The notes below the pieces were generated by a model. That model did not search any database and was not told the DNA's origin. It saw only the letters and a program-made list of their open reading frames with translations. A stretch of DNA of 64,000 bases from Bdellovibrio sp. ArHS (lineage in GTDB: Bacteria > Bdellovibrionota > Bdellovibrionia > Bdellovibrionales > Bdellovibrionaceae), in NCBI RefSeq assembly GCF_000786105.1, contig NZ_JTEV01000010.1:62001-126000 (forward strand), given 5' to 3'. Within the stretch, counting starts at the first letter, position 1. Every line of letters begins with the position of its first letter. Shown in pieces: positions 1 through 64,000 of this stretch. The position numbers were made by a program, and so were the translations under genes.

Positions 1-1517
1 CCATGGATGGTGCCTCGAAGTTCGTTCGTGGTGATGCAATCGCCGGTATTATCATCACCATGATCAACATCCTGGGTGGTTTAGCCATCGGTGTGATTCA
101 AAAAGGTTTGGATGTCGGCACGGCTGCAAAATACTATACGATGTTAACCATCGGTGACGGTCTGTTGGCTCAGATTCCGGCGCTTGTGATCTCGACGGCG
201 GCCGGTATTATCGTCACCCGTACTTCTAACTCTGACAAAGATGTCGGTGAAGAAGTCACGGGTCAACTATTCGTCAAGCCTCGCGCCGTGATGATTTCCG
301 GCGGTGTTTTGATTCTTTTAGGACTTGTTCCGGGACTTCCCACATTGCCTTTCCTGTTGATGGGTGGTCTTTTGTGCGGAACTGCCTGGATTATTAAGAA
401 AGCTCGTTTCGAAAAAGCCGAGTCAGAAAAGAAGCAGGCCGATGCGGCTTTGGCTGCGCCAAAAAAAGAAAACATCGAAACGATGTTGCCACTGGATATG
501 GTGGAATTGGAAGTGGGCTACGGCCTTATCAATATTGTCGAGTCTGATTCCAGCGGAGATCTGCTTGAACGTATCGTCAGTATTCGCAAACAATTTGCGT
601 TGGATTTAGGAATCGTAGTGCCAAGTATTCACATCCGGGACAACTTGCAGTTGGCTCCGGGTGAATATCGCGTCTTGATCAAGGGTAATAAAGTAGGTGG
701 CGGAATTCTTCGTCCTGAATCTTTGTTGGCGATGGATCCGGGCAATGTGGCAGAACGCATTGAAGGTATTGCGACGAAAGAACCTGCATTCGGCCTGGAT
801 GCGTTGTGGATTTCTCCAGTTCGTAAGGAAGATGCGGAAATCGCCGGTTATACGGTGGTCGACTTGCCAACTGTCATGGCGACTCACTTAACAGAAATCA
901 TCCGCGGTCATGCGCATGAACTTCTCGGTCGTCAAGAAGCGTCTACGTTGATTGAAAACTTCAAGAAGTCTCATCCCAAAGTGGTCGAAGAGCTTATCCC
1001 TGACATGTTGTCGTTGGGTTCCGTGGTTCGCGTCTTGCAAAATCTGTTAAAAGAACAGGTCTCGATTCGCGATCTTTTAACGATCTTTGAGACGTTGGCC
1101 GATGAAGCTCCGCGCACGAAAGACATTGAAGTATTAACAGAGCAGGTTCGTCGAAATCTGGCTCGTGGTATCACGGCAAAATACACAACAGATCAAGGCA
1201 ACATTCCGGTCATGACGTTGCATCCTGTAATTGAAGAACTGATTGCGAACTCGCTTTTGCAGACAGAACAAGGAGTTCAGTTGGTGATGGACCCCAATAC
1301 CGCACATCGTTTGATCAATGAGATCGCACGCACTGTGGAAAACCATCCGGAAGTGGCCAGTCAGCCTATCCTTCTGACAAGTCCGACTTCCCGTCGTCAT
1401 TTATATAAGCTTACGTCCCGTTTTATTCCTCAACTAGTGGTGCTTTCGCACAATGAGTTGACGTCAGATGCGGATGTTCAATCGGTTGCACTCGTGGAGA
1501 TGAGCCATGCAGGTTAA
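1..1517 (+). CDS. flhA: Flagellar export apparatus protein FlhA (3' part, start outside window)
   Basis: FlhA is the large inner-membrane component of the flagellar type III export gate; its cytoplasmic domain forms a ring that docks chaperone-substrate complexes. About 504 residues are visible of the family's usual ~690, so the first membrane helices lie upstream of the window and the first in-frame ATG (position 3) is internal. Three or more hydrophobic segments fall in the first ~130 visible residues (such as AIAGIIITMINILGG and a Gly/Leu-rich segment near residue 100), followed by the soluble domain with family-typical stretches such as VELEVGYGLI and PTVMATHLTEIIRGHAHELL. The stop overlaps the flhF start by 11 nt, the usual flhA-flhF-flhG order. 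Identification is very secure. Confidence 0.97.
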   Translation, partial: MDGASKFVRGDAIAGIIITMINILGGLAIGVIQKGLDVGTAAKYYTMLTIGDGLLAQIPALVISTAAGIIVTRTSNSDKDVGEEVTGQLFVKPRAVMISGGVLILLGLVPGLPTLPFLLMGGLLCGTAWIIKKARFEKAESEKKQADAALAAPKKENIETMLPLDMVELEVGYGLINIVESDSSGDLLERIVSIRKQFALDLGIVVPSIHIRDNLQLAPGEYRVLIKGNKVGGGILRPESLLAMDPGNVAERIEGIATKEPAFGLDALWISPVRKEDAEIAGYTVVDLPTVMATHLTEIIRGHAHELLGRQEASTLIENFKKSHPKVVEELIPDMLSLGSVVRVLQNLLKEQVSIRDLLTIFETLADEAPRTKDIEVLTEQVRRNLARGITAKYTTDQGNIPVMTLHPVIEELIANSLLQTEQGVQLVMDPNTAHRLINEIARTVENHPEVASQPILLTSPTSRRHLYKLTSRFIPQLVVLSHNELTSDADVQSVALVEMSHAG

Positions 1518-2961
1518 GAAATTTGAAGCCCGTACGATGAAAGAAGCCTTGGAAATGGTGAAGACCCAATTGGGACCTGACGCCATTATTCTTTCAGCCC
1601 GCGATAACAACAAGAGCTTTGGTCTGGTCGGCGAGGGCAGTGTCGAGATCACGGCGGCAGTTTCCGAAGAGACTTTACAAAAGAAAAAGTTTGCGGAATC
1701 CCGTCTGCGTGAACAGGATCGTGAAAAATTCTTGAAAAGCCCAGCGCGCCAGCAAAAGGAACTCATCCACAAGATGGTGGAAAAACATGTGCAAAAGAAC
1801 CAGCCGCCAGCGCCCATCACGCAGCGTCGTTATATCGATATTGAGGACGAGGCAGAACAACGTCAAAGAATGATGGCGGAAGAGCGGGTTCGTTCGGCAG
1901 CCCAAAGGGCCTTGAACGCTTTCCAAGAACAAGATGAAATTTTCTCTAGCAAAGGCACGATGACGAAGAAGACGCCGCAACAGACGGCGGCTCCGGCTCC
2001 CGTTGTACGCGGCACGCCAGTCAATGTGCAAAAGGACTCAACCGAAATTGCGGCCCTAAAGAATGAAATTGAAAGTTTAAAGCAGGTGATTTCTCACTTC
2101 CATCAAATGCCCCAAAATTTCGTCGGGACCCATCCTGGTGCTGATTTTGGTATCAACTATGATTTAAGCTTTGTTTTTGAAAAGCTGACCGCTGCGGGCA
2201 TGGCGCGCGAAGTTGCCGCAGAAATTCTAACCATTGCGCAAGACACTCTTCCAGCCTTGAAATTAAAGAACAAACCCTTGGTGGAAGCTTGGGTAGCTCG
2301 TCACGTGCTGGACAATACTCGCACTGTGAGTAATCCGACGGCTGGAAAAATTCATTGTTTCGTCGGGCCTGCGGGCGCTGGCAAAACCTCCGCTTTGATC
2401 AAAATGGCCAGTCAGATGGTGGTTCGCGAAGGCAAAAAGATTGCGCTTTTCACTACGGACACTTTCAAAGTGGGGGCCGCTGATCAGATGAAGATTTATG
2501 CGCAAATTCTTAATGTTCCGTTCTCTGTGATTCGTTCGCAGAACGATTGGACAAGTTTGATGCGCTATCTTCCTAATGTGGATTGTGTCTTGGTCGATTA
2601 TACTGGCATGAGCTTAAAAAATCCCGACGAGATTCAAATGTTAAAATCTCTTTTGCCACCGGCGGCTCTGAATCCGAATATTCATCTGGTGCTGTCTACG
2701 AATGTGAAAGACGCTGATGCGACCGAGTTGGGGCGTCGGTACTCGGGCATGAATTACAAAGATGTGATTTTCACGTCTTTGGATGAATCCACGCAACATG
2801 GAACTATCTATAACTTCATGAAGCGTTTTGATATCCCACTGCACTCTTTTGGCATCGGACCGCGTGTGCCGGAAGATTTTGAGTTTGCCACGAAAGAACG
2901 TCTTTTGGATTTGATTTTTAAAATTACGAAATTCAAACAACAGGATTCTGAAGCAATATGA
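1507..2961 (+). CDS. flhF: Flagellar biosynthesis protein FlhF (SRP-type GTPase, degenerate G motifs)
   Basis: FlhF is an SRP-family GTPase that fixes the site and number of polar flagella. The N-terminus (MQVKKFEARTMKEALEMVK) is typical; a charged, probably disordered linker follows (about residues 60-190), then an N domain and the G domain. The P-loop GPAGAGKTS is intact (residues 287-295). Other motifs deviate: the usual DTYR motif reads DTFK (318-321), the usual DTAGR reads DYTGMS (364-369), and the usual TKLDE reads TSLDE (423-427). The C-terminal GxGPRVPEDFE motif is present. The ATG lies inside the flhA end, and the stop overlaps flhG by 4 nt (ATGA), indicating translational coupling. 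It is FlhF by sequence and context, but GTP hydrolysis may be weakened. Confidence 0.96.
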   Translation: MQVKKFEARTMKEALEMVKTQLGPDAIILSARDNNKSFGLVGEGSVEITAAVSEETLQKKKFAESRLREQDREKFLKSPARQQKELIHKMVEKHVQKNQPPAPITQRRYIDIEDEAEQRQRMMAEERVRSAAQRALNAFQEQDEIFSSKGTMTKKTPQQTAAPAPVVRGTPVNVQKDSTEIAALKNEIESLKQVISHFHQMPQNFVGTHPGADFGINYDLSFVFEKLTAAGMAREVAAEILTIAQDTLPALKLKNKPLVEAWVARHVLDNTRTVSNPTAGKIHCFVGPAGAGKTSALIKMASQMVVREGKKIALFTTDTFKVGAADQMKIYAQILNVPFSVIRSQNDWTSLMRYLPNVDCVLVDYTGMSLKNPDEIQMLKSLLPPAALNPNIHLVLSTNVKDADATELGRRYSGMNYKDVIFTSLDESTQHGTIYNFMKRFDIPLHSFGIGPRVPEDFEFATKERLLDLIFKITKFKQQDSEAI

Positions 2962-3788
2962 GAAACGTGAATTCGTTTAACATGTATAAAACCCGCACGA
3001 TCAGTATCACTTCTGGAAAAGGCGGTGTGGGTAAAACCACGATGGTTGCCAATCTGGCTTTGGCTTTGTCTCAGAAGGGCAAGAAGGTTTTGATTCTGGA
3101 TGGCGATTTGGGGATGGCCAACGTCGATATTTTCTTCGGAGTAAAACCGCAAGGGAATATTCATGACATTCTGGCAGGTCGGAAAGAAATGAAAGACATT
3201 CTGACAGAAGTTTCCAAAGACGTGTTTTTGATTCCCGGCGGAAGTGGTGTTGTGGAGTTCAACCACATGAACCATTTCGAGCGCCGCGCGATGGTAGAGG
3301 CCATCAGCAGTTTGCCTTTAGGATTTGATTACCTGCTTATCGACACGGCACCGGGCATTGCCGAAAATGTATTGTTCCTAAATTCGGCGGCACAGACTGT
3401 ATCCGTTGTGATCACACCGGACCCTTCGAGTTTTGCGGATGCTTATGCTTTGATTAAGGTTTTAAACAAACAGTACAAAGTGAACCACTTCGCCATCATC
3501 TGCAATCAAGTGCGTGATGAACAGGAAGGTTTGAATTTGTATCAGCGTTTCAACGATGTGGTGAATCGCTTTCTGTACATTGGTCTGGACTACTGGGGAT
3601 CGGTTCCGACAGATGTGGTTTTGAAGAAAGCCGTGCAACAACAGCGTCTCATTGTGAGACACGATGTTGGCGCAGAATCATCAAAAGCAATTCGTCAAGT
3701 GTGTAGTCAGATCGAAAGATCTTCAAAGCAAGTAGAAAGCACCGGGGGCATGCAAATGTTCTGGGATCAGGTCGTAGGGTTTGCATAG
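2958..3788 (+). CDS. flhG: Flagellar number regulator FlhG/FleN (MinD-type ATPase)
   Basis: FlhG (FleN, YlxH) is a MinD/ParA-type ATPase that restricts flagellar number together with FlhF. The deviant Walker A motif GKGGVGKTT lies at about residues 20-28, followed by LILDGDLGMANVDIFFG and, later, DTAPGIAENV and ITPDPSSFADAYALI, all typical of the family. Length (276 aa) is normal. The start overlaps flhF by 4 nt. The short N-terminal tail before the P-loop has no recognisable DQAxxLR helix, the segment that in some FlhG proteins stimulates FlhF. The ORF could also start at a later Met (MYKTRTISI), but the coupled ATGA start is favoured. Confidence 0.95.
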   Translation: MRNVNSFNMYKTRTISITSGKGGVGKTTMVANLALALSQKGKKVLILDGDLGMANVDIFFGVKPQGNIHDILAGRKEMKDILTEVSKDVFLIPGGSGVVEFNHMNHFERRAMVEAISSLPLGFDYLLIDTAPGIAENVLFLNSAAQTVSVVITPDPSSFADAYALIKVLNKQYKVNHFAIICNQVRDEQEGLNLYQRFNDVVNRFLYIGLDYWGSVPTDVVLKKAVQQQRLIVRHDVGAESSKAIRQVCSQIERSSKQVESTGGMQMFWDQVVGFA

Positions 3789-3858
3789 AAGAGAAAAACA
3801 GATTTGGACTTTCGGGCCACGAACCTGTTTGCTAACATAGTTTTTAAGAGGGAAAAAT

Positions 3859-4644
3859 ATGGGGAAAAATGCGGCATTGTTGAAAAAGTACAAAGAAGAG
3901 CCACGCAAGCTCGCTGCGAATCAGAAAGATGACCTTATCAGAGAATACGCGCCGCTAATTAAGTTCATCGCGCAGAAAATTGCTGTCCGCCTTCCCTCTA
4001 ATATTGAATTAGATGATTTGATCTCTGCGGGTGTTATCGGTTTGATGGATGCCATCGAAAAGTACGATTCAACTCGTGATAATAAATTTAAAACTTACGC
4101 TGAATTCCGTATTCGCGGAGCGATTCTTGATGAACTTCGCGCGCAAGACTGGGTCCCACGTTCGATCCGTGACAAAGCCAAGCTTTTAGATAAAACCATG
4201 GTGCAATTAGAGGCCGATCTAGGCCGTACTCCCACCGATGAAGAGGTTGCCAAGGCTCTGAATGTCTCGATCGATGAGTTCCATGATCTGGTCAACCAGG
4301 TTCGTCCGGTCAGTCTTCTTCCGATTGATCAGGCAACAACTTTTAGTAATACCGACAAGAAGTCTATCATGGATATTCTTGAAGGCTCGCGTACCAACAG
4401 TCCTTTCAATCAATTGAATGTAAAGAATATCAAAGAAGTTGTCGCGCAAGCTATTGAAGAGCTGCCCGAAAGACAGCGCCTTGTTCTTTCTTTGTATTAT
4501 TATGAAGATCTGAACTTGAAAGAGATCGGCCAAGTTTTGCGCGTGACAGAGTCCCGCGTATCGCAGCTGCATGCACAAGCTGTCGCACGTCTTCGTGCTA
4601 AACTGGCAGCCACTATTGGCGCCGGTGAACTTGAAATCGCATAG
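3859..4644 (+). CDS. fliA: RNA polymerase sigma-28 factor FliA
   Basis: FliA directs transcription of late flagellar, motility and chemotaxis genes. Region 2 is visible as LIREYAPLIKFIAQKIAVRLP and ELDDLISAGVIGLMDAIEKYD, followed by FRIRGAILDELRAQDWVPRSIRDKA, a hallmark of the FliA/WhiG group. Region 4 (LPERQRLVLSLYYYEDLNLKEIGQVL, then RVSQLHAQAVARLR) carries the helix-turn-helix. A purine-rich site (AAGAGGGAAA) precedes the ATG. It follows flhG by 70 bp, so it may be part of the same transcript, and a strong terminator follows. Candidate promoters for this sigma factor are annotated elsewhere in this window (10163, 47672, 48047, 61478, and weakly 15192). Confidence 0.95.
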   Translation: MGKNAALLKKYKEEPRKLAANQKDDLIREYAPLIKFIAQKIAVRLPSNIELDDLISAGVIGLMDAIEKYDSTRDNKFKTYAEFRIRGAILDELRAQDWVPRSIRDKAKLLDKTMVQLEADLGRTPTDEEVAKALNVSIDEFHDLVNQVRPVSLLPIDQATTFSNTDKKSIMDILEGSRTNSPFNQLNVKNIKEVVAQAIEELPERQRLVLSLYYYEDLNLKEIGQVLRVTESRVSQLHAQAVARLRAKLAATIGAGELEIA

Positions 4645-4653
4645 GTTTAAACG

Positions 4654-4682
4654 AAAAAAAAGGTGCTAAGCACCTTTTTTCT
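4654..4682. terminator. Bidirectional intrinsic terminator between fliA and the GFA gene
   Basis: The sequence AAAAAAGGTGC-TA-GCACCTTTTTT forms a GC-containing stem flanked by an A-run and a T-run. It can stop transcription from both sides, as expected between convergent genes. Confidence 0.85.
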
Positions 4683-5029
4683 TAGATACTGGCTCCGTCG
4701 AAGTTATGGACGGGGAACTGCGTGTAATCAACGCCATCCAGGCAACGCACATTAATAGCGCGGGATTGAGTGCCATCTGGTGAAGTGCCTGCGCCAAAAC
4801 AACTGACGCCACAATTAGAACAGAAATAGTGATGAATTACTTTTTTGCCGAACTGGTAGTCTTTTAGTGAGCTTTCGCCGGAAAGCAGTTTGAAGTTGGC
4901 TTCCGGTGCGAAGGCAAGCAAGTGACCTTTGCGTCTGCAAATAGAGCAGTTGCAGGCGACAAGCGTATCGATCTTCATTTCGACTTCGAACTTCACGTTT
5001 CCGCAATGACACTGACCTGTATATTTCAT
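4682..5029 (-). CDS. GFA-family (CENP-V fold) zinc-binding protein
   Basis: A 115-aa protein of the glutathione-dependent formaldehyde-activating enzyme/CENP-V family. Zinc ligands are visible in GQCHCGNV (near residues 6-12), CNCSICRRKG (near 27-36) and HYFCSNCGVSCFG (near 67-79), the full cysteine set of the family. Many members have no proven enzyme activity, so substrate and glutathione use are unknown. The start codon overlaps the stop of the upstream sigma-factor gene by one base (TAATG), so it is probably translationally coupled to it. A bidirectional terminator follows directly. Confidence 0.9.
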   Translation of the reverse strand: MKYTGQCHCGNVKFEVEMKIDTLVACNCSICRRKGHLLAFAPEANFKLLSGESSLKDYQFGKKVIHHYFCSNCGVSCFGAGTSPDGTQSRAINVRCLDGVDYTQFPVHNFDGASI

Positions 5030-6129
5030 TAATCTAAATCCTCTTCCATTTTGGCCTTAATTTTTTTCAAAAGACGAACTTCCATCTGTCGAACGGCTTC
5101 GCGGGTGATTTTATACTTCTCGCCGATTTCCTGCAATGTCAGGGGGTCGTCGTTCAGTATGCGCTCGTCCAGGATGATCTTCTCGCGATCTGAAAGTTCA
5201 GGGCGAATCTCTTCAATTTTCTGTTTAAGAATACTGAGCTGTTCTTCTTTTGCCAGCATCTCATCCAGCGGTTGATCATTTGTGTTCTTCTGTAAATCAC
5301 CCAAACTGGTTCCAGATTCGTCATCAATGGGGCGATCCAAACTGACATCGCGACCCGACATTCTCATCGCCATGTCGCGGACTTCGTCTTCAGGGATGCC
5401 TAAACGAGAACTGATCAGAGCGGCATTGGGTTCAATGCCCATCGCATCCAAGGCCTCTTTTTCCTTTTGTAACTGGTAGAAGAGCTTTCTTTGATTCTGA
5501 GTCGTGCCAATACGGACCATGGAATACTGGCGCATTAAGAACTCTTGAATGTAGCCGCGAATCCACCAGACCGCATAAGTGATAAGACGGGCGCCTTTGT
5601 ACGGGTTGAATTCGCGAACTGCGTGCATCAAACCGACGTTGCCTTCCTGAATGAGGTCAATCATTTTGGCCCCGAACTTTGAATATTCCGCCGCGACTTT
5701 GACGACAAAGCGCAGATTCGCTTTGACCAGAGCTTCGGCAGCCGCGGGGTCTTTGCCCTCAAAGTATTTTTTGGCTAAGACCAGTTCTTCTTCCTTAGTC
5801 AAAACTTTGTAGCGACGGATTTCATTCAGATACATGACCAGAGGGTCCGAAGAAGTGATCGACTTCGATGATCCGACGGTGACCGCTTTGGATTCTTGAG
5901 GGACTTCGAAATCGAAGTCCTCTGCAGGGGGTTCTACGGCGTAAGCTTTTTCCGCCTCGGCAGAGGGGTGGATCTCTTCTTGAGAGTTTTCTTCCACGAT
6001 TTCGGCAACAACGCTTTTCGGCTCGACCCCTTTTTTTGCAGGCGCAGCTTTACCCGAAGATGCTTTTTTTGCAACCTTCGACTTTTTTTCTGCTTCCTTT
6101 GTTGGGGTTCTTGCCTTCGTTTTTGCCAT
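5029..6129 (-). CDS. RpoH-like (sigma-32 type) RNA polymerase sigma factor
   Basis: A sigma-70 family factor of 366 aa. An N-terminal extension of about 90 residues is rich in Lys, Ala and Glu and looks disordered. Next come region 1.2/2 (DPLVMYLNEIRRY; LVKANLRFVVKVAAEY; MIDLIQEGNVGLMHAVREFNP; YAVWWIRGYIQEFLM) and the segment QNQRKLFYQLQKEK, which resembles the RpoH box of heat-shock sigma factors. Region 4 ends with LQEIGEKYKITREAVRQMEVRLLKKIK. Absence of the large non-conserved RpoD domain and presence of the RpoH box make an alternative heat-shock-type factor more likely than the housekeeping one. It is followed by the GFA gene with a 1-nt overlap and preceded within 5 nt by the PHA-type gene. 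Confidence 0.9.
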   Translation of the reverse strand: MAKTKARTPTKEAEKKSKVAKKASSGKAAPAKKGVEPKSVVAEIVEENSQEEIHPSAEAEKAYAVEPPAEDFDFEVPQESKAVTVGSSKSITSSDPLVMYLNEIRRYKVLTKEEELVLAKKYFEGKDPAAAEALVKANLRFVVKVAAEYSKFGAKMIDLIQEGNVGLMHAVREFNPYKGARLITYAVWWIRGYIQEFLMRQYSMVRIGTTQNQRKLFYQLQKEKEALDAMGIEPNAALISSRLGIPEDEVRDMAMRMSGRDVSLDRPIDDESGTSLGDLQKNTNDQPLDEMLAKEEQLSILKQKIEEIRPELSDREKIILDERILNDDPLTLQEIGEKYKITREAVRQMEVRLLKKIKAKMEEDLD

Positions 6130-6134
6130 AGAGA

Positions 6135-6440
6135 TTAGCCGAGGTATTTAGCCAGCTTCCTTTGCAATGTTTCCTGCACTTTACCTTTGAAAGGAGTGAG
6201 CATCAATGGCAGATCCACCGTGACGGACACTTTGCTGCCTGCGCCAGAAGCGGTCAGCGACATATCGGCTTTAAATTGAGCGCCTTTTAGCGCCGCACTT
6301 TTTGAACCGTCATCAAACGAGCACTGAAGCTTTGGGTCAAAGCGTCGAATGTCCTGATCGTTTGAAAGGAATTCTTTAATCTTTGTGTAAGCTTCATCAA
6401 CGGAATGGTTGCTTTGATGGTCGATCGTAAATTTCGGCAT
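6135..6440 (-). CDS. PHA-granule-type small protein (polyhydroxyalkanoic acid system family)
   Basis: A 101-aa protein resembling the PHA_gran_rgn/polyhydroxyalkanoic acid system family (PF09650): it starts MPKFTIDHQSNHSVDEAYTKIKEFL, has a central beta-rich stretch (AALKGAQFKADMSLT) and ends in VDLPLMLTPFKGKVQETLQRKLAKYL. The fold is thought to be START-like. The name comes from family members near PHA genes; no PHA synthase is visible here, so a granule role is not supported by context. An AGAGGATC site precedes the ATG. It ends 5 nt before the sigma-factor start and is probably cotranscribed with it. Confidence 0.75.
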   Translation of the reverse strand: MPKFTIDHQSNHSVDEAYTKIKEFLSNDQDIRRFDPKLQCSFDDGSKSAALKGAQFKADMSLTASGAGSKVSVTVDLPLMLTPFKGKVQETLQRKLAKYLG

Positions 6441-6646
6441 GGAAAAGATCCTCTCTTCGTTACAGTCTTGCGATTCTGAAAGTATAACGGGTCACCCGGG
6501 CAAAGCAATGCCCTTGAGTTATGCCCCGGAGATAAGGCTTACTTTTAGGAAGGATAAAAAGATGCTTTTTGACTGTCTTAGCACAATATGCAAATCTAAG
6601 CCCCAGTGCATCGTCACGAAATCCTTCCGTCGAAAAAGGTACATCT

Positions 6647-8461
6647 ATGAAGTTTGTAAAAGAGCTTAAGCGAACAAGTTATTGTGGCAGTCTAGGTCCT
6701 TCCCAAATTGGACAAAAAGTCGTCCTGATGGGGTGGGTGGATGTCCGCCGGGATCACGGAAGTCTGGTGTTTATCGATTTGCGTGACCGTGAGGGAATCG
6801 TTCAGGTTGTACTGGATCCCAATAAACCGGAAACGGCAGCGGCAAAAAATCTTCGTGGCGAGTTTGTTCTGGCTTTGGAGGGAGTCGTTCGGGCGCGGCC
6901 AGAAGGCATGAAAAACTCCAAGATCAAAACCGGCGAAATTGAAATTGAAGCGCTTCGCTGTGAAATTCTGAATGAATCCGCAGTTCCACCTTTCCAAGTG
7001 GACGATCCTAATGTGAATGAAACACTGCGCTTAAAGCATCGTTACCTGGATCTGCGTTCGCCGCGTTTGACGAATCATCTGGTGGTACGCCATAAGGTCG
7101 CTCAATTGGTCCGTCGCTTCCTGGGAGATAATGGATTTCTTGAAATTGAAACACCGATTCTATTTAAGTCTACGCCTGAGGGCGCGCGCGATTATCTAGT
7201 GCCTTCACGTGTGAACCAAGGCACTTTCTATGCCTTGCCGCAGTCGCCGCAAATTCTGAAGCAGCTTTTGATGGTCTCTGGTTATGACCGTTACTTCCAG
7301 ATTGCCCGTTGCTTCCGCGACGAGGATTTACGTGCGGACCGTCAGCCTGAGTTCTCGCAAATCGATATGGAGATGTCCTTCATCGATCAAGAAGACATCA
7401 TGCAACTGAACGAAAAACTTTTGCGCACGATTTGGAAAGAAATCAAGGGTGTTGATGTCGGTGATATTCCTCGCATGTCTTATCAAGAAGCCATGGATCG
7501 TTATGGAATCGACAAGCCGGACACACGTTTTGGCATGGAAATCAAAGATCTGCAAAAAGTGGTGACCGGATCTGGCTTCAAAGTTTTTGATGAAGTCATA
7601 GCGCGTGGGGGAATCGTGCGTGGTATTGCCGTTCCTAAGGGCGGAACCTACTCGCGCGGGCAATTTGATAAACTGACAGACATGGCAAAACGCGCGGGCG
7701 CCAAGGGCTTGGTGTGGATCAAGTCTGAAGCCGATGGATCTTATTCGTCTCCAGTTTCTAAATTCTTCAGTCCTGAAAAGCTGGCGGAAATTTTCAAAAC
7801 TGTTGGCGCCAACCCTGGCGATTGTGCTTTGGTTGTCGCTGATGACTTTGATACGGCTTGTGCCGCGTTGTCGACGCTACGTTTGCACCTCGGAAAAGAA
7901 TTGAATCTGATCGATACTTCGAAAGATCATTTCCTTTGGGTGATCGACTTCCCGGCGTTTGAGTACTCGCCCGATGAAAAGCGTTGGGTGTCCCGTCATC
8001 ATCCGTTCACGTCACCCAAAGACGAATACATGCAGGCCTTGATTGATGGTGATGAGTCTTCTTACGGAAAGATGTTGGCGAAGGCTTATGACCTTGTCTG
8101 CAACGGCTATGAAATGGGTGGCGGCAGTATTCGTATCTATCGTACGGAATTGCAACAGGCGATGTTCCGTCTGCTGGGCATGAATAAGGAACAGCAAGAG
8201 GCAAAATTCGGCTTCTTGTTGGATGCTTTGAAGTATGGCGCACCTCCACACGGCGGTATCGCCTGGGGTATGGATCGTCTGGTCATGCTTCTTTGTGGAA
8301 CTGATGCGATTCGTGAAGTGATCGCGTTCCCGAAAACAGCCAAAGCTTCGGATCTGATGGCAGAGTGCCCAAGCGAAGTCAGTCGTGATCAATTGGCGGA
8401 AGTCGGCGTGCGCCTAAGCCCGCTTGCGGAAAAGAATTTGGAAGAAATGAAGAAAGGCTAA
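6647..8461 (+). CDS. aspS: Aspartyl-tRNA synthetase (probably non-discriminating)
   Basis: Class II synthetase charging tRNA-Asp and, if non-discriminating, also tRNA-Asn. The ATG at 6647 is chosen over an upstream TTG (6569) because AAGG lies just before it and [14 protein letters not shown] is the family-like N-terminus; this gives 604 aa, close to normal for the bacterial type. Visible are the OB fold ([27 protein letters not shown]), motif 2 ([21 protein letters not shown]) and motif 3 ([13 protein letters not shown]). The OB fold has His37 and Gly87 at the two positions where non-discriminating enzymes such as that of Pseudomonas carry His and Gly. The gene is monocistronic and ends tail-to-tail with the next gene, with a 4-nt overlap. 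Confidence 0.97.
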
Positions 8462-9117
8462 TTGTCGTTCTCGACGACAATTTCGCCCGATTCAGTTTGA
8501 ATTTTTATATGACCCACTTCTTGAGGCAGAATCTCGGAAGTGGTTTTTTGTTTTAAGGTGTTCGTGATTTTTCCAGAGACAGACTGCACATCCGTTTCGT
8601 AAAGAAGATCTTCCGGCAAACGCAATGTGACTTTACCTTCCTCGGTCTTAACAAAAATTTTCCCTTTAAAAGATTGAGGCAAATAAATATCGGCGGTCAG
8701 CTTGGCGTCCGATTCCTGAGTGAACTCTTCGCCATTGACGTTCATTTGAATCCAGTTACTGGCTAAGGGCTCTTGAAAGTCCACACGCAAGGCATTTTGT
8801 TCCGTCATTTGCACAATAAAAGGTCCGGGTTCAAAGCGCGGAACCTTGCCATGCAAAAGCACTTTCAAAGTCGGTCCCGTATGTGTGCGAATCACCAGAT
8901 CCACGCGACGAGCCTGCAAATTTAACTGCGAAATTCCTTGAAGAAAAAATTCCCCCGGCTCCTCATACTTTTGTCCTTGCATGAATTTATCAGTCACCGA
9001 ATGAAAGGCCGTCAGCACCGACTCAGGATTGTTAAAAACATACCCCATAATCAAAACCAAACCACCGACCAAAATAAAGAAAAGCGCCGCCAACCCCATC
9101 AAAATCTTCTTAATCAT
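8458..9117 (-). CDS. Membrane-anchored protein of unknown function with beta-rich (adhesin-like, DUF4097-like) domain
   Basis: About 219 aa from the ATG at 9117 (MIKKILMGLAALFFILVGG), preceded by GGAG; an upstream TTG start at 9150 is less likely. One N-terminal membrane segment (residues ~5-27) is followed by a periplasmic or extracytoplasmic domain of short beta strands ending in repeats such as GKIFVKTEEGKVTLRLP, VQSVSGKITN and GHIKIQTESGEIVVEN. That pattern resembles DUF4097/adhesin-like beta-helix domains, but I do not recognise a specific family. It stands alone, convergent with aspS (4-nt overlap). Confidence 0.75.
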   Translation of the reverse strand: MIKKILMGLAALFFILVGGLVLIMGYVFNNPESVLTAFHSVTDKFMQGQKYEEPGEFFLQGISQLNLQARRVDLVIRTHTGPTLKVLLHGKVPRFEPGPFIVQMTEQNALRVDFQEPLASNWIQMNVNGEEFTQESDAKLTADIYLPQSFKGKIFVKTEEGKVTLRLPEDLLYETDVQSVSGKITNTLKQKTTSEILPQEVGHIKIQTESGEIVVENDN

Positions 9118-9211
9118 AAAACCAAAATCTCCAAAGTAACGGCTAACCAAAAATATCCATCACCCCAAAAGCCTGTCGAAGCCTAACCAACATGAATCTA
9201 CCAAGTTGCGA

Positions 9212-9302
9212 GCGGGCGGTCAGCGATGTCGAGTTCCGCAGCAGCCCACTTCAAAGGAGGGGCGTCCGCGAGGACTGTCCGAGCACATCGCTGACCGCCC
9301 GC
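9212..9302. repeat. Large GC-rich inverted repeat (18-bp perfect arms, 55-nt interior)
   Basis: Left arm GCGGGCGGTCAGCGATGT (9212-9229) and right arm ACATCGCTGACCGCCCGC (9285-9302) are perfect complements. The interior can form at least one small hairpin, GTCC-GCGA-GGAC (9264-9275), with a GNRA-type loop, and a possible second one pairing GCCC with GGGGC. It is more GC-rich than its surroundings. It lies between a convergent-side unknown and the DUF1266 gene. It could be a dispersed REP-like element or a structured RNA; no T-run follows, so a simple terminator is unlikely. Small ORFs over it are treated as chance. Confidence 0.8.
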
Positions 9303-9369
9303 GAGGGTGCCTGCTTGATTTCCACCTTATCATATGGGACGTTTATTCTAAACAGAAACAGAGGACCTC

Positions 9370-10140
9370 ATGCGCCGTATACTTCCAGAAACAGATTTAG
9401 AAAGAAAGCTGATGTGTCTGGGCGCGGTCTTTGTTGAAGAAAATCAGGTTCTTGATGAGGTGTTTCAAGTTATTGGGTCTGATCTGATGGACGATAGAGA
9501 GCTGTCATCTGAAATCAAAGATCAGGTTTTGGATGAAATCGGCGAGTACTTTTTCCGATTGGATATGAACTATGGCCCCGAGATCAAAGGGGATTGCATC
9601 GGCATTCTGGAAGAATTCTGGGGTGTGACGGACAAAGCCTCGGCTTTGAAAAACCTTGAGAACATTCGGCAACAGGGGCATCGCACGAAATTCAATGTGC
9701 TTAAATCATCTCTGCCATCGGATGGCAGCATTGATGCCGTGTCGTTAGAAAAGTTTAAGCAAATTTTCTGTTTTGATATCGAAGTCGGGCAGGAAGTGCA
9801 AATGAGCAAAGAGGACTACACCAAGCTTGCCTCCTGGGTTCAACGCACGAATAAATATTTAAAAGAGGCTGGTATTCTAGGATGGGATGCCGCCCGCTAT
9901 ATCCATCTGGTTCGTCTGTGTTTCGTGGTCGGTTATCTCGAGGACAATGAGGCTTGGGCGGAAATATTAAAACTAGCGCCCGTTATCGAAGGGCGCTTCG
10001 ATTCTTGGATGGAGTTTTCGCAAAGTTTTCTGATTGGTCGGACTTTCTGGTCGGGTCATGATGATCCTCAAGTTAAAGAGATCTGCCAAAGACTTCTCGG
10101 TCATCCCGCCAGTCCTTGGCGCTTTTTCTCCTGGACCTAA
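9370..10140 (+). CDS. DUF1266 domain protein
   Basis: A soluble 256-aa protein. The C-terminal part, GWDAARYIHLVRLCFVVGYL followed by an acidic helix and then WMEFSQSFLIGRTFW (about residues 175-230), matches the DUF1266 pattern of an RxxxLxRxxxxxGY motif followed by a WxxFxxSxxxGRxFW motif. The N-terminal half is acidic and mostly helical. No signal peptide or membrane segment is seen. A GAGGA site lies a few bases before the ATG. The family's function is unknown. It begins 68 bp after the large inverted repeat and stands alone. Confidence 0.8.
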   Translation: MRRILPETDLERKLMCLGAVFVEENQVLDEVFQVIGSDLMDDRELSSEIKDQVLDEIGEYFFRLDMNYGPEIKGDCIGILEEFWGVTDKASALKNLENIRQQGHRTKFNVLKSSLPSDGSIDAVSLEKFKQIFCFDIEVGQEVQMSKEDYTKLASWVQRTNKYLKEAGILGWDAARYIHLVRLCFVVGYLEDNEAWAEILKLAPVIEGRFDSWMEFSQSFLIGRTFWSGHDDPQVKEICQRLLGHPASPWRFFSWT

Positions 10141-10162
10141 TGCCAGTTTTCCCTCGTTTGTC

Positions 10163-10189
10163 TCAAGTTTAAACGTTCTATTCCGATAC
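10163..10189 (+). promoter_or_regulatory. Candidate sigma-28 (FliA) promoter
   Basis: TCAAGTTT (10163-10170), an 11-nt spacer and TCCGATAC (10182-10189) closely match the sigma-28 consensus TAAAGTTT-N11-GCCGATAA (7/8 and 6/8). It lies 53 bp upstream of the ATG at 10243 in the right orientation. Confidence 0.7.
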
Positions 10190-10242
10190 ATAACTTGAAG
10201 ACCAAGGATGGCCTTCAAAATCAACACACACGGAGGTGTGGT

Positions 10243-10671
10243 ATGGAAAAAATCAGTGGAATTCTGCCAGCAAGTCCACGGACCCGCGTTGCCGATGTTT
10301 CTGTCGCGCAACCGGCGCGACCGGGGGCCTTGGCGCTTGGTAGACCCATGGGTAAAAACTCACTCGGAGATCGGCTTACACTCAGTAAGCAGATGGAAGA
10401 GCTGAAGCAGACAGGGCAACTTCCTGAACCCGAGGCCTCTCCCGTTTACAAAAATCCCGGCGAAATAAAGAAGTTGAAAGTCATTGAGGATCTGAATCAA
10501 AAGTTCTTCCAGAATCCAAAGTCTGTCGCACGTGAAGGGGATATGACGAAGTCGGAAGAGGCTTTGAGTAAGACCACGGATAACGAAGGTCTTTTCTATG
10601 TTGAAAAGGAATTGCGTCCGCAACAAGAGCCAACTCCTTTAAAAGAGATCTCAGACAATAAAATCGCCTAA
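10243..10671 (+). CDS. Small soluble protein of unknown function, probable FliA-regulon member
   Basis: 142 aa from the ATG at 10243, chosen because GGAGG lies 6 nt before it; an in-frame ATG at 10195 lacks a site. It begins MEKISGILPASPRTRVADVS, then has a Pro/Ala/Gly-rich low-complexity stretch and a charged, probably helical or disordered remainder. No signal peptide, membrane segment or known domain is seen. Because a good sigma-28 promoter precedes it, a flagellar or motility role is inferred. A FlgM-like anti-sigma role is conceivable for a short disordered protein under this promoter, but the C-terminal FlgM signature is not visible. Confidence 0.7.
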   Translation: MEKISGILPASPRTRVADVSVAQPARPGALALGRPMGKNSLGDRLTLSKQMEELKQTGQLPEPEASPVYKNPGEIKKLKVIEDLNQKFFQNPKSVAREGDMTKSEEALSKTTDNEGLFYVEKELRPQQEPTPLKEISDNKIA

Positions 10672-10681
10672 ATCTTGACAT

Positions 10682-10715
10682 CTCCCGTTTCGAACTCAAA
10701 GTAACGAAACGGGAG
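10682..10715 (+). promoter_or_regulatory. Hairpin containing the ribosome binding site of the rhomboid gene
   Basis: CTCCCGTTTCG (10682-10692) and CGAAACGGGAG (10705-10715) form a perfect 11-bp stem with a 12-nt loop. The 3' arm includes most of the GGGAGG ribosome binding site for the ATG at 10721. No T-run follows, so it is not a classic terminator. A TTGACA sequence sits just before it (10675-10680), but no good -10 follows at the usual distance. Confidence 0.55.
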
Positions 10716-10720
10716 GCTTC

Positions 10721-11440
10721 ATGCAGCCAGCGGCACGTGCTTGGACAGTCATACGTTCGACTTGGCTTACACGAAAGCCTTCTAGCCGCGCCTGGTTTGC
10801 GGCTTCCTGGTCCGTCTTTTTACTTATCGTTGGCAGTGTCATTTACTGGCAAAATATACTTAATTCAACAACCTGGATGAGTGCTTCGCAAGCATCTGTG
10901 TTTTCGCAACATCAGTTCTGGCGCCTTTGGAGCACGCTCTTTGCTCACGCCGACTTAGGGCACTTAGCCGCAAACTCTTTACTCTTTTTTGTCTTCGGAT
11001 ATTTTTTGACGGGGTACTTCGGTCTGTTTGTCTTTCCGTTTCTGGCGTTCTTATTCGGAGGCATCACAAATGCCCTGACAGTTTTGACTTATTCCCCGGA
11101 GGTCACACTGATCGGTGTTTCCGGTGTCGTTTACTGGATGGGAGGCATGTGGCTTGTCCTGTATCTTTTGCTGGACGAGCAAAGAACCTGGCTGCAAAGA
11201 AGTCTGCGTGCCGCAGGTGTAGCGCTGGGGGTGTTCATGCCATCAACTGCGTTTGAACCCCAGGTCAGCTACCGAGCGCATTTCATTGGTTTCGTCCTCG
11301 GGGTTGTGACAGGGTTTATCTACTATCAGATTCGCAAAAAGGAATTTAAATCCGCGGTGACGTATGAAATTCTGCGGGACGATGATTTGCAACCGGAGCT
11401 TCCTCAGGAATCTTCCGGTTCAGAGGTCGAAAGGCTCTAA
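10721..11440 (+). CDS. Rhomboid family intramembrane serine protease
   Basis: A 239-aa membrane protein with about six hydrophobic segments. Catalytic features are visible: Ser134 in GVSG (131-135 region) and His187 in YRAHFIGFVLG, the Ser-His dyad of active rhomboids. A conserved FWRLWSTLFAHADLGHLAANS segment precedes them. Rhomboids cleave transmembrane segments of substrates within the inner membrane. The C-terminal tail is acidic and cytoplasmic. The start has GGGAGG 4-5 nt upstream, within a hairpin. It overlaps the end of the convergent CpaF-type gene by 21 nt. The substrate is not predictable; nearby pilus proteins are only neighbours. Confidence 0.88.
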   Translation: MQPAARAWTVIRSTWLTRKPSSRAWFAASWSVFLLIVGSVIYWQNILNSTTWMSASQASVFSQHQFWRLWSTLFAHADLGHLAANSLLFFVFGYFLTGYFGLFVFPFLAFLFGGITNALTVLTYSPEVTLIGVSGVVYWMGGMWLVLYLLLDEQRTWLQRSLRAAGVALGVFMPSTAFEPQVSYRAHFIGFVLGVVTGFIYYQIRKKEFKSAVTYEILRDDDLQPELPQESSGSEVERL

Positions 11441-12531
11441 AAGAAAGCCGCTCTCTTCAAGTGAACACAAACGAAAAGCGCCCTTAAATCGGCGCTGGCC
11501 CGAAGTTTCACGTCCCACAACGATGACATAGTCTAAAGACATTTGAATAAGGCGACGGATGGCCGAAAGACTCCATTGGGGAGCCCCCATTTGAATTAAC
11601 ATTTCCAGACGAATCAACGCTTGAGCGGCGTCCTGCGCATGCAAAGTTCCGAAACTTCCGGCGTGTCCTGTTGCTAAGGCCATCAAAAAATCTTTGGCTT
11701 CGGCGCCGCGAACTTCCCCCATGGCAATTCGATCAGGACGCAGGCGTAAGGCTCTCTTCACCAGTTGTGTTTGATCTATGGCCGGAAGAACATTCTGTGG
11801 ATCTTCGCGTGTCAGCAACTTCATGCTGGCATGATTGGGCAAAGGTATCTCGGACGTGTCTTCAATTATAACCACACGTTCATTTTCCGGCAGCAGGTTC
11901 AAAAAAGAATTTAAAACAGAGGTTTTCCCGCTCCCAGTTGAGCCGACCACTAAAAAGTTTTTTTCTTTTCGACGAGTTCTTGAAAAAGTCGCAAGTCGCG
12001 TTCTTGGCACCAGCCACTTTCTGCAAGCTTCAGGAATGTCCACGGATTCTTGGGGTGCCGCCGCAAGGTCAAGTGAACGGACGAATGGGTGATGTCACTG
12101 CCAATTAGGCTGAGGCGAAAATCTTGAAACGAACCATCGGCGCTGGGAAACTCCTTCGTAATATGCGTGTTGGACTCGTGAGAAAGACGATCGATGCAGT
12201 TGCGAAAACTCAATTCCGAAAAGAACGAATCGGGATGTTTGAAAAGCCGTCCGGCACGCTCTAACCAAATGGCCTGCGGTCCGTTGACGATAATTTCTGT
12301 GATGCTTTCATCTTGAAGAAGTTCCGTCAAAGGCCCCCACGTATTAATTTCTGCGAGGACGCGTCTTTGAATTTCTTCGGTTTGATTGGCAAGATTCTTC
12401 TGAACGATCTGCTCAATCTTTTTGGAGCGCAATGATTGTGCTTCGTCTGGTGAAAGTAAAAACTCATTTAAAGGAATTTGATGGATTTCATGCTGGATGC
12501 TATCGTAAACCGCTTTTGCCACTATTTTCAT
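11420..12531 (-). pseudogene. CpaF/TadA-type secretion ATPase, reading frame broken by a shift at an A7 run
   Basis: Two overlapping frames make one CpaF-type ATPase. The upstream frame (12531-11950) gives the N-terminal region ending QELVEKKKTF then stop. The downstream frame continues as KNFLVVGSTGSGKTS (Walker A), VIIEDTSE, RPDRIAMGEVRGAEA (Walker B) and ATGHAGSFGTLHA (His box) to 11420. The shift falls at seven T's (11958-11964; A7 on the coding strand). A -1 shift there restores a complete protein of about 370 aa with all motifs. CpaF powers Tad pilus assembly. The start overlaps the secretin stop by 4 nt (ATGA). It may be a mutation, a sequencing error at the homopolymer, or productive slippage. 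Confidence 0.85.
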
Positions 12532-13835
12532 TTTTCAACTCCTTGAGTTTGTAGATGCTCCTGACCTGTGCCATCTTCGCCGTCTTTTAAAATTGTCGGG
12601 CGGACAAAGATCACAAGTTCAGAGCGGTTTTCGCGAAAATCTTTGCTGGAAAAAAGAGCTCCCAGAACTGGCAGGCGCGAAAATAGGGGCAGTCCCGAAG
12701 AAGAAGTCCCTTCCTCGTTTTTCAAAAGCCCGGAAAGTGCGATCGTTTGAGGACGGGTTAAATCAAAATGACTAGAGACCCGGTTAGTTAAGACTCCAGG
12801 AATATCTCCTGTGCCGTTGGCTTTATCCAAAGTTGTCACTTCGGTTTCGATAGAAAGACTGATGCGTCCCGAAGAATCCGCTTTGGGTTTCACCCGCAAT
12901 AAAATTCCATATCTTTTCCAGACCACCTCCGAGGCTTTGTAGCTCATAATGCGAATGGGAAATTCTCCTCCCGCCAGAAACTCGGCTTCTTTGCCACTGC
13001 GGCAAAGGATGTTGGGACTGGCTAAAATTCGTCCATCGCCGTTTTCCTCTAAGGCTTGAATATTAAAGGGCAGTCCGGCTTCGACTTCCCAGGTTCCCGA
13101 AGGCAGCAGGTTCGCAGCGTAAGACGAGGGCCATTGCAGACCATATTTCATTCCCTGGGCTCGTCGGATTTCAGCCACCGTGATTTGCACTTTCACCGTG
13201 GGGGCGACTTCCAGACTGTTTTCATCACGCAGGACGTGAATGCCATAAGGCCCCAAAAGCTGCACATATTTTTTTAAAACGTCTTCGGAAGAACTAATCC
13301 GCACTTCAATTCCTTGCGAAAAGATCAGGGTTTGCGGAGGAAGTTTTGCTTCCGCCAAAACAGTGCGAAAGTGACTTTGTGCCGCTGCTTTGAGTTCGTC
13401 GGAAAACTGGGCGCGCATTTTATAACCCAAAGAACGATCGCGGCTGAAGGCAGCTAACTTATGCCAATCCGCAAATCTGTACAGGCTGCCAACAATATGC
13501 AGATCCCCCTCTGAAACCAAAACGGAAAGGCCGACGACACTTTGGAGTTCTTGTTGCAACAACGCCAAAGAATCGGTTTTCGTCGGATGAAGAACTTGCA
13601 CCCGGTACACGGCGGAGCCCACTCTTAGAAGAGTGTGACCTTCGCGAGTTCCACGCAATGTAAGTGAAGCCCCCTGACCTTCGGCTTTTAGAATCTCTCG
13701 ATCTTGAATCCAGACTGAAGAGTGTCCTTGCAAAGGAATTTTGTGAGTTTCGCCCAAAGACAGTGTAAGTTCTTTTTCTTTGGCGCCTGCTACTGAAAAG
13801 AAAAATGTCACGACTAGAATTAAAAGTGTTTTCAT
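12528..13835 (-). CDS. CpaC/RcpA-type pilus secretin
   Basis: An outer-membrane secretin-like protein of 435 aa for a Tad-type pilus. A signal peptide (MKTLLILVVTFFFSVAGA) precedes an N-terminal domain with the LGETHKIPL pattern of pilus secretin N-domains and then a BON-like stretch (LVSEGDLHIVGS). The secretin core is visible in VQITVAEIRRAQGMKYGLQW, ILASPNILCRSGKEAEFLAGGEFP and ALSGLLKNEEGTSSSGLPLFSRLPVLGALFSS, ending in SELVIFVRPTIL. All are hallmarks of the CpaC group. It lies directly upstream of the frameshifted CpaF gene (4-nt overlap). The start codon lies within a strong hairpin. The rest of the Tad genes lie about 5 kb away. Confidence 0.92.
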   Translation of the reverse strand: MKTLLILVVTFFFSVAGAKEKELTLSLGETHKIPLQGHSSVWIQDREILKAEGQGASLTLRGTREGHTLLRVGSAVYRVQVLHPTKTDSLALLQQELQSVVGLSVLVSEGDLHIVGSLYRFADWHKLAAFSRDRSLGYKMRAQFSDELKAAAQSHFRTVLAEAKLPPQTLIFSQGIEVRISSSEDVLKKYVQLLGPYGIHVLRDENSLEVAPTVKVQITVAEIRRAQGMKYGLQWPSSYAANLLPSGTWEVEAGLPFNIQALEENGDGRILASPNILCRSGKEAEFLAGGEFPIRIMSYKASEVVWKRYGILLRVKPKADSSGRISLSIETEVTTLDKANGTGDIPGVLTNRVSSHFDLTRPQTIALSGLLKNEEGTSSSGLPLFSRLPVLGALFSSKDFRENRSELVIFVRPTILKDGEDGTGQEHLQTQGVEK

Positions 13836-13858
13836 GCTCTGGATTCAAAGCATGAAAA
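13829..13858 (-). promoter_or_regulatory. Hairpin that includes the start codon of the secretin gene
   Basis: TTTTCATGCT (13829-13838) and AGCATGAAAA (13849-13858) are perfect 10-bp complements with a 10-nt loop. On the coding strand the 3' arm contains the ATG of the secretin gene (13833-13835), so the start codon could be masked. A second, weaker pairing (CGCCTC with GAGGCG) lies just upstream, between this gene and the kinase gene. Confidence 0.5.
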
Positions 13859-13911
13859 GGGACGGACGACACGCCTCTTAAAAGACTACCCAGAGGCGGT
13901 GGCCGGACGTC

Positions 13912-15018
13912 TTAGCCGAGGGCGAGTTCGAAGAAGACCATCACACCCTGGTTGGTGTTTTTAAACTGCAACTGAGAATTATGCGACTTCAGGATCGATT
14001 GACAGATCGTCAGCCCCAAGCCTGTGCCTGTCGAGTGGTGCATAACATCTTCGTCAATATAAAAAGGTTTGGTGATCTTGTCGATAACCGAAAGGGGAAG
14101 ATGTGGACCTTTATTGTGAACCAGAAAGCGTAGGTTTGGCCCGTTGCGAATGGATTCAACGTGAATTTCGCTGCCTTCCTCGCCGAACTTTGCTGCATTG
14201 TGAATCAGTCTTAACATCACTTGTTTAATAAGGCGGGCATCGGCATTCACCGTGACGGCCTCAAGTTTGGAAACCAACTTTTGTTGCTTCTTTTGCAGAA
14301 GATCTGTCACTTCTTTGGAAAGACTTTCATCGAATTGAGTGAAAGCGATACTCTGCATATCAATCTTCAACTGATTAGTTTCCGCGCGCACGACCAGAAG
14401 CACATCTTCCACCAAGGTTTTCAAACGTTCGGCGCTTTTATTGATCCGATTGACCATCAATTTGTCTTCATCCGCTAGATTGGACTCTGCCAGCAATGAA
14501 GAAAAACTTAATATAGATGTCAGGGGCGTCTTCAATTCGTGATTAATCAGAATCATGAAGTTGGATTTAGCGACATCGAGACTCTTTAAGTCTTCCAATG
14601 CTTTGGCCAGCTCGGCATTTTTTTGTTTTAACTCCTGACCTATGGCAAATCTTTCAATGGCGTGATCCACGGTGTTGGTAAGATCGACGGGGTCCCAGGG
14701 TTTGGTTAGATAGCGAAAGATTTGTCCCTTATTCACAGCCATGATAACGGACTCAAGGTCCGTATAACCGGTCAGAAGAATACGAATTGTCTCAGGATGA
14801 GATTCCAGAGTTCTCTCTAAAAATTCAACTCCGGTCATCTCTGGCATTCGTTGATCTGTGATGATCAACGACACGGGGCCTGGATGTTCGTCTAGAACAG
14901 CAAGAGCCTCTTTACCTGAGGTAGCCTTTAGTACGGTAAATTTCTTTCGAAACAACCGTTCCAAGGCATCTACGTTATCTATTTCATCATCTACACAAAG
15001 AATTGTGTGCTTCATCAT
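13912..15018 (-). CDS. Hybrid response regulator-histidine kinase
   Basis: A soluble two-component protein of about 368 aa starting at MMKHTILCVDDE (ATG 15018 or 15015; AGG lies a few bases upstream). The receiver domain has the acidic pair at 10-11, the phospho-acceptor Asp55 in IITDQRMPEMTG and Lys106 in LTKPWDP. A helix leads to the kinase core with the H-box His160 in INHELKTPLTSILSFSSLL, an N-box (LIHNAAKFG) and a G2-type box (STGTGLGLTICQSILKSH). No membrane segment is present, so it probably receives phosphate or signals from a cytoplasmic partner. It lies 76 bp upstream of the pilus secretin on the same strand, so control of pilus genes is possible but only inferred. Confidence 0.93.
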   Translation of the reverse strand: MMKHTILCVDDEIDNVDALERLFRKKFTVLKATSGKEALAVLDEHPGPVSLIITDQRMPEMTGVEFLERTLESHPETIRILLTGYTDLESVIMAVNKGQIFRYLTKPWDPVDLTNTVDHAIERFAIGQELKQKNAELAKALEDLKSLDVAKSNFMILINHELKTPLTSILSFSSLLAESNLADEDKLMVNRINKSAERLKTLVEDVLLVVRAETNQLKIDMQSIAFTQFDESLSKEVTDLLQKKQQKLVSKLEAVTVNADARLIKQVMLRLIHNAAKFGEEGSEIHVESIRNGPNLRFLVHNKGPHLPLSVIDKITKPFYIDEDVMHHSTGTGLGLTICQSILKSHNSQLQFKNTNQGVMVFFELALG

Positions 15019-15191
15019 GAAACCTAGTGTAGGATTTGAAAAAGGGCAGTGCAAAGGAATTTGCACAAGGCCCTGATGTTGTCACGGATGATAACGAGAA
15101 AGAGAGAGAAGCCCTGCTGTCTCCCAGCTGTTTTTTCACCTAGACAGGAGTCTAGTTTCACACTCTTTCAACATTTTTGCTCAGAAATGAG

Positions 15192-15219
15192 TCAAGTCTG
15201 CGTTGTTCCCTGACGATGA
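15192..15219 (+). promoter_or_regulatory. Weak candidate sigma-28 promoter upstream of the Gly/Met-rich gene
   Basis: TCAAGTCT (15192-15199), a 12-nt spacer and GACGATGA (15212-15219) match the sigma-28 consensus at 6/8 in each box. It lies about 45 bp upstream of the ATG at 15263. The match is weaker than the sites at 10163, 47672 and 61478. Confidence 0.35.
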
Positions 15220-15262
15220 GTGAAACGGTAGAAGTGTTTTTATCCTTTTCAGGAGATCGTGT

Positions 15263-17326
15263 ATGAAATTTTGGATGCGCATTGCAGCTCCTTTCACATT
15301 CGTGATGAGCTTTGCAGTTGGTGCTCAAGCTCAAATGTGGGGGACGGGAATGTATGGTGGTATGCAATCATGCCCTTACAACTACTCCGCTGCAGCTGGT
15401 TCTTCAAGCTACCTTGATGAAATCAAAGAGGCGCAGGCCGCGATAAAAGAAGCACAAGCTCAACTTCGCTCGAAAAAATCTGAAAAGAAAAGGCTCGAAA
15501 AGTCCATGGAACGTTCTCGCCGCGATGTCGAGCAGGTTGTTTCAGAAGACTTCACCGAATTCATGTTTGAACACATCGAAAACAACAGAACATGTCAGTC
15601 TTATAAAGGTATCGGCGCAGCTCCTGAAGAGGCCGAAGCAGCAGGTGATCAAGGCGGTGTTCCGGTAACTCCGATCGCAAATGGTGACATTGCGGGATCT
15701 GTGCAAATTCGCGCGTTCCAAATCAATGAGTGGAAAGTTTTGTGTGATCCGAATAAAGCAGGCTCCGTTTCCGGTGCCGTTTGTAATATGGCTCGCGCAC
15801 GTCAACCTGAAAAGGGTCGTGCAACGGCTCAGGATTGTACGAAAGGTCTTGCTGACTACCGCAAGGCTTATAGCCAATCCAACAAAATTCAACGCGAAAT
15901 CGAAGCATTGGAAAACTTGATCTCTCGTTCTAAAGAAGACATTCAAGATGCAAAACAGAATTATGCTGATGAACAACGTGAGCGTCAGCGTGAGCAACTT
16001 GAAGGTGGCATCTGTACAGACTGTATCATGCAAGGAAACGGTTACTCTTATCAGAAACCTCAGACAGATTGGGGTTCTGTGATCGGTAACATCGGTCTTG
16101 GTTTAGCAGCAACTTACATGGGCTATCAAACTAATAAAATGGTTGCAGATGCCAACTCGAATATCGGTTGGCCGACTCAACCTTATCCTGCGTGGGGCTA
16201 CGGCTTTCCTTTCCTTGCTCAAGGTGTCGGTCAAATGATCGGTGGTGGGAGCGGTATTTACGGTGCAATCGGTGGCGGCATTGGTGCCGGTGGTTTCGGT
16301 TGCGCAGGTATGAACGGTGGCGCTTACGGTATGATGGGACCTTACGGTGGCATGAACGGTGGCGGCATGTGGGGCAACCCTTATGCTATGGCCGGCATGG
16401 GCGGTGGTCTTGGTGGTGGAATTTATATGCCTGGCATGGGCCCTTGGGGTATGGCCGGTCCTTGGGGTATGGGTGGACCATATCCTGGAGCGATGGGTTA
16501 CCCAATGATGGGTGGCATGATGGGAATGCCAATGGGTGGAATGCTCGGCGGCGGCATCGGCGGTATGATGGGTATGCCGATGGGCGGAATGGCCGGTGGT
16601 ATGATGGGTATGCCGATGGGCGGAATGGCTGGCGGTATGATGGGCATGCCGATGGGCGGAATGCTCGGCGGCGGTCTTGGCGGCATGATGGGTTATCCGA
16701 TGGGCGGCATGATGGGTATGCCGATGGGCGGAATGGCTGGCGGTATGATGGGAATGCCAATGGGTGGAATGCTCGGTGGCGGTCTTGGCGGTATGATGGG
16801 TTATCCGATGGGCGGCATGATGGGTATGCCGATGGGCGGAATGGCCGGTGGTATGATGGGAATGCCAATGGGTGGAATGCTCGGCGGTGGTCTTGGTGGT
16901 ATGATGGGTATGCCAATGGGCGGAATGGCTGGCGGCATGATGGGCATGCCGATGGGTGGAATGGCTGGCGGTCTTGGTGGTTTGCAAATGCAGCAACAAA
17001 TGATGCAAATGCAAATGCAACAATACCAAATGTACATGCAACAACAGCAACAATACATGCAGCAACAAATGCAAAGACAGCAAGTTGTGGCGAGCCTTCA
17101 GCAAGAGCTTTATGGATTGTTGTATAGAATCCAGCAAGTTTCTTACGGCGGCGGTGGCTACATTGGTGGCTCTATCGGTGTCGGCACAGGAGTTGGAACT
17201 ATTGGGACTGGCGTCGGAAACGGCATCTTAACCCCGCTTCCAGGTTCAGCGACCGGCGGAATGTCGACAATTCCAGGCACGCTTCCTTCGGGAGGAGTGT
17301 CAGCACCAATTCCTTCAGCTCGATAA
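15263..17326 (+). CDS. Secreted Gly/Met-rich repeat protein
   Basis: A 687-aa exported protein. A signal peptide (MKFWMRIAAPFTFVMSFAVGAQA) is followed by a coiled-coil stretch (about residues 50-95, IKEAQAAIKEAQAQLRSKKSEKKRLEK), a cysteine-containing region, a second charged helical region (~210-250) and CTDCIMQGN. From about residue 325 it is Gly/Met/Pro-rich, with twelve units of the type MGMPMGGM or MGYPMGGM. A Gln/Met-rich stretch (~575-610) and a Gly/Thr tail complete it. AGGAG precedes the ATG. I do not recognise a family. Met/Gly repeats occur in structural or metal-binding secreted proteins, so a surface or matrix role is only a guess. A weak sigma-28-like site lies upstream. Confidence 0.85.
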   Translation: MKFWMRIAAPFTFVMSFAVGAQAQMWGTGMYGGMQSCPYNYSAAAGSSSYLDEIKEAQAAIKEAQAQLRSKKSEKKRLEKSMERSRRDVEQVVSEDFTEFMFEHIENNRTCQSYKGIGAAPEEAEAAGDQGGVPVTPIANGDIAGSVQIRAFQINEWKVLCDPNKAGSVSGAVCNMARARQPEKGRATAQDCTKGLADYRKAYSQSNKIQREIEALENLISRSKEDIQDAKQNYADEQRERQREQLEGGICTDCIMQGNGYSYQKPQTDWGSVIGNIGLGLAATYMGYQTNKMVADANSNIGWPTQPYPAWGYGFPFLAQGVGQMIGGGSGIYGAIGGGIGAGGFGCAGMNGGAYGMMGPYGGMNGGGMWGNPYAMAGMGGGLGGGIYMPGMGPWGMAGPWGMGGPYPGAMGYPMMGGMMGMPMGGMLGGGIGGMMGMPMGGMAGGMMGMPMGGMAGGMMGMPMGGMLGGGLGGMMGYPMGGMMGMPMGGMAGGMMGMPMGGMLGGGLGGMMGYPMGGMMGMPMGGMAGGMMGMPMGGMLGGGLGGMMGMPMGGMAGGMMGMPMGGMAGGLGGLQMQQQMMQMQMQQYQMYMQQQQQYMQQQMQRQQVVASLQQELYGLLYRIQQVSYGGGGYIGGSIGVGTGVGTIGTGVGNGILTPLPGSATGGMSTIPGTLPSGGVSAPIPSAR
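16496..16977 (+). repeat. In-frame tandem repeats coding for MGMPMGGM-type units
   Basis: A near-continuous array of imperfect units of about 36 nt, grouped in higher-order blocks near 108 nt (MLGGGLGG, MGYPMGG, MGMPMGGMAGG, MGMPMGG). Ten MGMPMGGM and two MGYPMGGM units are encoded. Third-position differences between units show that they are not very recent copies throughout, though several stretches are identical and could recombine. Confidence 0.85.
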
Positions 17327-17352
17327 TTCAAATAATTTAGTTAAAAAAAACG

Positions 17353-17378
17353 AGGCCCTCTGATAAAACAGAGGGCCT
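17353..17378 (+). terminator. Strong hairpin between the Gly/Met-rich gene and the amidohydrolase gene
   Basis: AGGCCCTCTG (17353-17362) and CAGAGGGCCT (17369-17378) form a perfect 10-bp stem with a 6-nt loop, preceded by an A-run and followed by TATGCTTTTT. It looks like a terminator for the upstream gene. The amidohydrolase ATG (17380) begins one base after the stem, and its only candidate ribosome site (GAGGG, 17371-17375) lies inside the 3' arm. Confidence 0.65.
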
Positions 17379-17379
17379 T

Positions 17380-18645
17380 ATGCTTTTTAAGATCCCGCGT
17401 CTTTACGACAGTCACACTCACTTCCTTGCAACCGGAGAGTTTTCTGCGGGTCTGCATCTTGGCTTCATGAAGAAGGCCGACGATCTTGCGTTGATCGATC
17501 TTAAAAATCCGGCCTATTATCGCAGCGATTGGATCGTGGGTTTTGGCTGGAATGAAACGGATTGGCCTGAAGTTCCTCACAAAAGTATTTTAGATAAGTA
17601 TTTCCCGGATCGCCCCGTTTTCTTTCCTCGAATGGATGGTCATCGTTCCTGGGTAAACACCAGGGCGTTGCAATTATTGGGTATGACATCGGACACGGGG
17701 CTGTTGCTGGAAAAAGAGCATCTGCAAGCATGGGATAAGCTTCCCGAATTCACCAAAGATCAACAACGTCGTCACGTGTTTTCGGCGTGTCGTACCTATA
17801 ATAAAGCAGGCTTTACACACGTCCGTGACATGTCATGCACTCCATCTTTATGGAATCTTTTGGTCGAGATGTCAGAAAAAAATGAACTGACTTTGGCAAT
17901 TGAAGAAAACGTCACCACCCATGAAATGGACGATTTCGAGGGCATGCTGGATTTTTGCCAGCGCGCGAAGAAAAGCGAAACACCTTTGTTGCGTATGAAG
18001 GGAATCAAACTTTTCTATGACGGTTCTTTGGGTTCGGAGACGGCCTTTCTTTCAAAACCTTATAACGGAAAAGCGGAGGGGCCTCGCGGTCGTACGTTGT
18101 GGCCTTTGGAACAAGTTGAAGAGATCATGATGCGCACCTGGCAAGCAGGACTTGAATTTTCCGTGCACACCATTGGAGATGAGGCCGCTCATCAAATTGT
18201 TCAAAGTGCCCGCAAGATTTCCGCGCAAGGATTCGTGGGACGATTGAATCTTGAACACGCGCAGATGCTGAGACCCGAGACAATTCAGATGATGAAACCT
18301 TTGCATGTACGTTGTCATATGCAACCCTGCCACTGGTTGAGCGACAAAGTGTGGTTGGAACAAAAATTAGGGGATTTATATAAATACGTCTTTCCTTGGG
18401 AAGCCCTGAAAGTCGCACAAATTCCGATTTCCTTTGGCTGTGACAGTCCGGTAGAGCCGCCCTCTTTTTGGAGAAATAAGGTGGCGCTAGATGAAAGTGT
18501 CCACGCCAAAATCCGAAAGTTTACTGGGGACCTTGCACTGGCACACTCTCATCCAGACGCCACATTTGCCAATAGTTTTACAGTTATTGAAGAGGGCGTG
18601 GTTCAAGAAATTAACTTTAACGGGAAGTCACTGTTACTTGAGTAA
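17380..18645 (+). CDS. Metal-dependent amidohydrolase (amidohydrolase 3/YtcJ type)
   Basis: A 421-aa TIM-barrel hydrolase. The metal ligands expected for the amidohydrolase-3 group are visible: His12 and His14 in DSHTHF, Lys210 in GIKLFYDGSLGS (carboxylated bridging Lys), His263 in SVHTIGDEA, His293 in LEHAQM and Asp355 in SFGCDSPVE. No signal peptide is present, so it is cytoplasmic. It is shorter than typical YtcJ proteins (~530 aa) and lacks much of the N-terminal beta-sandwich, starting only a few residues before HxH. No other start codon fits. The substrate is unknown; relatives act on amides, formamides or cyclic ureas. Its 3' end overlaps the convergent Tad-cluster gene by 12 nt. Confidence 0.9.
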   Translation: MLFKIPRLYDSHTHFLATGEFSAGLHLGFMKKADDLALIDLKNPAYYRSDWIVGFGWNETDWPEVPHKSILDKYFPDRPVFFPRMDGHRSWVNTRALQLLGMTSDTGLLLEKEHLQAWDKLPEFTKDQQRRHVFSACRTYNKAGFTHVRDMSCTPSLWNLLVEMSEKNELTLAIEENVTTHEMDDFEGMLDFCQRAKKSETPLLRMKGIKLFYDGSLGSETAFLSKPYNGKAEGPRGRTLWPLEQVEEIMMRTWQAGLEFSVHTIGDEAAHQIVQSARKISAQGFVGRLNLEHAQMLRPETIQMMKPLHVRCHMQPCHWLSDKVWLEQKLGDLYKYVFPWEALKVAQIPISFGCDSPVEPPSFWRNKVALDESVHAKIRKFTGDLALAHSHPDATFANSFTVIEEGVVQEINFNGKSLLLE

Positions 18646-19503
18646 CGTGTTCACGGTGACTTCCTTGTCTTTTAGAGAATAGACAAGGCCTCCCAATGCC
18701 ATGGCCCCGGCTATGTACAACCAGGTCTTTTTTTCCGTGACCCAGGACTTTTTTATTTCATCTTGCTTCAGTCTTTGCATGCAGGATGTATCGAAAAATA
18801 CCGAAGCCCGATGAAGAATGTCAAAATCGTCAAGGCGATGGCTAAACTGACCACAAGATCCTTCAACGGCGGGTTCGCTGACAAAATGTTGATTCATCAA
18901 CTGATTATACGTTCCATAAAAACGCACCGGCGTGTGTGAGTTCGATGCCAATGTCCAGTGATAAGCGGTCTGCGGCGATAGTTCCAGGGCTGACTTTTCA
19001 TTAAGTGGAACTGGAACAGATTCGATCAAAACGACCTTATGAAAAGAATATTTCTTCGCCAATTTAGCCAATGAAATGTATTCCGTCGAGCAGGGGAATC
19101 GTGCGGGACCTTCATTAAGCAAGACAACACCTTTACAGTATAAATGTTGAAACTCTTTTTTGTCGGCGGGGGAAAGATTTTGTGCCAACGCCTTTTCGCT
19201 AAGATCTCGGGCAAAGCGCAGACTGATCAGAGTCATTGGGGCTTGTTGCTGCAGTTCCTTTAGGGAAATAAGGACGCGATCAGTGTGTTCAGGAAAGTCG
19301 TCGCCCAGTTTCAAAAAACGATCTTCCTGCGATGAATTGGATTGCAGCGATTTTTCAAGATAATGAATCCAGGATTGCGTGTCGGGATTTCGGTCTATTG
19401 AATTTTCATATTCTACCGGATTTGCCGACGGGGACTGTAAAACAATGTTCTGGCCCGAAGAGATAGCGGGAAGAAAAAATGCGATGAGGAAGATCTTTTT
19501 CAT
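18634..19503 (-). CDS. Exported protein of the Tad locus, C-terminally anchored, unknown function
   Basis: 289 aa with a signal peptide (MKKIFLIAFFLPAISSG) and a hydrophobic segment near the C-terminus (WLYIAGAMALGGLVYSL, about residues 258-274), so the body is probably periplasmic. Four or more cysteines (in LYCKGVV, RFPCSTEY, GSCGQFSH and DTSCMQRL) could form disulfides. No family is recognised. It begins 9 nt after the CpaB-like gene ends, as the last gene of the minus-strand pilus operon, so a role in pilus assembly or anchoring is inferred from position only. Its end overlaps the amidohydrolase gene by 12 nt. Confidence 0.75.
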   Translation of the reverse strand: MKKIFLIAFFLPAISSGQNIVLQSPSANPVEYENSIDRNPDTQSWIHYLEKSLQSNSSQEDRFLKLGDDFPEHTDRVLISLKELQQQAPMTLISLRFARDLSEKALAQNLSPADKKEFQHLYCKGVVLLNEGPARFPCSTEYISLAKLAKKYSFHKVVLIESVPVPLNEKSALELSPQTAYHWTLASNSHTPVRFYGTYNQLMNQHFVSEPAVEGSCGQFSHRLDDFDILHRASVFFDTSCMQRLKQDEIKKSWVTEKKTWLYIAGAMALGGLVYSLKDKEVTVNTLLK

Positions 19504-19512
19504 TTGTTTCTC

Positions 19513-19986
19513 CTAGTTTTGATATTCAACACGAATCTTTGCGGGACCTGAGGACGTAAGTTGCGCACCGGTTTCTTCCGGGTTCTGAACAACCGCAATA
19601 AAAGGACCGGCATAACTTAGTAAACGGGGGCTTTCACTATCGCGAATGAGCACCGCATATTGTTGGGGGTTCAAAGGAGCGCGCAATAGTTTCAATTTGC
19701 TTCCTACACGGAGTCCCCCTTTTTGCCGTTCGGAAGAGGCTAAGTACAGGTCCACCACGCCGCCGACATCGCCAATTAAAGAGGCCAAAGACTCGGCATT
19801 GGCAATTTCGATAGGCACTAAGGAAAAGCCCCGAGGAATAAAGGTGTCGACCGACTTCGGTGCCGGTATAAAACTGTCTTTGGGTTCTGGCGTGGACGCA
19901 GTGGCGAAATACGAAATAAGACCCAAAACGACGAATGCCAAAACAAGAAAATTATTTTTTGCGAAAATTTGCAGTTTTTGTTTCAT
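19513..19986 (-). CDS. CpaB/RcpC-like pilus assembly protein (short)
   Basis: 157 aa with an N-terminal membrane or signal segment (NNFLVLAFVVLGLISYFATA) and a periplasmic domain. The stretch IPRGFSLVPIEIANAESLASLIGDVGGVVDLYLAS resembles the SAF-type core of CpaB/RcpC proteins (a PxGxR/S-V-I segment followed by GD-VDV), which assist the Tad secretin. It is shorter than typical CpaB (~250-300 aa). An AGGAAAGG site precedes the ATG. It overlaps the small TadE-like gene by 35 nt. Family call is moderate; location inside the Flp/TadE operon supports it. Confidence 0.7.
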   Translation of the reverse strand: MKQKLQIFAKNNFLVLAFVVLGLISYFATASTPEPKDSFIPAPKSVDTFIPRGFSLVPIEIANAESLASLIGDVGGVVDLYLASSERQKGGLRVGSKLKLLRAPLNPQQYAVLIRDSESPRLLSYAGPFIAVVQNPEETGAQLTSSGPAKIRVEYQN

Positions 19987-20137
19987 AGCTCGACCTTTCC
20001 TGAGTGAGTTGGTTTTTGCGGTAAGAAGGTTTAAGTTCTGAGAGCTGTGTTATCGCGGCAAACACGACAAGAAGAACGAAAAAAATCACCACACTGACTT
20101 CAACGAAAATTTGCCCCTTATTATTTTTGGCACCCAT
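19952..20137 (-). CDS. Very small TadE-like prepilin
   Basis: A 61-aa protein with a type IV prepilin-like N-terminus: KNNKG followed by QIFVEVSVVIFFVLLVVFAAI, i.e. a short basic leader, a Gly before the cleavage point, a Glu at the fifth mature position and a long hydrophobic helix. The remainder is only ~30 charged residues. GGAG precedes the ATG. It overlaps the genes on both sides (52 nt and 35 nt), which is unusual and could raise doubt, but the prepilin pattern in this position is unlikely by chance. It is probably a minor pseudopilin of the Tad apparatus. Confidence 0.7.
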   Translation of the reverse strand: MGAKNNKGQIFVEVSVVIFFVLLVVFAAITQLSELKPSYRKNQLTQERSSYETKTANFRKK

Positions 20138-20802
20138 TGGGAGTTCTCCTCTGCTAAAGATACGGCGCAGGCTTTGTGAAATTGAAATTCACCTGAAAGA
20201 AATTGAGAAAATGGCCGTCGGACAGACAGCGTATACTGCCATTCGTGCGCCAAGGATTGTTTTTCTGCAAACTCAAAATCAGGGCTATAAGTCGGAGCTG
20301 TATCCGGATAGTCCGGACGAACCGCCAAGAGGGGAACCTGTCCCTGAAGTGAAAAATGCGAGACTTTGAACAAAAGGTTGCTGAGAGATGATTGTGTTTT
20401 GAGAAGTTCTTTGCGTGTTTTTGTAAAGGCGTCTCTCAAAACTATATTAGCTTGGTTGATGAGTTGCTTTTGTTTTATGTCCAGTTGTTCTTTTTGAATT
20501 CGCACCTTTAAAAGGCGAGCCTTGGCGGCCGCGACAAGAAAAGGATTAAAAGAGGCCAATTGTGCATAGGCCTTGAGCTCTTCTATTTTCAGCTTTTTTG
20601 CGGTGCTATTCAGTGCCAGAAGTTTTTGTAGATAAGGCGCGACAGCTCGCTGGCCGGTTTGACCTTGGACACGACATTGATATTTCATCGCTAAATCACT
20701 CTGCATGAAACCAAAGACGGCACTTAAAAATAGAAAGCCGCTAACGACGACTGGTAAACACGCCAACATAAGAATCAGAGCGAAACCTTTTTGATTTTTC
20801 AT
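20086..20802 (-). CDS. TadG/TadE-like minor pilin or assembly protein
   Basis: 238 aa beginning MKNQKGFALILMLACLPVVVSGFLFL, a prepilin-like or signal-anchor N-terminus with Gly-Phe at the possible cleavage site but no Glu at +5. The rest is probably periplasmic, with a long helical region (residues ~50-125) and a beta-rich end. TadG-type proteins often have such weakly conserved bodies. It overlaps the TadE gene by 4 nt and the tiny prepilin gene by 52 nt. Assignment relies on the N-terminus and on the operon. Confidence 0.65.
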   Translation of the reverse strand: MKNQKGFALILMLACLPVVVSGFLFLSAVFGFMQSDLAMKYQCRVQGQTGQRAVAPYLQKLLALNSTAKKLKIEELKAYAQLASFNPFLVAAAKARLLKVRIQKEQLDIKQKQLINQANIVLRDAFTKTRKELLKTQSSLSNLLFKVSHFSLQGQVPLLAVRPDYPDTAPTYSPDFEFAEKQSLAHEWQYTLSVRRPFSQFLSGEFQFHKACAVSLAEENSQWVPKIIRGKFSLKSVW

Positions 20803-21134
20803 AACGAAGTCTTTAGTTGTTTTTGTATGGAAAGTTCCGGATTCAACGCTATAAAGACCTTTCCTTCACTTCCGCGCGAGTGCTTCTGCAAGGAGATGTC
20901 ATAGGAAGGTTTAGTTATAAGCAGAGTCTTCATTCGGGAATTCAGCTCGGCCTTGCAGGTTGCGATGGGTTCATGTTGAGTGCAAAGCAGGGCTTCATGC
21001 AGCTGGTAGTCGGTATAGTAAAATACAACCCCTCGATAAAGCAGAGCTGTTAGCGCTGAACCCGTTAAAAAAAGAAGAGGCAGGGATAGCACAGCTTCCA
21101 CAACCCCTTGGCCGAGATGGTTTGTCAGTCTCAT
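20799..21134 (-). CDS. TadE-like pseudopilin
   Basis: 111 aa with a TadE-type N-terminus: MRLTNHLGQGVVEAVLSLPLLFLTGSALTALLY, in which a Gly-Gln cleavage point is followed by VVEAVLSLPLLF, the usual TadE hydrophobic helix with Glu. A cysteine pair (CTQHEPIATC) lies in the periplasmic part. TadE proteins are minor pilins of Tad systems processed by the TadV prepilin peptidase, which is not in this window. It overlaps flp and the next gene by 4 nt each. Confidence 0.8.
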   Translation of the reverse strand: MRLTNHLGQGVVEAVLSLPLLFLTGSALTALLYRGVVFYYTDYQLHEALLCTQHEPIATCKAELNSRMKTLLITKPSYDISLQKHSRGSEGKVFIALNPELSIQKQLKTSL

Positions 21135-21409
21135 AGAGAGCTTTTGGATTTGGATTGTTGATTTGTAGCGCCATCAAAGAAGTTGCTAAAATCCTTCTTT
21201 TTAGTCATCGACTCTGTGACTTCTTGAACTTGCACGTTGGTGCCTGCAGCTTTCCCGCCTAGCACATTGGCGATATTGGCGAAACGCACACCCACATTGG
21301 CGCCGACCACTTTGATAACGGCCATACTTCCGACCGCAACAATCGCCACAATGATAAGATATTCGATAAGCCCCTGACCCTTTTTATTTTTTAAGACGTT
21401 CGTATTCAT
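21131..21409 (-). CDS. Flp-family major pilin
   Basis: 92 aa; a short leader ending KNKKG is followed by QGLIEYLIIVAIVAVGSMAVIKVVG, the Flp pilin signature (Gly before the cut, Glu and Tyr at mature positions 5 and 6, hydrophobic helix). The C-terminal half is Gln/Lys/Ser-rich and longer than in the shortest Flp pilins. GGAGG lies 5 nt before the ATG. It is the first gene of the minus-strand pilus operon, as is usual for flp. The assembled product would be a Tad pilus; in Bdellovibrio, Tad/Flp pili are linked with predation, though not shown here. Confidence 0.88.
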   Translation of the reverse strand: MNTNVLKNKKGQGLIEYLIIVAIVAVGSMAVIKVVGANVGVRFANIANVLGGKAAGTNVQVQEVTESMTKKKDFSNFFDGATNQQSKSKSSL

Positions 21410-21490
21410 AGTGCCTCCATGAGAGAGGCGGATAGCAAACTTGGTGCTGGTCAGGAGAGCGGGAAATGGGAGAAGAGAGATGGCGAAAAT

Positions 21491-21520
21491 AAAAAAGTCC
21501 GGAGGTCCGGACTTTTTTTT
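21491..21520. terminator. Bidirectional intrinsic terminator
   Basis: A-run, AGTCCGG, short loop, CCGGACT and eight T's form a strong hairpin. It ends the minus-strand gene at 21519-21797 and separates it from the flp operon promoter region. Confidence 0.85.
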
Positions 21521-21797
21521 ACTTCTTTTTGCCTTTGGCGGAGGAAGCTTCTTTTTTTGCTGCCGCTTTTTCGGCCTGCGCTTCTTTTTTGGCGTCGGCT
21601 TTCTTGGCCTTACGCTGGATGATAATACGATCTAGAATGTCGTAGGCCTCTTTTTGCAGGTCATTTTCAAAAATAAAGCGGTAGAAACCTTCGATTTCGG
21701 GACTTTGGCGGAACTTTTTTAATGACGTTGGTAAGCTGTCCGATTGAACGAAATCAATGGAGCTACCATCTTTTGAAAGCTTAACTTTATCAGCCAT
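21519..21797 (-). CDS. Small Lys/Ala-tailed protein of unknown function
   Basis: 92 aa. The N-terminal two thirds (KVKLSKDGSSIDFVQSDSLPTSLKKFRQSPEIEGFYRFIFE region) looks globular and helical; the last ~30 residues are an alternating Lys/Ala/Glu tail (AKKADAKKEAQAEKAAAKKE) like those of nucleic-acid-binding tails. No membrane segment or known motif. A clear terminator follows the stop, which supports that it is a real gene. RNA or DNA binding is possible because of the basic tail, but unproven. Confidence 0.75.
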   Translation of the reverse strand: MADKVKLSKDGSSIDFVQSDSLPTSLKKFRQSPEIEGFYRFIFENDLQKEAYDILDRIIIQRKAKKADAKKEAQAEKAAAKKEASSAKGKKK

Positions 21798-22003
21798 TCT
21801 AAATCCCCTAATGTTTTAAAGGGTTTGTACCTTATTTTGCGCCTTTGACGCAAGAAAAAAGCCTGTTTTTGCCCGGGAAAGAGGTCTTCTTAGGCCCAGG
21901 GAGGTCTCTTCGTTGGGTGCGCGGTGTCTTTGTTAGGATTTTATTAAACCATTGAATTTCTTTAACAAATATCGGACAGTGAGATGGCAAATGGGAGGTG
22001 CGG

Positions 22004-22858
22004 GTGCTCATTTTGAATGGTAAAGATGTCGCCAAAGAAGTGCGTTCAACCCTGGCTCTGCGAGTTGCAGAATTTGCGAAAAAAGTGGGCCGGACTCCTC
22101 ATCTGTCGGTTGTCATTGTCGGTGACGATGCTGCCAGCCATATCTATGTCAGAAATAAGAAAAAAGCTTGTGAATCTGTGGGTATGACCTCGCAAATTAT
22201 TGCCATGCCGACGAAGACCACGCAACAAGAACTCAATAAACAAATCGCGGCTTTAAACACCGATTCTTCGGTCGACGGAATCTTAGTGCAATTTCCACTT
22301 CCGGCGCATTTGAGTGCCGATGAAGTTTTGAAATTGGTTGCGCCTGACAAGGATGCCGATGGATTGACTTATGCTTCTTTGGGTTATTTCTTTGCCGGAA
22401 AACCTTTCGTCAAACCCTGCACTCCGGAAGGCGTGATGACCATTCTTAAGCACTACGGAATTTCTGTCGAAGGACGACGGGCGGTGGTGGTGGGGCGCAG
22501 TAACATTGTCGGTAAACCGATGGCGCATCTTTTGACTGAAGCCAATGCGACCGTGACTCTATGTCACTCGAAGACCAATGATCTATCTTCGGTGGTGCGT
22601 GAGGCTGATTTGGTCGTCGTCGCTGCGGGAAAGGCCCGTTTCTTGGGTCGAAATGATTTTAAAAAAGATGCTATTGTCATTGATGTGGGAATGCACCATG
22701 ATGGCCCGAATGGAAAGTTGTGCGGCGATGTTCGCACGGAAGAGCTTGAGGGCTGGGTCCAAGCAGTCACTCCTGTGCCAGGTGGTGTGGGACCTATGAC
22801 CATTGCGACTCTGCTTCAGAATACTTGTCTTCTTGCGGAAAAGCGCGCGGGTCTCTAA
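22004..22858 (+). CDS. folD: Bifunctional methylenetetrahydrofolate dehydrogenase/cyclohydrolase FolD
   Basis: FolD interconverts 5,10-methylene-, methenyl- and 10-formyl-tetrahydrofolate using NADP. Motifs visible: YVRNKKKACESVG with the catalytic Lys, GILVQFPLPAH, KPCTPEGVM, VVGRSNIVGKP (dinucleotide-binding) and TPVPGGVGPMTIA near the C-terminus. The GTG at 22004 (MLILNGKDVAKEV) is preferred because GGGAGG lies 5 nt upstream; the GTG at 21998 lies inside that site. Length 284 aa is normal. The Rieske oxygenase gene follows 12 nt later, probably in the same transcript. Confidence 0.96.
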   Translation: MLILNGKDVAKEVRSTLALRVAEFAKKVGRTPHLSVVIVGDDAASHIYVRNKKKACESVGMTSQIIAMPTKTTQQELNKQIAALNTDSSVDGILVQFPLPAHLSADEVLKLVAPDKDADGLTYASLGYFFAGKPFVKPCTPEGVMTILKHYGISVEGRRAVVVGRSNIVGKPMAHLLTEANATVTLCHSKTNDLSSVVREADLVVVAAGKARFLGRNDFKKDAIVIDVGMHHDGPNGKLCGDVRTEELEGWVQAVTPVPGGVGPMTIATLLQNTCLLAEKRAGL

Positions 22859-22870
22859 AAAAGGAACGAA

Positions 22871-23911
22871 ATGTATACTGGTTTTTTGCAGAATGTTTGG
22901 TACGTGGGGTTACCTAGCAGTGAGTTGGCTGTGGGGAAGCACCAGGCACGTAAAATTATGAACGAACCCATCGTCTTTTTCCGGGATTCAAAGGGCAAAG
23001 TATCGGCCGTGCGAGATATCTGTCCTCATCGAGGCATCCCTCTTAGTTTCGGACGAGTGGTTGAAGATACCATCGAGTGTCCTTATCACGGTTGGAAATT
23101 TGACGGCTCAGGGATGTGCACGGAAATTCCTTCTTTGTGCCCTGGTCAGGATTTGAACCCGAATAAAATCAAAGTGCGTTCTTACCCCGTGCATGAGGCT
23201 CAAGGGCTGATCTGGATTTTCATTGGCGACAAAGACTATGACATGACAAAAGCTCCCGAAGTTCCGGTCATGAAAGCTTTTGGCAACGATGTGAAGCCGA
23301 AGCTGACTTATGTCGTGAACTTTCCTTGTCACGTCGACCACGCGGTCATTGGGTTGATGGACCCGGCTCACGGCCCTTACGTGCACAAAAGCTGGTTTTG
23401 GCGTTCGGAAAAGACCATGCTTGAAAAGCGCAAAAAATTTGCTCCGGTGAAGTATGGTTTTCAAATGGTTCGTCATCAACCTTCGAAAAACTCCAAAGCT
23501 TATAAACTTTTAGGAGGAGCTCCGACCACCGAGATCACTTTCACTCTGCCTTGCGTGCGTGTGGAGCACATTGAAGTCGGACCTCGTAATTTTTATTCCT
23601 ATACGGCTTTGACCCCAGTGGATGAGAAAAATACTCGCGTCACGCAGTTGGCCTATTGGGATATGCCTTGGTTGTCGCTTTTGAAACCGGCCATTCATCA
23701 GTTTTCAAAAACCTTTCTGGGGCAAGACATGGATGCGGTGACCAAGCAGCAAGAGGGTTTGAAATACGATCCCAGCTTGATGCTCATCAAGGACGCCGAC
23801 ACTCAGGCGAAATGGTATTACGCTTTGAAGACGGAATATCATGATCATTTGGAACAAAAACGGGACTTCACTCATCCCGTGAAAGAAACCGAACTTCGCT
23901 GGAGAAGCTAA
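22871..23911 (+). CDS. Rieske [2Fe-2S] ring-hydroxylating-type oxygenase
   Basis: 346 aa. The Rieske cluster ligands are in CPHRGIPLSFG and CPYHGWKFDG (near residues 52-85). The C-terminal domain has the mononuclear iron region HVDHAVIGLMDPAHGPYVH, comparable with the D-x2-H-x4-H type motif of oxygenase alpha subunits of the pheophorbide-a-oxygenase/vanillate-demethylase group. AAGGA precedes the ATG. There is no membrane segment and no adjacent reductase gene, so the electron donor is unknown. It lies between folD and a phytase-like secreted protein, with a 1-nt overlap (TAATG) to the latter. Substrate unknown. Confidence 0.9.
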   Translation: MYTGFLQNVWYVGLPSSELAVGKHQARKIMNEPIVFFRDSKGKVSAVRDICPHRGIPLSFGRVVEDTIECPYHGWKFDGSGMCTEIPSLCPGQDLNPNKIKVRSYPVHEAQGLIWIFIGDKDYDMTKAPEVPVMKAFGNDVKPKLTYVVNFPCHVDHAVIGLMDPAHGPYVHKSWFWRSEKTMLEKRKKFAPVKYGFQMVRHQPSKNSKAYKLLGGAPTTEITFTLPCVRVEHIEVGPRNFYSYTALTPVDEKNTRVTQLAYWDMPWLSLLKPAIHQFSKTFLGQDMDAVTKQQEGLKYDPSLMLIKDADTQAKWYYALKTEYHDHLEQKRDFTHPVKETELRWRS

Positions 23912-25011
23912 TGGTCAGAGCCTGCGGGATTTTCCTAAGTTTATTTTTAGGATTTCAGGCGCAGGCTTTACGTTTGCAATATGTTGGCGAGACATCCCTA
24001 AAATCAGGAACTCAGTTTCAAAAGACGACTCTTGGCGGTTTTTCCGGGATCGCATGGGCAAATAATATCCTTTTTGCACTTTCTGATGATCGAGGTCGTT
24101 TCGGCGAGCCTCGTTTTTATGAGTTCGATTTATTTGTGAATAAAAAAACAGTGTCCCTGAAGCCGAAGGCCGTGCACTTTTTAAAAGGAATTCCCAAAGA
24201 AGACGACAAAGAGATCTCGCTCGATGCGGAGGGCCTTGTTCGACTTACCGACGGCGAATTCATTGTATCTTCCGAGGGCAATAATAATACAAAGCCTCGG
24301 CAAAGACCGCGACTTTTTCGAATTTCTAGGGAAGGCGTTTGGAAAAGCGACATCGTCGTTCCGGATAAATATCTGCCAGAGCCCCTGGGGCAACAGAAAA
24401 AGGGAATTCAGAACAATATGGCCTTTGAAGGTCTGACCTCTTTTGCCGAAGGTAAGTACCTTTTTGTCGCGAACGAAGGTCCTCTTTTGCAGGACAGTCC
24501 CTCAAATGATGCCGAGGGCGCTTGGATTCGTATTATTAAATACGAAAGCTCGGAAGGCGGGGGTTATAAAGCGAGGGCCGAGTTTGCCTATCAGGTGGAC
24601 GCTTTAAGCAGCTCAAAAAAGGGCTCGGAAGTTTTTAGAGGAGTTTCTGAGATTTTGGCTCTGTCAGAGACCCAACTACTGGTGTTGGAACGAGGAGTAC
24701 GGGTTTCTTCAAAAGAGCTTTTAGCCAAGTCCGTCCGACTTTATCTTGCGGATGTATCTAAAGCCACGGATGTTGCAAAGCTCTTTAAGCTAAGTGATGG
24801 AAAATACACGGGAGCGACCAAAACCCTGCTGCTTGATTTTGAAACGGACCTCACAAAAGAAAGAACCGACAAGAGTGTAGAAAATTTCGAAGCTTTGGCC
24901 TGGGGACCGAAATTAGCAGACGGAAGGCGCAGTCTTCTGGTAATGGTAGACAATAATTTTTCAAAGAAAGAAGTGACTGAACTTCTGGTCTTTGCCGTTG
25001 AAGGTGAGTAG
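23911..25011 (+). CDS. Secreted phytase-like (esterase-like) beta-propeller protein
   Basis: 366 aa with a signal peptide (MVRACGIFLSLFLGFQAQA). The mature part matches the 'esterase-like activity of phytase' pattern: GGFSGIAWANNILFALSDDRG near residues 42-63, SLDAEGLVRLTDGEFIVSSEGN, AFEGLTSF and ENFEALAWGPKL near the end, with repeated strands as in a beta-propeller. Members are periplasmic or secreted and may act on phosphate esters, but activity is rarely shown. The start overlaps the Rieske gene stop by one base; the next gene starts 3 nt downstream. Confidence 0.85.
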   Translation: MVRACGIFLSLFLGFQAQALRLQYVGETSLKSGTQFQKTTLGGFSGIAWANNILFALSDDRGRFGEPRFYEFDLFVNKKTVSLKPKAVHFLKGIPKEDDKEISLDAEGLVRLTDGEFIVSSEGNNNTKPRQRPRLFRISREGVWKSDIVVPDKYLPEPLGQQKKGIQNNMAFEGLTSFAEGKYLFVANEGPLLQDSPSNDAEGAWIRIIKYESSEGGGYKARAEFAYQVDALSSSKKGSEVFRGVSEILALSETQLLVLERGVRVSSKELLAKSVRLYLADVSKATDVAKLFKLSDGKYTGATKTLLLDFETDLTKERTDKSVENFEALAWGPKLADGRRSLLVMVDNNFSKKEVTELLVFAVEGE

Positions 25012-25014
25012 TTA

Positions 25015-26316
25015 ATGACGACAGTATGGAGACTTCGCCCTGGAGCAGATAAACGTATTCGAAGCGGCCACCCGTGGGTGTTTTCTAATGAGCTTTCCGC
25101 AAGTCCCAAAGGTTTGCTGCCCGGAACTCCGGTTGAGTTGCAAGATGCCAAAGGGCAGTTCTTAGCTCGAGGCTATGGCAACCCCCATTCCTTGATTGCA
25201 TTTCGGGCGCTCAGTTTCAATAGCCAGGAAACAGAACCCACCAGTCTTGAGTTTCTTCAAAGCAAAGTTTTGACTTCGTGGAAAGTTCGTAAGGCCGCGG
25301 GATTTCGCGGCAGCTTTCGCTTGGCTTTCGGTGAATCCGATTATATTCCGGGACTGGTCTTGGATTATTACGTGATCGAGCAAAAAGGCAAAAAGGCCCA
25401 GGTCTTTGTAGCACAGCTGGTGACGGCGGGTATGAATGAAGCGCTTAAGAACGTGGATGAGTTTTTCAAAGGCTTGGCGCAAAAGGCTCATGAACAGGGA
25501 CTGTCTTCTTTCACCTGGAATGAAACGGCTGTGGTCCTTCGCAATGACGTGGGGATTCGTAAATTGGAAGGGTTGGCTGTCGAAGATCCGCGAGTAGTTA
25601 AAGATCTTCCAGAGTTTGATTTAACCGACGTCGAAATTCTTTTGAATGCGGCGGCTGATGAGGGCGTCGTCGCCATGAGCTGTGATCTTAAAGAAGGCCA
25701 AAAAACCGGTTTCTTTCTGGATCAAACTCATAACATTCACTTGGCAGTAAATCTTTTTAAGAATTGGGCTAAAACAGAACCTCGTCGTAAATTACGAGTC
25801 TTGGACCTGTGCTGCTATGTCGGTCATTGGTCGACGCAAATCACTCGAGGCTTGAAGGCCTTGGGTTTTGAAGTGGAAGTTTCTTTGGTGGATGTTTCAA
25901 AAACGGCCTTGGCTTTTGCTAAAAAGAATGCAGAACGTGAAGGTGCGGAAGTGATTGTTCATGAGATGGATGTCTCTGAAGGATTAGCCAATTTGCCCAG
26001 TGCTCATTATGACATCGTGATCGCGGATCCACCCGCATTTATAAAATCAAAAAAAGATATTCCTATCGGCAAGCATGCTTACTTGAAGATGAACACCCAT
26101 GCCTTCCGGTTGGTGAAACGAAATGGTTTTGTCGCTTCCTGTTCTTGTTCTGGTCTTCTGGAAGAAGAAGAATTCCGCGATGCCATTCGTAAGGCTTCTT
26201 TAAGAAATTCTTCCGAGGTGCGCAGTGTTTTGCGTGGTGGACACGCGGCAGATCATCCTACGCTGATGCAGTTTCCTGAAGGGTTTTATTTAAAAATGTA
26301 CGTGCATTACGTTTAA
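25015..26316 (+). CDS. Class I rRNA large-subunit methyltransferase, RlmI-like
   Basis: 433 aa. An N-terminal PUA-like domain (RLRPGADKRIRSGHPWVFSNEL; GTPVELQDAKGQFLARGYGNP) precedes an EEHxxH-like linker and a SAM-binding domain with VLDLCCYVGHWSTQITRG (motif I) and DIVIADPPAFIKSKKD (motif IV), ending SCSCSGLL. This layout is that of RlmI (23S rRNA m5C1962 methyltransferase) and relatives; the exact target base is not certain. It follows the phytase-like gene by 3 nt. Its stop overlaps the convergent Hsp70-like gene by 4 nt. Confidence 0.88.
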   Translation: MTTVWRLRPGADKRIRSGHPWVFSNELSASPKGLLPGTPVELQDAKGQFLARGYGNPHSLIAFRALSFNSQETEPTSLEFLQSKVLTSWKVRKAAGFRGSFRLAFGESDYIPGLVLDYYVIEQKGKKAQVFVAQLVTAGMNEALKNVDEFFKGLAQKAHEQGLSSFTWNETAVVLRNDVGIRKLEGLAVEDPRVVKDLPEFDLTDVEILLNAAADEGVVAMSCDLKEGQKTGFFLDQTHNIHLAVNLFKNWAKTEPRRKLRVLDLCCYVGHWSTQITRGLKALGFEVEVSLVDVSKTALAFAKKNAEREGAEVIVHEMDVSEGLANLPSAHYDIVIADPPAFIKSKKDIPIGKHAYLKMNTHAFRLVKRNGFVASCSCSGLLEEEEFRDAIRKASLRNSSEVRSVLRGGHAADHPTLMQFPEGFYLKMYVHYV

Positions 26317-27602
26317 GTGACCTTTTGTCCTTGGGCCCAGAAGCCTGCAGATTCCGTCAGTCCCGATAAGACCGAATGGAAGTGCGCCTGGGTCTGCAAG
26401 CGCTCTTTGCCGAAGCGAGTTTCTAATTCCTTTTGAATGAAAGGGACTTTGGCAGTTCCTCCGGTCAAACAGACCAGATCCACTTGTTGGGAACTTACCC
26501 CTGCATTTTTTAAGCACTCGTCCAAAGCGGAAAAGATCTTTTCTTTTGTCGCAGTGGCCCAATCAATAAACTGCTGAACGCTAAAAGTTTCTTTCATTTC
26601 GAGGCCCGGATAATCGTAGATAAAATCAGTCGTTTCACTTGCAGAAAGTGCTCTTTTTGTTTTTTCGATATTTTCGAAGAAAGGAAAGATTTGCTGATCT
26701 TCAATCAGAATGAAAAGTCTTTCCACCGCGTCGGCATCTTTTTGGGTTAACGAACACTTTTTAACTTCGCGAATGAATTCGTAAGTCTCTTTTTCTTTAA
26801 GATGCACGATGTGAGCAGGGTGATTCAAACGCTGGGAAACGGCTGGAGGCATTGTTAAGACATTGCTTCCCATGGGCAGGCGATAGCGGGACTTTGCTCC
26901 GAAGTATTCATTCAATCGGTGGCTCATGAAAACACTGTCCAAGGCGTCTCCGGCCAAGGGGCAACCGTCAATTGCCAGGACGTCTTCTTTGGCAAATCCT
27001 TCGGGTCGCAGTTTGATCAAAGTGAAGTCAGAGGTTCCTCCGCCGAAGTCGCCGATTAAAACTATTTTTTCACTGCTTAGCTGACGGCGGTAATCAAAGG
27101 CGGCCGCCAAGGGTTCCGGAACAAACTGTACTTCCTTAAAGCCGGCAAAAGCGGCGGCCTTGCCCATGCGATGCAAAGCAAATCCGTCGGCCACCGGGTC
27201 CATGGAATAGCGGGCGGGGCGACCGATCACCGCTTTTTCAATCGGAGTGTCTAATATTTTTTCAGCTCTTTTTTTCAATTCGAGAAGAAACACCCCGATT
27301 AAGCTTTCTAAGGTGAGGATGCGATTATTCAGGACGGTCCCCAAATAGTTTTGATTCGGCAAGTGTGACTTGAAGGAACGAAAGAGGCGTCCTTCCATGT
27401 CTTGTTCGATGTACTGCTCAATCGCTTCAGTTCCGTAATAACAAAGATCCGGATGTGGAAAGTAAAGAAGAGTTCTCATCATTGTAGGATCTTGCGCTTT
27501 AGGATCTAAAGGGAGAGCCTCATATCTTTGGCCGTTATGAAAGGCGCCGACCAAAGAATTACTGGTACCAAAATCGATGGAAAGAAAGCTGTCTGAAGTC
27601 AT
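26313..27602 (-). CDS. Hsp70-like ATPase (YegD type)
   Basis: 429 aa consisting almost only of the actin-like ATPase fold. Visible: LSIDFGTSNSLVGAF (phosphate 1), VGAFHNGQRYEALP, VIGRPARYS, PEPLAAAFDYRR, IGDFGGGTSDFTLI (phosphate 2) and LTGGTAKVPFIQKEL (adenosine region). The C-terminal substrate-binding domain of DnaK is missing, as in YegD. The role is probably chaperone-like, but no partner is adjacent. It is a single gene, convergent with the RlmI-like gene. Confidence 0.88.
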   Translation of the reverse strand: MTSDSFLSIDFGTSNSLVGAFHNGQRYEALPLDPKAQDPTMMRTLLYFPHPDLCYYGTEAIEQYIEQDMEGRLFRSFKSHLPNQNYLGTVLNNRILTLESLIGVFLLELKKRAEKILDTPIEKAVIGRPARYSMDPVADGFALHRMGKAAAFAGFKEVQFVPEPLAAAFDYRRQLSSEKIVLIGDFGGGTSDFTLIKLRPEGFAKEDVLAIDGCPLAGDALDSVFMSHRLNEYFGAKSRYRLPMGSNVLTMPPAVSQRLNHPAHIVHLKEKETYEFIREVKKCSLTQKDADAVERLFILIEDQQIFPFFENIEKTKRALSASETTDFIYDYPGLEMKETFSVQQFIDWATATKEKIFSALDECLKNAGVSSQQVDLVCLTGGTAKVPFIQKELETRFGKERLQTQAHFHSVLSGLTESAGFWAQGQKVT

Positions 27603-27765
27603 TAGGAAAAGCTATCAAACATCAAGGGTTTATACAACGGTGGCCTCTGCGAAGGTGGAGAGCCCTTCTTTGTCACCGTGATTTTCATCTTTTCACCAGG
27701 GGTGTTTTCTGGCTCGCGGGGCGAAAAGTCTTGGTATTCTGGGCCCGGACGTAAGGGGCTACTGT

Positions 27766-28713
27766 ATGAATATGCAGAATAGAATCTTAAAACATTTCAT
27801 TTTTCTAGGCTTAGCGGTGGGCCTGGTGGGTTGTGGCAATATGGAAGCCAATATCGAGCAGCCGACAGGAGCATGGGAAGAAACTTCCCGCCAATTTGAA
27901 AAGCCACTTCAAGAGCTGTATGCGAATGAAGAGTCCGAGGAAGTGGTGATGGAGCAATCACCCTCTACGACTTTACCCGTAGGACCCGCGACGGTCAGCA
28001 CGCCTGGGACAGTTAATAAGTCAGAAACTAAGACTGAAACAAAAGTTGAACAAGCCAAGCCTGAAACATCTAAACCTGAAGTGAAGCCTGTTTTAAATGG
28101 GCCCGGAGTTCTGAAGCCCACCGTGTATTATTTTGTCGTGGTCAACGAAGATAAAAACGGCTGTGCGGCGGACGCCAAGAAAGATCTGCATGGCGCGGGC
28201 GGAAAGGTTCTTTTAAAAGTCTGCCCTAAAACTTGGTCCGCCTGTTCGTTGCAGGGGTCTTGTGCTGTGATTCAAAAAGGAAAAACTCACACGTTCAATA
28301 TCATCGGTCGTTTTGGTGATCAGGAACGCTTTTTTGAAATCGAAGAGGACGGATGTCGTTACGGTTACGGAGTCAATAGCTCGTGTCTGGATCCTTTCTA
28401 TACCTTGGCGGCAGATCTTAGCATCTACAAACCCGGTGAGGTGATTTATGTGCCGGCCGTGGTGGGCTTGCAGCTCCCGGATGGCAGCAAACACGACGGA
28501 TATTTTGTGATTCGCGATAAAGGTCGCGGCATTATTGGACGTGGAAGATTTGATTTCTTCACGGGTTACTACAGTTGGATTGATAGTAACAACCCCTTCA
28601 AAAAACTGGGTTTGGGTGATGTGAAAACCAACATCCCTTATTTCCGTGTCACTGGTCATGTCGCGACGGAAGTTTTAGAGCGACGGGCTTATCCGAATCT
28701 ACCCGAAAAATAG
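27766..28713 (+). CDS. Lipoprotein with 3D (MltA-like) domain
   Basis: 315 aa. A lipoprotein signal with lipobox LVGC (Cys at residue 23) is followed by a low-complexity linker rich in Pro, Thr, Glu and Lys (residues ~40-115). The C-terminal domain contains YVPAVVGLQLPDGSKHDGYFVIRDKGRG and GRFDFFTGY, resembling the 3D domain (three conserved Asp) of peptidoglycan lytic enzymes such as MltA; four cysteines lie before it. A role in cell-wall cleavage or remodelling is inferred. AAGGGG lies before the first ATG (27766); a second in-frame ATG follows two codons on. A strong terminator follows. Confidence 0.78.
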   Translation: MNMQNRILKHFIFLGLAVGLVGCGNMEANIEQPTGAWEETSRQFEKPLQELYANEESEEVVMEQSPSTTLPVGPATVSTPGTVNKSETKTETKVEQAKPETSKPEVKPVLNGPGVLKPTVYYFVVVNEDKNGCAADAKKDLHGAGGKVLLKVCPKTWSACSLQGSCAVIQKGKTHTFNIIGRFGDQERFFEIEEDGCRYGYGVNSSCLDPFYTLAADLSIYKPGEVIYVPAVVGLQLPDGSKHDGYFVIRDKGRGIIGRGRFDFFTGYYSWIDSNNPFKKLGLGDVKTNIPYFRVTGHVATEVLERRAYPNLPEK

Positions 28714-28740
28714 AGCGAATAACTGGCAGTATAGGAAATA

Positions 28741-28770
28741 AAAAAGGCTCCTCGAAAGGAGCCTTTTTTT
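28741..28770. terminator. Bidirectional intrinsic terminator
   Basis: AAAAAGGCTCCT, loop CGAA, AGGAGCC and seven T's. It separates the convergent lipoprotein and coiled-coil genes. Confidence 0.88.
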
Positions 28771-28772
28771 AT

Positions 28773-29819
28773 TTAATTTCGAGCAGAAGGTGGAAGCGCT
28801 TGCGGATTCTGAGCCGAGGCTGGCTGCGACTGCGAAGTCTGTACCTGCACGGCCGCGACCTGAGCCATCTGAGCCACCGCCATTTGTGCTTGCTGAGCTT
28901 GTTGATGGTAGTAGTTCAGTTTAGCTACATATTCTTTCAAAGCGGCATTTTCCTGTTTAAGGACACCCAACTGAGTTAACGCCTGTTGAAGGTGGCTATA
29001 GTAGTCTTGGGCTTCCAAGGCCTTTTTATCTAAAGCCAGCTTCATTTCGATAATTTTTGTTTCTGCAACAGACATTAAATTTTTGAGAACATCGCTCTGT
29101 TGATGCGCCGAAGCTTCCACTTCGCCAAACGAAGCGGAGATCTTTTCAATTTCTTCGTTTAAAGACGTGATGTTTTGATCACGCTCTTCAATGGTCGCTT
29201 GCATCTCTTCGACAGTTTGTTGCAGCTCGAACTTTTCTGTCTTCAAGTTTTGAATCGCGGTTTCAAACTGCTCGCGTTGTTCTTCCCAAAGTTGTTGTTC
29301 TTTGGCAAAGGCACTTTTCGCCTTCGCAAGTTCCATGGCAGTTTCATCTTTAAGCGCTTGGTTCAGCTCAAGGTCTCTTTGCAGAGTTTTGTTTTTTTCA
29401 AAAAGAGCCTGGCTGTATTTTTTCTCTTCGCTTTGCATTTGCAAGGCGCGAGCTTTAAGACCTTGGATTTCAAGCTGCAGTTGCAGACTGAGTTCCAAAG
29501 ACTTTGCCAAGTCGCCACTGAGTTTAGTGTTGCTCGATCTTTCGGCGGAAAGCTGGTCGGCAAGCTGCTTGATTTGCGCGTCCAGAGTTTCCGGTCCGTA
29601 AGAGACGTTCTCGAGGGATTTGATTTTTTCTTTCAATTCCTCTTGGGAACCTTTCAGTTCAGAATGGAATTTTTTCATCTGAACTTGCATCTGTTCGTAC
29701 TTTGGTTGAGGGGGCATAGGTTCCTCTCCCTGATGCTGGGTGCTTAACTCGTTTAGTTTATTGCAAATTTCGTCAAAAAGTTTTTCGTGCTCAGGAACGG
29801 AAGTCGTCATAGACTTCAT
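28773..29819 (-). CDS. Long coiled-coil protein of unknown function
   Basis: 348 aa, almost entirely predicted coiled coil from about residue 45 to 310, rich in Glu, Gln, Lys and Leu heptads (such as LNEEIEKISASFGEVEASAHQ). The C-terminal ~40 residues are Gln/Ala/Ser/Pro-rich and probably disordered. No signal peptide or membrane segment, so it is cytoplasmic. Start is ATG 29819; ATG at 29810 (MTTSVPEHEK) is an alternative. Such proteins often have scaffold or cytoskeletal roles in bdellovibrios, but no specific homology is recognised. Confidence 0.8.
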   Translation of the reverse strand: MKSMTTSVPEHEKLFDEICNKLNELSTQHQGEEPMPPQPKYEQMQVQMKKFHSELKGSQEELKEKIKSLENVSYGPETLDAQIKQLADQLSAERSSNTKLSGDLAKSLELSLQLQLEIQGLKARALQMQSEEKKYSQALFEKNKTLQRDLELNQALKDETAMELAKAKSAFAKEQQLWEEQREQFETAIQNLKTEKFELQQTVEEMQATIEERDQNITSLNEEIEKISASFGEVEASAHQQSDVLKNLMSVAETKIIEMKLALDKKALEAQDYYSHLQQALTQLGVLKQENAALKEYVAKLNYYHQQAQQAQMAVAQMAQVAAVQVQTSQSQPASAQNPQALPPSARN

Positions 29820-29914
29820 TGTGAGGCACAGACGGAAGTCAAGTCATCGAAATTTATTGACAGAGGTCGGGGCTCTCGATTTAGGTCCAGTGATGTTTGT
29901 TGTAGGAGGATATC

Positions 29915-30466
29915 ATGCGTTTACAAAGACCCCTTCGTTTTATAATGGCCATAGTCTTATTGATAACCTGTTCTGGTGCCCATGCTGACGATATGGGTCT
30001 GCTGAGTGACATCAAACCACCACAACAAACCTCGGAATATATCTTTCGCTCTTCTCCGAAGGAATCTTTGGTGACGGTACAATTGCTGGGGGCGGTCAAT
30101 AAGCCCGGGATCTATTATGTGCCAGCTGGCACGGATCTTTTGAAGTTGATCACCTTGGCCGGTGGAACCACGAATGGCGGAGACCTTTCAGAGGTGATTG
30201 TTCGAAAAATGGAGCCTAAAACTTGGGCAGAAATTAAATCAAAGGCTGTTAATGAGTACCAAGGCGCTTTTGAAGTAGACGCAGAAAAATTGATTAAATA
30301 CGGGGGGACTCGTTCCTTGCGTTTGCACCAAGATGACTTTGTCTATGTTCCACCACGCACTCCTTGGATCAGCAACGAGACCGCCCGGGGTATTACGCTT
30401 GTTTCAGTGATCTTGGGGATCGCTTTGACCGCGGTTCTTATTGATAAAAATACTGGAAATAACTAA
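29915..30466 (+). CDS. SLBB-domain polysaccharide export-type protein
   Basis: 183 aa with a signal peptide (RFIMAIVLLITCSGAHA) and an SLBB domain (TVQLLGAVNKPGIYYVPAGTDLLKLITLAGGTTNGG, residues ~52-90), then a second beta segment (DDFVYVPPRTPW) and a C-terminal membrane helix (GITLVSVILGIALTAVLID). Such proteins are periplasmic parts of polysaccharide exporters; the large poly-export domain of Wza is absent. GGAGG lies 5 nt before the ATG. It heads a same-strand run with the polymerase, Wzz and deacetylase genes. Confidence 0.8.
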   Translation: MRLQRPLRFIMAIVLLITCSGAHADDMGLLSDIKPPQQTSEYIFRSSPKESLVTVQLLGAVNKPGIYYVPAGTDLLKLITLAGGTTNGGDLSEVIVRKMEPKTWAEIKSKAVNEYQGAFEVDAEKLIKYGGTRSLRLHQDDFVYVPPRTPWISNETARGITLVSVILGIALTAVLIDKNTGNN

Positions 30467-30468
30467 GA

Positions 30469-31770
30469 ATGATTCAAGCACGCGATGGCCGTATTCTATT
30501 TCTTATAAAAGCACTCGCGGCTTTGATCTTTATTTCCAAAATTTCTTTGGGGTCTCTTCTTCCTGTACCGCAAAGATTCTCTTTTCTTATTTTTCAGCAG
30601 GGCCTGCATCCTTTTGTAAATGTCTTTCTTTGTTTTCTTTTTGGTTTGCCTTTGATCTTCTTGTGGCTGCGGGTGCGAAACCGCAATCATTTGAGCGGAT
30701 TCTATAAACTGTTCGTTTACGTTCTGATGTTAACACTCACGGTGCAGACCCTGTTACAAGCGCACTATGTGAATACGGAAGAATCCACCCTTATGCAAAT
30801 AGGTGCTTTGGGCGTTTCTTTGTTCATGGTCGTTCTGTATGGTTTGGTCATCCCCAGTCTTTGGAGTGTTGACGAATTTATGCGCTTTATTCAGCGTTGG
30901 TCCGGATTTTTGGTTTTGATTTCACTGGTTTTGTTCGTCGTGGCAAGTGGACAGGTTTTTAAGGGGGGGCGTTTTATTGGCGTCTTTAAACACATTCCCC
31001 ACATGGTCACGTGTGCGACTGTTGCGTTCGTTTTCTCGCTGGGAACTCTTCTTCAAGGCACCAAAGCGAAACATAAAATTTTAGATGCAGTGATCTTAGG
31101 GGCCAGTTTTATTGCTATTATTCTGACGGGAACACGGTCATCTGCCGGTGCGGCAGTGTTGGCTTTTGTGGTGACAATGATTCTACATAAAACTGCAACC
31201 AATCAGGGGCGTATTTTTAAATTCGCCTTCACTTCCCTGGCGATTACTTTCTCTTTGTTCTTCGGTGCCAATGTCTATGACTTCGCTCGGGGTATTGCCA
31301 CAGGGCAAGCGGCATTAGGGGGGCGCGAGGCGCAAGATGGTATAGCGTCGCGATGGGAAGAAGTCGAAAGGGGATTCCAAATTTTTCAGCAGGAACCCTT
31401 GTTGGGACATGGTTTGCTTTCCAAATTCGCGGCGGGAAACGATGTGGATGTTTCGAATTACAATGCCATGAAAGACCCTCACAATATCTTTGTTTCCGCG
31501 GGGGTTGTCGGTGGCTGGCCTTTGATTATTCTGAGCGTGGTGGCTCTGGTGTTTATGCTGCTGGGATCTTTTAAAGCCCTGACTTCCCATAGTGTCTCTA
31601 AAAGACAGGTCGCCATTTATCTGCTTTCACATATTCCTATTCTGGTGATTTACCACATTCACTTATCCATCGGCGGGATGGCAGATCGTCTTTATTGGAT
31701 GGTATTTGGTTTTGTGGCGGCCTCGACCATTCGTTCGGAGTCATCCGCACAGTCTTCAGAATCGTTGTGA
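30469..31770 (+). CDS. O-antigen ligase/polymerase family (Wzy-like) membrane protein
   Basis: 433 aa with about ten or more hydrophobic segments. The Wzy_C-type region is visible as AIILTGTRSSAGAAVLAFVV and the large loop containing GGREAQDGIASRWEEVERGF and LLGHGLLSKFA, DPHNIFVSAGVVGGWPLIIL, typical of O-antigen ligase/polymerase proteins. It starts 2 nt after the SLBB gene. It probably polymerises or ligates an undecaprenyl-linked glycan at the outer face of the inner membrane. The glycan is unknown; no glycosyltransferase is adjacent. Confidence 0.88.
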   Translation: MIQARDGRILFLIKALAALIFISKISLGSLLPVPQRFSFLIFQQGLHPFVNVFLCFLFGLPLIFLWLRVRNRNHLSGFYKLFVYVLMLTLTVQTLLQAHYVNTEESTLMQIGALGVSLFMVVLYGLVIPSLWSVDEFMRFIQRWSGFLVLISLVLFVVASGQVFKGGRFIGVFKHIPHMVTCATVAFVFSLGTLLQGTKAKHKILDAVILGASFIAIILTGTRSSAGAAVLAFVVTMILHKTATNQGRIFKFAFTSLAITFSLFFGANVYDFARGIATGQAALGGREAQDGIASRWEEVERGFQIFQQEPLLGHGLLSKFAAGNDVDVSNYNAMKDPHNIFVSAGVVGGWPLIILSVVALVFMLLGSFKALTSHSVSKRQVAIYLLSHIPILVIYHIHLSIGGMADRLYWMVFGFVAASTIRSESSAQSSESL

Positions 31771-32025
31771 TTCGTCAAAAAATGCAGTCGGGGCACCGTG
31801 AAAAAGCAACTTCAGAGTGCTCTGAAGAGTTCGACAAGCCTTTGTCCTTTAAAAATACTGGTTGGGAGCTAAAGTGATTTTGGCATCTTGATGTTGTCAA
31901 TTGAACGTACACCCCTGAACAAATTTCAAAGTCTTAATCCTCATTGCACATTAAACACAGGCCAAGGCATTAAATCGGTGGCACAACCAATGCTTGCGGG
32001 GATATGTCACAGAAGGTGGGGATAT

Positions 32026-33447
32026 ATGAGTGATCAGCATATAGAACCTGAATTAACAGTGGGCGAAATTATTAAACTTTATTTGTCCCATTGGCGCATG
32101 TTTGCTTTGTTTACCGCAGGTCTATTTGCGGTCGCGGTTCTTGTTTACGTTGTTAAGATTCCTTTTGTCGCGTCTTCGACAATTGTTATTAACGATTCAC
32201 AGAACTCTTCATTGCAGGCATTCTCAAACCAGTTTTTTGGTTTGTCGAAGTCGGTTCAGGAATCAAAAAAAGGCAGTAGTTTGCTTTCTAAGCATATCGA
32301 GTATCTTAAGACTCGTGAGTTCTACGAGACTCTGCTACAAAGAATTCAAGTCCGTGGCAACAGCCCTCTTATCACTATGGAAGAGCGCAACGGCTACGAT
32401 ATTTTGAAGACCAACTATTTGGGTGACATAGATAAACCCGAAAAGCGGGTTCAAATTCTGCAAAAGCTGGATGCTTGGACAAAAATCAATATCGATTCGG
32501 ACTTTGAAATTCGCGTGTCCGCTGTGACGCCGATTAAAGCCATGTCATTGTTTCTATCTAATACGGCCTCAGAACTGGCCGCAGAAACTTTGAAGAAACG
32601 CGAGATGAATGAAATCGCGCGTGTCGAAGACTTTATGGCGAAGCAAAAAGTCGATGCCGATCAAAAGCTGGTTCAGCTTAGTAAACAACTGGCCGAGATG
32701 CAGAACAAAGAAGGTGCCCTTCTGCCGTTAGCTTCAAAAGATAAGATGGGGGACTACATCTCAGATCTTCTGGTGCGATCTAACGAAATCAAGCTGAAGA
32801 TGGCCGAGAACAACAAGATGATCGAGTACCTGCAAAAAGGTCGCTCTAATCAGCGTGAGTCCGCGCTGTACGGTGTGGGTGGCAAGATCGAGGCGCTTCG
32901 TATTGAAAATAGCATCCTCAAAACCAAATTAGGTCAGGTGCAGTCTTCGATTGATCGCTTGAAGAAGGACGCGAAAGAGCTGCCGTTTGCGGCGCAAATG
33001 GTTGATGATTTGAAAAAGAAATCTGAGTTGGAATTCGCGCGCTATAAGGAATTGACGACCAATCTTGCGAAGCTGGAAGCACAAAAGCTTTCCATCGATA
33101 CCCGTTTTGAAGTTTTAGAGCGGGCTCGTTGGGAAAACACTTTGCCACAGATCGGGTTGTTAAGCTTAGGGTTGTTGTCATTATTGCTAAGTCAGTTCGC
33201 CGGTTCTTTGGTTATTTATTTTAAATACCTTTGGAATCCGAATGTGGTTACGGCTCAGGCGTCGCGCAATTTGGTTATTTTTGATAACCACTCGGCCGAT
33301 CCACGCGTGATCATTGAAAACTCAAAAATTAAATTCAGTCTGAAGAAACCTGAACCCAAAGTGGAGGAAGGTGAAAAGACTGAGGATCCACAAAATATAT
33401 CTTGGAATGTTGTGAATGTGGGACAGGGAACGGATGTCTCTCAATAG
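32026..33447 (+). CDS. Wzz-type polysaccharide chain-length/co-polymerase protein
   Basis: 473 aa from the ATG at 32026 (MSDQHIEPELTVGEIIKLYL), preceded by AAGGTGGGG; an upstream in-frame ATG at 31888 lacks support. Two membrane helices flank the body (MFALFTAGLFAVAVLVYVVKI near residues 25-45 and LLSLGLLSLLLSQFAGSLVIYF near 388-410), with a long periplasmic coiled coil between them, the typical Wzz layout. The cytoplasmic C-tail (~60 aa) lacks a tyrosine-kinase P-loop. It probably sets the length of the polymer made by the neighbouring Wzy-like protein. Confidence 0.85.
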   Translation: MSDQHIEPELTVGEIIKLYLSHWRMFALFTAGLFAVAVLVYVVKIPFVASSTIVINDSQNSSLQAFSNQFFGLSKSVQESKKGSSLLSKHIEYLKTREFYETLLQRIQVRGNSPLITMEERNGYDILKTNYLGDIDKPEKRVQILQKLDAWTKINIDSDFEIRVSAVTPIKAMSLFLSNTASELAAETLKKREMNEIARVEDFMAKQKVDADQKLVQLSKQLAEMQNKEGALLPLASKDKMGDYISDLLVRSNEIKLKMAENNKMIEYLQKGRSNQRESALYGVGGKIEALRIENSILKTKLGQVQSSIDRLKKDAKELPFAAQMVDDLKKKSELEFARYKELTTNLAKLEAQKLSIDTRFEVLERARWENTLPQIGLLSLGLLSLLLSQFAGSLVIYFKYLWNPNVVTAQASRNLVIFDNHSADPRVIIENSKIKFSLKKPEPKVEEGEKTEDPQNISWNVVNVGQGTDVSQ

Positions 33448-33456
33448 GATGTGAAA

Positions 33457-34590
33457 ATGAAGAATTGGATTGTAAAAGCTCTGGCAATTGGTTTGGCGGG
33501 GACTCTTGTAGGTTGCGGAAATAGTATCAGCAAAAAAGTGCAACAAGCGGTCACGGACAATCAGCAAGCTCAGTCTAACCTGGAGTGGGAACAATCCGAG
33601 GCACATCCCGAAGCTTTGTTCGAGGAGTGGCGCCAGTCCGAAACAAAGGGCGCTCCTCGCGAAAATCTTCCTCACGAGATTTGTGAAAGTCTTGCGCAAC
33701 TGGATGCACTGTCTTTAACTCTTTTTGAAAACGAAATTCGTGATGCACAGAACGAGGCTTTGCTTGCGGGCTGCAAAGCGGAACTCCTGTCCAGTATTGA
33801 TTCTTACTTTTCTTCGGAAAGACAGAAGTTGTCTGTGAGTGTGAACGCCTTGGTTCCAGCGCGAACGACGAACAGCTTTAAGTTCCCAACAAATGTGCAG
33901 AAGCGCGATACCTCAAATGGTTACTATGCGACGTACGGGGATACGGCTCGCAAAGAAGTGATTCTGACTTTTGATGATGGGCCGAACAATATCTATACTC
34001 CCTCTATTTTGCGATCTTTAAATGAGGTGAATGCCAAAGCGATTTTCTTTGCATTGGGAAAGAACTCGCGTTTGAATCCCGAGACCTTGAAGCTAGTGGC
34101 TTCGCAAGGACATGCGATCGGTTCTCATACTGAAACTCATAGCTGTATCGGAAATAGTTCCGCTTGTCGAAAAATGCACGGACGTAACTTCACTTTTGAC
34201 GAAGCCGTAGAAGAAATCCGCAAAGGACATCAGGCTATTTATGACGTCTTGGGTTGGATTGATCCTTTCTTCCGATTTCCCTATGCTGAAGGCTCTCCGC
34301 AATTAAGAAATTTCTTAAAGACGAGCTCGACGGGCGATTTTTCCTGGGTGATTGACAGTGAAGACTGGAAGGCTCAGTCGAATGACAACGTTTTGCGCAA
34401 CACCTTGAATCAGGTGGAGGCTAAAGGTCGTGGAATCATTCTTTTCCACGATATCCAAAGGAAAACGGCGGAAATTATGCCGACATTCCTTCGCGAGCTT
34501 TACACGCGCGGTTACAGTGTTGTATTACTTCAATCTGCTGATCCGTCAGCGAGATACAACAGTAAACTTGTGAAGAAAAGAGTTCCGTAG
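33457..34590 (+). CDS. Polysaccharide deacetylase (NodB) lipoprotein
   Basis: 377 aa from ATG 33457, chosen because AGGA lies 7 nt upstream; GTG 33451 is an alternative. A lipobox LVGC puts it on the envelope. The NodB domain (from about residue 165) shows TFDDGPNN (catalytic Asp and metal Asp), SHTETHS (metal His), RFPYAEGS and ILFHDI, all needed for activity. Substrates of the family are N- or O-acetyl sugars in peptidoglycan or exopolysaccharide. Bdellovibrio deacetylases are known to modify prey peptidoglycan, but position beside wzy/wzz suggests an exopolysaccharide substrate here. Confidence 0.9.
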   Translation: MKNWIVKALAIGLAGTLVGCGNSISKKVQQAVTDNQQAQSNLEWEQSEAHPEALFEEWRQSETKGAPRENLPHEICESLAQLDALSLTLFENEIRDAQNEALLAGCKAELLSSIDSYFSSERQKLSVSVNALVPARTTNSFKFPTNVQKRDTSNGYYATYGDTARKEVILTFDDGPNNIYTPSILRSLNEVNAKAIFFALGKNSRLNPETLKLVASQGHAIGSHTETHSCIGNSSACRKMHGRNFTFDEAVEEIRKGHQAIYDVLGWIDPFFRFPYAEGSPQLRNFLKTSSTGDFSWVIDSEDWKAQSNDNVLRNTLNQVEAKGRGIILFHDIQRKTAEIMPTFLRELYTRGYSVVLLQSADPSARYNSKLVKKRVP

Positions 34591-34597
34591 TTTTCCT

Positions 34598-34972
34598 ATG
34601 AAACGCCCTGATGTCGACCGCCCCTCAACGTGGAAACCCTATCGCACTGACATGTGCAGAGGCTGCTGGGGCGGCTGCTGTACGATGCCCGTTGAAATTA
34701 AGATCTCGGACTTGATTCGTCTGGGACTGACCGATGAAGACGAAGCAGCGGGTTCGATTAAAAAATTAGCCAAGCGTTTGATGAAAGAGGGGTATATTAC
34801 CTCTTACCGACAGGGTACCGAGTTCTTTATGTTATCGCAAAAGGCCAACCGCGATTGTTGGTTTCTCGACTCAAAAACACGCCTTTGCACAGTTTATGAA
34901 AAGCGTCCCGATACTTGTCGTAGCTTCCCTTCGATCGGCCCGCGTCCTGGATTCTGCCCGGGAAGCACCTAG
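34598..34972 (+). CDS. YkgJ-family cysteine cluster protein
   Basis: 124 aa. Cysteine clusters characteristic of YkgJ/UPF0153 proteins: CRGCWGGCCTMPVEI (near residues 20-34), DCWFLDSKTRLCTVYEKRPDTCRSFP (near 86-111) and a final FCPG. These probably bind zinc or an iron-sulfur cluster. No function is established for most members. It starts 7 nt after the deacetylase stop and is probably cotranscribed; soluble, no signal peptide. Confidence 0.88.
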   Translation: MKRPDVDRPSTWKPYRTDMCRGCWGGCCTMPVEIKISDLIRLGLTDEDEAAGSIKKLAKRLMKEGYITSYRQGTEFFMLSQKANRDCWFLDSKTRLCTVYEKRPDTCRSFPSIGPRPGFCPGST

Positions 34973-35132
34973 CTGGTCATTGGCGATGTCTCAATCTGAG
35001 ATGTGACTGATTTTTTGACAGGGGTGCGCGCAACACGGCCTCGTCTCAGAGTGAGTTATGCCAAGTCCCTTATAAATGAGCCCAGATGGCACAAGCACTG
35101 CTCTTACTACCCAGTAAGAACAGGAGGCGACA

Positions 35133-36188
35133 ATGGGCTTCACAGATAAAAAACTAGAAACAGCGATTATCGGGGTTTCCATCGTTTTGGTGGGGGCACT
35201 GGGTTATGTTCTAAGAGCTCCTGTTCAATCCGCGATTGCGGAACTTGAAGTCGTTTATGAAATGCCTCGCCCTAAAACTTCTTTTTTGGCGGCGTTATTT
35301 GATCTGGGTGATCGTGAGATTTCGCGTAAATACGTCAATCCATTTGCTAAGAAAAAAGAGGATCCGAAAAAGACAGCCGATAACAAGGCGGCGGCAGTTC
35401 CGGTAAAACCAGTGGCGCAAAAGAAAGCCGAAGATAAGAAAAAAGCTGAAAATCCTGCTCCGAAAAAAGTTGAAGTGCAAATCGTCGGTGATGACACTAA
35501 GACAGGCTTCGGTCAGGATGACTTTATGAATCCAGGTTCTGGTCCAGGCCAACAGTTTGTGGATAACTCAGGAAACAGCAATCCGAAAGCGGATGACACA
35601 GATGCAAAAAAAGAAACTTTGAGCGGCTCTCAGTGGCAAGCTCTTCTTCGCGCACAACCGACCGCTGAAAACGTGGCGAAGCTTGTTGATGCTTACAACC
35701 GTAAGGACGTAGATGACACGACTTTCTATTCGATTGTTGCGGATCTTTTCAGATCCAATAAAGCCGAAACACAAGCTTTGGGACTTATGGCAGTCAAATC
35801 GATCTACAATGCGCGAAGCTTTGCGATTACAGCGAAATATTTTGATCAAATGACTCCTGAATTAAAAACGCAGGCAGATGCGTATCTTGCGGGATACGCG
35901 GTGACAGCTCGCCTTGGCATTCTTAAGTCTGCGTTGCAGGCGAATGACTCGGATGTTGTCAGCGCAGCTTTGCAGGTCGTCATTGAAGGATATCAGAAAG
36001 CTAAAGACGGAGTGGTGCCCAACACCGATCCTCGTAATTCTCGAGGCGATGTCGCCACGAATGCTGTCGCTGGTTATTCGCAGTTTATTCCTTTATTGCA
36101 GCAGTTAACACAGAGCCAGGACGCGGCAATTGCAAATCTGGCGGCAAGCGGCCTTGGTCAGTTGCAAACGGCCGTTGCAGCTCTTTAA
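35133..36188 (+). CDS. Membrane-anchored protein with Lys/Pro linker and helical-repeat-like domain, unknown function
   Basis: 351 aa. One N-terminal membrane segment (AIIGVSIVLVGALGYVL, residues ~11-27); a linker rich in Lys, Ala, Pro and Asp (residues ~70-160) and a C-terminal helical domain (~160-351) made of Ala/Leu-rich helices, such as NKAETQALGLMAVKSIYNARSFAI, that resembles HEAT-like repeats. I do not recognise a family. AGGAGG lies 6 nt before the ATG, preceded by a small hairpin (CTTACT-ACCC-AGTAAG). The linker length would let the helical domain reach into the periplasm or across peptidoglycan. Confidence 0.78.
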   Translation: MGFTDKKLETAIIGVSIVLVGALGYVLRAPVQSAIAELEVVYEMPRPKTSFLAALFDLGDREISRKYVNPFAKKKEDPKKTADNKAAAVPVKPVAQKKAEDKKKAENPAPKKVEVQIVGDDTKTGFGQDDFMNPGSGPGQQFVDNSGNSNPKADDTDAKKETLSGSQWQALLRAQPTAENVAKLVDAYNRKDVDDTTFYSIVADLFRSNKAETQALGLMAVKSIYNARSFAITAKYFDQMTPELKTQADAYLAGYAVTARLGILKSALQANDSDVVSAALQVVIEGYQKAKDGVVPNTDPRNSRGDVATNAVAGYSQFIPLLQQLTQSQDAAIANLAASGLGQLQTAVAAL

Positions 36189-36248
36189 AACTGGACAGTT
36201 GCGTATTTTGTGACAAGAATATCCTTAGAAATCACCTCTAGGGATATT

Positions 36249-36977
36249 ATGCATTTAAGTCGCCTTGTTTTTGTTCTATTTTTTTTCAGTACGCTTTCAG
36301 CGACAGCAGCCTATGATCTGCCTAAAAATTTAAACAAGGGCGAGCGACAACGAGCCTTAGAAATTCTGGGATTTGGATCTGCTGCAAAAATTTTGGATAA
36401 CCCTTATCCGCTCGGTGGTTACACGGGGGTGGAGTTGGGCTTGGCTTCCGAATACATTCCCGCCGAGGATCTTTCAAACCTGGGTTCACAAACCACCGAT
36501 AAAGGGGAGATCAATTATCTTACGCTGACCTTTGGAAAGGGTCTTTATTACAATGTGGATACGCATGTGTATTTCACACCGGCATTAGGAAATGGGATTC
36601 AGACTTATGGGGGCCAGGTGCGCTGGGGCTTTTACGAGGCATCATTTTTTCCGCTGACATTGTCGGCCATTCTTTCTGGAGGCGGCGCTAATTTTTCCAA
36701 TCTGATTAACGTAAACACTTTAGGCGTAAATCTGATTGCGACCGTCGCTATGGATAATGTGGCCATTTATTTCGGTGGTGGCCGTGTGCGCGCGATAGGA
36801 ACCTTTATCGGCGGTACGGATGGAATCACCGATGATCAAAACACAGTTGAAGAAGACATCGTTCAGAATCACACGGTGTTTGGTATCAACATTGATGTGT
36901 CTAAGTTCTTTCTTGCCCTGGAAATTGATCGTTATGCCGACTCTGTCTATTCAGGCAAGCTGGGCTATCGCTTCTAG
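36249..36977 (+). CDS. Outer-membrane beta-barrel-type protein, unknown function
   Basis: 242 aa from ATG 36249, chosen because AGGG precedes it and a signal peptide begins there (MHLSRLVFVLFFFSTLSATAA). The mature protein is rich in alternating hydrophobic strands and ends GYRF, the aromatic C-terminal residue favoured by outer-membrane barrels. Gly-rich turns (ILSGGGANFSN; IYFGGGRVRA) fit an 8-10-strand barrel. It precedes the DUF4956/VTC operon by 157 bp on the same strand but may not be cotranscribed. No specific family is recognised. Confidence 0.7.
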   Translation: MHLSRLVFVLFFFSTLSATAAYDLPKNLNKGERQRALEILGFGSAAKILDNPYPLGGYTGVELGLASEYIPAEDLSNLGSQTTDKGEINYLTLTFGKGLYYNVDTHVYFTPALGNGIQTYGGQVRWGFYEASFFPLTLSAILSGGGANFSNLINVNTLGVNLIATVAMDNVAIYFGGGRVRAIGTFIGGTDGITDDQNTVEEDIVQNHTVFGINIDVSKFFLALEIDRYADSVYSGKLGYRF

Positions 36978-37042
36978 AATTTGTTCTATGACGCAATACT
37001 TATTTCCGCTCGGTAAGCCACACCTGCTGAATGTCTACAAGT

Positions 37043-37067
37043 GTGCAAGACAGCTCTGTCTCTGCAC
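37043..37067. promoter_or_regulatory. Dyad-symmetric site upstream of the DUF4956-VTC operon
   Basis: GTGCA-a-GACAG-ct-CTGTC-tc-TGCAC is a nearly perfect palindrome centred about 80 bp before the ATG at 37135. The two-base centre makes an operator for a dimeric regulator at least as likely as a hairpin. No T-run follows. Confidence 0.45.
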
Positions 37068-37134
37068 AAACCACGTCTAATTTTATTGTCCTGGTTGGGG
37101 ATTTGGATGAAGCCTGTTTTCCTAGGGGCTTTAT

Positions 37135-37818
37135 ATGTTGGACTTTTCGATTCTTAATTCTTCATTTTCAAACCCGACTTGGATCTCGATAGTTTATGCG
37201 TTTCTGTTAAGTTTTGTTTTAGGAACGGTCTTAGCAGTGATCTACGTGAAAACCTTCCGAGGGCTCTCGTATTCGTTAAATTTTCTGCATGGCCTGGTTC
37301 TTCTGCCCATCGTAATTGCGATCGCTATGCAGGCTATTGGCGATAATGTGGCCCGAGGGATCGGGATGATCGGTGCTTTGTCGTTATTGCGCTTTCGCAC
37401 GAATGTTAAAGACCCGCGCGACATGTTTTTTATCTTTGCATCCTTGGCAGTGGGGTTGGCTTCGGGCGTTCATGCCTATGGAATCGCCATTCTAGGAACG
37501 GTTTGCTTTGTTGTGGCTCTATTGATTCTACAAGGTTCCTCTTTTGCTGCGGGCCCTCAATTTGACGGTCTTCTGCGCTTCAATTTGGCCCGAAATCCCG
37601 AGCAGCAAAGACAGATAGAGAACGTCTTGGAAGGCAAATGCCGTCATTTTGCTTTGGCGACTATTCGCGAAATGGGGCAGGGGGAACGCTTGGATTTTTC
37701 CTATCAGATCCGTCTTAAACCCCAGATGACGTCTGCGCAGCTCATTGAGGATCTTGGCAAGGTCGATTCTGTTCGAGGTCTGAATTTTATGAATCAAGAA
37801 TCAGTGATCGAGGTTTAA
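37135..37818 (+). CDS. DUF4956 family membrane protein
   Basis: 227 aa with about four membrane helices (residues ~17-40, 48-68, 100-125 region) including the family's conserved IARGIGMIGALSLLRFRTNVKDPRDMFFIFASLAVGLASG-type segment (only its key parts are cited: GALSLLRFRT and DPRDMFFIF), then a cytoplasmic domain of ~80 aa. DUF4956 proteins are often encoded beside VTC-domain proteins, as here. AGGGG precedes the ATG. The next gene starts 2 nt after its stop. Function is unknown; it may be the membrane subunit working with the VTC protein. Confidence 0.87.
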   Translation: MLDFSILNSSFSNPTWISIVYAFLLSFVLGTVLAVIYVKTFRGLSYSLNFLHGLVLLPIVIAIAMQAIGDNVARGIGMIGALSLLRFRTNVKDPRDMFFIFASLAVGLASGVHAYGIAILGTVCFVVALLILQGSSFAAGPQFDGLLRFNLARNPEQQRQIENVLEGKCRHFALATIREMGQGERLDFSYQIRLKPQMTSAQLIEDLGKVDSVRGLNFMNQESVIEV

Positions 37819-37820
37819 GG

Positions 37821-39602
37821 ATGATCAAGGCGACCCGCTCATTTTTTAGAACCTTTCTGGAGGACTTTGTCGGTTCCGACAATAAATTTCTGGCAGCGGT
37901 CTGGTGTGTTGCTGTGGTTGTCATTTTGGGCTTCGGATTCTTCTTAAATTCAGAAACGGTCAGTATTCTAGGAATAGCAGAGTCGCGGGAATTTCAGGTG
38001 AACTTCGATACCGCCGTCGAAATAAAACAAATCCACGTTATACCCGGGCAGGTCGTAAAAAAAGGCGATCTTCTTTTAGAATTGGGGCAGAAAGAACTGG
38101 ACAGCCAGTTGCGCATTCTAAGATCTCGATATGATCGATTGTTGGCCGAGTTGAAGCTGCGGCGGGAGATCGCTTATTTGACAAAAGACAATTCAAAAAT
38201 GCCCGAGGGGGCAGACCCTTTGCTGGTCGATCTGAATGACACCAAAAAAGAAATGAGTTTGCTTGAAAATCGTCTGCGGAACCTTTTTGTATTTGCCGAA
38301 TTGGATGGTGCCGTTGGTGCGGTAAACTTTAAAAACGGTGAAAAGGCGCCCGCTTTTGCTCCGCTCGTGACTTTGGTTCCCGTCAATCCCAGCTATATCA
38401 ATGGCTATGTAAATGAAAATCTGCATGCGACAGTGCATGTCGGTCAGCTTGTGGATGTCATTTCGGCCAGTGGGCAGAAAATTCAAGGACGGGTGAGCAG
38501 TGTCGGCACTCGTATCGTGCAGATTCCGGATCGGGTCTTACGAATTCAGAGCCTGCCAGCGTGGGGACGGGAAGTTGTTGTGAAGATTCCCAGTGCGAAT
38601 GGATTTTTGGTGGGTGAAAAAGTAAGCGTGAAAAAATCTTGGGGCATCACTCTTTTTAGCACTGCGCAGGCGGAACAAGCGGGTGCTGCGGAAGACAGCT
38701 TTCAAAGTCTTGAAGAAATTAATTTTCCCCGTCGTATCACCGAACTATTTCAGCCGGAGATCTCGGGAATTGTCTACATTCCCGATATACATCAATTTGC
38801 GATGATTTCGGATGACTATCCCGAGGATCGACCCGCTATTCTTCTGATGAACACCAAAGGTGAAGTGGCCGAACAAATGCTGCCTATAGAGGGGTTGGAA
38901 AGAATGGAGGATATTGAATCCATTTCTTCAGACGGGGATTTTCTTTATCTTTTAAGTTCCTTGTCAGCGACCAAGAAAGAAAACCTCAAAGACGCCAGAC
39001 AGCTTTTTGTAAAGGTTCGCCGCAATGGAATTCGTTTTACTTTGCAAAAACAGGTCGACTTAAGAAAAGCTCTTCTCGGGGCCTTGTCTCGGTCCCAAGA
39101 TAAGGTTTTGCAGGCGGTGTTCAAACAAAGTCAGGGGACCCGACTTCATGATTTGGAAGTCGAAGGTCACTTCGTCAAAAATGGCGATCTTTACATCGCT
39201 TTGAAAAGACCGCTGGTTTTTGCCGGTGAAGGACTCATTCTAAAATTGGCGAACGCAGAAAAAATTTTCGCAACAGGGGTCCTGGAAAGTCGCAATGTCA
39301 GTGTGGCTTTGCGTTTCCCGCTAAGCCTGCCTGGAAAGCCGACCCGTCTTTATCTTTCGGACATGATTTCTTTGGAAGATCACATCTATGTCTCAACCTC
39401 TTGTGTGTCCGAAAAATGCAGTGCGGTTTGGCGCATCAATCCCGAGACCGGCGCAAGCGAACTGATCCAGGAGTTTAATCTTAAAAAGTTGGAAGGAATT
39501 GCTATTGGTCCTTCGGGTCATCAGATTTTCGGGGTTTTTGATAATAAAAAAGGAGGCAAATTTATTACCATTCCCTTTGCCGCGACACAGGGGCAGAAAT
39601 GA
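37821..39602 (+). CDS. HlyD-type membrane fusion protein fused to a C-terminal beta-propeller
   Basis: 593 aa. Residues ~20-42 form a membrane helix; residues ~55-285 look like a periplasmic adaptor (membrane fusion protein) with a biotinyl-lipoyl-like half (IKQIHVIPGQVVKKGDLLLEL), a short helical hairpin and a returning half (ELDGAVGAVNFKNGEKAPAFAPLVTLVP). The last ~290 residues resemble a propeller of the DUF3616 or phytase-like type (SGIVYIPDIHQFAMISDD; DIESISSDGDFLYLLSSLS; KLEGIAIGPSG). That fusion is not usual for HlyD proteins. It lies 2 nt after DUF4956 and overlaps the TolC-like gene by 4 nt, so the three are probably made together. Confidence 0.8.
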   Translation: MIKATRSFFRTFLEDFVGSDNKFLAAVWCVAVVVILGFGFFLNSETVSILGIAESREFQVNFDTAVEIKQIHVIPGQVVKKGDLLLELGQKELDSQLRILRSRYDRLLAELKLRREIAYLTKDNSKMPEGADPLLVDLNDTKKEMSLLENRLRNLFVFAELDGAVGAVNFKNGEKAPAFAPLVTLVPVNPSYINGYVNENLHATVHVGQLVDVISASGQKIQGRVSSVGTRIVQIPDRVLRIQSLPAWGREVVVKIPSANGFLVGEKVSVKKSWGITLFSTAQAEQAGAAEDSFQSLEEINFPRRITELFQPEISGIVYIPDIHQFAMISDDYPEDRPAILLMNTKGEVAEQMLPIEGLERMEDIESISSDGDFLYLLSSLSATKKENLKDARQLFVKVRRNGIRFTLQKQVDLRKALLGALSRSQDKVLQAVFKQSQGTRLHDLEVEGHFVKNGDLYIALKRPLVFAGEGLILKLANAEKIFATGVLESRNVSVALRFPLSLPGKPTRLYLSDMISLEDHIYVSTSCVSEKCSAVWRINPETGASELIQEFNLKKLEGIAIGPSGHQIFGVFDNKKGGKFITIPFAATQGQK

Positions 39603-40753
39603 TGTCTTTGATTCCTTGGTGGTTTCTTGTGTCATCTGTGTTCGCAGTGACCCCCGAGCAGGTTCTTAAAACAGCCTGGAATGATAAAACTTACCTTTCT
39701 TTTGAGGAAATTCAGGCGACGGATTCAAAGAATCCTTTGCGGAGTGTGGAAGGATTTGTTTCCTCTGAAGAAGAGGAAAGGGATACTGAATCCAAAATCG
39801 GTTTGAAGTTTCAGTTCAAATCATGGCCGGAATGGAAAACAGGACGTCCTAAAGGCACTGAACAAAAACTTCTTCGCAGTGCTTCGTTAGGGTGGGCTTT
39901 AAAGAATCGCTACAACACCCTTCTTATTTACGAATTAAATCGCCAAAAAACAGCGAAACTGAGCCAAATGATCCAGCTTTCAGAAAGACATGTTCAGGCT
40001 CAAACTTTATCTTTACGGGCGGGGCGATCGACGTCCAAATCCTATATTTCGGCCAGAGCGGAGCTTGTGAAGTTGAAGAGGTCCCTGTCTGTGTTACAGC
40101 AGGAAAGACAAATGCTTGAAACCCGAATTCAAGTATGGGTGCCCTCTTGGCAAGAGGGGTCTTTAGAGACCCTAAATCTTGTTAGCGTAGAGGATGTGGA
40201 ACAAAACTTAAAAGCATCCGTCGTTAAAGGAGATTCTTTGACGAAGAAGATTGCCAATGAAGAAATTGAACAGCTCACTCAGGAACTGACGATCGTTAAA
40301 GGTCGCGAAAATCAGTGGTTTAAAGGGGTTGATGTTAGCCAGAACCGAAAAAAAAATGATATCTCTTATGAGATTGAGGTGACCTTACAACTGCCTTTTC
40401 TTTTTTCGGATGACTTATCCAAACAAAAACAAAATGAACTTATTCTAAAACGCGCTTTGAAGCAGCGAGATGTCGAAGAAACGGGTAATCGACTGGAAAC
40501 TCTGCGCGTGCAAATTTTGAATCTGATTGAAATTTACAAAGACACCCAAAAGTTAAGCCGGATTCAAGGCGGCGGCTTAGACCCCTTGGCCAATATCGAG
40601 CGCAAACTAGCAGAGGAACAAGAGGCTCTGGATCTTTTGAATCAACAGCAAGAGATCCTCAGCCTTTATCTGGAATATCTGCTGGAGTCAGAAATTTTGA
40701 ACAACAGGCCGGAAAAAAATTATTTGGATAAATCTTTAAAGGCGCTGTTATGA
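39599..40753 (+). CDS. TolC-like outer-membrane efflux-type protein
   Basis: 384 aa, shorter than TolC (~450-490). A signal peptide (MMSLIPWWFLVSSVFA) precedes two long helical regions (about residues 95-160 and 270-345) with heptads rich in Leu, Gln, Lys and Arg, plus short strand-like segments (KIGLKFQFKSW; YEIEVTLQLPFLF), the layout of TolC-type outer-membrane factors. It overlaps the HlyD-type gene and the VTC gene by 4 nt each (ATGA). Together with the adaptor it could form a channel from the inner membrane through the outer membrane. Identification is by layout and context; sequence conservation is low. Confidence 0.7.
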   Translation: MMSLIPWWFLVSSVFAVTPEQVLKTAWNDKTYLSFEEIQATDSKNPLRSVEGFVSSEEEERDTESKIGLKFQFKSWPEWKTGRPKGTEQKLLRSASLGWALKNRYNTLLIYELNRQKTAKLSQMIQLSERHVQAQTLSLRAGRSTSKSYISARAELVKLKRSLSVLQQERQMLETRIQVWVPSWQEGSLETLNLVSVEDVEQNLKASVVKGDSLTKKIANEEIEQLTQELTIVKGRENQWFKGVDVSQNRKKNDISYEIEVTLQLPFLFSDDLSKQKQNELILKRALKQRDVEETGNRLETLRVQILNLIEIYKDTQKLSRIQGGGLDPLANIERKLAEEQEALDLLNQQQEILSLYLEYLLESEILNNRPEKNYLDKSLKALL

Positions 40754-41535
40754 GCATTCAGGTGTCGCCCCTAAATTTGGAAAGATACGAGTTAAAATAT
40801 TTGATTTCCCCGGATCTTGTTGAGCCCATTTCCCGGTTCGTAGAAGCGTACTGTTTTATGGACCATTTCTCTGAGGTCGCAGAGGATAAGTACTACACGA
40901 TTAACAGTCTCTATTTGGACTCGCCCTCGTACTATATTTTGCGATTTAAAGAGCGTGCGAATGCCTTTAGTTTTAATATGCGCATTCGTTCCTACGGAGC
41001 GGGAACGACTCCGCCTTATTTCTTTGAAGTGAAATACAAGGTGCGGGAATTCGTAAAAAAGAAAAGAGCGAAAGTGTCAGTCGCTCGATGGCAGGATATT
41101 TTAAATTTTGACTTGATTCCTGAAGGTCTGGATGAAGGATCTCGCAGCAATCTGGAAGATTTCCTGCGACAAAAAATCACATACAATGTCGCCCCGGTTA
41201 TTCTGACGCAGTATCGGCGCAAGGCCTATATTTCCCATGTCGATGATTATGCGCGGGTGACGTTTGACAGAGATTTAAGGTTTCATGAAGTGGATGCCTG
41301 GACAGTCACCCCTAATGAAAAGCTTTTGAGTCACTATGATCACCCGGACTCATTTGAAGAACCGGGAAAGTGCGTGGTGCTAGAACTAAAATGCGAAAAA
41401 AAAATTCCGCTATGGATGATTGATCTGATTCGTCGCTTCGGGCTGGTCAGTGGCTCTTTTTCAAAGTTTGGTAATTCCATGGCGACGCATTTGGGAATTC
41501 CTGACGTGACGTCGCCAGGAATTCTATATCGGTAG
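40750..41535 (+). CDS. VTC-domain protein (polyphosphate polymerase-type)
   Basis: 261 aa that are essentially one VTC (triphosphate tunnel) domain. Conserved residues are visible in order: RYELKYLI (Lys16), FKERANAFSFNMRIRSYG (Arg/Lys row), FFEVKYKVREFVKKKR, VTFDRDLRF, VVLELKCEKKIPLWM and a final SGSFSKFGNSMATH. In yeast Vtc4 the same fold makes polyphosphate from ATP; bacterial VTC proteins are proposed to do likewise, but activity here is not shown. It overlaps the TolC-like gene by 4 nt and ends one base before the convergent kinase-like gene. No membrane helix, so it acts in the cytoplasm, probably on the DUF4956 partner. Confidence 0.87.
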   Translation: MSIQVSPLNLERYELKYLISPDLVEPISRFVEAYCFMDHFSEVAEDKYYTINSLYLDSPSYYILRFKERANAFSFNMRIRSYGAGTTPPYFFEVKYKVREFVKKKRAKVSVARWQDILNFDLIPEGLDEGSRSNLEDFLRQKITYNVAPVILTQYRRKAYISHVDDYARVTFDRDLRFHEVDAWTVTPNEKLLSHYDHPDSFEEPGKCVVLELKCEKKIPLWMIDLIRRFGLVSGSFSKFGNSMATHLGIPDVTSPGILYR

Positions 41536-42891
41536 TTACAAATCACAGCGGTAAGCGGGTTTGCTGGCGCCTGGGATATAAGTTTCCAGATCAACATCGA
41601 AGTGCAGTTCTCCCGCCTGACATTTTGACAGAAGAATTTGTTTTGCTTTCGTGGCATTGCCGACCAGAACGGCATAATCATTGGAAGTGAATAACATTTC
41701 TCGCGTGAAGTAGTCCTTGGTATAGGCGTCCTTCAAAGTTCGTTCAAAAGCTAAAAATCGGCGATAGGTGCTGTAACTGATATGTCGGACTTGTTCTAAC
41801 GCGTTCACTCTGCGCATCATGTTGGTTTTTATGATGGCACAGTCATTATCTTTAAGAACCATTTCTTTGATTAAGGCGGCCTGCTTGCCCGCCATCGCAT
41901 CTTTTTCTGCTTGAGGTACTTGCAGCTGGTTACCCACCCATTTGGCCTCTGACTTCATTCGCTCAATTTTCATTGAGGAGGGATTTGCGGCATACCAATA
42001 GAACTTGTAGTGGATATTCCCGATTCGGTCCTGTTGATTCATCAGCGTATCCAGAAGGACTAGATCCGACACATCTTTCATTTGCGTGACCGTCTGTGCG
42101 ACCGAGGCGAAGTCTTTCGTGCCGACGATTTGTTCCACACTTTGTGAACTGGCGACTTTTTGAAAAGGTGGCTGCTGTAAGAATCGCTGATAGCGCGTTT
42201 CGTAGGGGCCATTGCCACTGACTTCCATGTATTGTTCTTCATTTTTTATGTTGTCTGATAAGGCTCCATAAAGTTGACTCAGGCTATTGTCAACGACAGT
42301 GGGGTAGTTGCCGGGAGTCTTGTGAATGCGCCCCATCGCAGCCCAGGAAGACTTAATTTCATAAGGACTGTTTTGTAGATTAGCAATAGCTTTATCAGTT
42401 AGGCGGGCATGAATATCTCGATCCATAGAGCGAATCACCGCGACTGGAACACGTCCCACGTTGCCCAGAATTCTTGAGATTGGATAGTAGGCCAAAATTC
42501 CTGGCGTGTAAGAGCAGGTGACCGACTGTTTAAACTTCGCTTCTGTCTTAACGCCCATTTTTTTCACGTCACAGTTTGAAGCATCAATTGCGTCTTTCGA
42601 ATAGGAAGCGTTGGGCTTTAATATCAAAATAGCTGGATTTGTTGAGGTGTATTTAGGGCAGATTCCCATGTTGGAATGAAAGTCGTAGCTGCAGAGATCA
42701 TTTTCTTTTTCTACATCATCGGCACGATACGAAGCCCCGGGCCATTTTTTCGGAATCACGCAGACCTCGGCCAACCCTTGCGGAGAGCGATATTCGACTC
42801 GACGCTCACCTTGCAGCTCGGAAAGATTCAGAGCCATTGCGGAGGAAGCGAAGGTACTTATGCAAAAAAAGGAGATCGACTTAGTCATCAT
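41536..42891 (-). CDS. Secreted protein with Fam20/HipA-like kinase motifs
   Basis: 451 aa with a signal peptide (TKSISFFCISTFASSAMA). Kinase-like signatures: Lys92 in AILILKPNAS (possible ATP Lys), YPISRILGNVGRVPVAVIRSMDRD (like the RLLG-x-RVP region of Fam20/HipA-type kinases), DRIGN (288-292) in LLDTLMNQQDRIGN (catalytic-loop type), and KDND (347-350) in MVLKDNDCAI (metal-binding type). Several cysteines could form disulfides. It lies convergently right beside the VTC gene; VTC and DUF4956 genes are often near CotH-type kinases in other bacteria. Substrate unknown. Family call is moderate. Confidence 0.6.
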   Translation of the reverse strand: MMTKSISFFCISTFASSAMALNLSELQGERRVEYRSPQGLAEVCVIPKKWPGASYRADDVEKENDLCSYDFHSNMGICPKYTSTNPAILILKPNASYSKDAIDASNCDVKKMGVKTEAKFKQSVTCSYTPGILAYYPISRILGNVGRVPVAVIRSMDRDIHARLTDKAIANLQNSPYEIKSSWAAMGRIHKTPGNYPTVVDNSLSQLYGALSDNIKNEEQYMEVSGNGPYETRYQRFLQQPPFQKVASSQSVEQIVGTKDFASVAQTVTQMKDVSDLVLLDTLMNQQDRIGNIHYKFYWYAANPSSMKIERMKSEAKWVGNQLQVPQAEKDAMAGKQAALIKEMVLKDNDCAIIKTNMMRRVNALEQVRHISYSTYRRFLAFERTLKDAYTKDYFTREMLFTSNDYAVLVGNATKAKQILLSKCQAGELHFDVDLETYIPGASKPAYRCDL

Positions 42892-43092
42892 AATAAACTC
42901 GTTTCAGACAGGTTGAGCTCCATTTATAAAAAGGAACGACAGTATCCGCACCTTACAAAAAGGAGAATATTCGTATTAGCGACTCAGGAAAGCCTTACTT
43001 AAGGAGAGAGAAAAAAATAACCGCCTCATGTTTGAAAGAAAATGGGTCCAGTCTGATTGTGTGTTTCAACAAAACTTCCGCATGATCACGTA

Positions 43093-43956
43093 ATGAAAAA
43101 AGGATATTTCAAAACCGCAATTATTTTATTCGCTGCCGTTACTCAACTTACGGGATGTATGGAAGCTGCGCTCATGAAAGGCGTGACAGACGCCGCTTCG
43201 GGAAAAACAGGTGGGCAAAAGGAACCCGCCGTAACTAGCCCCGATGATTCCAATTCTTCCAATGACTCTGCGGCCTTGCCGGACTCGGGTGTCAGTGCCG
43301 GTGCTTTTAGCATCGAAAAAGAGGCGCAAAAGTACAAAGACCGTTACGAACTTACCGACACCTTTGCAAAGCTCACCGACAACCGAGGCGATGGAGTCGA
43401 AGAACTCTGGGGAACTCGGAATTTTCGCGTGGTTCTTCATGGTGTAATGTACCGAGGTGGAGCTAATAACAAGTACCTGAATCCATCGCGCAACAATGTG
43501 AATCCTTTGCCCACGGTGGGTTTGAACAACTTATGTAAAGAGGATTTCGGAGCGTCGGTGTATCTTTATTCGGAAAACTATTCGACGGCACCGAAGAGCG
43601 TGACTTGTCAAAACACCTCTCATCAGACTCATACGCTGCAGTATAAACAATATGCCGCTGCCGGTGAAAATGAAGCCATTTTGCAAATGGTCTATAACCG
43701 CATCAAAGGTAAGCTGAACGGGCCTATTTACGCTCACTGTTGGAATGGGTGGCATTCGTCAGGCTTGATCGCGGGAATGGCGCTAAAACAATTTTGTGGC
43801 TGGAGCAATGATAAGGTTGACGCCTATTGGGTGAAGAACACCGACGGAAACTCTTCGGGTTTCACGACTATTCGCAACCGTCTGAAGGCATTTAAGCCCT
43901 ATGTGAAGTTTTCGATTACGGCGGCGGAAAGAGCCGCCATCTGTCCGGCGAATTAA
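43093..43956 (+). CDS. Lipoprotein with dual-specificity-phosphatase-like fold, signature Arg replaced by Ser
   Basis: 287 aa from ATG 43093 (an upstream in-frame ATG at 43057 does not fit the signal). Lipobox LTGC puts Cys22 at the mature N-terminus; a Ser/Asn/Asp-rich linker follows. The C-terminal domain (from about residue 100) has FRVVLHGVMYRGGANN and IYAHCWNGWHSSGLIAGMAL, like the HCxxGxxR(S/T) loop of tyrosine/dual-specificity phosphatases: His215, Cys216 and Gly219 are present, but position 222 is Ser, not Arg. So it may bind phosphate poorly or have another role. A terminator follows. Confidence 0.72.
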   Translation: MKKGYFKTAIILFAAVTQLTGCMEAALMKGVTDAASGKTGGQKEPAVTSPDDSNSSNDSAALPDSGVSAGAFSIEKEAQKYKDRYELTDTFAKLTDNRGDGVEELWGTRNFRVVLHGVMYRGGANNKYLNPSRNNVNPLPTVGLNNLCKEDFGASVYLYSENYSTAPKSVTCQNTSHQTHTLQYKQYAAAGENEAILQMVYNRIKGKLNGPIYAHCWNGWHSSGLIAGMALKQFCGWSNDKVDAYWVKNTDGNSSGFTTIRNRLKAFKPYVKFSITAAERAAICPAN

Positions 43957-43961
43957 AAAAG

Positions 43962-43990
43962 AAAAGGGCCGATTTTGCGGCCCTTTTTTA
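43962..43990. terminator. Bidirectional intrinsic terminator
   Basis: GAAAAGGGCCG, loop ATTTTG, CGGCCCTTTTTTA: a GC-rich stem with A- and T-runs between the phosphatase-like lipoprotein gene and hldC. Confidence 0.88.
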
Positions 43991-44455
43991 TTTTTGCGCT
44001 TTTTCGATCAGTTTCGTTGTGGACTTGCCATCCACAAACTGGAGCGACATGACCTTCCCGCCGTAGGACATGACAAACGGAGCACCCACAATCGATTCTA
44101 TTTTCCAGTCGCCGCCTTTGACTAAAATGTCGGGGCGAACTTTGTGAATCAGATTTTCGGGCGTTTCTTCGGTAAAGATCACCGTGAAATCCACGGCCGC
44201 TAGAGCCGCCAAGATCTCGGCACGATCATTTTCAACCTGTACTGGGCGAGTAGGGCCTTTAAGTTTTTTTACACTGGCATCCGAGTTGACTCCGACCACC
44301 AGGACATCACCTAAAGCTCTGGCTTCCTGCAAATAACGAACGTGGCCGACATGCAGAAGATCAAAGCAGCCATTGGTGAAAACGATTTTTTTTCCTTGAG
44401 AGCGAAGCGGAGCCAAGCTGTTTTCAATATCATCAAATTTACGAACTTGGCCCAT
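43988..44455 (-). CDS. D-glycero-beta-D-manno-heptose 1-phosphate adenylyltransferase (HldE C-domain type)
   Basis: 155 aa nucleotidyltransferase: [20 protein letters not shown] carries the HxGH motif and [17 protein letters not shown] the substrate loop, ending [13 protein letters not shown] and [11 protein letters not shown]. These match the RfaE2/HldC enzymes that make ADP-heptose for lipopolysaccharide core (the kinase half, HldA, is elsewhere). The HldE C-terminal domain is the nearest fusion relative. It follows the RDD gene by a few nt as the last gene of the rsmE-prmA run. Confidence 0.93.
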
Positions 44456-44460
44456 GGAAA

Positions 44461-45240
44461 TTATGCCTTTTTATAGAGGCGAGCGCCTGTGATAGAACCT
44501 GCAAGATCCTGTCCCAGAACAGTCGAAAGAATTGGGAAGACAATAAAGCCAGTCGCGATAACCAGCAAAGAACGAGCGACCACTCGCAAAGAGTAAGACG
44601 CTTTATTTAGTTCTGCAGGTTGACCAACACGCTGATCAAAAGCCCACTCACCAGGTGTGCAGCCCATGAATAAACGGTTCACCGTCAGATAAGCAAAGCT
44701 CACCATCGCGAACAGTGACAATGTCGCGATGTAGATCATTCCTTGTGAATCTGGATTTGTCAGATTACCAATGAGATCCACTTTCGTGATCACCAGCAAA
44801 ATAATCATGCACAACAAACTAGAGGCGACAACAAGCATCCCATCCAGCATGGCGGCAGAAAAACTCCACGTCGCTTTTTTGTATTCTTCTTTAACCGCAG
44901 CTTGCGAGATTTTTTGTTTGCTGTTGTCGAAATCCAAACGACGATTCTTCTGAAGAGTCTTGAGAATTTCGTCAACGGCCGCAGAACCATCGCCACCGAC
45001 TTCGGTCGCACCAGGAGCCGGTTGGATTTGTGGGGAGGTATTACGGCTTTTGCGTGGCAAAGGAGGACGTAATGGGTCCACAGAGGATTCTTCAATCAAC
45101 TCCAAGCCTTGACCCATCATACGGTTTTTAGAAAATGTCTCTGTCTTCGGTTCATCTTTGGCGCCTGCGGCCGCTTTCTTTTTATGAAAACCTAGACCGT
45201 CCGTGAGTGGCTTAAACTCAAATTCCTCGAAGGGATCCAT
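44461..45240 (-). CDS. RDD family membrane protein with long cytoplasmic N-terminal region
   Basis: 259 aa from ATG 45240 ([12 protein letters not shown]), chosen over an upstream in-frame start because GGAGAGGGA lies just before it. The first ~130 residues are charged and Pro/Lys-rich, probably disordered. The C-terminal half has three or four helices and RDD features: [17 protein letters not shown] (Arg/Asp pair replaced in part by Asp), [16 protein letters not shown] and [19 protein letters not shown] proteins are small integral membrane proteins, some transporting ions. It lies between rsmE and hldC in the same operon. Function not assigned. Confidence 0.82.
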
Positions 45241-45251
45241 TCCCTCTCCTT

Positions 45252-46013
45252 TCAACACATCAGATCAAAGTCATACTTTAGGACTGATACCAGAGCCATG
45301 CAAGCCGTTTCAACTCGCAAAACCTGGGGTCCCAAGGTGACTGGGCGAAGGCCTAGTTGCTGAAATTTTTCGACTTCATTGTGAGAAAATCCGCCTTCCG
45401 AGCCCACGATAATCCAGATCGCCTTAACTCCTTGAGGATGCTGGGATTTCACCTGTTGAACATAATCCTTGATGCTAAGAGTCGATGGACCCTCATAAGC
45501 AAATAGACCCACGTGGTTCGCATCCTGGTTAATCAAATCTGATATTTTCTCGAACGAAATCGCGGGCTGCACCTTCAGCAAATCGCCGCGGCCAGACTGT
45601 TGTGTAGCGGAGCGGACAATCTTGTCCCAGCGTTCGACCTTGTTATCAGAAAGCTTTTCGCCAGTTCTAAGAAAACTGAATTCTGAAAAGAATGGCTGAA
45701 TGCTTTTAACCCCCATTTCCACAGCTTTTTCCATAATGGCATCCATGACGGGGAAGCGTGAAATGGAAAGGGCCAAATGGATATGAGGCTCTTTTAATGG
45801 AGGTATGATTCGTTCTTCAAGAATACGAGCGGTGGCGTTCTTTTTTGCCACCACCGTGACTTCGACGAAATACGCTTTGCTATCTTCCGTAAGTACTTCG
45901 AACTTCGAGCCCACCTCTTGGCGGCAGACATCGAAAATATGATGAAAAACATCACCCGTGAAGTTCACCTGATCCTGGAACAAATCTTTTTTTTCGATCC
46001 AATAGCGTCTCAT
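45252..46013 (-). CDS. rsmE: 16S rRNA m3U1498 methyltransferase RsmE
   Basis: RsmE methylates N3 of U1498 of 16S rRNA using SAM. 254 aa starting at MRRYWIEK (46013). The SPOUT-type C-terminal region is visible as IWIIVGSEGGFSHNEVEKFQQLGLRPVTLGPQVLRVETA, the family's SAM-binding knot; MEKAVEMGVKSIQPFFSEFS lies in the middle. The start overlaps the prmA stop by 4 nt (ATGA), so the two are translationally coupled. The RDD gene follows. Confidence 0.95.
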   Translation of the reverse strand: MRRYWIEKKDLFQDQVNFTGDVFHHIFDVCRQEVGSKFEVLTEDSKAYFVEVTVVAKKNATARILEERIIPPLKEPHIHLALSISRFPVMDAIMEKAVEMGVKSIQPFFSEFSFLRTGEKLSDNKVERWDKIVRSATQQSGRGDLLKVQPAISFEKISDLINQDANHVGLFAYEGPSTLSIKDYVQQVKSQHPQGVKAIWIIVGSEGGFSHNEVEKFQQLGLRPVTLGPQVLRVETACMALVSVLKYDFDLMC

Positions 46014-46912
46014 AGTTTTGCTTGGGCCCAATAGCCCACCCATTCGTCTTTTTCGAGGCGACGAAGAACTGTGAGACCTGAGTTTTCCATGAATTTTTCA
46101 AAGAAGTGATTGTCACGTTCTTCAAGAATACCTGTCAGAAGGATGTGACCACCTGGTTTTAAGACACGAAGAAGGTCGGATTTGATATTGATTAGAACGC
46201 CATCAATAATGTTGGCGACCACCACATCATATTGAGAGCGCATATCTTCAATCTGTGTTTCGGGAATATCGATTTGTTCCAGATGATTCAGCTTCACATT
46301 TTCACGCGCCACACGGCGAGCTTCAGGATCAATTTCAATTCCAGTGACCAGGCCCATACCACTCATCTGTGCCAACATAGCGAGAATCGCGGTGCCGGTG
46401 CCGACGTCGAGCATAGCCCATTCGGCAATTTCACTTTTATATTTTTCGGCCAGCTTGTGGATGAAGAAGGCCATCATTTGCGTCGTGGCATGAGTGCCCG
46501 TACCAAAAGCCATTCCGGGATCGATAAAGATCGCGTGTTTGCATTCTTCTGGTGGCTGCAACCAGGACGGAACCACCCAGAAATCGCCGACCAGTTTAAA
46601 AGGCTTAAATCCTTTTTTCCATTCTTCCAACCAGTCCTTATTTTCTTCCTCGAAAATATTCCATCTGATGCCGGCATTGATTTCCAAAAGACCGTCAAAG
46701 AAAGTCTGAGCAGGTTCTTCTGGGAAAAAAACATCCATTTCGTGGGAACGAACGTGAAGAAGTTTGGGATCGTAGGTGAGATCGGGTTGAATAAATGCCA
46801 AAGCCTCTGTCACTCCAGAGGCGCCACATTCAAAACTGTGTGTGGTGATGATGTCTTCCAGTTCGGCTGGCACTTGGCTTAGGCGGATACGAAAATAAGA
46901 ATTGTCACTCAT
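46010..46912 (-). CDS. prmA: Ribosomal protein L11 methyltransferase PrmA
   Basis: PrmA trimethylates ribosomal protein L11. 300 aa from ATG 46912 (MSDNSYFRIRLSQVP); a longer frame upstream runs into the secreted-protein gene and is not used. SAM and substrate motifs: IDPGMAFGTGTHATTQMM, MLDVGTGTAILAML, GIEIDPEARRVARENV, VVANIIDGVL and PGGHILLTGILEE. The N-terminal L11-binding part is present (FEEENKDWLEEWKKGFKPF). Its start overlaps the end of the upstream FlgT-like gene by 8 nt, and rsmE follows with a 4-nt overlap. Confidence 0.95.
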   Translation of the reverse strand: MSDNSYFRIRLSQVPAELEDIITTHSFECGASGVTEALAFIQPDLTYDPKLLHVRSHEMDVFFPEEPAQTFFDGLLEINAGIRWNIFEEENKDWLEEWKKGFKPFKLVGDFWVVPSWLQPPEECKHAIFIDPGMAFGTGTHATTQMMAFFIHKLAEKYKSEIAEWAMLDVGTGTAILAMLAQMSGMGLVTGIEIDPEARRVARENVKLNHLEQIDIPETQIEDMRSQYDVVVANIIDGVLINIKSDLLRVLKPGGHILLTGILEERDNHFFEKFMENSGLTVLRRLEKDEWVGYWAQAKL

Positions 46913-47639
46913 GAAGAGTGTTGTTACCAGAATCCGCCGTTTTTTCAAGGGTTTCCCTGACGGTCGCCGAGGATGCCGCGGTCGATGGTGCGGTGGGGGC
47001 TGAACTGCTATTAGTTGCGGCAGAAAGCACGCTATTGGCATTGGCGTTGGCAGAAACTACAGGGTTCGCTCCTGCTGTATTTACTGCCGCAGCGGGAGTC
47101 GATATCGGCAGGGCCGTAGCCGGGGTCACGCCCACCAGGGGGGCGACGGGGGAAGAAGCCGTGGTTACGGTTACGAGAGCGGCTGCGACCGCATTGGTTT
47201 CCGGTTCTACTTCAGCCACTTTGCGTTTGGGTTTCGGCTTTGAGTTATCAATAAACGATCCCTGAAGGTCGATACGGTCGCCTGTCATGATGCCGACTTG
47301 TTCCAGCATGGGCAGTTCGTCGCGGGAAAGCAGGGTGTACTCGCGAGCGACCGCGACCCGGTCATAGACCGCGATGATTTTAAGCTGGCCCACGGGAACA
47401 TTGATTTCACCAACGGCGTTAGCGCCACTGGCGTCGCGAATATTGATCTTACGAACGGCCGTTACAACCAGGTTTTTTTTCAATCCCGAAGAGGGGCCGG
47501 CGTTGATGTAGAAGTCTTTGTAGACGGTGTCCTCTTCAGACATCGTGATATTTCGGCGCACATCCACGATGCTGATATCGGCGGCTTGAGATTTCATCGT
47601 GAAACCGACAAGAAGCAAAAAGAGAGAGATAAACTTCAT
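46905..47639 (-). CDS. Exported protein with FlgT-C-like domain and low-complexity tail; probable flagellar-regulon member
   Basis: 244 aa with a signal peptide (MKFISLFLLLVGFTMKSQAA). The domain of residues ~20-135 (ISIVDVRRNITMSEEDTVYKDFY; VGQLKIIAVYDRVAVAREYTLL; IMTGDRIDLQ) resembles the FlgT C-terminal (SHS2/SH3-like) domain of flagellar basal-body ring proteins. The last ~110 residues are Ala/Thr/Val/Ser-rich and probably disordered. A near-consensus sigma-28 promoter (47672-47699) precedes it and AAGG sits before the ATG, so flagellar control is well supported; the FlgT link is weaker. Overlaps prmA by 8 nt. Confidence 0.75.
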   Translation of the reverse strand: MKFISLFLLLVGFTMKSQAADISIVDVRRNITMSEEDTVYKDFYINAGPSSGLKKNLVVTAVRKINIRDASGANAVGEINVPVGQLKIIAVYDRVAVAREYTLLSRDELPMLEQVGIMTGDRIDLQGSFIDNSKPKPKRKVAEVEPETNAVAAALVTVTTASSPVAPLVGVTPATALPISTPAAAVNTAGANPVVSANANANSVLSAATNSSSAPTAPSTAASSATVRETLEKTADSGNNTLHE

Positions 47640-47671
47640 AAGAAAACCTTTCCATGGTTTGTCTGGAAGCT

Positions 47672-47699
47672 TTATCGGCTGTCTTATTTTGAAACTTAA
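47672..47699 (-). promoter_or_regulatory. Near-consensus sigma-28 (FliA) promoter
   Basis: On the minus strand TTAAGTTT (47699-47692), a 12-nt spacer and GCCGATAA (47679-47672) match the sigma-28 consensus TAAAGTTT...GCCGATAA at 7/8 and 8/8. It lies about 33 bp upstream of the FlgT-like gene and is the best sigma-28-type site in the window. Confidence 0.82.
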
Positions 47700-47731
47700 G
47701 AAGGGAAAAGGACTTAGGGATCTAAGTCCAG

Positions 47732-48025
47732 TTAGTTAGAAACGATGGCACCTTGAACTGAGCTGTAAACCTTGTAGGTGTTGTCCGACGTCGTTTGCTC
47801 AATACCCGACATGTAGTTTCCTACCGTGCTTTGTACGTGGTATGTCACTCCATTGCCCGAGGCCGTTCCCGTCTGGGTCGATCCAGAAACTAAGCCTGTA
47901 GTCTTCGCGGGATCTTGAAATTTAATGGGGGCGGGGACTTCCTTGGCAAGTTGCTCAAGGGTTGCTTCCATCGAACACCCTGTTGCCAAAATGCTAAGTA
48001 GAGCCAGGAGAAATAGATTTTTCAC
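47732..48025 (-). CDS. Small lipoprotein paired with the first MAT fibre gene
   Basis: About 97 aa from GTG 48025 (GGAGG lies 6 nt upstream); a TTG at 48031 is less likely. The signal NLFLLALLSILATGC gives a lipobox ATGC. The mature part is short and rich in Thr, Ser, Gln and Gly with beta-strand character (NGVTYHVQSTVGNYMSGIEQTTSDNTYKVYSSVQ), and no cysteine other than the lipid one. It follows the first fibre gene by 21 nt. Because a second fibre gene is also paired with a small lipoprotein, an anchoring or assembly role for the fibre is inferred. Confidence 0.72.
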   Translation of the reverse strand: MKNLFLLALLSILATGCSMEATLEQLAKEVPAPIKFQDPAKTTGLVSGSTQTGTASGNGVTYHVQSTVGNYMSGIEQTTSDNTYKVYSSVQGAIVSN

Positions 48026-48046
48026 GTACAACCTCCGACAGGATAC

Positions 48047-48073
48047 TTATCGGCGGGATGCCGGGTTTCTTTG
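48047..48073 (-). promoter_or_regulatory. Candidate sigma-28 promoter at the end of the first fibre gene
   Basis: On the minus strand CAAAGAAA (48073-48066), an 11-nt spacer and GCCGATAA (48054-48047). The -10 is a perfect consensus and the -35 keeps the AAAG core. It overlaps the stop codon of the fibre gene and would start a short leader (~15 nt) for the lipoprotein gene at 48025, just before its GGAGG. Confidence 0.6.
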
Positions 48074-51000
48074 AGTTTTCTCGTTTTGAGACCGTAGGTA
48101 GTTCATAAGTTCTGTATTTTGCTTTTGAAGTTCGTCATTGCGTTTTTGCAGGTCGGCCATTTGCGACTCAAGCTTTTCTAAACGTTGATCGTTTTGCGAA
48201 AACTTCGCCAGGACTTCGCGATAGAATTCCTGTAGCGCTTGGGTTAAAGGTGCAATCATATTCATGTAAGAAACGGCCTTCAGACCGGTGCTTTCATTCT
48301 CGGTCACAAGTTCGGGATAGATCTTCTCTAGTTCTTGCGCGATAAAACCCATCTGCAGTCGCGGGTCCGCGTGTGGATCTTTCCAGTGATAAGAAGCCGG
48401 ACGAAGTTGCAGAATTTTTTCAAGGCTGTGATCTAAAGTATGAATATCTTTTTTCAGACGCACGTCTGAAGCGCCATTTACGGTTCCTGCCGTGGTTAAA
48501 TTTCCTGAAGCGGAAAGAGCCATGCGAATCTGTCCCACACCACCGCTGGTGGTCAGGAACTCGATATTCCCAGAATCAATTTCGTTGGCGACAACCAGTC
48601 GATTTGTGCCCGCATTGGGATAACCGAAGTAGCCAGAGCGCACCGCAGGAGCTGAAGTCCGTGCGTAAATACTCATATAAACATGATCGGCCGAGCCTGG
48701 TTTTAGTGCCAAGCCATTGGTTTCAAGCGCTGTTGTCGTGACCCCATTGGGAGAGATTGTTAACGGGTTTAAATAGGGAATAAAGTTTCCATCGCCCTCG
48801 GAGTCCGCATCGACGCGCAAGGTTTTCGCGTCGAGAACCAGCCGGAATTGTTTTCCTGCGCCCGAAGTATCTGATTCGCTAAACATCAGCATGGGTGCGG
48901 TAGAGTCAATAATCGAATAACCCGTGGTTTTCGTCACGCCGACGACATCAAGATTCGCCGTTGGTGCGGTGGTCATCCCAATACCGACTTTTCCGCCCAC
49001 GACCAAGCTGATATCTTGCGTCGTTCGCCAATCCCCCTTAGCGGTACTGACATTTCCCAAGCGAACGGTGTTATCCGCCGTCGAAGACAAGGGGCCCAGC
49101 CCCCAATATCCTGAGCTGCGCCAATTTCCTACGTATTGGGCTTGTCCCAAAGTATCGTGATAACTTCCAGCAAACATTCCATAATAGGCGGCTTGTGCAT
49201 CCCAAGGTCCTACTTGAAAAGTATTTCCTGGATCCATTGCGCCCACGCCAAATCTTCCATCGGCTTTCAAACGAACTTTTTCATCATTGTTTGTATCGAA
49301 AATAATATCCGCATTCGTGCCATTGGTGATGTAGAAATCGTTCGTTGCGCCCACGGCAAAGCCGAAAGTTCCTAACCAAGTCCCATTGCGAAGAAAGTCG
49401 ATCTCGGATTTTCCACTGGCCGGTGAGTTGACGATGAGCGGAGTTTTCGTTGCCGAGGGCGCCATCACCATCAGGCCGGCCGTATTGTCGGGCGCGCCAC
49501 CAATACCGACATAACCATCTTTGTGAATGGTCATGCGTGTAGTACCCGTTGTTTCGAAGTTCAAGGCATAGGCATCGTTGGTTCCCAAAGTCGCCGCTGC
49601 GCTAAAAGAGTTTCCGTTCTGAATAAAATAGGAGGATGTGGGAAGCGAAGTACAAATCATCAATCCCGTTGCATCGAAAGAGACGTACTGTCCCGCAGAA
49701 CAAGTAAATGGCACCACCGCCGAACCCGAAACATTCGAGGCCAGCAAGCGATTAGCCGTCAGAGAGGTCGCTCCGGTCCCACCATTCGCGATCGGCAGTG
49801 CTCCTGTCACTTCTGTTGCGAGATTCACTGCAGAGCCATTCGTAGCACTTGTCAAACGTCCTTGCGCGTCCACGGTGATATTTGCTCGAGTGTATGAACC
49901 AGCGGTCACCGAAGTGTCGGCTAGTGAAATGGTGCCCGTCCCCGTGATCGGTCCACCCGAAAGCCCGGTTCCAGTGGCAATGTTTGTGACGGTGCCTGCA
50001 TTGGAACTGTCGGCCGCCGGTGTCCATTTAACTCCGTCATATTTCAAAACCTGTCCAGCTGTTAAACCCGCCGTATCGACGGTCACACCTTTGATTTTAT
50101 TCACAGTGACGGTACCGATAGTTCCACTGACATCACCAGCGACAGAGACATTAATAGCCTGACATTGAAAGCCCACAACCGGGCTCCAATACATGGTTTG
50201 ATGAGCGGCGCAGTTGGCCGACGTGACATACCCATCGAAAGTTGTTTGCAATAAATAGCTGTTCAAAGTCGAGTTCAGATTTGCAACATCATTCATCCCG
50301 ATCGCGGCACTTAGCCATTTGGCACCGTCGTATTTCAAAAAGTGCCCATTGGTGGGCGCCGAACTCGCGACATCATAACCTTGTATTTTTGCGACAGTGG
50401 GATTGGGATATGAGCCGGAAAGATCGCCCCCGGCGACACCGATAGGAGTTCGAGCATCACTCAGGCGCGGGTCATTACCCGCAGCTAAAGTGTTTGCACT
50501 CGTGCCGACATTGACCGTCAAAATTGGTGTCGAAACATTGTTGGTCACCGTCAGATAACCATTGGCAGAAGTGACATTGGTCACAGTCCCGCCACTGGCA
50601 CCGGTCACCGCGGCACAGCTTAAAGAACTTCCATTCCAAGTCAGAAATTCACTGGCGTTACAGGTCGGGATTCCGGTTTTTATAACGAAGTCACTGACTT
50701 CGTGTTCACCCAGCTTTTCCGCTGATTGAGAAAAAGCGGCAAACGGAACGGTGCGAATTTCGTTGTCGGGTGTGAGCAGCTTCCACCCCGTTCCGTCATG
50801 AAACTGCACCCGCAGTAAGCGCGTATGACTGACTGCCGGCGTGTAAGTTCCCGCCACATTATTGTCAGCGTCAGCACAGTCGTGAGTGGTGCTGTTGTTG
50901 AAAGCATTTAAAAGAGTTTTCGTCGGAGAAGAAGGGAAGAGTTTGGTTCCGGCGCCAATTGGAACATCGAACACGCCATGACTGTTCGTCATGTTGATCC

Positions 51001-51196
51001 CATTTTTTTGTTCGCGATAGATCACGCAAGATCCGGTGTTGTTTGTAATCTCGAACAGGAAACTTACGTTATTGTACTCTAAAGCACTGCCATCGCTTTT
51101 AACAATACGCCCCTGGTAAGTGAGAAGATTGGGCGCCGCAAGGGTATGCAAGGATGCCAAAATAGAAAAGACAACAAGATACGTTCCGGTTTTCAT
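48047..51196 (-). CDS. MAT-type trimeric fibre protein with S74 chaperone domain (first)
   Basis: A secreted 1049-aa fibre. The signal peptide (MKTGTYLVVFSILASLHTLA) is followed by an N-terminal globular domain (~20-165), a tail-fibre-like repeat region with the pattern GDLSGSYPNPTVAKIQG and GHFLKYDGAKW, a receptor-like middle region and a C-terminal S74 intramolecular-chaperone domain: Ser910-Asp911 in SDVRLKKDI is the expected self-cleavage site, leaving a ~140-aa chaperone that ends in a coiled coil. This is the layout of Bdellovibrio MAT adhesins, which recognise prey surfaces. A small lipoprotein gene follows and a broken prepilin gene precedes it. Confidence 0.88.
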   Translation of the reverse strand: MKTGTYLVVFSILASLHTLAAPNLLTYQGRIVKSDGSALEYNNVSFLFEITNNTGSCVIYREQKNGINMTNSHGVFDVPIGAGTKLFPSSPTKTLLNAFNNSTTHDCADADNNVAGTYTPAVSHTRLLRVQFHDGTGWKLLTPDNEIRTVPFAAFSQSAEKLGEHEVSDFVIKTGIPTCNASEFLTWNGSSLSCAAVTGASGGTVTNVTSANGYLTVTNNVSTPILTVNVGTSANTLAAGNDPRLSDARTPIGVAGGDLSGSYPNPTVAKIQGYDVASSAPTNGHFLKYDGAKWLSAAIGMNDVANLNSTLNSYLLQTTFDGYVTSANCAAHQTMYWSPVVGFQCQAINVSVAGDVSGTIGTVTVNKIKGVTVDTAGLTAGQVLKYDGVKWTPAADSSNAGTVTNIATGTGLSGGPITGTGTISLADTSVTAGSYTRANITVDAQGRLTSATNGSAVNLATEVTGALPIANGGTGATSLTANRLLASNVSGSAVVPFTCSAGQYVSFDATGLMICTSLPTSSYFIQNGNSFSAAATLGTNDAYALNFETTGTTRMTIHKDGYVGIGGAPDNTAGLMVMAPSATKTPLIVNSPASGKSEIDFLRNGTWLGTFGFAVGATNDFYITNGTNADIIFDTNNDEKVRLKADGRFGVGAMDPGNTFQVGPWDAQAAYYGMFAGSYHDTLGQAQYVGNWRSSGYWGLGPLSSTADNTVRLGNVSTAKGDWRTTQDISLVVGGKVGIGMTTAPTANLDVVGVTKTTGYSIIDSTAPMLMFSESDTSGAGKQFRLVLDAKTLRVDADSEGDGNFIPYLNPLTISPNGVTTTALETNGLALKPGSADHVYMSIYARTSAPAVRSGYFGYPNAGTNRLVVANEIDSGNIEFLTTSGGVGQIRMALSASGNLTTAGTVNGASDVRLKKDIHTLDHSLEKILQLRPASYHWKDPHADPRLQMGFIAQELEKIYPELVTENESTGLKAVSYMNMIAPLTQALQEFYREVLAKFSQNDQRLEKLESQMADLQKRNDELQKQNTELMNYLRSQNEKTQRNPASRR

Positions 51197-51375
51197 GGGA
51201 ACCTTATCGGAGCGGATTGCTTCTTTTGGAAGGTAAAAATTAAAAGTGAATGATAAGTCGAGGGGTCTTCAGATAACGGGTTCAAGATGAATCGTTAGTC
51301 CGGTTGCGTGGCCAAAATCAGAATCTTTAAATGCTTCAAAATGAGATGCTTTGAAGAAGATCCCTCTGATCGGGA

Positions 51376-51761
51376 TCACGGAATGATCACGCAGTGGAAG
51401 CCGAAGGGCGGGTGAGCAAACGATGTACTCGAACTCAAATCAATCGTAAAGACTCCCGTGCTGGAGCCCGTGTTCCATCTACCGCCACGACGGATGGCGC
51501 CGATTGCAGGGGCTACGCCAAGGTCCGGATAGTTGTCGACCAGAAGACGATTGCATAGAGTATTGCTGGTCATCGTTTGGACTAACAGTTTTTCGACATC
51601 CAGAGCCGCAATTTTTTCTGATAAGGCCCGGGTTTCTCTTTGTTGAGTCACATTAATTGTGATCACGCCAGCATCACAATCGATAGGATTCCCAGTGAGA
51701 CAAGGATTTCAACAAGGCTCATTCCGGATTCGTTTTGAAAACGAGTTCTACATTTTTTCAT
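51376..51761 (-). pseudogene. Frameshifted type IV prepilin-like gene
   Basis: On the minus strand the ATG at 51761 starts MKKCRTRFQNESG then MSLVEILVSLGILSIVMLA, a type III/IV prepilin signature (Gly before Met, Glu at +5, hydrophobic helix), but the frame stops (TGA) after about 31 codons. The continuation VITINVTQQRETRALSEKIAALDVEKL, plausible for a pilin alpha helix, is in another frame that runs to 51376. One missing base near CTGGCGTGATC would restore one protein of ~128 aa ending in a small domain with two cysteines. So it is probably inactive, unless the missing base is a sequencing error. Confidence 0.75.
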
Positions 51762-51865
51762 ATTCTTACGTTTCGGCGGGAAGGGGCGGGAGAGTGTAAG
51801 CTACGAAAGCGTTCCAAAGTAAAGAATGGAACACTCTAAGTCCGTTTATGCGTGTCAACGAAAGC

Positions 51866-51883
51866 AGGCCATCAAAGTGGCCT
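51866..51883. terminator. Weak hairpin between the second fibre gene and the prepilin remnant
   Basis: AGGCCA, loop TCAAAG, TGGCCT: a 6-bp stem just after the second fibre gene on the minus strand. The following T-tract is poor, so termination is uncertain. Confidence 0.3.
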
Positions 51884-51909
51884 CCATATATCAACGACAG
51901 CGACCAAGA

Positions 51910-54900
51910 CTATTTTTCGCCAATGTATCTTTCAAGGCGTTCTAGTCGAGATCTCAGTTCTGCATTTTCCTTCAATAATTTTTCAAATTCTGCTTTATCA
52001 ACTTTATTATGTTCAAGAGTCGCAATTCCTCGAGCTTGGGAAATCTGTTTGTCTTTGAGGCTGACAACGTTTTGATAAAGTTCTTTGATAGCCTCAATCA
52101 ATGGAGCTACAAGAGAGGGATAATTCACCGATTTATATCCGTTATGATCGGTATGAACGGCTTCTGGAAATTGTTTTTCGACTTCCTGAGCGATCACACC
52201 GATATCCTCAATTCGCTCGTGTGTTGTGGGTTGCGATATGTCGGTTCTCCACTTGAAAGTGACTCCACGCAGTTGAAGAATCTTTTCTAAAGGGTTTTTG
52301 ATCTCAGTGATTTCTTCTTTAAGTCGTTTATCTGAAGTGGTGTTCCAGGCGGTCGCAAGGGCCGTGCCGTTGACGTGTAAAAGCTGTGTGGGACTTATAG
52401 TCCCGATGCCTACATTTCCATTGGACTGAATTGTTAAAAGATTTTCGAAGGTGGAGGCCCCCGTTTTCTGTTTAAAGTCGAAGGCCGTTGTTGCCCCCTC
52501 ATAAGAATTCCAGAAATTCGTTTCTCCCCAAGCTCCGGAATAATTGCCGCCAATAGTCAGGCCAAAACCCGAGGCGGGAGCTGTTCCATTGTTATTTAAA
52601 CTGAAAGATGCAAATGCGTTACTCTGAGCGCCCACTTGAAACTTTTGTGTTGGCGCGGCAACGCCGACACCGACATTCCCGGTTGAATAAGCATTCAAAG
52701 TTAAAGCGGCTGCCTCCACTAATAAACTTGTGTGGGCTGCCGCCGTTCTATTGTAAGAGGAAATGAGTGCCGTATTCGAGTCATCTGCGTAACCAAACTC
52801 TAACCCTTTGCCTGAAGCGGGAAATGTGCCAAAGGAAGCTCCCCCTTGAATACGGATCATGCCTCCAGAGGTGTCAAGGGCTGCCAGAGGATTGCTTGTA
52901 CCAATGCCGACCTTGCCGCCACTGGGAGCCAAAATGATAGAACCTTTGGTAGTGTGAGATGTCGAATCCAATGTCAAAACATCACTGCTTCCGGTTCCGC
53001 CGTTGATAGTCTGCCCGCCAGATCGACCCGCAAGAAAAAGATACTGACTAAAAAAATCACTAGTGGTGGTTGGAAGTAAAGATGCTGGCAAACGACCGTC
53101 GCCATCCAAGGTCGCCAAACCATTTGCTTGGGCTTTTTGAGCGGTGATTCTTGCATCCACACTCGAAGAAAAATTCGTAATCGCGGAAGAGTTTAAGGAC
53201 CCGATATCCTGACAGGTAAAACGATCGGTGATCAACGACCAGGTCATCGACTGATTTGCGGCACAAGCGGAAGCGGGGATTAGTTGGTCTCCTCCCCAGG
53301 CCGTTCTGATGTCTTGAGCCCTGACGTATTGTGCTTTCCAAGTCGTATTAATCTGATCCCACAATAATACTTGTCCATTGATGGGTGCTGTCGCATCGAT
53401 TGGACGACTTTGAATTTTTGCGACGGTTGGATTCGGATAATTTCCGCTTAAATCTCCGCCCGCAGAGCCTTTCGGCTTTCGATCGTCTGACAATCTTGTG
53501 TCATCACCTCTGACAACTTCGCTTGCCGCCGCATCGACGCCAGCGCCGGCAACATTTAATGTCGCCGACGTCCCAAGACCCGTGATGTCTGCAGGGGTAA
53601 GAGTAATAGCACCGATTCGGCCTGCAACGCTTGAAACCGGAGCGGAAGGAAGAGGTGACCATACAAAGTTTCCAGAAGCATTCAAGCGCAGGACATCACC
53701 ATTGTTGCCGGCCTGATTTGGCCAAGCTACCGAATATCCTGCGCCACCGGTGGGCAGAGTGAACGTTAAATATTCGCTTGCTCCGTCATAGAGCTTCCAA
53801 TTTGTAACATTGATATTTGCCGCAGATATGGAGGTTGCACTGACATTTTGAGTGAGCGTGCCTGAGGTAATTTTTGCGGCATCTATATTTGGGATATCCG
53901 CAGCAGACAAGGAACCGCCGTTAGTGACCCGACCTTTAGCATCGACCGTGACCTTGGCGTATTCCCCGGCAGTCACACCTGAATTAGCAAGTTTATTTCC
54001 GGAAATTGTTCCATCAGCAATGTTGTTCAGTGCCGCGCCCACCCCCAACTTTTCCATGGTCACGGCTCCGTCGCTGATTTTCGCGGTTGTGATAGAGCCG
54101 TTGGTAACCTCGGCTACCACATCGTCACAGATCAGATGACCACTTCCATCGTCTTTAAGAAATTGTGTAGAACCACAAGTGGGCAGATCTATTTTCGCAA
54201 AGTTCTTTACAGATGTATCGGTCGTGGATGGAGTCATTGCCGCCCAACCACCCGCATTCCAACCAAGGAACTGACCATTCGTCAAAACAGGAACAGGAGA
54301 GCCGCGCAGCTGACCGGCTTTTTCATATTGTGTGGAGGCACCAGTTAAAAGATTCACCAGCTCAGAGAAGTTCGCCGGGCTTAAGGGCGTCGCATCACCA
54401 CTGCTCAAACGCAACAAAGAACTGGCGGGAGTGCCTCCAACTTTTTGCGAATCATAAGCGCTGACTGAGAATGGCACAAAGTTCACATCCATTAAAGGAA
54501 GTGTCTGATCACCAGTGCCTGTTCCGTCGTTGAAAGTGACCTCAAGATGCCTTTGATCTAAAAGATCAGGCGTATAGAAAGAACCGGTGTTGCAGACCAA
54601 CTTTGGAGTATTAGTGGTGTTGAACGTAATATTGGAGTCATTATTGAAAATCCTTTCTACTTGGATTCCTGGATCGGCGGCTGTTCTGGTTCCCTCACCG
54701 TCGCCGATCGACAGAACAAACACACCTTGCGAGTTACTCATGTTCAGTGACCGCATCTCTTCATACAGTAAACATTTTTTTGGTTTTGGGCTATAAACTC
54801 GGACCTTGAAAACGACATTGGCGTTTTCGACGGGATGCTTGTTTGGATCCAAGAGACGTCCATGATAAGTGATTGCGGCTCCAGCCCATCCGAATAGGGG

Positions 54901-54945
54901 AGTCAGCATTATCGCCATAACAATGAATAAATTTGTGTGGCTCAT
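51910..54945 (-). CDS. MAT-type trimeric fibre protein with S74 chaperone domain (second)
   Basis: A secreted 1011-aa fibre starting at ATG 54945 (MSHTNLFIVMAIMLTPLFGWAGA), with AGGAATAAGGAA upstream; the longer upstream frame overlaps the lipoprotein gene and is not used. The layout equals the first fibre: N-terminal domain (ITYHGRLLDPNKHPVENANVVFKV), tail-fibre repeats (GDLSGNYPNPTVAKIQS), and a C-terminal S74 domain with Ser871-Asp872 in SDKRLKEEITEI followed by a coiled coil. The two fibres differ strongly in the middle, as expected for receptor-binding parts. A small lipoprotein gene lies 4 nt upstream. Confidence 0.88.
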   Translation of the reverse strand: MSHTNLFIVMAIMLTPLFGWAGAAITYHGRLLDPNKHPVENANVVFKVRVYSPKPKKCLLYEEMRSLNMSNSQGVFVLSIGDGEGTRTAADPGIQVERIFNNDSNITFNTTNTPKLVCNTGSFYTPDLLDQRHLEVTFNDGTGTGDQTLPLMDVNFVPFSVSAYDSQKVGGTPASSLLRLSSGDATPLSPANFSELVNLLTGASTQYEKAGQLRGSPVPVLTNGQFLGWNAGGWAAMTPSTTDTSVKNFAKIDLPTCGSTQFLKDDGSGHLICDDVVAEVTNGSITTAKISDGAVTMEKLGVGAALNNIADGTISGNKLANSGVTAGEYAKVTVDAKGRVTNGGSLSAADIPNIDAAKITSGTLTQNVSATSISAANINVTNWKLYDGASEYLTFTLPTGGAGYSVAWPNQAGNNGDVLRLNASGNFVWSPLPSAPVSSVAGRIGAITLTPADITGLGTSATLNVAGAGVDAAASEVVRGDDTRLSDDRKPKGSAGGDLSGNYPNPTVAKIQSRPIDATAPINGQVLLWDQINTTWKAQYVRAQDIRTAWGGDQLIPASACAANQSMTWSLITDRFTCQDIGSLNSSAITNFSSSVDARITAQKAQANGLATLDGDGRLPASLLPTTTSDFFSQYLFLAGRSGGQTINGGTGSSDVLTLDSTSHTTKGSIILAPSGGKVGIGTSNPLAALDTSGGMIRIQGGASFGTFPASGKGLEFGYADDSNTALISSYNRTAAAHTSLLVEAAALTLNAYSTGNVGVGVAAPTQKFQVGAQSNAFASFSLNNNGTAPASGFGLTIGGNYSGAWGETNFWNSYEGATTAFDFKQKTGASTFENLLTIQSNGNVGIGTISPTQLLHVNGTALATAWNTTSDKRLKEEITEIKNPLEKILQLRGVTFKWRTDISQPTTHERIEDIGVIAQEVEKQFPEAVHTDHNGYKSVNYPSLVAPLIEAIKELYQNVVSLKDKQISQARGIATLEHNKVDKAEFEKLLKENAELRSRLERLERYIGEK

Positions 54946-54949
54946 TTCC

Positions 54950-55255
54950 TTATTCCTTGAAAAGGTTGGATTGTAGACTTGTTCGAACAGTATACCCACT
55001 TGAAGTTTGCGGTTCTGGTTGAGCGTCATAGTAACTGATTGAGACCTGAGCCTGATAGCCACCCGTGGTATAGACACCTTGACTGCTAGAAGGTGTAACT
55101 TCTAAGGGGGGCATTTTTTCAGAAAGCACGGGCGCTGGTCCAGGGGATGTATTTTCACTCAGATTCAAAATTTGAGCATTGAAGGAACATCCCGAAAGAA
55201 GGACCACTAAAGATAAGGAAGAGGCTATATTTATTTTTCCTAACCTTTGTTCCAC
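54950..55255 (-). CDS. Small lipoprotein paired with the second MAT fibre gene
   Basis: About 101 aa from GTG 55255 (MEQRLGKINIASSLSLVVLLSGC), with AGGTGG just upstream; an upstream ATG at 55327 lacks a site. Lipobox LSGC. The mature part is Pro/Ser/Thr-rich (SPGPAPVLSEKMPP) then strand-like (TTGGYQAQVSISYYDAQPEPQTSSGYTV). It ends 4 nt before the fibre gene, so the two are probably translated from one transcript. The lipoprotein of the first pair is on the other side of its fibre gene. Confidence 0.75.
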   Translation of the reverse strand: MEQRLGKINIASSLSLVVLLSGCSFNAQILNLSENTSPGPAPVLSEKMPPLEVTPSSSQGVYTTGGYQAQVSISYYDAQPEPQTSSGYTVRTSLQSNLFKE

Positions 55256-55586
55256 CGTGCCACCTACATTCAGTATTTTTGGCCTTCGGCCAGGCCTCTC
55301 GTAAATTAGAGTCATGGTTTCAGGCATTGTGTGACTATGTTTATGAGTTTCTTTTCGGCTTTTTTTTCTGTTTCCTTAAATTTTCAGAAAAAGTATTTAC
55401 AAAAAAGAAAGTGGGACGGATTCGATCGGGGGATTAGAAATAGGAATGTTGTGTCTTTGTTAGACCCCAATGTAGTACACGTTTTTGTTCGCTCAAGTGA
55501 CAAAAATCAATAATAATGTTCCAAAACTCGACGGGGACATACTAATTATTGCGACAGAGTAAATTTATAAAAATCGAATATACCTA
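55256..55586. other. Intergenic region without a supported gene
   Basis: 331 bp between the divergent lipoprotein gene and the TIGR02147 pseudogene. A short hairpin (GGCC-TTC-GGCC, near 55278-55290) lies upstream of the lipoprotein gene. On the minus strand, TCTAATTT with GCCGA 12 nt downstream weakly resembles a sigma-28 promoter. A 60-codon ORF (55331-55513) has no ribosome site or recognisable motif. Confidence 0.5.
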
Positions 55587-56036
55587 GTGCAAAACGAATC
55601 TTCGATTTCTGTATTCCTATTGGATGTTTTGGAACGCCGACGCGAACGAAATCCCCGGTACTCGATGAGAGCCTTTGCTCGTGATCTGGGGTTATCGCCT
55701 GGATGTTTGTCTGATTTTCTTTCTGGTCGAAGAGTGCCCGGAAAATAACTTACTCATCGAATTATCGTCTCTTTAGGACTCAAGCATGAAGAGGCTTAAA
55801 AGCTGAAGCAACTCATTGAAAGACATAAAATGTTGCACGTCGAATCTGGTGGTGCCTTTCAGTTGTCAGCCGATCGAGAGCATTTTGCTATTCCGAATTT
55901 AATGAAGACGGACAATTACGTTTCGAAAGCTTCCTTGCGGTGTATCCATAGAACTTACGATGAAAATACCATCAGCATTACGGAGGAAAGAATGAGTAAA
56001 GTGGATGTTCAAGTTGTTCTGTTAAGATCTTCATGA
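55587..56036 (+). pseudogene. TIGR02147-family regulator remnant with two in-frame stops
   Basis: From GTG 55587 the frame reads ISVFLLDVLERRRERNPRY, SMRAFARDLGLSPGCLSDFL and SGRRVPGK: the helix-turn-helix N-terminus of TIGR02147 proteins, common in bdellovibrios and relatives. TAA at 55746-55748 and TAA at 55797-55799 interrupt it, but the same frame continues as LTHRIIVSLGLKHEEA and KLKQLIERHKMLHVESGG to 56036. Much of the usual C-terminal half is missing. It is most likely decayed. The remnant lies beside the fibre loci on the other strand. Confidence 0.82.
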
Positions 56037-56173
56037 AAAGAAAGTGAAAGGACCGTCCCTAGGGTCGATGGAAAAGATGGGGTGTGTGAGCGGTCAATGC
56101 GATGTCAGGAAACCATGGATTTCGCGCCATTATTGATTCCCCCCTCACACGTTTGAACATGGAGGCCAGGCTC

Positions 56174-57073
56174 CTAAAGGTGCGGATTAGGTGGCGACTT
56201 TTTTGAAATGACATTCAGCACGAGAGCGACAGCGATGATTAAGGCGCCAAGAATTTGCAGAGGTCGCAAGCTTTCATGAAAAATGAAAGCACCCATAAGT
56301 GCGGCGGTGATGGGTTCGATCATCATTAGTAAGGCGACTTCGGTGCTTCGTAACTTCTGCAAGGCGGCCAGTTCCAGGGTCAATGGCAGAATTGTGCAAA
56401 TGATGGCAATGCCAAAAATACAGCTGGCTTGAAAGCTTGTCAGAGCTTGGACATGTGAAAAATCAGTGCGATGAAACAGGGACAGCGTGATCGCGCCGAA
56501 AGTGATCACGTAAAGGGTGGAAGAAATAGGACGAACACCCTGTTGCAGTCGACCGGATAGAAGGACATAGATCGCATAACTGATTGCCGATCCCAAGCCA
56601 GCAGCGATCGCCCAGAAATTGCGAACTTCGATATGGCCCCACAGAAGCAGTACCAGTCCTGCAGATGCAGCAACCAGACACAGAGCCTCTTTCTTAGAAA
56701 TTTTATCGTGTGTAAAAAAATGTGAAAAGACATTCACCCAGAACGGGTACGTATAAAGTAAAAGAGCGGCCAGCGTGACACTCAATCCGTCAATGGCTTC
56801 GAAATAAAGAGTCGAAAAAAGAGCATAACCAAAAACGCCAAGCAAAGATGCTATAACGGTTTGTCGTCTATTCAGCTTAATCCACTGAGGTTTGAAAAGA
56901 AGAAGAAAAATCCAGATAAGAAGAGCTGCCAGAGTGAAGCGATAGGAAAGAAACTGCCCCACAGAAAGACCGGAGGCGAAGGCCCACTTCGCGAAGATCC
57001 CTAAAAATCCAAAACCCACGCTGGCGATAGAAATCTCGATCGTGCCTCTTAAGCGTGGGTTCAGGGATGCCAT
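56174..57073 (-). CDS. EamA (DMT superfamily) transporter
   Basis: 299 aa with ten membrane helices, two EamA repeats (first half from IASVGFGFLGIFAKWAFASG; second half from FWAIAAGLGSAISYAIYVLLSG). The C-terminal repeat ends RSTEVALLMMIEPITAALMGAFIFHE and LQILGALIIAVALVL, typical of the family. Substrates are amino acids, sugars or other metabolites; none can be deduced here. It starts 3 nt after rluB ends, on the same strand. Confidence 0.9.
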   Translation of the reverse strand: MASLNPRLRGTIEISIASVGFGFLGIFAKWAFASGLSVGQFLSYRFTLAALLIWIFLLLFKPQWIKLNRRQTVIASLLGVFGYALFSTLYFEAIDGLSVTLAALLLYTYPFWVNVFSHFFTHDKISKKEALCLVAASAGLVLLLWGHIEVRNFWAIAAGLGSAISYAIYVLLSGRLQQGVRPISSTLYVITFGAITLSLFHRTDFSHVQALTSFQASCIFGIAIICTILPLTLELAALQKLRSTEVALLMMIEPITAALMGAFIFHESLRPLQILGALIIAVALVLNVISKKSPPNPHL

Positions 57074-57076
57074 GGT

Positions 57077-57943
57077 TTATCGGCCTTTTGATTCTTTTTT
57101 CACGCGGATACGTGAAGCGGGTTTGGCGGTCTTTTTAACCGAAGCCGTGCGCCCCTTGTAGGTGCGCTTTTGTTTTACTTCCTCAGGATCATCCGCCAAG
57201 AAGACGCGTTCGACCGCCACTTCATTCAAGAAGATAAGTTCGCCGGACTTCAAGGCTCCCATGCGCAAGCGGCCAATGGCCACACGTTGAAGTTTTAAAA
57301 CGTCAAAGCCCACCTTCGCAAACATCTGACGGATCTGACGGTTTTTACCTTCAGTGATTACAATTTTATACCATTCGTACTTATCAGACTTGTTGTCGCC
57401 GGACTTTTTAATTTTTTCGATATGGCGAGCCGATACGCGACCGCCGACAATCGAAACCCCTTTTTTTAGTTTTTCAATTTGGTGAGGTTGAGGCTGGCCA
57501 TCCAATTTCACAAGGTAGGTTTTAGTAACTTCCGCTTTGGGATGCATGACTTTGTTGGCGAAGTCACCGTCGTTCGTCAAAAGCAACATACCTTCAGAGT
57601 CCCAATCCAGACGACCCACCGGGAAAACTCGCGCAGGGACTTCTCCCAAATAGTCCGCGACGGTAGGGCGACCATGAGGATCGTCCATAGTTGTCAGCAC
57701 ACCTTTTGGTTTATTGAAGACAAGATAGTATTTTTGCGAAAGTGGTTTACGAAGAGGTTTGCCATCCACCAAGATACGATCTGCTGTAGGATCAACTTTG
57801 ACGCCCAATTCGTAGACGCGTTTTCCATTAACCGTGACTTGACCTTCTTCGATCATGCGATCTGCATGACGACGGGATGCCAATCCTGAATCAGCAATTA
57901 GTTTATTAAGTCGAACTCTTTGAGCGGCGTTATTTTCAGACAT
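57077..57943 (-). CDS. rluB: 23S rRNA pseudouridine synthase, RluB type
   Basis: 288 aa. An N-terminal S4 domain (LNKLIADSGLASRRHADRMI and VNGKRVYELGVKVDP) precedes the RsuA/RluB catalytic domain: LVFNKPKGVLTT, GRLDWDSEGMLLLTNDGDFAN (catalytic Asp) and TEGKNRQIRQMFAKVGF. The C-terminal tail is basic (KKESKGR), as in RluB. It modifies a uridine in 23S rRNA. It overlaps the upstream gene by 46 nt, which leaves the exact start slightly uncertain. Confidence 0.93.
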   Translation of the reverse strand: MSENNAAQRVRLNKLIADSGLASRRHADRMIEEGQVTVNGKRVYELGVKVDPTADRILVDGKPLRKPLSQKYYLVFNKPKGVLTTMDDPHGRPTVADYLGEVPARVFPVGRLDWDSEGMLLLTNDGDFANKVMHPKAEVTKTYLVKLDGQPQPHQIEKLKKGVSIVGGRVSARHIEKIKKSGDNKSDKYEWYKIVITEGKNRQIRQMFAKVGFDVLKLQRVAIGRLRMGALKSGELIFLNEVAVERVFLADDPEEVKQKRTYKGRTASVKKTAKPASRIRVKKESKGR

Positions 57944-58947
57944 TCTTCATCGGCCTCGGGTAATTGTTGTGAAGACAATATACCACCAGTGAGGGCAGAA
58001 GAGGAGATATTCTTGCGAGAGTATTCGCCAATGGCGTGGCGAAGATCACGCACTAAAAGAGTCATGAGCTTGTCTCCCATAAAGATATTGTCCAAAGCGG
58101 TTTCAGCTTTGTTTAGGACAATGGAAGACCACTTTAGTGCCTCAGAATCACCCTGTTGGATTAAAGCGCAGGTTCTTTCCAGTTGGCTGACCAAATCCTG
58201 ATAATAAGGATCTGTGCGACGATCGACAAAGAACTGCTCCAAACGCTTGATGGGGAAGAGAATGCGAGTTTGTTCCGCCAGAGGTTCGCTTTTCATTTCT
58301 TGAAGTTTTTGAAAAACATACCCACGAAGCAAAGAACCTGTGACCTTTTCGCCCATCACGCGGAATTGTGCTGTGATATAAGGAGCCACTTCGATTTTAT
58401 GAGTGTGTTGACTGCTGAGTTCCAACTCGGAGTTGTAATAAAGAACAAGATCTTTACGCAAAGGTTCCAAAAGGCCGTTGCGAAGAGTGAACTTGCGGTC
58501 AAAAGTGCGAACTTCCAAAGATTTGTCTTCGCGAAGAAGAATCACAATCACGCGTTTGTTCTGATCGGGAAGAACACGAAACTTGTCATTTTCGCCGCAA
58601 AGCGTCTTAATGTAAGAACTAACTGCGTCAATCAGATCGTGGAAGTGCTCGATCTCGATAAGCTGCATGTTTTGAGGAAAACGAATTGGACTGAGGTCAA
58701 ACTTCTGTTGATAGAAGCTATTGAAATTCTCCAACAAAAACTGAACTTCGTGGCCCAACTGCTGCTTGTTGGAAGCCCAATGTGGGTAATCCATGCAGTA
58801 ATTGAAAAACATTTCGATCAATTCCGGGGTTAAAACGTCTTCAGGATGAGGAAAACCCCGCAAAAAATTGAAAAATGACAAACGCGTGGGCGTATTTTGC
58901 GGATTTAGATCAGATACGAATTTTAAAAGTTGTCCAACCTTAAGCAA
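57898..58947 (-). CDS. Soluble protein of unknown function
   Basis: 349 aa if started at TTG 58947 (MLKVGQLLKFVSDLNPQ), which has GGGGGA upstream and does not overlap the divergent gene; the open frame extends further up to 59058, but that would run into the divergent gene's start. The protein is mixed alpha/beta without signal peptide or membrane helix; features include LVLYYNSELELSSQHTHKIEV and DNIFMGDKLMTLLVRDLRHAIGEY. I recognise no family. Its end overlaps rluB by 46 nt. Confidence 0.7.
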   Translation of the reverse strand: MLKVGQLLKFVSDLNPQNTPTRLSFFNFLRGFPHPEDVLTPELIEMFFNYCMDYPHWASNKQQLGHEVQFLLENFNSFYQQKFDLSPIRFPQNMQLIEIEHFHDLIDAVSSYIKTLCGENDKFRVLPDQNKRVIVILLREDKSLEVRTFDRKFTLRNGLLEPLRKDLVLYYNSELELSSQHTHKIEVAPYITAQFRVMGEKVTGSLLRGYVFQKLQEMKSEPLAEQTRILFPIKRLEQFFVDRRTDPYYQDLVSQLERTCALIQQGDSEALKWSSIVLNKAETALDNIFMGDKLMTLLVRDLRHAIGEYSRKNISSSALTGGILSSQQLPEADEECLKITPLKEFDLIN

Positions 58948-59052
58948 AATGCGGTCCCCCTTCGCGCATAAAGTATGAACATTTGAAATTTTAGTCCAGA
59001 AAAAATATGATAGAAGACGTAGATTTTTTTGAAGTCCTAGGAGGGGCGTCTT

Positions 59053-59556
59053 ATGCAAAAAGAATTAAATCCAGAACTATTTGGGGAAAAGAAAGTCGCC
59101 AAGAGTCCTACAGTCGAAATCCCTGCAAACATGGGCACAGTCGGGAACAATTATTTGAACACAGATCGGCAGATTTTTGAGCTCAAAGCCCAGAACCAGG
59201 CTTTAGCGGATCAGCTGAATAAAGTGGTGGCGACTGTGAACGAGTTAATCAAATCCTCCAACATCAAATTTGAAAAACACAGTCAACTTCTAGGGCGCCT
59301 TGAGCAAAGCCATAACGGGCTTGCGACCGAAGCGGGCCAGAAGATCACCCAACTGGCGCAACGTGTGAACGAACGCAAAAGCCTGGATCTGAAAGTTCAG
59401 GAAATGGTGGACCGCCATAATAATGTTATCAAGAGTTTCGAGGTTCGTATGAACCATCTGCAAAAATTGCTGGCGGAAAAAGAAGCGCAAATGATTTCTT
59501 CTCAGGCGGCTTTGAATGAAGCGAAAATGGAAATCGCCAGATTGAAACGTTTGTAG
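59053..59556 (+). CDS. Small coiled-coil protein of unknown function
   Basis: 167 aa. The first ~40 residues are charged; the rest is coiled coil (DRQIFELKAQNQALADQLNKVVATVNELI; HLQKLLAEKEAQMISSQAALNEAKMEIARL). No membrane segment. AGGGG precedes the ATG and a strong terminator follows, so the gene is well defined and monocistronic. Function unknown; proteins like this often act as adaptors or scaffolds. Confidence 0.85.
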   Translation: MQKELNPELFGEKKVAKSPTVEIPANMGTVGNNYLNTDRQIFELKAQNQALADQLNKVVATVNELIKSSNIKFEKHSQLLGRLEQSHNGLATEAGQKITQLAQRVNERKSLDLKVQEMVDRHNNVIKSFEVRMNHLQKLLAEKEAQMISSQAALNEAKMEIARLKRL

Positions 59557-59587
59557 AAAAATATCCTGCTTAAATTCGGATAAAGTA

Positions 59588-59614
59588 AAAAAGCCGGTGA
59601 AAACCGGCTTTTTT
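59588..59614. terminator. Bidirectional intrinsic terminator
   Basis: AAAAAGCCGGT, loop GAAA, ACCGGCTTTTTT between the coiled-coil gene and dsbD. Confidence 0.88.
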
Positions 59615-59615
59615 A

Positions 59616-61424
59616 TTATTGAGCGCCTTTTTCCATGCGTTTTAGAAATGCCTCTGGTTTTTCAAACATGGTCAATGTCAGGGCGTCGATCCACACACCA
59701 TTGCGATTGATGAAAACCACCGTGGGCAGTCCTTGAATATTGTACTTCTTTTTTAATTCGCGCAATTTTTCGGAATCCTTGGTGGCATCGAATTTCAAGA
59801 ACACAAAGCTCTGCCCCATGGCGCGGACCCGGGCATCGGTGAAGGTGTGTTCCTCCAACTCGTGGCAGGCGGCGCACCAATCCGCCCAGAAGTCGATAAT
59901 GACGGGTTTACTGTTCTTCGCAGCCTCTTCAAGAAGTTTTTCCGAATAAGGTTGCCATTGAATTCTGTTGATTTGATTAAGGCTGTCGTTGGCCATAATT
60001 CGACCCCGAATGTAGGGGCGCAGATCGAATGCGGCCAGGGCGATGTAACCGATACCGACGATAAGCACCGCCTGCATCAGGCCTTTGCGAATCTTGTTCA
60101 AAGCTGAAGCCACCTGTAAAGGAGTCAGGAAGGCGCCGTAGACGCTTGCCAAAATAACAAGCCCTGCTCCCAATGCCAGGTCAAACCCACGTTCTGGCAA
60201 GAGGAGTTCCAAATAGTAGTAGAAAGCACTCAACATCAACGTGCCCAGGATGAATTTGAAAAAGTTCATCCATGGACCCGAGCGCGGCAGTGCGCGACTT
60301 AATTCTGTGAAGACTCCCAATGCAATAAAGATCAGTCCCAATCCCACAGCGTAAGTGAAAAGGAAAAGGAATCCTAAAACCTTGTTTTGTGTTGAAGCGA
60401 CATAGGTCAAAATGGCGACCAATACCGGTCCCACACAAGGACTGGCCACGATTCCGGCAAACATTCCTGTGACGTAAGCTCCACCCAAGGATTTTTTTTG
60501 TTTTCCCGCGCCCAGGCGATTGCGAATGAAGGCAGGAACTTGGATTTCATAAAGGCCATACATACTCAGTGCCATGGCCAGAAAGATGAAACAGATGACG
60601 GCCAAGACATAGGGATTACCCAGGGTGGCGCCGAAGACTCCACCTGTTGAAGCCGCAATTAAACCCAAAACAGAATACGTCGTCGCGATTCCTAACACAT
60701 ACACACAGGCGGTGATCAGGTTCTGTAAACGTGTTCTTTCGTTCGAGTGATTACCCAGAACTGCAAGAGTGATAGGGATCATCGGAAAAATACAAGGCGT
60801 GAAACTGGTGAAGACGCCCGCCAGAAAAACAAAGAGCAAGCCGGTGAAAAGACTTGTACTTAAAAACTTTTGAAAACTTCCCGAGTCGAAAAAGGAAGGC
60901 GAGGACATGGCAGGTGTCGTCGCTTTTTCCATGATTTGAGGTTCACCTTCAACGACAGTCACGGAAATAGGAACTTCAATTAGCTTCGTGGTGGGAAAAA
61001 GACAGAATTGATCTGAACAGGCCTGGTAGGTCAATTCCAGCTTCATCTTGTCATGTTTCTTCAGGAATCTATTTGGAGCTTCAATGTGCGCTTGCAATGT
61101 GGCGTCGTTTTCAATTCCCAGGCGGTCTTTTTTTGAGAATTTATCGAACCATTTTTTTAAAGGTGCAACATTCAGTGGCGCCACCTGAAATCCATCGGGT
61201 TCCAAGACAACGACTTTAAATTGATCTTCGTAGGCGTGATAACCCGACGGAAGTTTCATTTTAATTTCAAGTGTTCCACCTTGACCCGGATTCCACTCGT
61301 AGGGAAGCACTTTGGTTTCGACTAATAACGGATCCGTATCATCGGTATTGAGTTGCGCCCAAGACGAAGGGCCTGTCCCAAGCAAAAGTGTGAAAACGAA
61401 AATGTACTTCAGGCTGAGTTTCAT
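59616..61424 (-). CDS. dsbD: Thiol:disulfide interchange protein DsbD
   Basis: DsbD carries electrons from cytoplasmic thioredoxin to periplasmic proteins. 602 aa from ATG 61424 (AGAGGAAAAGC upstream). The N-terminal periplasmic domain has Cys136 and Cys141 in ACSDQFCLFP. The eight-helix core carries the redox cysteines FTSFTPCIFPMIP and ASPCVGPVL. The C-terminal thioredoxin-like domain has DFWADWCAACHELEEHTF (Cys517/Cys520). A signal peptide is present. A longer upstream frame is not used. It is divergent from motA, sharing the 61425-61528 intergenic region. Confidence 0.95.
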   Translation of the reverse strand: MKLSLKYIFVFTLLLGTGPSSWAQLNTDDTDPLLVETKVLPYEWNPGQGGTLEIKMKLPSGYHAYEDQFKVVVLEPDGFQVAPLNVAPLKKWFDKFSKKDRLGIENDATLQAHIEAPNRFLKKHDKMKLELTYQACSDQFCLFPTTKLIEVPISVTVVEGEPQIMEKATTPAMSSPSFFDSGSFQKFLSTSLFTGLLFVFLAGVFTSFTPCIFPMIPITLAVLGNHSNERTRLQNLITACVYVLGIATTYSVLGLIAASTGGVFGATLGNPYVLAVICFIFLAMALSMYGLYEIQVPAFIRNRLGAGKQKKSLGGAYVTGMFAGIVASPCVGPVLVAILTYVASTQNKVLGFLFLFTYAVGLGLIFIALGVFTELSRALPRSGPWMNFFKFILGTLMLSAFYYYLELLLPERGFDLALGAGLVILASVYGAFLTPLQVASALNKIRKGLMQAVLIVGIGYIALAAFDLRPYIRGRIMANDSLNQINRIQWQPYSEKLLEEAAKNSKPVIIDFWADWCAACHELEEHTFTDARVRAMGQSFVFLKFDATKDSEKLRELKKKYNIQGLPTVVFINRNGVWIDALTLTMFEKPEAFLKRMEKGAQ

Positions 61425-61477
61425 GCTTTTCCTCTTAGTCCTAGTCCGGACCATGGGCAAGTTTATTCGCTAATGAC

Positions 61478-61505
61478 TCAATATTACCACAGCTGTCTCC
61501 GATAG
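61478..61505 (+). promoter_or_regulatory. Candidate sigma-28 (FliA) promoter of motAB
   Basis: TCAATATT (61478-61485), a 12-nt spacer and TCCGATAG (61498-61505). The -10 keeps CCGATA and the -35 has T, AA and TT of the consensus. It lies about 24 bp before the motA ATG, fitting flagellar control. Confidence 0.65.
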
Positions 61506-61528
61506 AGAAACTGAAGAGGTCATATCTT

Positions 61529-62395
61529 ATGGGATTTGTAGGTATCATAGTCGTATTCGTGATGGTGTTCGGGGGCTTTATTATAGCCGGCGGTCACATG
61601 TCCGTTATCTTAAAGGCGGCGCCAATCGAAATGATGATTATCGGGGGCGCCGCACTCGGTGCGTATATCATTGCGAACCCGATGAAAATTATTAAATCCG
61701 GTTTCAAATTGAGTATCAAAGCAATGACGGCAAAAGGTCCGCAGAAGCAGGATTATGTCGAACTGTTGCAGATGATGTTCCAGCTTTTCCAAGCGTTCAG
61801 AAAAGAAGGACCGCAAGGGATTGAAAAACACATCGAGGAACCAGAGAAGAGTGACATCTTCAAAGCTTATCCAAGCTTCATGCATAATCATCATGCGGTT
61901 CACTTTCTGTGCGACACGATGAAAATCACGTTGTCAGCAGAGATGTCACCCTACGATGTTGATGATCTTCTTGATGCCGATATTAAAGCGATTCACCACG
62001 AAGAACACATGGCTGCACATGCGGTACAAACAGTCGCCGACGGTTTCCCTGGATTGGGTATCGTTGCCGCGGTTCTGGGTATCGTAAAAACCATGGCCCA
62101 CTTGACCGAAGGGGTTGAAAAAATCGGTTCCTTGGTTGCCGGCGCCCTGGTTGGAACGATGTTAGGGGTTTTCTGTGCCTACGGTTTGATTGCACCAACA
62201 GCATCAAAAATGGGTGCGGATATCGAAGCGGAAGGTCGCTATCTGGCTTGTATTAAAGCAGCCATGATTGCGTTGCAAAGAGGCGCGCCACCGATCGTGT
62301 GTGTCGAGTACGCTCGTCGTACGATCATGCCTGAAGAGCGTCCTTCATTTGACGAAGTAGATAAGGCAACAAAAGAGATTAAGAAAGCGGCTTAA
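61529..62395 (+). CDS. motA: Flagellar motor stator protein MotA
   Basis: MotA forms the ring of the proton-driven stator unit with MotB. 288 aa with four membrane helices (residues ~2-22, 30-50 region, ~165-190, ~200-220). Typical stretches include MMIIGGAALGAYIIANP and LGIVAAVLGIVKTM; EGVEKIGSLVAGALVGTMLGVF spans the third and fourth helices. GAGG precedes the ATG. A sigma-28-like promoter lies upstream, and motB follows after 97 bp. Bdellovibrio has several motAB pairs; this is one of them. Confidence 0.96.
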   Translation: MGFVGIIVVFVMVFGGFIIAGGHMSVILKAAPIEMMIIGGAALGAYIIANPMKIIKSGFKLSIKAMTAKGPQKQDYVELLQMMFQLFQAFRKEGPQGIEKHIEEPEKSDIFKAYPSFMHNHHAVHFLCDTMKITLSAEMSPYDVDDLLDADIKAIHHEEHMAAHAVQTVADGFPGLGIVAAVLGIVKTMAHLTEGVEKIGSLVAGALVGTMLGVFCAYGLIAPTASKMGADIEAEGRYLACIKAAMIALQRGAPPIVCVEYARRTIMPEERPSFDEVDKATKEIKKAA

Positions 62396-62492
62396 TTAGA
62401 GCCGCAAAGGCCAAGCGGGCTTTGTCCCGCACAACCGGACTTGTGATGAAATAAGGACTGAGGAAGGATTCCTCAAGAAAACTGGATAAGAA

Positions 62493-63455
62493 ATGGCAGA
62501 AAAAAAGCAAACCATTGTTATCAAAAAGATCATCGTTTCAGGAGGCGGCCACCACGGCGGTTCCTGGAAGGTGGCTTTGGCCGACTTCATGACGGCCCTT
62601 ATGGCATTCTTTCTGGTCATGTGGCTGTTAGGTCAATCCGAAGAAACAAAAAAAGCCGTTTCAGATTATTTCTCGACACCTTCTGTGATTGAGTACAACT
62701 TCCAGAACTTCGGCGCAGAAATCACGCTCGAGAAATTATTCCTGGATATCTTGAATGAGCCCTTAAAAGCTTTCCAAAGTTTTATGGAGCCCGCGGACAC
62801 AACGCCAAATCTTTTGGATATGGGCTCCACAAAAGTGGTGGCGGCTTACTTGGCTGACCAGATGAATGACGTTGCGAAAAATGTGACGGTCACTCCTGAA
62901 GGTTACGACTTTGATATCCCTGACTACATGCTTTTTGAAAGAGGCACGGCCACACCGAACGCAAGTTTCGTGAAAGTCATGGATAAAATCAAAGGCATTA
63001 CAACCGGTCTTAAAGAAGCTGACATCAAGTTGACGTCAGGATTGTTTGTGCAAGCGGTGGCTGATGGCAATGTGATGACTGCAAATAAAGTGGCGGCAGA
63101 AAGATTCGACATCGTTCGCAATAAGATCCTGGCATCCCTGGAAACGAACACGGTGTCCGTGACTGGTGGAATCAGTGTCAAAGAAAAACGGGGAGAGATC
63201 GATCCGGCGAAACTCGTGGGCTTCATCCGAGTGAAGATCGCGCAGAAGGAAATCACTTCGGATGGACGAAAACCGCGAAAACTCGAAACACTGTTTGGTC
63301 CGTCACGTGTGGATATGTCTGTGTATGACAACTTTGTGAATCAGATCAGCAATCGTAAAAAAGAGCAAGAACCGCCGAAAAACTTAAAAGAACAGGTGGA
63401 TCAAGAACTCAACGATGCTGCTGGAATTACAGATCCGTCGACGCCGACAGAATAA
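62493..63455 (+). CDS. motB: Flagellar motor stator protein MotB (degenerate OmpA-like domain)
   Basis: MotB couples proton flow to rotor movement and anchors the stator. 320 aa. The N-terminal helix [22 protein letters not shown] carries the proton-binding Asp31, and a plug-like segment follows. The C-terminal part (~130-240) has the OmpA-like order ([19 protein letters not shown] then [16 protein letters not shown]), but the usual peptidoglycan-binding signature with a TD pair and N-x-x-L-S-x-x-RA is not preserved (it reads [24 protein letters not shown]). A 60-residue charged tail follows. It ends 29 nt inside the convergent TorF-like gene. Confidence 0.92.
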
Positions 63456-64000
63456 AAAAGACGTCGCCGGCCCCATTGAATTGGGAGCTTTCGCTGGTTC
63501 CAGTGAGAGCTCCTTCTAAGAAGATCACGCCCCATTTTGTTCCTAACCCAGTGCGCCCGTCGAAGTAAGCATTTATATTGTCGACATTGGGTGTGTTGTA
63601 ACCGATCTCGTTATTCCACTTCCAGCCATTGAAAACATTGGAAACTTTGCCGAACGCAAAGCGCTTCGAGTTTTCATCCGTACCTTCCCAATTGCTAAGG
63701 CTGTCATACATGATGCGATAGTCGAACATGTTCAAACGGACACCAATGATGTTTCCGTTTCGGTCCCCACCATTGTAGTACTGGCTTTGCGCATAACTGA
63801 TGACCAGATTTGTATTGGCGGAAAAAGTGACTTTGATGTCACCTAAAAGTCTGAGATTAAAATGATCATCGCTATTTTCGAAATTAGTGTTGGAGCCCCA
63901 AACACCCAAGCGGAACTGCGAACCAAAATGAAACCAAAATGTTCCCTGAAGGGCTGGCGACTTGTCCGATTGGGACAGGCCGTTTTCCACATAATGGGAA
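63427..64000 (-). CDS. TorF-like outer-membrane protein (3' part, start outside window)
   Basis: About 190 residues are visible; the N-terminus lies beyond the window end. The stretch [36 protein letters not shown] matches the pattern of the TorF/TIGR02001 family of putative porins (GxSQSDxKPALQG and WGSN). The remainder is alternating beta strands ending in FILSASTDL, typical of outer-membrane barrels. Overlaps the end of motB by 29 nt on the opposite strand. Function not assigned. Confidence 0.72.

Follow-up and report, generated by a model that had tools for sequence, protein, structure and literature searches.

In yeast, the synthesis of polyphosphate by the VTC complex is coupled to its translocation (PMC9911596). 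In streptococci, clostridia and bifidobacteria, a trio of genes encoding CotH, a polymerase and a DUF4956 protein accompanies the Pel loci (PMC7112168). Here we describe an operon of a Bdellovibrio-group bacterium with a genome of 3.54 Mb, in which the genes for a VTC-domain protein and a DUF4956 membrane protein occur together with those for an adaptor and an outer-membrane channel protein (Table 1). To our knowledge, VTC and DUF4956 proteins, which are found in many bacterial phyla, have so far remained unexplained. HlyD-type adaptors normally join ABC, RND or MFS pumps to TolC. Weighing the evidence presented below, we consider it an even call whether this operon specifies a module of polymerase plus conduit that exports polyphosphate, driven by its synthesis, with a CotH-type enzyme acting outside.

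Table 1. Position of the operon, the upstream site and neighboring features in the analyzed stretch of 64,000 nucleotides ("the window").
Feature	Coordinates	Strand	Remarks
Phytase-like propeller protein	23911-25011	+	strong match, PF13449 3.1e-64; ~12 kb from operon
Polysaccharide cluster	29915-34590	+	SLBB export domain, Wzy_C ligase, Wzz-like, polysaccharide deacetylase
Upstream dyad	37042-37068		TGTGCA-AGACAG-ct-CTGTCT-c-TGCACA
DUF4956 protein gene	37135-37818	+	227 aa; Pfam PF16316
HlyD/MacA-type adaptor gene	37821-39602	+	593 aa; HlyD_3 + models
TolC-fold outer-membrane channel protein gene	39599-40753	+	384 aa; AF2 model
VTC-domain protein gene	40750-41535	+	261 aa; Pfam PF09359
Secreted 451-aa protein gene	41536-42891	-	convergent with operon; candidate extracytoplasmic partner
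Secreted lipoprotein-like protein	43057-43956	+	weakly Siw14-type phosphatase-like (PF03162, E 0.0018)

Organization and Conservation of the Operon

A sequence-only reading of the window had grouped four open reading frames into an operon (37135-41535, + strand), and all four were indeed recovered at their positions, separated from one another by +2, -4, and -4 nt. That reading had also drawn attention to a dyad-symmetric site upstream. The site exists, but it is not conserved, since its outer arms are gone in the nearest relatives and the entire site is gone in other relatives; it adds nothing to the argument and was rejected as an operator. A phage origin of the operon, for which a single distant VTC match was obtained, was also rejected.

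Among 23 other Bdellovibrio genomes, the adaptor and the DUF4956 protein are encoded in 15 and the VTC protein in 14 of these 15, the contig of the fifteenth ending inside the tolC-like gene so that VTC is not visible. All of the operon genes are absent from the remaining eight. When mapped on a PPK1 tree of 15 genomes of the genus, operon presence needs at least three changes, and repeated gain or loss must, therefore, have affected the set as a whole. Furthermore, at least two chromosomal surroundings of the operon within the genus are unrelated to each other, and it is thus not merely carried along by its neighborhood. The polysaccharide cluster of the window (Table 1) accompanies the operon in some members of the genus but not in others, and a homologue of its deacetylase also adjoins the operon in another locus (L163).

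Phylum-wide, the adaptor profile was matched in 43 of 369 genomes, although some of these matches are stand-alone propellers. The order DUF4956-adaptor-TolC-VTC is found in every complete locus of the phylum (28), with gaps that are short or overlapping, some of the overlaps stemming from mechanical start choice. Outside the phylum the same set recurs in other arrangements, i.e., adaptor-TolC-VTC-DUF4956, adaptor-TolC-VTC-CotH-DUF4956, CotH-DUF4956-adaptor-TolC-VTC, and VTC-DUF4956-adaptor-TolC, which excludes that the combination is peculiar to this one genome, an outcome that the earlier reading had allowed for. The retention of the set despite its changed order is strong evidence for one function of the set as a whole, and its constant order, tight spacing and presence in many genera are far beyond chance. 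No ABC, RND or MFS pump is encoded in the operon and none was recurrent among 300 neighboring ORFs at 45 loci from 30 lineages, which leaves the DUF4956 and VTC proteins as the obvious inner-membrane engine. Apart from the adaptor and the channel, DUF4956 is the sole membrane protein encoded here, and most simply it would form the inner-membrane part, with VTC as the engine.

The VTC and DUF4956 Proteins

The VTC protein matches Pfam family PF09359 far above the curated cut-off (4.4e-46, 157.8 bits vs. 23) and contains neither an SPX nor a transmembrane domain; judging from its sequence, it is predicted to be a cytosolic polyphosphate polymerase. Residues K16, R78, R80, K95, and K108 match K200, R264, R266, K281, and K294 of yeast Vtc4, in an alignment with a constant offset that sets R78/R80 on R264/R266 and confirms this numbering. 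In addition, E212 was assigned to Vtc4 E426 by its motif (LELKC) and K239 to K458 by a weak alignment. R78, R80, E212, and K239 are invariant in the 13 aligned sequences. In yeast, the substitutions R264A/R266A/E426N inactivate the VTC complex (PMC9911596), and K458 of Vtc4 has been described as catalytic (PMC4641920). Inactivity of the VTC domain, which had been envisaged in the sequence-only reading, is made unlikely by this retention of the key residues of Vtc4.

The triphosphate tunnel metalloenzyme (TTM) fold also includes hydrolases, in which four glutamates bind a second metal (E2, E4, E90, and E171 of AtTTM3; PMC4641920). The corresponding positions of this acidic patch are occupied by R12, E14, K108, and K214 in the VTC protein, i.e., by three basic residues and one acidic residue, where the matching of AtTTM3 E90 to K108 is our own reading. 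We read the domain as that of a polymerase and not of a hydrolase, although a glutamate such as E14 would be usual in the latter. A separate PPK1 gene is present outside the operon in this genome, as well as in 15 of the 16 tested genomes of the genus, and bulk polyphosphate would, therefore, be independent of the operon.

The DUF4956 protein was identified by its match to PF16316 (5.9e-15, 55.8 bits vs. a curated cut-off of 30.6), while its similarity to MgtC in Pfam falls below the cut-off. Its hydropathy profile shows approximately four hydrophobic segments followed by a C-terminal domain of ~95 aa. The protein is 61-97% identical to its relatives and possesses a conserved basic loop (LRFRTNVKDPRD). 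Since a search for a sequence relative with a solved structure yielded none, its function as a channel is one that we infer.

The Adaptor and the Outer-Membrane Channel

The adaptor exceeds the Pfam cut-off for HlyD_3 (3.7e-06) and comprises an N-terminal transmembrane helix (~19-43), a barrel-sandwich region with a short hairpin (~46-270) and a beta-propeller (~293-590). Its model matches MacA (1e-07), with low confidence in the barrel-sandwich region; the HlyD profile, the N-terminal helix and the MacA-like fold together characterize it as an HlyD/MacA adaptor. The best structural match of the propeller is YjiK (Z 20.2 over 223 residues), and it resembles, among others, apyrase (Z 18.2); the extra propeller that had been noticed from the sequence is thus real. 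A phytase-like identity of this propeller was rejected because all of the matches are weak and sub-threshold. The propeller is missing from some members (L162-L164, L242), which makes it an accessory part. Stand-alone homologues of the propeller occur at several loci (L165 7437-8402, L166 3126-4043, L167 5169-6107, L168 7646-8524, and L049 8125-9090), and one Bdellovibrio genome (G014) has such a homologue alongside the full operon. The window itself also encodes a separate, phytase-like propeller protein (Table 1).

The TolC-like protein has an N-terminus resembling a signal peptide and has itself no match in Pfam. Its alignment gave weak OEP matches in three members, and distant homologues exceed the OEP cut-off (2.1e-26, 2.1e-05, and 1.1e-06). 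The AF2 model (mean pLDDT 79.8; Foldseek 9.4e-11) aligns with TolC (7ng9) over 357 residues with a Z of 21.3 and an rmsd of 4.9, far above the values for unrelated structures, and it displays the long helices and the pair of beta-hairpins that each protomer of a TolC/OEP protein is expected to have. The assignment made from the sequence is, therefore, borne out by a clear TolC fold.

A Recurrent Fifth Partner

What the earlier reader missed is a recurrent fifth partner, a CotH kinase or a putative counterpart of it. The commonest neighbors of the set in the 30 lineages are a secreted family of ~800-1300 aa (in seven) and CotH (in four). In another phylum, three clusters include CotH, either between the other genes or as the terminal one (L240, 1.8e-60; L242, 3e-31; L241, 9.3e-10). 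CotH is also encoded near the set in L245 (6.8e-10). Other Bdellovibrionota that have no conduit (L105-L108) possess VTC with CotH, mostly together with DUF4956, and CotH, VTC and DUF4956 are all adjacent in L105-L107, L240, and L242. A protein resembling PEP synthase (PPDK_N 1.4e-16) adjoins the module in L245 (6764-9649; scanned as L102 6764-9646), and a relative of it is encoded near the module in L151.

In Bdellovibrio, no CotH was recognized by Pfam beside the operon. Its place may be taken by a secreted, cysteine-rich protein of 451 aa, encoded directly downstream. All 16 operon-bearing Bdellovibrio genomes contain this family, and the eight that lack the operon are devoid of it, but its gene is mostly adjacent to the operon, so that the shared loss partly reflects linkage and the co-occurrence was not accepted as functional proof; in three genomes (G009, G014, and G015) the gene is located away from the operon. 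The motifs LD..NQqDRiGN and KDND of the 451-aa protein recall the catalytic and metal-binding loops of kinases, and we offer a kinase function as a suggestion from these short motifs. The protein has no match in Pfam or the PDB, and neither a CotH profile match nor detectable homology to CotH was found for it. The gene that follows it in the window (Table 1) is conserved beside the 451-aa gene in approximately 10 loci; in none of the copies does the signature of the encoded protein, HCWNGWHSSG, contain the catalytic arginine.

The large secreted family (~1100 aa) is characterized by the motifs NNDLKExxNNK and HDLGFaFG and, likewise, has no Pfam or PDB match; for this family, too, a kinase function is offered as a suggestion at the level of motifs. 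It adjoins the operon in L155 (12666-15995), L156 (11946-15275), L157, L158, and L160, often as two divergent copies. Homology of the 451-aa protein, the ~1100-aa family and CotH to one another was rejected, with hhalign probabilities <1%.

Proposed Function and Alternative Explanations

In the scheme that we infer, which extends to the enzyme activity, the identity of the polymer, its path and direction and the chemistry of the partner, the VTC protein would work in the cytosol, turning ATP into polyphosphate or a closely similar polymer of that type. The growing chain would cross the inner membrane through the DUF4956 protein, in the way yeast Vtc4 feeds a vacuolar channel. The adaptor would receive it from there and dock on the TolC-like channel, leading to the cell surface or outside. 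Polymerization may thus provide the driving force that otherwise comes from the proton motive force or from the ATPase of a pump. Outside the cytoplasm, a CotH-type kinase, a role that the 451-aa neighbor might fill in Bdellovibrio, may use, anchor or modify the product. The most specific form of this scheme, i.e., a polymerization-driven trans-envelope exporter in which VTC and DUF4956 replace the pump and a surface CotH-type kinase uses or anchors the polyphosphate, is tentative and we hold it with clearly less than even confidence. Counting against export are the VTC-DUF4956-CotH clusters elsewhere, which manage without a conduit. If the scheme is true, a polymerase would serve as the engine of an exporter. 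With a conduit-bearing set in species already endowed with PPK1, the question in which direction the polymer moves becomes accessible to experiment, and a specific role for polyphosphate outside the cell is suggested.

The same genes may also be read differently. VTC and DUF4956 could deliver short polyphosphate as a periplasmic phosphoryl donor for a CotH-type kinase, while the adaptor and TolC-like channel export the modified protein or polysaccharide. The identity of the recurrent partner, CotH or its putative counterpart, fits this, kinases outside the cytoplasm presumably have no obvious source of ATP, and the window contains a polysaccharide cluster upstream of the operon. However, this cluster is unlinked to the operon in approximately half of the loci of the genus, and we know of no CotH enzyme that uses polyphosphate. 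The association of CotH-polymerase-DUF4956 genes with Pel polysaccharide loci in Gram-positive bacteria (PMC7112168) speaks in its favor. On balance, we consider the phosphoryl-donor explanation unlikely, though it is the foremost alternative to synthesis-driven export.

A conventional conduit for efflux or secretion, the pump of which is encoded elsewhere and which VTC and DUF4956 only regulate or energize, would agree with the usual service of HlyD-type adaptors to ABC, MFS, and RND pumps, families that are included among the matches of the adaptor. The adaptor and channel genes, however, remain firmly associated with those for VTC and DUF4956 in different phyla despite their reshuffled order, and no pump gene is recurrent, which renders such a conduit highly improbable. 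Equally hard to sustain is a VTC domain that acts as a TTM hydrolase or binding domain in a module sensing or degrading polyphosphate or triphosphates, for even if some TTM-fold proteins are hydrolases, one position of the acidic patch is filled by E14 (PMC4641920) and the adaptor propeller resembles apyrase, among others, the other glutamates are replaced by R12, K108, and K214 and K239, the counterpart of Vtc4 K458, is invariant. Both of these explanations are less likely than export or phosphoryl donation.

Comparison with Known Systems

No description of the VTC-DUF4956-adaptor-TolC combination was found in the open-access papers searched, although other papers may contain one. Of the known systems, the yeast VTC complex (Vtc1/Vtc3/Vtc4) shares the VTC catalytic residues with the operon, and in both synthesis would be coupled to passage through a membrane, a prediction in our case. 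Unlike the yeast complex, the operon encodes no SPX and no Vtc1-type transmembrane domain, the membrane protein DUF4956 is separate and shows no recognized link to Vtc1, and there are two membranes to cross. The MacA-like adaptor and the TolC-fold outer-membrane channel are reminiscent of the tripartite MacAB-TolC exporters, but here an ABC, RND or MFS pump gene is lacking, the adaptor carries a beta-propeller and a polymerase stands in the place of the pump. The proposed coupling of polymerization and export in an envelope-spanning machine also recalls the synthase-dependent secretion of exopolysaccharides such as Pel, alginate, and cellulose; this is an analogy only, as the enzyme, the polymer and the envelope proteins are all different.

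Closest is the Pel-associated CotH-VTC-DUF4956 group of Gram-positive bacteria (PMC7112168), the function of which is likewise unproven. As in that group, VTC and DUF4956 occur together, and several members of the family described here also have CotH, whereas an HlyD adaptor and a TolC channel have not been described for the Gram-positive group. Compared with published descriptions, what is new is that the known CotH-VTC-DUF4956 group has been fitted with a Gram-negative trans-envelope conduit.
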